In this document: positions 1 to 8,418 of the stretch, one piece after another
How the letters are laid out: every line of letters begins with the position of its first letter
How positions within the stretch are numbered: the first letter of the stretch is position 1
NCBI GenBank assembly: GCA_030637775.1
Contig: DAOWFY010000072.1
Coordinates: 1-8,418, forward strand
Source: DAOVGU01 sp030637775 [NCBI: bacterium]
GTDB lineage: Bacteria; Ratteibacteria; UBA8468
Reading direction: 5' to 3'
DNA length: 8,418 bases
Position numbers and translations under genes: made by a program
Notes under the pieces: generated by a model
Told to the model about the DNA's origin: nothing
The model's input: only the letters and a program-made list of their open reading frames with translations
The model's database searches: none

Positions 1-1232
1 ACCCCCAGCGAGAGAATGAAGAAGGTAATTGTGGCTAAGGAAGGGTCATAGAGGTCAAAATCGCCAAAGGAATGAATAAGAAATCCAAAGATGGATAAGG
101 ACAAGCCTAAGAGAATTAAGGATTTTCCCTTTTGGGTAATCTTTTTTACCGCTACCCGGAAAAAATTCCACCATATCCAGAGAAAGAGAAGAAGTCCAAA
201 AATCCCACTCTCCACCCAAACCTCTAAAAAATTATTATGGGCGTGCTGGGTCTCCATGGTATAGGCAAGTTTATATCTGGCAAATCTGCTTCCAAAGGTA
301 CCGGGACCACTGCCAAAAAATGGTCCTTCCTTAATCATCCGCAAACTGGCAGTCCAGTAGCCAAGTCTGTCCTGGAAAGCAGAAGGATGGGGTAGCCCCT
401 CAAACTTAAAGAACAAAAAGAAAATAAGAAGAGAAAGGGAAAGAAACAGACCGCCAAAGAAGAGTATTTTTTTTCTTTCCTTGAAAAAATAGAAAATAAG
501 AAAGAACCCAAGAATAAAGACTAAACTGATCCAACCGCCAACCGATCTTGTATAAAAGAGACAGAGAAGCAAAAGTGCACAAATTGCCAGAAAGCCAAAT
601 CGGGAGAAAAAAGTCTTCCTTTCCATTGCCATAACTAAGCCTATGGGGAAAAGCATAATCAGGTAGCCGGCTAAGATATTGGGATAAACGTAGGTAGAAA
701 AGACACGATTGGACGAGAGTCTTGCTAAAAGAGCCTGCGGTAATTCATCCATCCGATAATGGACAGCAATAAATTCCCTGGTTGCCTCCAACCCCCAGAA
801 GTATTGGTAGATTCCATAAAGAGAGACCAGGGTCGCCGAAAATAAAAGGATAACCAGAAAACCCTTGACCTCTTTTTCTTCAATATTATTGACCACCAGC
901 CAATAAAGAAGAAAATAACTGATAAATTGAAGTGAAAGGTGTAGAGAAAGGTAGTGGCTGGAAGAAAAAGAGCTGCCAACGAGGAGAAGGAGAAGGAAGA
1001 GGAAAATGGGAAGGTCCGAAGGGCTTCTCAAGAGAGGAAAAGTTTCTCCCTTCCGGCAGAAAAGATTAAACAACCAGAGTAGCACCAGAAAGACAACTAC
1101 CAATTGAAAAATGCTATTTTGAATGGGATAGGTAAGACCATCAATAAAAGGTCGTAGAAGAATGAAGGCAAGAAGAATACCTTTAATTATTTGTCTTCCA
1201 AGGCTTATACCGGCTGCTTCCTCAGTTTTCAT
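1..1232 (-). CDS. O-antigen ligase/polymerase-like membrane protein (Wzy_C family), C-terminus cut by window edge
   Basis: The frame is open without a stop from ATG 1232-1230 to the left edge, giving 410 codons, so only the C-terminus is missing. The protein is very hydrophobic, with about ten membrane segments by eye (near residues 15-36, 42-60, 78-93, 98-117, 124-146, 181-205, 213-250, 256-275, 335-355, 373-390). The family signature is in the second half: GYWTASLRMIKEGPFFGSGPG, then HAHNN at about 330-334 before a membrane helix, as in the periplasmic loop of Wzy_C (PF04932) O-antigen ligases and polymerases. Such proteins join lipid-linked glycans, or extend them, at the periplasmic face of the inner membrane; which one cannot be told from sequence. 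The ATG lies inside the last codons of pyrD (11-base overlap), with only a weak ribosome site, suggesting translational coupling. Related bacterial families glycosylate pilins (PglL-like) or export other polymers, so the substrate is unknown. Confidence 0.85.
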   Translation of the reverse strand, partial: MKTEEAAGISLGRQIIKGILLAFILLRPFIDGLTYPIQNSIFQLVVVFLVLLWLFNLFCRKGETFPLLRSPSDLPIFLFLLLLLVGSSFSSSHYLSLHLSLQFISYFLLYWLVVNNIEEKEVKGFLVILLFSATLVSLYGIYQYFWGLEATREFIAVHYRMDELPQALLARLSSNRVFSTYVYPNILAGYLIMLFPIGLVMAMERKTFFSRFGFLAICALLLLCLFYTRSVGGWISLVFILGFFLIFYFFKERKKILFFGGLFLSLSLLIFFLFFKFEGLPHPSAFQDRLGYWTASLRMIKEGPFFGSGPGTFGSRFARYKLAYTMETQHAHNNFLEVWVESGIFGLLLFLWIWWNFFRVAVKKITQKGKSLILLGLSLSIFGFLIHSFGDFDLYDPSLATITFFILSLG

Positions 1233-2139
1233 GTAAGGAACCTACAAGTTCATTGACATCGTAAATCGCTTTGCGGAAAAGATATTTCTTTAACCCCGTA
1301 ATAATCTCCTGATAGGCATGGGGATTGACAAAAATAGCCGTTCCTAAACCAACAGCATTGGCTCCAGCAATAATAAATTCCAGAGCATCATTGCAACTGA
1401 GAATTCCTCCAGCTCCTATAATTGGCAAGGAGGTTGCTTTTCTCACCTGCCAGACCATCCTTAAAGCAATTGGCTTTATCGCTGGTCCGGAAAGCCCTCC
1501 CACAACACCTCCTAATCTTGGCGATCCTGTTTCGCTATCAATGCCCATTGCGGAAAAGGTATTTACCAGACTTAAAATGTCTGCTCCCGCTTTTTCTGCA
1601 GACTTTGCTATTCTGGTAATATCGGTGACATTAGGAGAAAGTTTAACCAAAAGAGGAAGTTCCGTTTTCTTTCTTACCGCTTTAACCAGATTAAAGGTCT
1701 CAACCTCATCCTGGGCAATAACTAAATTTTTTTTGATATTCGGACAGGAGATATTCAACTCAATCCCCGCGATCTTCTCCTTATTCAATATTTGAACAAG
1801 TTTTAGATATTCTTCACTTCCTTCTCCCGCAATACTTACTATAACCGGCGTAGAAAATTTCTTTAAGTAGGGTAGTTTCTCCTTTAAAAAAAGTTCTATT
1901 CCTACATTCGCCAGACCAATGGAGTTCAGGAGACCGGCGGCTGTTTCCACAAGCCGTGGAGGTAGGTTACCTGCCCTTGGTTTAAGGGTAATTGTCTTGG
2001 TCACTATTGCCCCTACCCTATTAATATCGATTAAATCCCTGTACTCCTCTCCATAGCCAAAACAACCACTCTCCAGGACTACCGGGTTCTTGAGAATTAT
2101 TCGCTGGCCAAGTTTTACCTTTAGGTTAATCTTTTTCAC
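1222..2139 (-). CDS. pyrD: Dihydroorotate dehydrogenase B (NAD+), catalytic subunit PyrD
   Basis: This 305-residue protein oxidises dihydroorotate to orotate in pyrimidine synthesis, using FMN in a TIM barrel in the cytoplasm and passing electrons to NAD+ through PyrK. Length fits class 1B enzymes. Visible motifs are the KTITLKPRAGN segment (48-58), the ELNISCPN loop with candidate catalytic base Cys132, VKLSPN with Lys166, VNTF at 192-195, and the FMN-phosphate loop IGAGGI at 241-246 followed by GLGTAIF. The start is GTG at 2139-2137, four bases overlapping the pyrK stop (GTGA), with a GTGAGGAG ribosome site about eight bases upstream. The immediate pairing with pyrK supports class 1B over the fumarate- or quinone-linked types. 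One oddity is that the usual Gly-Gly after SCPNxK is replaced by KNLVIAQD. The 3' end overlaps the ligase gene. Confidence 0.95.
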   Translation of the reverse strand: MKKINLKVKLGQRIILKNPVVLESGCFGYGEEYRDLIDINRVGAIVTKTITLKPRAGNLPPRLVETAAGLLNSIGLANVGIELFLKEKLPYLKKFSTPVIVSIAGEGSEEYLKLVQILNKEKIAGIELNISCPNIKKNLVIAQDEVETFNLVKAVRKKTELPLLVKLSPNVTDITRIAKSAEKAGADILSLVNTFSAMGIDSETGSPRLGGVVGGLSGPAIKPIALRMVWQVRKATSLPIIGAGGILSCNDALEFIIAGANAVGLGTAIFVNPHAYQEIITGLKKYLFRKAIYDVNELVGSLHEN

Positions 2140-2987
2140 CAGATTATCTCCTCACTATTGAAAACCGGACCATCCTTACAAACTCTTTTATACCTCTCCC
2201 TCTTTACCCTTATCACACATCCCCGACAGGCCCCTACTCCACAGGCCATATGTTCCTCTAAAGAGACCTGGCAGAAAATCCTGTGGCTTCTGGCAATTTC
2301 GGCTATCTTTTTAAGCATCTCCATTGGACCACAGGCATAAATAACGCTGGAAGGTTTAAGGTTAAAGGTTGAAAGCAAGTCGGTAACTAAACCTTTCCTT
2401 CCTAAGCTCCCATCCTCGGTAGAGACCTTGATTTCCCCACCCAATCTCTCAAATTCATCCCGGCAGAGAATATTTTCAGCTTTTTTGCCACCAATGAGAA
2501 TCGTAAAGTGAGTAACCCCCCTCCTTCTATCCTCCCCCTCAAGGGGAGTGAAGCCCCCGGAGATAGGTGGGGGTGCAATCTTCTCGGCTAAGAAATAGAG
2601 AGAGGCTACCCCTATACCGCCGGCAACAAGAATAATCTTTGCTCCTTTATCCGGCAATTTGTAGCCTTTGCCCAAAGGTCCAATAACATCTAAATATTGC
2701 CCCTTCTTCCTCTGGGAAAGGATTTCCGTCCCCTTACCCCTTACCCTATAAAGAATATCTACATTCTGTCTTTTTACTCGATGGATAGAAAATGGTCTGC
2801 GGAGTAAAGGAAAAATCTCCTGGTTAACCCCGTGAGAGACCGGAGGTCCTACGGGATTAACCTTAATATGGAGAAATTGCCCCGGTTTACTTACCCGGGC
2901 GATCTTCTCTGCTTTCAGAGAAAGTCGATAGTAAATTGCTGAGAGAAGTTCTCTATTTTCAATAATCTCCGCTTTTATCTGAAGCAT
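2136..2987 (-). CDS. pyrK: Dihydroorotate dehydrogenase B, electron transfer subunit PyrK, with in-frame palindromic insert
   Basis: PyrK carries FAD and a [2Fe-2S] cluster and relays electrons from PyrD to NAD+. Numbering from ATG 2987-2985 (283 residues), the FAD-binding RRPFS motif is at 63-67, the NAD-binding GGIG at 123-126, and a CGPMEML segment follows in the second half. The iron-sulphur cysteines are C249, C254, C257 and C270 (C-x4-C-x2-C-x12-C), as in the family. Residues about 138-159 are an extra proline/glycine/arginine-rich stretch between the GGIG helix and the HFTILIGGK strand. They are encoded by a palindromic element (2515-2574), so the protein is about 20 residues longer there than usual. 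An upstream TTG at 3002 would add five residues, but it lies one base after a good -10 box and has no close ribosome site, so the ATG is preferred. The stop overlaps the pyrD start. Confidence 0.92.
   Translation of the reverse strand: MLQIKAEIIENRELLSAIYYRLSLKAEKIARVSKPGQFLHIKVNPVGPPVSHGVNQEIFPLLRRPFSIHRVKRQNVDILYRVRGKGTEILSQRKKGQYLDVIGPLGKGYKLPDKGAKIILVAGGIGVASLYFLAEKIAPPPISGGFTPLEGEDRRRGVTHFTILIGGKKAENILCRDEFERLGGEIKVSTEDGSLGRKGLVTDLLSTFNLKPSSVIYACGPMEMLKKIAEIARSHRIFCQVSLEEHMACGVGACRGCVIRVKRERYKRVCKDGPVFNSEEIIW
2515..2574. repeat. Palindromic element inserted in frame within pyrK
   Basis: Exactly 60 bases bounded by ACCCCC (2515-2520) and GGGGGT (2569-2574). Inside are a second inverted pair, CTATC (2527-2531) with GATAG (2562-2566), and a third, CTCCCC (2532-2537) with GGGGAG (2543-2548), around a five-base loop. 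The length is divisible by three and the reading frame stays open across it. It matches no conserved part of PyrK and falls between two secondary-structure elements. Its build recalls intergenic GC-rich palindromic repeats and the Rickettsia palindromic elements that insert inside genes. That it is a dispersed repeat is inferred, since only one copy is in this window. Confidence 0.7.
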
Positions 2988-3003
2988 GTTATTGTTAGGC
3001 AAC

Positions 3004-3032
3004 AGTTTAACACATTTCCCCTAAAGAGACAA
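3004..3032 (-). promoter_or_regulatory. Probable sigma70-type promoter for pyrK-pyrD-ligase
   Basis: On the minus strand there is a TTGTCT -35 box (3032-3027), a 17-base spacer and a TAAACT -10 box (3009-3004). Transcription would begin near 2997, leaving a leader of about ten bases before ATG 2987. This argues against the TTG start at 3002. No pyrimidine attenuator or PyrR-type leader fits in so short a leader. Confidence 0.45.
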
Positions 3033-3045
3033 TGGAGTATTCTTC

Positions 3046-3074
3046 TTGACATATCCGTCTCCATCCCGTAAAAT
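3046..3074 (+). promoter_or_regulatory. Strong sigma70-type promoter for the DUF4321 gene
   Basis: A perfect TTGACA -35 box (3046-3051), a 17-base spacer and a TAAAAT -10 box (3069-3074) lie about 30 bases before the ATG at 3104. It stands back to back with the pyrK promoter, the two -35 boxes being 13 bases apart. It is the best-matching promoter in the window. It may also serve radC and the genes after it, if transcription passes the palindrome at 3402-3472. Confidence 0.7.
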
Positions 3075-3103
3075 AGAAGACAAATTAAAAAAGGGGGACA
3101 AAA

Positions 3104-3367
3104 ATGAAACATAGTATTGTCTTTCTGATCTTTATCCTGGTTATTGGTACTCTTATCGGCACCACCGTTGGAGAACTGCTGGGGCTTTTAGTGGGAGAAG
3201 GAACGAAAATGCATTCCTTTTTTAACCTGGGCCTTACTCCCTCCTTTAGTCCTACCACGCTCAATCTTATCATTATGAGCATTACCTTTGGCATCAAAGC
3301 AAAGATCACTCTCTGTGGTGTTCTGGGTATGCTCCTCTGCGCCGTTTTCGCCATAAGAAAACTTTAA
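3104..3367 (+). CDS. DUF4321 family small membrane protein
   Basis: This 87-residue protein has two clear membrane helices (about 5-31 and 62-84) joined by a loop containing KMHSFFNLGLTPSFSPTTLN. The pattern of a glycine-rich first helix with GELLG, a central LGL-PTTL-L stretch, an ITFG-I--K motif and a C-terminal helix ending in a basic tail matches my recollection of DUF4321. That family is known mainly from Firmicutes and some candidate phyla and has no assigned function. A GGGGGA ribosome site (3093-3098) sits six bases before ATG 3104. The gene has its own strong promoter and is divergent from pyrK. Family assignment is from pattern recall and is moderately sure; the membrane topology is seen directly. 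Confidence 0.8.
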   Translation: MKHSIVFLIFILVIGTLIGTTVGELLGLLVGEGTKMHSFFNLGLTPSFSPTTLNLIIMSITFGIKAKITLCGVLGMLLCAVFAIRKL

Positions 3368-3401
3368 CTCAACCACAAATAGGCGCAGATGTCATTCTGA
3401 C

Positions 3402-3472
3402 CCCTGTGCTTTCTTGCTTCATCCCTGTTCTTGCTTTCGCAAGAAAGCACAGGGAGAACAGCAAGAACGGGG
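3402..3472. repeat. Interlocked inverted repeats between the DUF4321 gene and radC
   Basis: Arm A, CCCTGTGCTTTCTTGC (3402-3417), is perfectly complementary to A' at 3439-3454 (16 base pairs, 21-base spacer). Arm B, CCCTGTTCTTGC (3423-3434), pairs with B' at 3461-3472 with one mismatch. The order A-B-A'-B' allows a pseudoknot or alternative folds. A small 7-base-pair hairpin (3428-3434 with 3439-3445, TTTC loop) is a further choice. The flanks, TCATTCTGA before and GGAATCTCG after, resemble the borders of intergenic repeats seen in other bacteria. No run of T follows, so it is not a standard terminator. Confidence 0.7.
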
Positions 3473-3503
3473 GGAGGAATCTCGCCTTCAAACATTAGAA
3501 AGA

Positions 3504-4199
3504 ATGAAAAAATATAAAAATGGTATAAAAAATTGGCCGAAGGATGAAAGACCGAGAGAAAAACTCTTTAAGTCCGGAGAACATACATTAAGTGACACCG
3601 AGTTATTAGCCATTCTTCTCCGTACTGGCACAAAAGGCCAAAGCGCTATCGACTTAGCCAGAAGCATCATTAAAGAATTCAAAACCTTCCGTAATATGAG
3701 CCATACCGATATCCGTCAATGGAAAGAATTTAAAGGCCTGGGTCAAGCCAAAATTGCTCAGATTAAAGCGGCCCTTGAAATTGGCAGAAGATTTAGAGAA
3801 CAGGAGACAAAGGAAAAGAAAATAAAGATAACCTGCGCCAAAGATGTCGCTGATCTCCTTATGCCCAGAATGAGAGATCTAAAGAAGGAGGTCTTTAAAG
3901 CCTTGCTTTTAGATGGACAGAATAAACTTATTGATATTGCCGAGATAGAGGAAGGTTCCATCACCCAGGCAAGCCCGGTTATTAGAGAGATAATCTCTAA
4001 GGCTTTACAGAACTTTGCCGCTGCTATCATCTGTGTTCATAACCACCCCTCAGGTAATCCCGACCCCAGCCAAGAAGACAAAGAATTTACTAAAGAACTC
4101 ACCTCTGCCGGTAAGATTATGCAGATAAAAGTCTTAGACCACATCATCTTTGGCGATAACACCCACTTCAGCTTCGCCGATGAAGGGTTGATGAAGTAA
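3504..4199 (+). CDS. radC: RadC family protein (JAMM/MPN domain, UPF0758)
   Basis: From ATG 3504 the protein has 231 residues, the normal RadC length. The N-terminal part has the conserved WPKDERPREKL segment, DTELLAILLRTG and a helix-hairpin-helix near GLGQAKIAQIKAALEIGRRF (about 78-97). The C-terminal JAB/MPN domain carries the metal site VHNHPSGNPDPSQED, with H179, H181 and D192 as candidate zinc ligands. RadC was once tied to recombination repair, but that role is disputed; the fold predicts a metal-dependent hydrolase with DNA contacts. The frame is open back to a TTG at 3414, but those 30 extra codons are the palindromic repeat and match no family member, so the later ATG is chosen. The stop overlaps the next gene's start by one base (TAATG). 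Confidence 0.93.
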   Translation: MKKYKNGIKNWPKDERPREKLFKSGEHTLSDTELLAILLRTGTKGQSAIDLARSIIKEFKTFRNMSHTDIRQWKEFKGLGQAKIAQIKAALEIGRRFREQETKEKKIKITCAKDVADLLMPRMRDLKKEVFKALLLDGQNKLIDIAEIEEGSITQASPVIREIISKALQNFAAAIICVHNHPSGNPDPSQEDKEFTKELTSAGKIMQIKVLDHIIFGDNTHFSFADEGLMK

Positions 4200-4717
4200 T
4201 GGAAATAGAAGTTATTCGCAGCCATAGGAGGAGAAGGACAATTAGCGCCCGGTTTGCGGATGGTATAATGTATATCTATGCGCCGGTGGGCATATCCGAT
4301 GAGAAATTAGCCGAAGTTACCAGGAATTTCAAGAGGCGATTCGAAAGACAAAAACTTAAAAAGGAATTGAAAATTAAGGAGAATCTCAACGAGGTAGTAC
4401 GGAGGCTAAATGAAAAATATTTTGGAGGAAAGCTTAAAATTGAATCTACAAAATATGCGGTTAATCAACATAAAAGATTTGGAAGTTGCAACCACCGAAA
4501 AGGGACTATTCGTATATCTTACCGTTTAGCTAAGATGCCCCAATGGGTGAGAGATTACGTAATTGTTCATGAGATGGCTCATATCATCCAGCCCAACCAT
4601 AGTAAATCTTTCTGGGATATCGTATCTCGATATAAACTCGCTGAAAGGGCAAGAGGGTATCTTATGGCTAAAGGATTTGAGCCGGAAGCAGAATCCGATA
4701 TAGAAGAAGTACAGTGA
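4199..4717 (+). CDS. YgjP-like (DUF45/SprT-like) zinc metallopeptidase
   Basis: This 172-residue protein ends in a gluzincin-like active site: VIVHEMAHIIQPNHSKSFW, with H124, E125 and H128 forming HExxH and H134 a likely third ligand. The preceding KRFGSCNHRKGTIRISYRL segment (92-110) is the conserved lead-in of the YgjP/DUF45 family. The N-terminal half is a short beta region (3-30), then a basic, probably helical stretch (41-70). It is somewhat shorter than the 220-240 residues common for YgjP homologues, mainly at the N-terminus. Family members are soluble and mostly uncharacterised. SprT relatives cleave DNA-bound proteins, and some YgjP homologues sit beside restriction systems; a DNA-linked role here is inferred from radC upstream. 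Start ATG 4199 overlaps the radC stop, so translation is probably coupled. Confidence 0.9.
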   Translation: MEIEVIRSHRRRRTISARFADGIMYIYAPVGISDEKLAEVTRNFKRRFERQKLKKELKIKENLNEVVRRLNEKYFGGKLKIESTKYAVNQHKRFGSCNHRKGTIRISYRLAKMPQWVRDYVIVHEMAHIIQPNHSKSFWDIVSRYKLAERARGYLMAKGFEPEAESDIEEVQ

Positions 4718-4726
4718 AAAACAAAA

Positions 4727-4732
4727 AGGAGG
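4727..4732 (+). promoter_or_regulatory. Ribosome binding site that decides the start of the small membrane protein
   Basis: A full AGGAGG lies one base before ATG 4734 but seven bases before ATG 4740 in the same frame. The second spacing is normal for a Shine-Dalgarno site, so translation should begin at 4740. Confidence 0.7.
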
Positions 4733-4739
4733 GATGAAA

Positions 4740-4940
4740 ATGGGTTTGGTGAATTTTTGGAAAGAGAAAGCGAAAAGGATAGGTTATATTGAAATTGGGT
4801 TGATAAAGTTAAGCTGTATCGCTTTTGGGTTGATGCTGGCGGCCTGGATTCCCGCATTAACCAGAATAAACGGAGGCTGGTATCTCCTAATTTCTCTGTT
4901 GGCCGCGATAAAACCAGCAATTACAGTATATAAGAAATAA
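4740..4940 (+). CDS. Small two-helix membrane protein, unknown function
   Basis: I do not recognise a named family. The 66-residue protein begins with a basic amphipathic stretch (MGLVNFWKEKAKRIG) and then has two probable membrane helices, about 18-36 (IGLIKLSCIAFGLMLAAWI) and 45-60, joined by a short TRINGGW turn and ending in a basic VYKK tail. No signal peptide cleavage site or catalytic motif is visible. It has a very strong ribosome site (AAGGAGGG) and lies 22 bases after the metallopeptidase gene and 36 bases before the nuclease gene, so it is probably in the same transcript. The ATG at 4734 is possible but too close to the ribosome site. The strong translation signal and clean helices argue that it is a real gene. 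Confidence 0.65.
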   Translation: MGLVNFWKEKAKRIGYIEIGLIKLSCIAFGLMLAAWIPALTRINGGWYLLISLLAAIKPAITVYKK

Positions 4941-4976
4941 ACCTTCTTCCGGTAAAAGGAGACATAAAGGAGCCTA

Positions 4977-5681
4977 ATGATTAAGCTCTCGCCCTCGAGT
5001 TTGAATATATTTCTTGAATGTCCACGGTGTTTCTGGCTGCAGATGAATAGACGCATAAAAAGGCCCCGGGGAATATTCCCCTCTTTACCGGGAGGGATGG
5101 ACTTGGTAATCAAGAAGTATTTTGATAAATATCGCATCAAGGATGAATTACCTCCGGAAATAAAAGGAAGGGTTGAGGGGAAGCTGTTTAATAATTTAGC
5201 CCTTTTAGAAAGGTGGCGGAGTTGGAGAACAACGGACCTCCGCTATGAAGATAAGCCATTGAATGTCTCCCTTTCCGGAGCCCTGGATGACTGCTTGGTA
5301 GATGGTAATTACTACATCCCGCTTGATTATAAAACCAGAGGTTCGGCGCTAAAGGGGGACCCCAGGAAATATTACCAGAATCAGCTTGATTGCTACTGTT
5401 TGATGCTGGAATCGAAAGGCTACCGGACTAAGGGAATTTCTTATCTCCTCTACTATTACCCCCAATTCGTTAAGGAAAACGGTATCGTAAAATTTGAGGT
5501 GAAACCCATCAAGATAGAAACCAATATCAAAACAGCAGAAAGAACCGTCAAAAATGCTATAGAACTCCTATCAGAGAAGGACATGCCCCAACCAGGCCCC
5601 AATTGTGAATACTGCAACTGGCTTAACAAGAGAAATCAACCCGTTCAAGGCTCCCTGCCCGGCCTATTTGAAGAGAAGTAA
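4977..5681 (+). CDS. PD-(D/E)XK nuclease superfamily protein (RecB/Cas4-like)
   Basis: This 234-residue protein has the RecB-type nuclease core. It contains GALDD (101-105, candidate metal ligand D104), then LDYK (116-119, D117 and K119 as the (D/E)xK pair), then the QxxxY motif QLDCY at 136-140. The N-terminus, LSPSSLNIFLECPRCFWL, is the usual opening helix of Cas4/RecB-like nucleases with a CPRC pair (C15, C18). A second pair, CEYC (C210, C213), lies at the C-terminus. The four cysteines could bind an iron-sulphur cluster or zinc, but the 2+2 layout differs from the 1+3 layout of Cas4 and AddB. A GGAG site precedes ATG 4977. No helicase or cas gene is nearby, so its partner is unknown; it may act on DNA ends. 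It ends the plus-strand run from radC. Confidence 0.85.
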   Translation: MIKLSPSSLNIFLECPRCFWLQMNRRIKRPRGIFPSLPGGMDLVIKKYFDKYRIKDELPPEIKGRVEGKLFNNLALLERWRSWRTTDLRYEDKPLNVSLSGALDDCLVDGNYYIPLDYKTRGSALKGDPRKYYQNQLDCYCLMLESKGYRTKGISYLLYYYPQFVKENGIVKFEVKPIKIETNIKTAERTVKNAIELLSEKDMPQPGPNCEYCNWLNKRNQPVQGSLPGLFEEK

Positions 5682-5703
5682 GGATAAATCTAAAACTAAA
5701 ATA

Positions 5704-5742
5704 ATGTTCACCCCGAGCAAATGTTCACAAAAAAGTGAACAT
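5704..5742. repeat. ATGTTCAC direct and inverted repeats
   Basis: ATGTTCAC occurs at 5704-5711 and again at 5721-5728 (17-base step). Its reverse complement GTGAACAT is at 5735-5742. The last two form a perfect 8-base-pair stem with a six-A loop. No T-run follows on the plus strand. On the minus strand the loop is six T, but it lies inside the hairpin, so a standard terminator is not supported. It may be an operator, or the remaining end of an insertion element. Confidence 0.6.
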
Positions 5743-5819
5743 CAGTAATCGTTGTATTATTTTCCATGAAGTGCCAGTAAGCGGAATTTCGTGAAAAGAG
5801 ATACACCGCCGGATTTTTT

Positions 5820-5856
5820 CATTGACATCAGCATTCAGTATGATAAACTATCAATG
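5820..5856 (+). promoter_or_regulatory. Promoter with flanking inverted repeat before abiEi
   Basis: TTGACA (5822-5827), a 16-base spacer and TAAACT (5844-5849) form a good sigma70-type promoter about 45 bases before ATG 5894. CATTGA (5820-5825) and TCAATG (5851-5856) are inverted around it, and GATA-AAC-TATC (5842-5852) is a smaller palindrome over the -10 box. AbiEi antitoxins are known to repress their own promoters by binding inverted repeats, so these are candidate operators. The operator role is inferred. Confidence 0.5.
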
Positions 5857-5893
5857 TAAAAAAAGGGTATGTAAGTTATTTAGGAGATAACCT

Positions 5894-6694
5894 ATGACAC
5901 CTAAAAATACATTAAAGATATTGGGGCCTATAGAGACCAATATTGTGGCTCGTTTAACGTACGAGAAAAAGACGATTGTCACGACGGAAGATTTTGACAG
6001 CTTATTTAACCTTTCTCCCAATAATAGAAAACAGGTAGTTTTTCGCCTCAAAAAGAAAAAGATACTAACACCGATAAAACACGGAGTATATGCTTTCTCG
6101 CCACTGGAAGCTGGTCCTGAAGGAACAGGGGTAGATGAGCTTCTTATTCCACCACTATTCTTTCCCAAGAAAAACTACTATGTCGGATACTCGACCATGT
6201 TCAATTATTACGGTTTTACCGAACAGCTTTTTCAGACTGTGTATGTTCTTAATACCACGAAGCGTATGGAGAGGACAATTTGCGGCCTATCGTATAAATT
6301 TATAAGAATTCCTCAAAGCCGTATGTATGGGATAGAAAGAATAAAGGTAAAAGATACGGAAATAAACATTAGCTCAAAAGAGAGGACGCTGATAGATCTT
6401 CTTTATTTTAATAAACCAGTTGGGGGGATTACCATCGCTGTTGAGATATTTACGGAAATTGTAAAAAATAATAAATGTGACATAAAGAAGCTTATTAAAT
6501 ATGCGTCAAGTTTTCCAAATATTACAACCAGAAAGCGCATAGGGTTAATATTTGAGGGTGCGGGAATTACTGAAAACATTTTAAGGCCGCTTGTGAAAAG
6601 TGTAGAGAAAACAGCGGTCAGTTCGTTTGATGGATCGCGCAAAGGCACTCTAAATAAAAAATGGAGAGTTATAATCAATGATTCACGAAAATAA
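5894..6694 (+). CDS. abiEi: Type IV toxin-antitoxin antitoxin, AbiEi family
   Basis: This 266-residue protein has the AbiEi layout. The N-terminal winged helix-turn-helix spans about 12-70 and ends in the signature LKKKKILTPIKHGVYAF. A second domain follows, with YVGYSTMFNYYGFTEQ (96-111) and the conserved SSKERTLIDLL (160-170). The C-terminal 60 residues are basic. In known AbiE systems this protein represses the operon through inverted repeats and counters the toxin without needing direct binding to it (type IV). An AGGAG site lies seven bases before ATG 5894, and a promoter with an inverted repeat is just upstream. The last 17 bases overlap the toxin gene, as is usual for a coupled pair. 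Length is normal and no frame break is seen. The protein is cytoplasmic. In other bacteria such pairs give phage resistance or stabilise mobile DNA. Confidence 0.88.
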   Translation: MTPKNTLKILGPIETNIVARLTYEKKTIVTTEDFDSLFNLSPNNRKQVVFRLKKKKILTPIKHGVYAFSPLEAGPEGTGVDELLIPPLFFPKKNYYVGYSTMFNYYGFTEQLFQTVYVLNTTKRMERTICGLSYKFIRIPQSRMYGIERIKVKDTEINISSKERTLIDLLYFNKPVGGITIAVEIFTEIVKNNKCDIKKLIKYASSFPNITTRKRIGLIFEGAGITENILRPLVKSVEKTAVSSFDGSRKGTLNKKWRVIINDSRK

Positions 6695-7556
6695 AGATGA
6701 ATTTATAAAATCTTTGGAAAGAGCGTCAAGAAAAAAAGGATTTTTACTGTCTCTGACAGAAAAGGATTATTACTTGACGCTGATTCTGTCCCGGGTGCAC
6801 GAACTTTCTGAAAATCTTATTTTTAAAGGAGGGACGTGCCTGAATAAAGTGTATTATGTTTATTACCGCTTGAGCGAGGACCTTGATTTCAGCATGGCGC
6901 TTCCTCAGTACGAGGCAACGCGTGGCCAAAGACATAAGTGTATCCAGCCGGTTAAAGACAAAATCGAGAAGTTTGTTGAACAGTTTGGGATGAGGATAGA
7001 TGACGCCGGTAATCCCGGACGTAATGAATCTAAGCAGTATATATACTACTTCGTATACCAATCAGCATTGCGGGAAATGGAAGCAAAAATCAAGTTTGAG
7101 ATAGGTTTAAGATTTAATCCGATCGACCCAGTAGAAAAGCGTCAGGTTCAGCACGTCTTCTTACATCCCTTTACCGGAGATCCTCTTTTCGATGGGGGCA
7201 AAATTAATTGTTTATCGCTGAATGAATTAATAGCAGAGAAATTGCGTGCTAGCGCTATACGGATAAAAGTTGCGCCACGAGATTTCTACGATCTCGATTT
7301 TGTTATACGTAATGGATTTGATTTGACAAATAAAGATGTCATAAAACTTTTTAAGAATAAACTTGAAGAAGATGGCGCAGATACAGATTTAGGAAACTAT
7401 CGGGTAAACCTTGGAAGGCCGACTGCCGAAATTAATGATATGCGATCACGTATTAAAGAAGAGCTGTTTGAAGTCTTAACGCCGAAGGAACGTGAAAATT
7501 TTAACCTCAACACCGCGCTTGAGAGAATTAATAAGGTGATGGAAAAAGTGACATAA
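6678..7556 (+). CDS. abiEii: Type IV toxin-antitoxin toxin, AbiEii nucleotidyltransferase
   Basis: This 292-residue protein belongs to the AbiEii/AbiGii nucleotidyltransferase toxins. The polymerase-beta-like active site is clear: FKGGTCL (49-55), then RLSEDLDFS (64-72) with D68 and D70 as metal-binding aspartates. KIKFEIG (137-143) gives a further acidic strand. The later conserved block ELIAEKLRA (183-191) is followed by PRDFYDLDFV (200-209), typical of the family. All key residues are present, so the toxin looks intact. Characterised AbiEii relatives (for example mycobacterial MenT) transfer nucleotides, in some cases to tRNA 3' ends; the target here is unknown. ATG 6678 sits inside the end of abiEi, and a GGAGAG site nine bases upstream supports it. 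A 50-base gap separates it from the next gene. Confidence 0.9.
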   Translation: MIHENKDEFIKSLERASRKKGFLLSLTEKDYYLTLILSRVHELSENLIFKGGTCLNKVYYVYYRLSEDLDFSMALPQYEATRGQRHKCIQPVKDKIEKFVEQFGMRIDDAGNPGRNESKQYIYYFVYQSALREMEAKIKFEIGLRFNPIDPVEKRQVQHVFLHPFTGDPLFDGGKINCLSLNELIAEKLRASAIRIKVAPRDFYDLDFVIRNGFDLTNKDVIKLFKNKLEEDGADTDLGNYRVNLGRPTAEINDMRSRIKEELFEVLTPKERENFNLNTALERINKVMEKVT

Positions 7557-7606
7557 TGATAAAATTATGTTTGGAAAGGGGTTGTTAAACAAAAAAGGAG
7601 GAAATC

Positions 7607-8329
7607 GTGAATTTAATATTATTCATTGCCGCCCTCATTATTTCATTTATAGTGGTAAGAATAGGAGCTATTGTATTTGAGTTGACAGGTCTTGAACAGT
7701 CTCTGGCTAAATTCCAGGCTTTGTCCTGTTTTACGGGGACGGGGTTTACAACAAAAGAATCCGAACTGATTACCGGGAGCCCTCAAAGACGAAAAATTGC
7801 CTCGACGCTTATGATTTTAGGTCACGCCGGTCTTGTTACTCTGATTGCAACATTTGCCAATTCATTAAGGCCGGCCACCATTATGCCTAAATTTACTATC
7901 CCTTTTTTGCGCACTATTATCCCATCGAGTTTGCTGCCCTGGATAAATTTGGTAATTATCATATCCGTTGTATACATCATTTATAAAATTTTTACCCACG
8001 TAAAATTTGCCACAAGATCAACGGATTTCTTAAGGGCGCATATCGTTAAGAAAGAGATTGTTAAACCTGTTTCTTTTGAGGAACTTTTAATTGCAACCGG
8101 TGGTTATGGCGCATCCAGCATTGAAATCTGTAAAGATAGTCCCGTATTGAATAAAGCCCTTTTTGAGTCAAAATTAAAACAACATGATATTACAGTTTTG
8201 GTTGTGGAGAGAGAGGGACAAACAATTCCTAATCCCTCACCGCATACCAAGATTCTTTTGGGCGATAAGCTCATATGTTTTGGGAAATTGGAGAATATCA
8301 GAAACCAACTACGCGTAATTCCTAAATGA
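7607..8329 (+). CDS. Membrane protein with Trk/Ktr-like pore segment and TrkA-C (RCK_C) domain
   Basis: This 240-residue protein has three probable membrane helices (about 2-25, 63-85 and 108-130). Between the first two is a short segment, FQALSCFTGTGFTT (36-49), that resembles the K+ selectivity loops of TrkH/KtrB transporters. The second helix contains LMILGHAG, similar in pattern to the last helix of that family. The C-terminal part (about 158-238) is a TrkA-C/RCK_C domain, recognisable by the VLNKALFESKL, ITVLVVEREG and GDKLICFG segments. Such domains usually bind a small ligand and gate K+ or other ion transport. The start is GTG 7607, fixed by an AGGAGG site five bases upstream. The stop overlaps the ATPase gene's start (ATGA). 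The family with this architecture is known but poorly described; a transport role is likely, a K+ specificity is inferred. Confidence 0.75.
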   Translation: MNLILFIAALIISFIVVRIGAIVFELTGLEQSLAKFQALSCFTGTGFTTKESELITGSPQRRKIASTLMILGHAGLVTLIATFANSLRPATIMPKFTIPFLRTIIPSSLLPWINLVIIISVVYIIYKIFTHVKFATRSTDFLRAHIVKKEIVKPVSFEELLIATGGYGASSIEICKDSPVLNKALFESKLKQHDITVLVVEREGQTIPNPSPHTKILLGDKLICFGKLENIRNQLRVIPK

Positions 8330-8418
8330 TTCAGATGTTAAATAATTCATTTCATTCAGAACCTGTTGAAAAAGTGCTGAAGAAATTATCTTCCGGGATA
8401 AACGGACTTTCATATGAA
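8326..8418 (+). CDS. Cation-transporting P-type ATPase, N-terminal fragment cut by window edge
   Basis: Only 31 codons are present, open to the right edge. The residues EPVEKVLKKLSSGINGLSYE match the N-terminal cytosolic domain of Ca2+/Mg2+/H+-type P-type ATPases (Cation_ATPase_N), in which a short helix leads to a Gly-Leu-Ser turn. The ion, and even the presence of the catalytic domain, cannot be judged here. ATG 8326 overlaps the preceding stop in an ATGA arrangement and is preferred for coupling; ATG 8335 in the same frame is an alternative. Neither has a strong ribosome site. The tight link to the TrkA-C protein suggests joint ion homeostasis. Confidence 0.7.
   Translation, partial: MIQMLNNSFHSEPVEKVLKKLSSGINGLSYE

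What the first reader, a model, noticed from the sequence alone, without database searches (positions are those of the whole stretch)
2515..2574. A palindromic repeat has been inserted in frame into pyrK
A 60-base stretch with three nested inverted pairs (ACCCCC/GGGGGT, CTATC/GATAG, CTCCCC/GGGGAG) lies inside an intact, essential-pathway gene. It adds 20 codons with no stop, in a loop between the NAD-site helix and the next strand. Self-similar elements that enter genes without breaking them are well described mainly in Rickettsia. Here it would be a protein-tolerated mobile element in a different lineage, and possibly a source of new protein sequence.
Basis: partly seen in the sequence, partly recalled or inferred. 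Interest (0 to 1): 0.7.

Follow-up and report, generated by a model that had tools for sequence, protein, structure and literature searches.

The report
Mobile palindromic repeat inside pyrK gene
A short self-complementary DNA repeat, present in dozens of copies in this uncultured bacterium and its relatives, has jumped into the pyrK gene and into many other core genes without breaking their reading frames, so that it should be translated as an extra loop; this habit was known mainly from Rickettsia, Wolbachia and a few other bacteria.

Summary
Confirmed. The stretch at 2516-2574 is a dispersed repeat: 18 further matches in its own genome; model R1 gives 28, 60, 6 and 40 matches at E<=1e-6 in the four genomes of its family. 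PyrK of three relatives lacks it; the G000 loop is 17-20 codons longer. Of 142 copies in fetched pieces, 58 lie in frame and open inside 49 ORFs, among them alaS, valS, gatB, carB, murF, topA, recJ, polA, etfA and lon; 44 of 48 ORFs scanned match Pfam. Where both flanks are coding on one strand, the frame is kept in 60 of 71 cases (one third expected; p 8e-19). In PyrK the insert is a low-confidence loop between a helix and a strand. Copies tend to lie 3' of AANTTAC (64 of 105 within one mismatch; background 0.7%); the motif is already at the empty junction at three of six alignable sites. No target duplication was found. This resembles IS200/IS605 (Y1/HUH) insertion, but no matching transposase was found. 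Closest kinds: Rickettsia and Wolbachia palindromic elements, intragenic REPs. A new member of a known kind, unusually common in core genes.

The parts
2516..2574 (-). palindromic repeat copy (asymmetric variant), read in frame as PyrK residues about 142-162
   Evidence: 18 further matches in own genome; model R1 match 2515-2578, E 1.5e-19; absent from PyrK of G001, G002, G003
2575..2581 (-). place of the putative target motif 5' of the element (minus strand AGATTGC here, 2 mismatches to the consensus AANTTAC; the empty site in G001 and G002 reads AACTTAC)
   Evidence: logo of right ends; empty-site alignment; counts
2136..3002 (-). pyrK, electron-transfer subunit of dihydroorotate dehydrogenase B, host gene of the insert
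   Evidence: ORF without stop; PDB 5ksw_B E 1.6e-32; Pfam DHODB_Fe-S_bind and NAD_binding_1, the latter spanning the insert; AlphaFold model mean pLDDT 81.9
1222..2139 (-). pyrD, partner gene overlapping the end of pyrK (context only)
   Evidence: Pfam DHO_dh E 2.1e-73

Best explanation
The segment is one copy of a dispersed, non-autonomous palindromic repeat family (about 40-80 bases, mostly 50-75) that spreads through the genomes of this uncultured lineage. SHOWN: copies occur in and between genes; PyrK orthologues lack it; copies inside genes are overwhelmingly in frame and open; in PyrK it falls between a helix and a strand of the NAD domain. INFERRED: it moved in as selfish DNA; insertions that shift the frame or carry a stop are mostly lost; those in tolerant loops persist (some sites are shared between species or genera) while the arms are remodelled, perhaps by template switching between the inverted repeats. 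MOST LIKELY MOBILISER (inferred, about 0.35 on its own; lowered from 0.4 after my recount of the empty sites): a Y1/HUH single-strand transposase acting in trans, inserting 3' of an AANTTAC-like target without target duplication, as IS608 does at TTAC.
For: Repetition: 19 matches in own genome; R1 at E<=1e-6 in 14 of 35 class genomes, 28/60/6/40 matches in the four f1 genomes (at most 147 candidates per genome were scored, and a palindrome can match on both strands). Absence: PyrK DNA of G001, G002, G003; AlaRS of G002 and G003 and RecJ of G003; CarB of G000, 95% identical to the G001 protein that carries a copy; GatB of G003 and ProC of G001. Frame: 58 of 142 copies in frame and open in 49 ORFs; 60 of 71 with coding flanks on one strand keep the frame (p 7.7e-19 against 1/3). 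Real genes: 44 of 48 ORFs scanned match Pfam; 23 copies in 19 genes lie inside a single best Pfam stretch (my count). Structure: residues 147-159 pLDDT <50 between H128-141 and E165-171; model matches 5ksw_B, TM 0.79/0.86. Target: 64 of 105 copies within one mismatch of AANTTAC, background 0.70% of 904,358 windows; empty sites PyrK 0 mismatches in G001 and G002, GatB 1 in G003, ProC 1 in G001. IS608 inserts 3' of TTAC (PMC5934647, passages).
Against: The mobiliser is not identified: the two Y1 genes of G000 have their own 24- and 28-base inverted repeats, unrelated to the element, and none of 16 Y1 loci holds a convincing copy (best E 0.0094). The motif is not universal: 26 of 105 copies have 3 or more mismatches; three of six alignable empty sites lack it (CarB 3 mismatches, AlaRS 5 in G003, EtfA 3 in G005), and in GatB the relatives G005 (4 mismatches) and G004 do not show it; CarB and EtfA lack a good motif in the filled site too (2 mismatches each), as does PyrK itself (2). 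Same-strand frame changes are somewhat commoner at the elements (11 of 135) than at random windows (20 of 600), so some host genes may be broken. Translation is not shown. The gene calls rest on my own coding model, which calls only 276 of 600 random windows in frame. All genomes are fragmented bins, contamination up to 5%.
Confidence: 0.88

Rival explanations
1. Ordinary PyrK sequence that happens to be GC-rich and palindromic.
For: This copy alone folds no better than shuffles.
Against: 18 further matches in the genome; absent from PyrK of three close relatives and gapped in 10 distant ones.
Confidence: 0.01
2. A REP element mobilised by a RAYT (REP-associated Y1 transposase), a true member of the GTAG/CGTC REP families.
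For: Y1 transposase genes occur in all four f1 genomes (2, 4, 1, 1). REPs are known inside genes, repair genes and tRNA synthetases among them (PMC3733652 section 15). Some copies contain GTAG at the base of the right arm (for example C85 and C5; about a quarter of 104 by the logo).
Against: The commoner form there is GATAGG, inside the element and not at its end; the element is longer than the 20-40 bases given for REPs; no element copy was found at 16 Y1 loci, and the Y1 loci of G000 have other flanking repeats.
Confidence: 0.15
3. A MITE moved by an unknown DDE transposase.
For: Imperfect terminal inverted repeats (C-rich start, G-rich end); in G003 some copies abut or lie within longer inverted-repeat arms.
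Against: No consistent target duplication: over 648 combinations of offset and length in 78 copies the best is 6 of 78 against 0.7 expected, then 4 against 0.5 at an unrelated combination; the conserved flank is on one side only.
Confidence: 0.25
4. The insert is retained because it is useful to the protein (domesticated), and not merely tolerated.
For: Five sites are shared across genomes (glycosyltransferase in G000/G001/G002; the L112 gene in G000/G001/G003; TolC and M28 peptidase in G000/G001; Lon in G001/G003).
Against: Copies sit in many unrelated proteins and in three reading phases (28, 8, 6; 16 others not assigned); at shared sites the inserted sequence differs (TolC, glycosyltransferase); low model confidence of the PyrK insert.
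Confidence: 0.07
5. Assembly or binning artefact at repeats.
For: All genomes are fragmented bins; 7 of 142 copies lie at contig or locus ends.
Against: Same-site copies in separately assembled genomes and frame kept in 60 of 71 cases are not expected of misassembly.
Confidence: 0.02

Closest known systems
Rickettsia palindromic elements (RPE; Ogata et al. 2000, 2002, known here from the review PMC10969869, passages, and recall; the 2002 paper is not held)
   Same: Dispersed palindromes inserted in frame into many unrelated genes
   Different: RPEs are about 150 bp by that review; this element is mostly 50-75 bp, in another lineage, with an AANTTAC-like site preference. Sequence relation to RPEs was not tested
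Wolbachia palindromic elements (WPE; Ogata 2005, cited in PMC4224334, passages seen)
   Same: In-frame insertions in conserved genes (addA, addB, priA)
   Different: Different host; the palindromic regions listed there span about 170-840 nt; one carries a stop in some strains
GTAG / CGTC REPs and RAYTs (PMC3733652, passages and section 15)
   Same: Short palindromes, some inside genes incl. repair genes and tRNA synthetases, often adding 20-30 residues; Y1 transposases in the same genomes
   Different: No GTAG/CGTC end tag, longer, not found beside the Y1 genes; most REPs are intergenic by that paper
IS200/IS605 elements such as IS608 (PMC5934647, passages)
   Same: Insertion 3' of TTAC; terminal hairpins; no target duplication seen here
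   Different: No TnpA-encoding element with these ends was found; the motif here is looser and absent at some sites

Membership tests
RPE/WPE-like protein-coding palindromic elements (as a kind) | Dispersed palindromic repeat in many copies | tested here: met
   4 of 6 copies fold at z -2.58 to -3.22, the window copy does not
RPE/WPE-like protein-coding palindromic elements (as a kind) | Inserted in frame in unrelated genes and absent from orthologues | tested here: met
   58 of 142 copies in frame; empty orthologues
Rickettsia RPE families (by descent) | Sequence similarity to an RPE family | not tested
   no RPE sequence was compared; Rfam gave no match in the window, weak evidence only
REP (GTAG/CGTC) | GTAG or CGTC tetranucleotide at one end of a 20-40-base hairpin | tested here: not met
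   right end GATAGGTGGGGGTGTAANTT, left end TCCCCC; GTAG in about a quarter of copies, internal
REP (GTAG/CGTC) | Flanks a RAYT gene | tested here: not met
   0 of 16 Y1 loci with a match better than E 0.009; bins are incomplete
MITE | Terminal inverted repeats | tested here: inconclusive
   imperfect, variable arms
MITE | Target-site duplication | tested here: not met
   no consistent duplication in 78 copies; none in the CarB empty/filled pair
IS200/IS605-derived non-autonomous element | Fixed short target immediately 5' of the element, no duplication | tested here: inconclusive
   64 of 105 copies within one mismatch of AANTTAC; at the empty junction in 3 of 6 alignable sites
IS200/IS605-derived non-autonomous element | Shares ends with a TnpA-encoding element | tested here: not met
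   16 Y1 loci searched, 9 looked at, 2 for flanking repeats; bins incomplete, so absence is weak

The most novel reading that the evidence does not exclude
An uncultured lineage in which a single-strand-mobilised palindromic element inserts next to TTAC-like sites and can be read through in all three phases of one orientation, so that its copies sit inside open reading frames about as often as random positions do (58 of 135 non-edge copies against 276 of 600 random windows), and in which arm remodelling by template switching keeps renewing the inserted loops of essential enzymes: a standing source of new protein sequence that works through nearly neutral insertion.
Probability: 0.25. Interest if true: 0.8.

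Novelty: new member of a known kind. Interest (0 to 1): 0.55.

Why it matters
In-frame palindromic insertion is best known from intracellular Rickettsia and Wolbachia, where small populations and genome decay are the usual explanation (my recall). Here it is in an unrelated uncultured lineage whose way of life I do not know; its one relative with a public name is the record CSMAG_1143 (I read the name as a cold-seep bin). In the window's own genome 14 of 29 merged copies are in frame in genes such as alaS, recJ, etfA and pyrK. With empty and filled orthologues about 75-95% identical, the lineage makes it testable which loops accept some 20 foreign residues, what the target rule is, and whether inserts are later used.

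Tried and rejected
Ordinary PyrK sequence: rejected. True REP/RAYT membership: not met. MITE with target duplication: no consistent duplication. Rfam family: none in the window at gathering scores. Spread by phages: one exact degenerate 36-base consensus, 0 matches in viral contigs, a weak test. Other inserts that fill the same loops in relatives were looked for as further repeat families in the loci held: the AlaRS insert of G001 matched nothing else, the RecJ insert of G001 only an 18-base stretch, the ValS middle insert two partial matches. AANTTAC as part of the element itself: disfavoured by the PyrK, GatB and ProC empty sites, not excluded. ValS failed as a test of empty sites, because its loops hold other inserts in G003 and G004. 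The heptosyltransferase and RecJ empty sites could not be aligned across the junction.

Rows dropped: the longest-ORF rule picked a wrong ORF for G006 (AlaRS) and G008 (RecJ), for G002 (ValS), and for GatB of G003 and G004 and EtfA of G004; the G000 ValS was partial, with no residues at the sites compared. GatB of G003 was redone, GatB of G004 only read; EtfA of G004 was not recovered (one search read a wrong strand).

Literature searches. None listed this element, but I had no name or sequence to search by, so I do not claim that it is unpublished.

Full report
WHAT IS THERE. The 60-base stretch exists as described within an uninterrupted pyrK on the minus strand. The ORF ends with the Fe-S domain of dihydroorotate dehydrogenase B (Pfam), and its nearest solved relatives are DHODB electron-transfer subunits (5ksw_B, 1ep3_B). 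Alone, the copy is not a better hairpin than dinucleotide shuffles (z -0.84, -0.58). The evidence is repetition: a 91-base query finds 19 places in the own genome, itself included, the best others at 92-93% identity over 59 bases.

THE FAMILY. Aligning 19 copies shows a C-rich left end, a central hairpin and a G-rich right end, with a long nested-hairpin form (C116, one of the two C53 copies, C85) and shorter symmetric or asymmetric forms; the pyrK copy is asymmetric. Of six copies folded, four do clearly better than shuffles (z -3.07, -2.58, -3.09, -3.22) and two do not (-0.40, -0.58). A sequence-only model (R1, 15 copies) finds 28, 60, 6 and 40 matches at E<=1e-6 in the four family-f1 genomes G000-G003, and at least one in 14 of 35 genomes of the class (at most 147 candidates per genome were scored, and a palindrome can match on both strands). 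The only related public record by PyrK at high identity is DAOVGU010000171.1, 'bacterium isolate CSMAG_1143'; I equate it with G001 contig C8, which has the same length of 14,889 bases. The phylum was not established.

INSERTION, NOT ANCESTRAL SEQUENCE. PyrK of G001, G002 and G003 lacks the segment; by my count the G000 loop is 17 codons longer than in G001 and G002 and 20 longer than in G003. G001's pyrK changes frame further downstream in its assembly. Ten distant PyrK proteins have gaps of 14-23 columns there. Other pairs: CarB of G000 is 95% identical to the G001 protein that carries a copy and lacks it; GatB (G001 filled, G003 and G005 empty) and ProC (G003 filled, G001 empty); AlaRS and RecJ of G000 against relatives, where G001 has other inserts in the same loops.

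IN FRAME, MANY TIMES. I fetched stretches around the better hits, not all hits, merged 144 places (142 in G000-G003) and classified each of the 142 with a hexamer coding model trained on 184 long ORFs: 58 in frame and open through the element, 11 same-strand frame changes, 2 same frame with a stop, 1 opposite strands, 38 coding on one side only, 25 neither, 7 at ends. By genome the in-frame share is 14 of 29, 25 of 62, 4 of 6 and 15 of 45. Three of the in-frame pairs (G001 C34 and C38, G003 C124) lie about 50-65 bases apart and are probably double elements, so the 58 copies are about 55 insertions. Among the 71 cases with coding flanks on one strand the frame is kept in 60 (p 7.7e-19 against one third). 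In a control, 276 of 600 random windows in the same loci are called in frame, 20 same-strand frame change and 1 with a stop; so copies are in frame about as often as random places (58 of 135 non-edge), which gives no sign of strong avoidance of genes, but frame changes are somewhat commoner (11 of 135): some may be gaps between genes, some broken genes. The 58 lie in 49 ORFs. Pfam was run on 48 of them (the G001 M28 ORF was left out; ribD was scanned from an inner start): 44 match a family, and by my count 23 copies in 19 genes lie inside one best-scoring Pfam stretch. Genes include alaS, valS, pheT, gatB, carB, murF, queA, topA, proC, polA (two places), recJ (two places), an mfd-like gene, etfA, lon, moeA, lnt, ribD, tolC and glycosyltransferases (several names are my reading of the Pfam matches and sequences).

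PLACE IN THE PROTEIN. The PyrK model (11-sequence alignment, mean pLDDT 81.9) keeps the DHODB fold (5ksw_B, TM 0.79/0.86); residues 147-159 have pLDDT below 50, between helix 128-141 and strand 165-171. The insert is best described as a flexible loop.

HOW IT MIGHT MOVE. The right end continues into a conserved TGTAANTT, read on the other strand as AANTTAC before ACCCCC. Of 105 copies with a clear start, 41 match exactly and 64 within one mismatch, 26 have three or more; background 0.04% and 0.70%. At six sites an empty orthologue can be aligned across the junction. The motif is there with 0 mismatches for PyrK in G001 and G002 (2 in G003), 1 for GatB in G003 (4 in G005; G004 has another loop) and 1 for ProC in G001. 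It is not there for CarB (3 in G000), AlaRS (5 in G003) and EtfA (3 in G005) (alignments read by eye). No consistent target duplication was found in 78 copies. IS608 inserts 3' of TTAC, which stays in the left flank (PMC5934647, passages). I therefore favour a Y1/HUH transposase in trans, at about 0.35. Against it: the Y1 genes of G000 have their own inverted repeats, one Y1 gene of G001 stands beside a different G-rich repeat, and none of 16 Y1 loci bears the element.

AFTERLIFE. Five insertion sites are shared between genomes. At TolC, G000 has a 73-base form and G001 a 52-base form with two nearly identical arms; at the glycosyltransferase three genomes have three different forms. Arm homogenisation by template switching is reported for inverted repeats in yeast genes (PMC8604942, abstract) and would explain this; a new insertion at the same site is not excluded.

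KNOWN KINDS. In-frame palindromic elements: Rickettsia (review PMC10969869, passages), Wolbachia (PMC4224334, passages) and intragenic REPs incl. repair genes and tRNA synthetases (PMC3733652, passages and section 15). The present family works like these; by descent it was not tied to any of them.

Noticed in passing
window 3402-3454: Perfect 16-base inverted repeat (21 bases between the arms) upstream of radC, possibly a terminator or another repeat; copies elsewhere were not looked for.
   Followed up: no
window 5894-7556: An AbiEi / AbiEii-like gene pair by Pfam, a candidate type IV toxin-antitoxin or abortive-infection system.
   Followed up: no
L058:2442-2465 and 3602-3625; L059:1937-1964 and 2926-2953: Both Y1 transposase genes of G000 are framed by 24- or 28-base inverted repeats containing GGGGTCAG; the same repeat end lies in the open gcvT-like gene of G000 next to a copy of the element (L043:1355-1378).
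   Followed up: partly
L043:1247-1310, L044:40-103, L143:412-473: A 64-base sequence joined to one half of the element recurs almost unchanged at three places in G000 and G001, at least two of them inside open genes: a composite element.
   Followed up: partly
L222 (AlaRS of G001), L234 (RecJ of G001), L245 (ValS of G001): AlaRS and RecJ of G001 hold different, palindrome-bearing inserts in the loops where G000 holds the element; ValS of G001 has a further insert of another repeat type.
   Followed up: partly
L274 (CarB of G002), L246 (ValS of G003): AT-rich insert made of repeated AAAATTC units in the CarB loop of G002, and a similar-looking peptide in ValS of G003.
   Followed up: no
L178, L189, L169 (G003): Copies of the element beside or within longer arms beginning ACCAATTTGACGTCA, as if nested in another element.
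   Followed up: no
L060 (G001:C8), about 2680: pyrK of G001 changes frame near query codon 213: assembly error or decaying gene.
   Followed up: no
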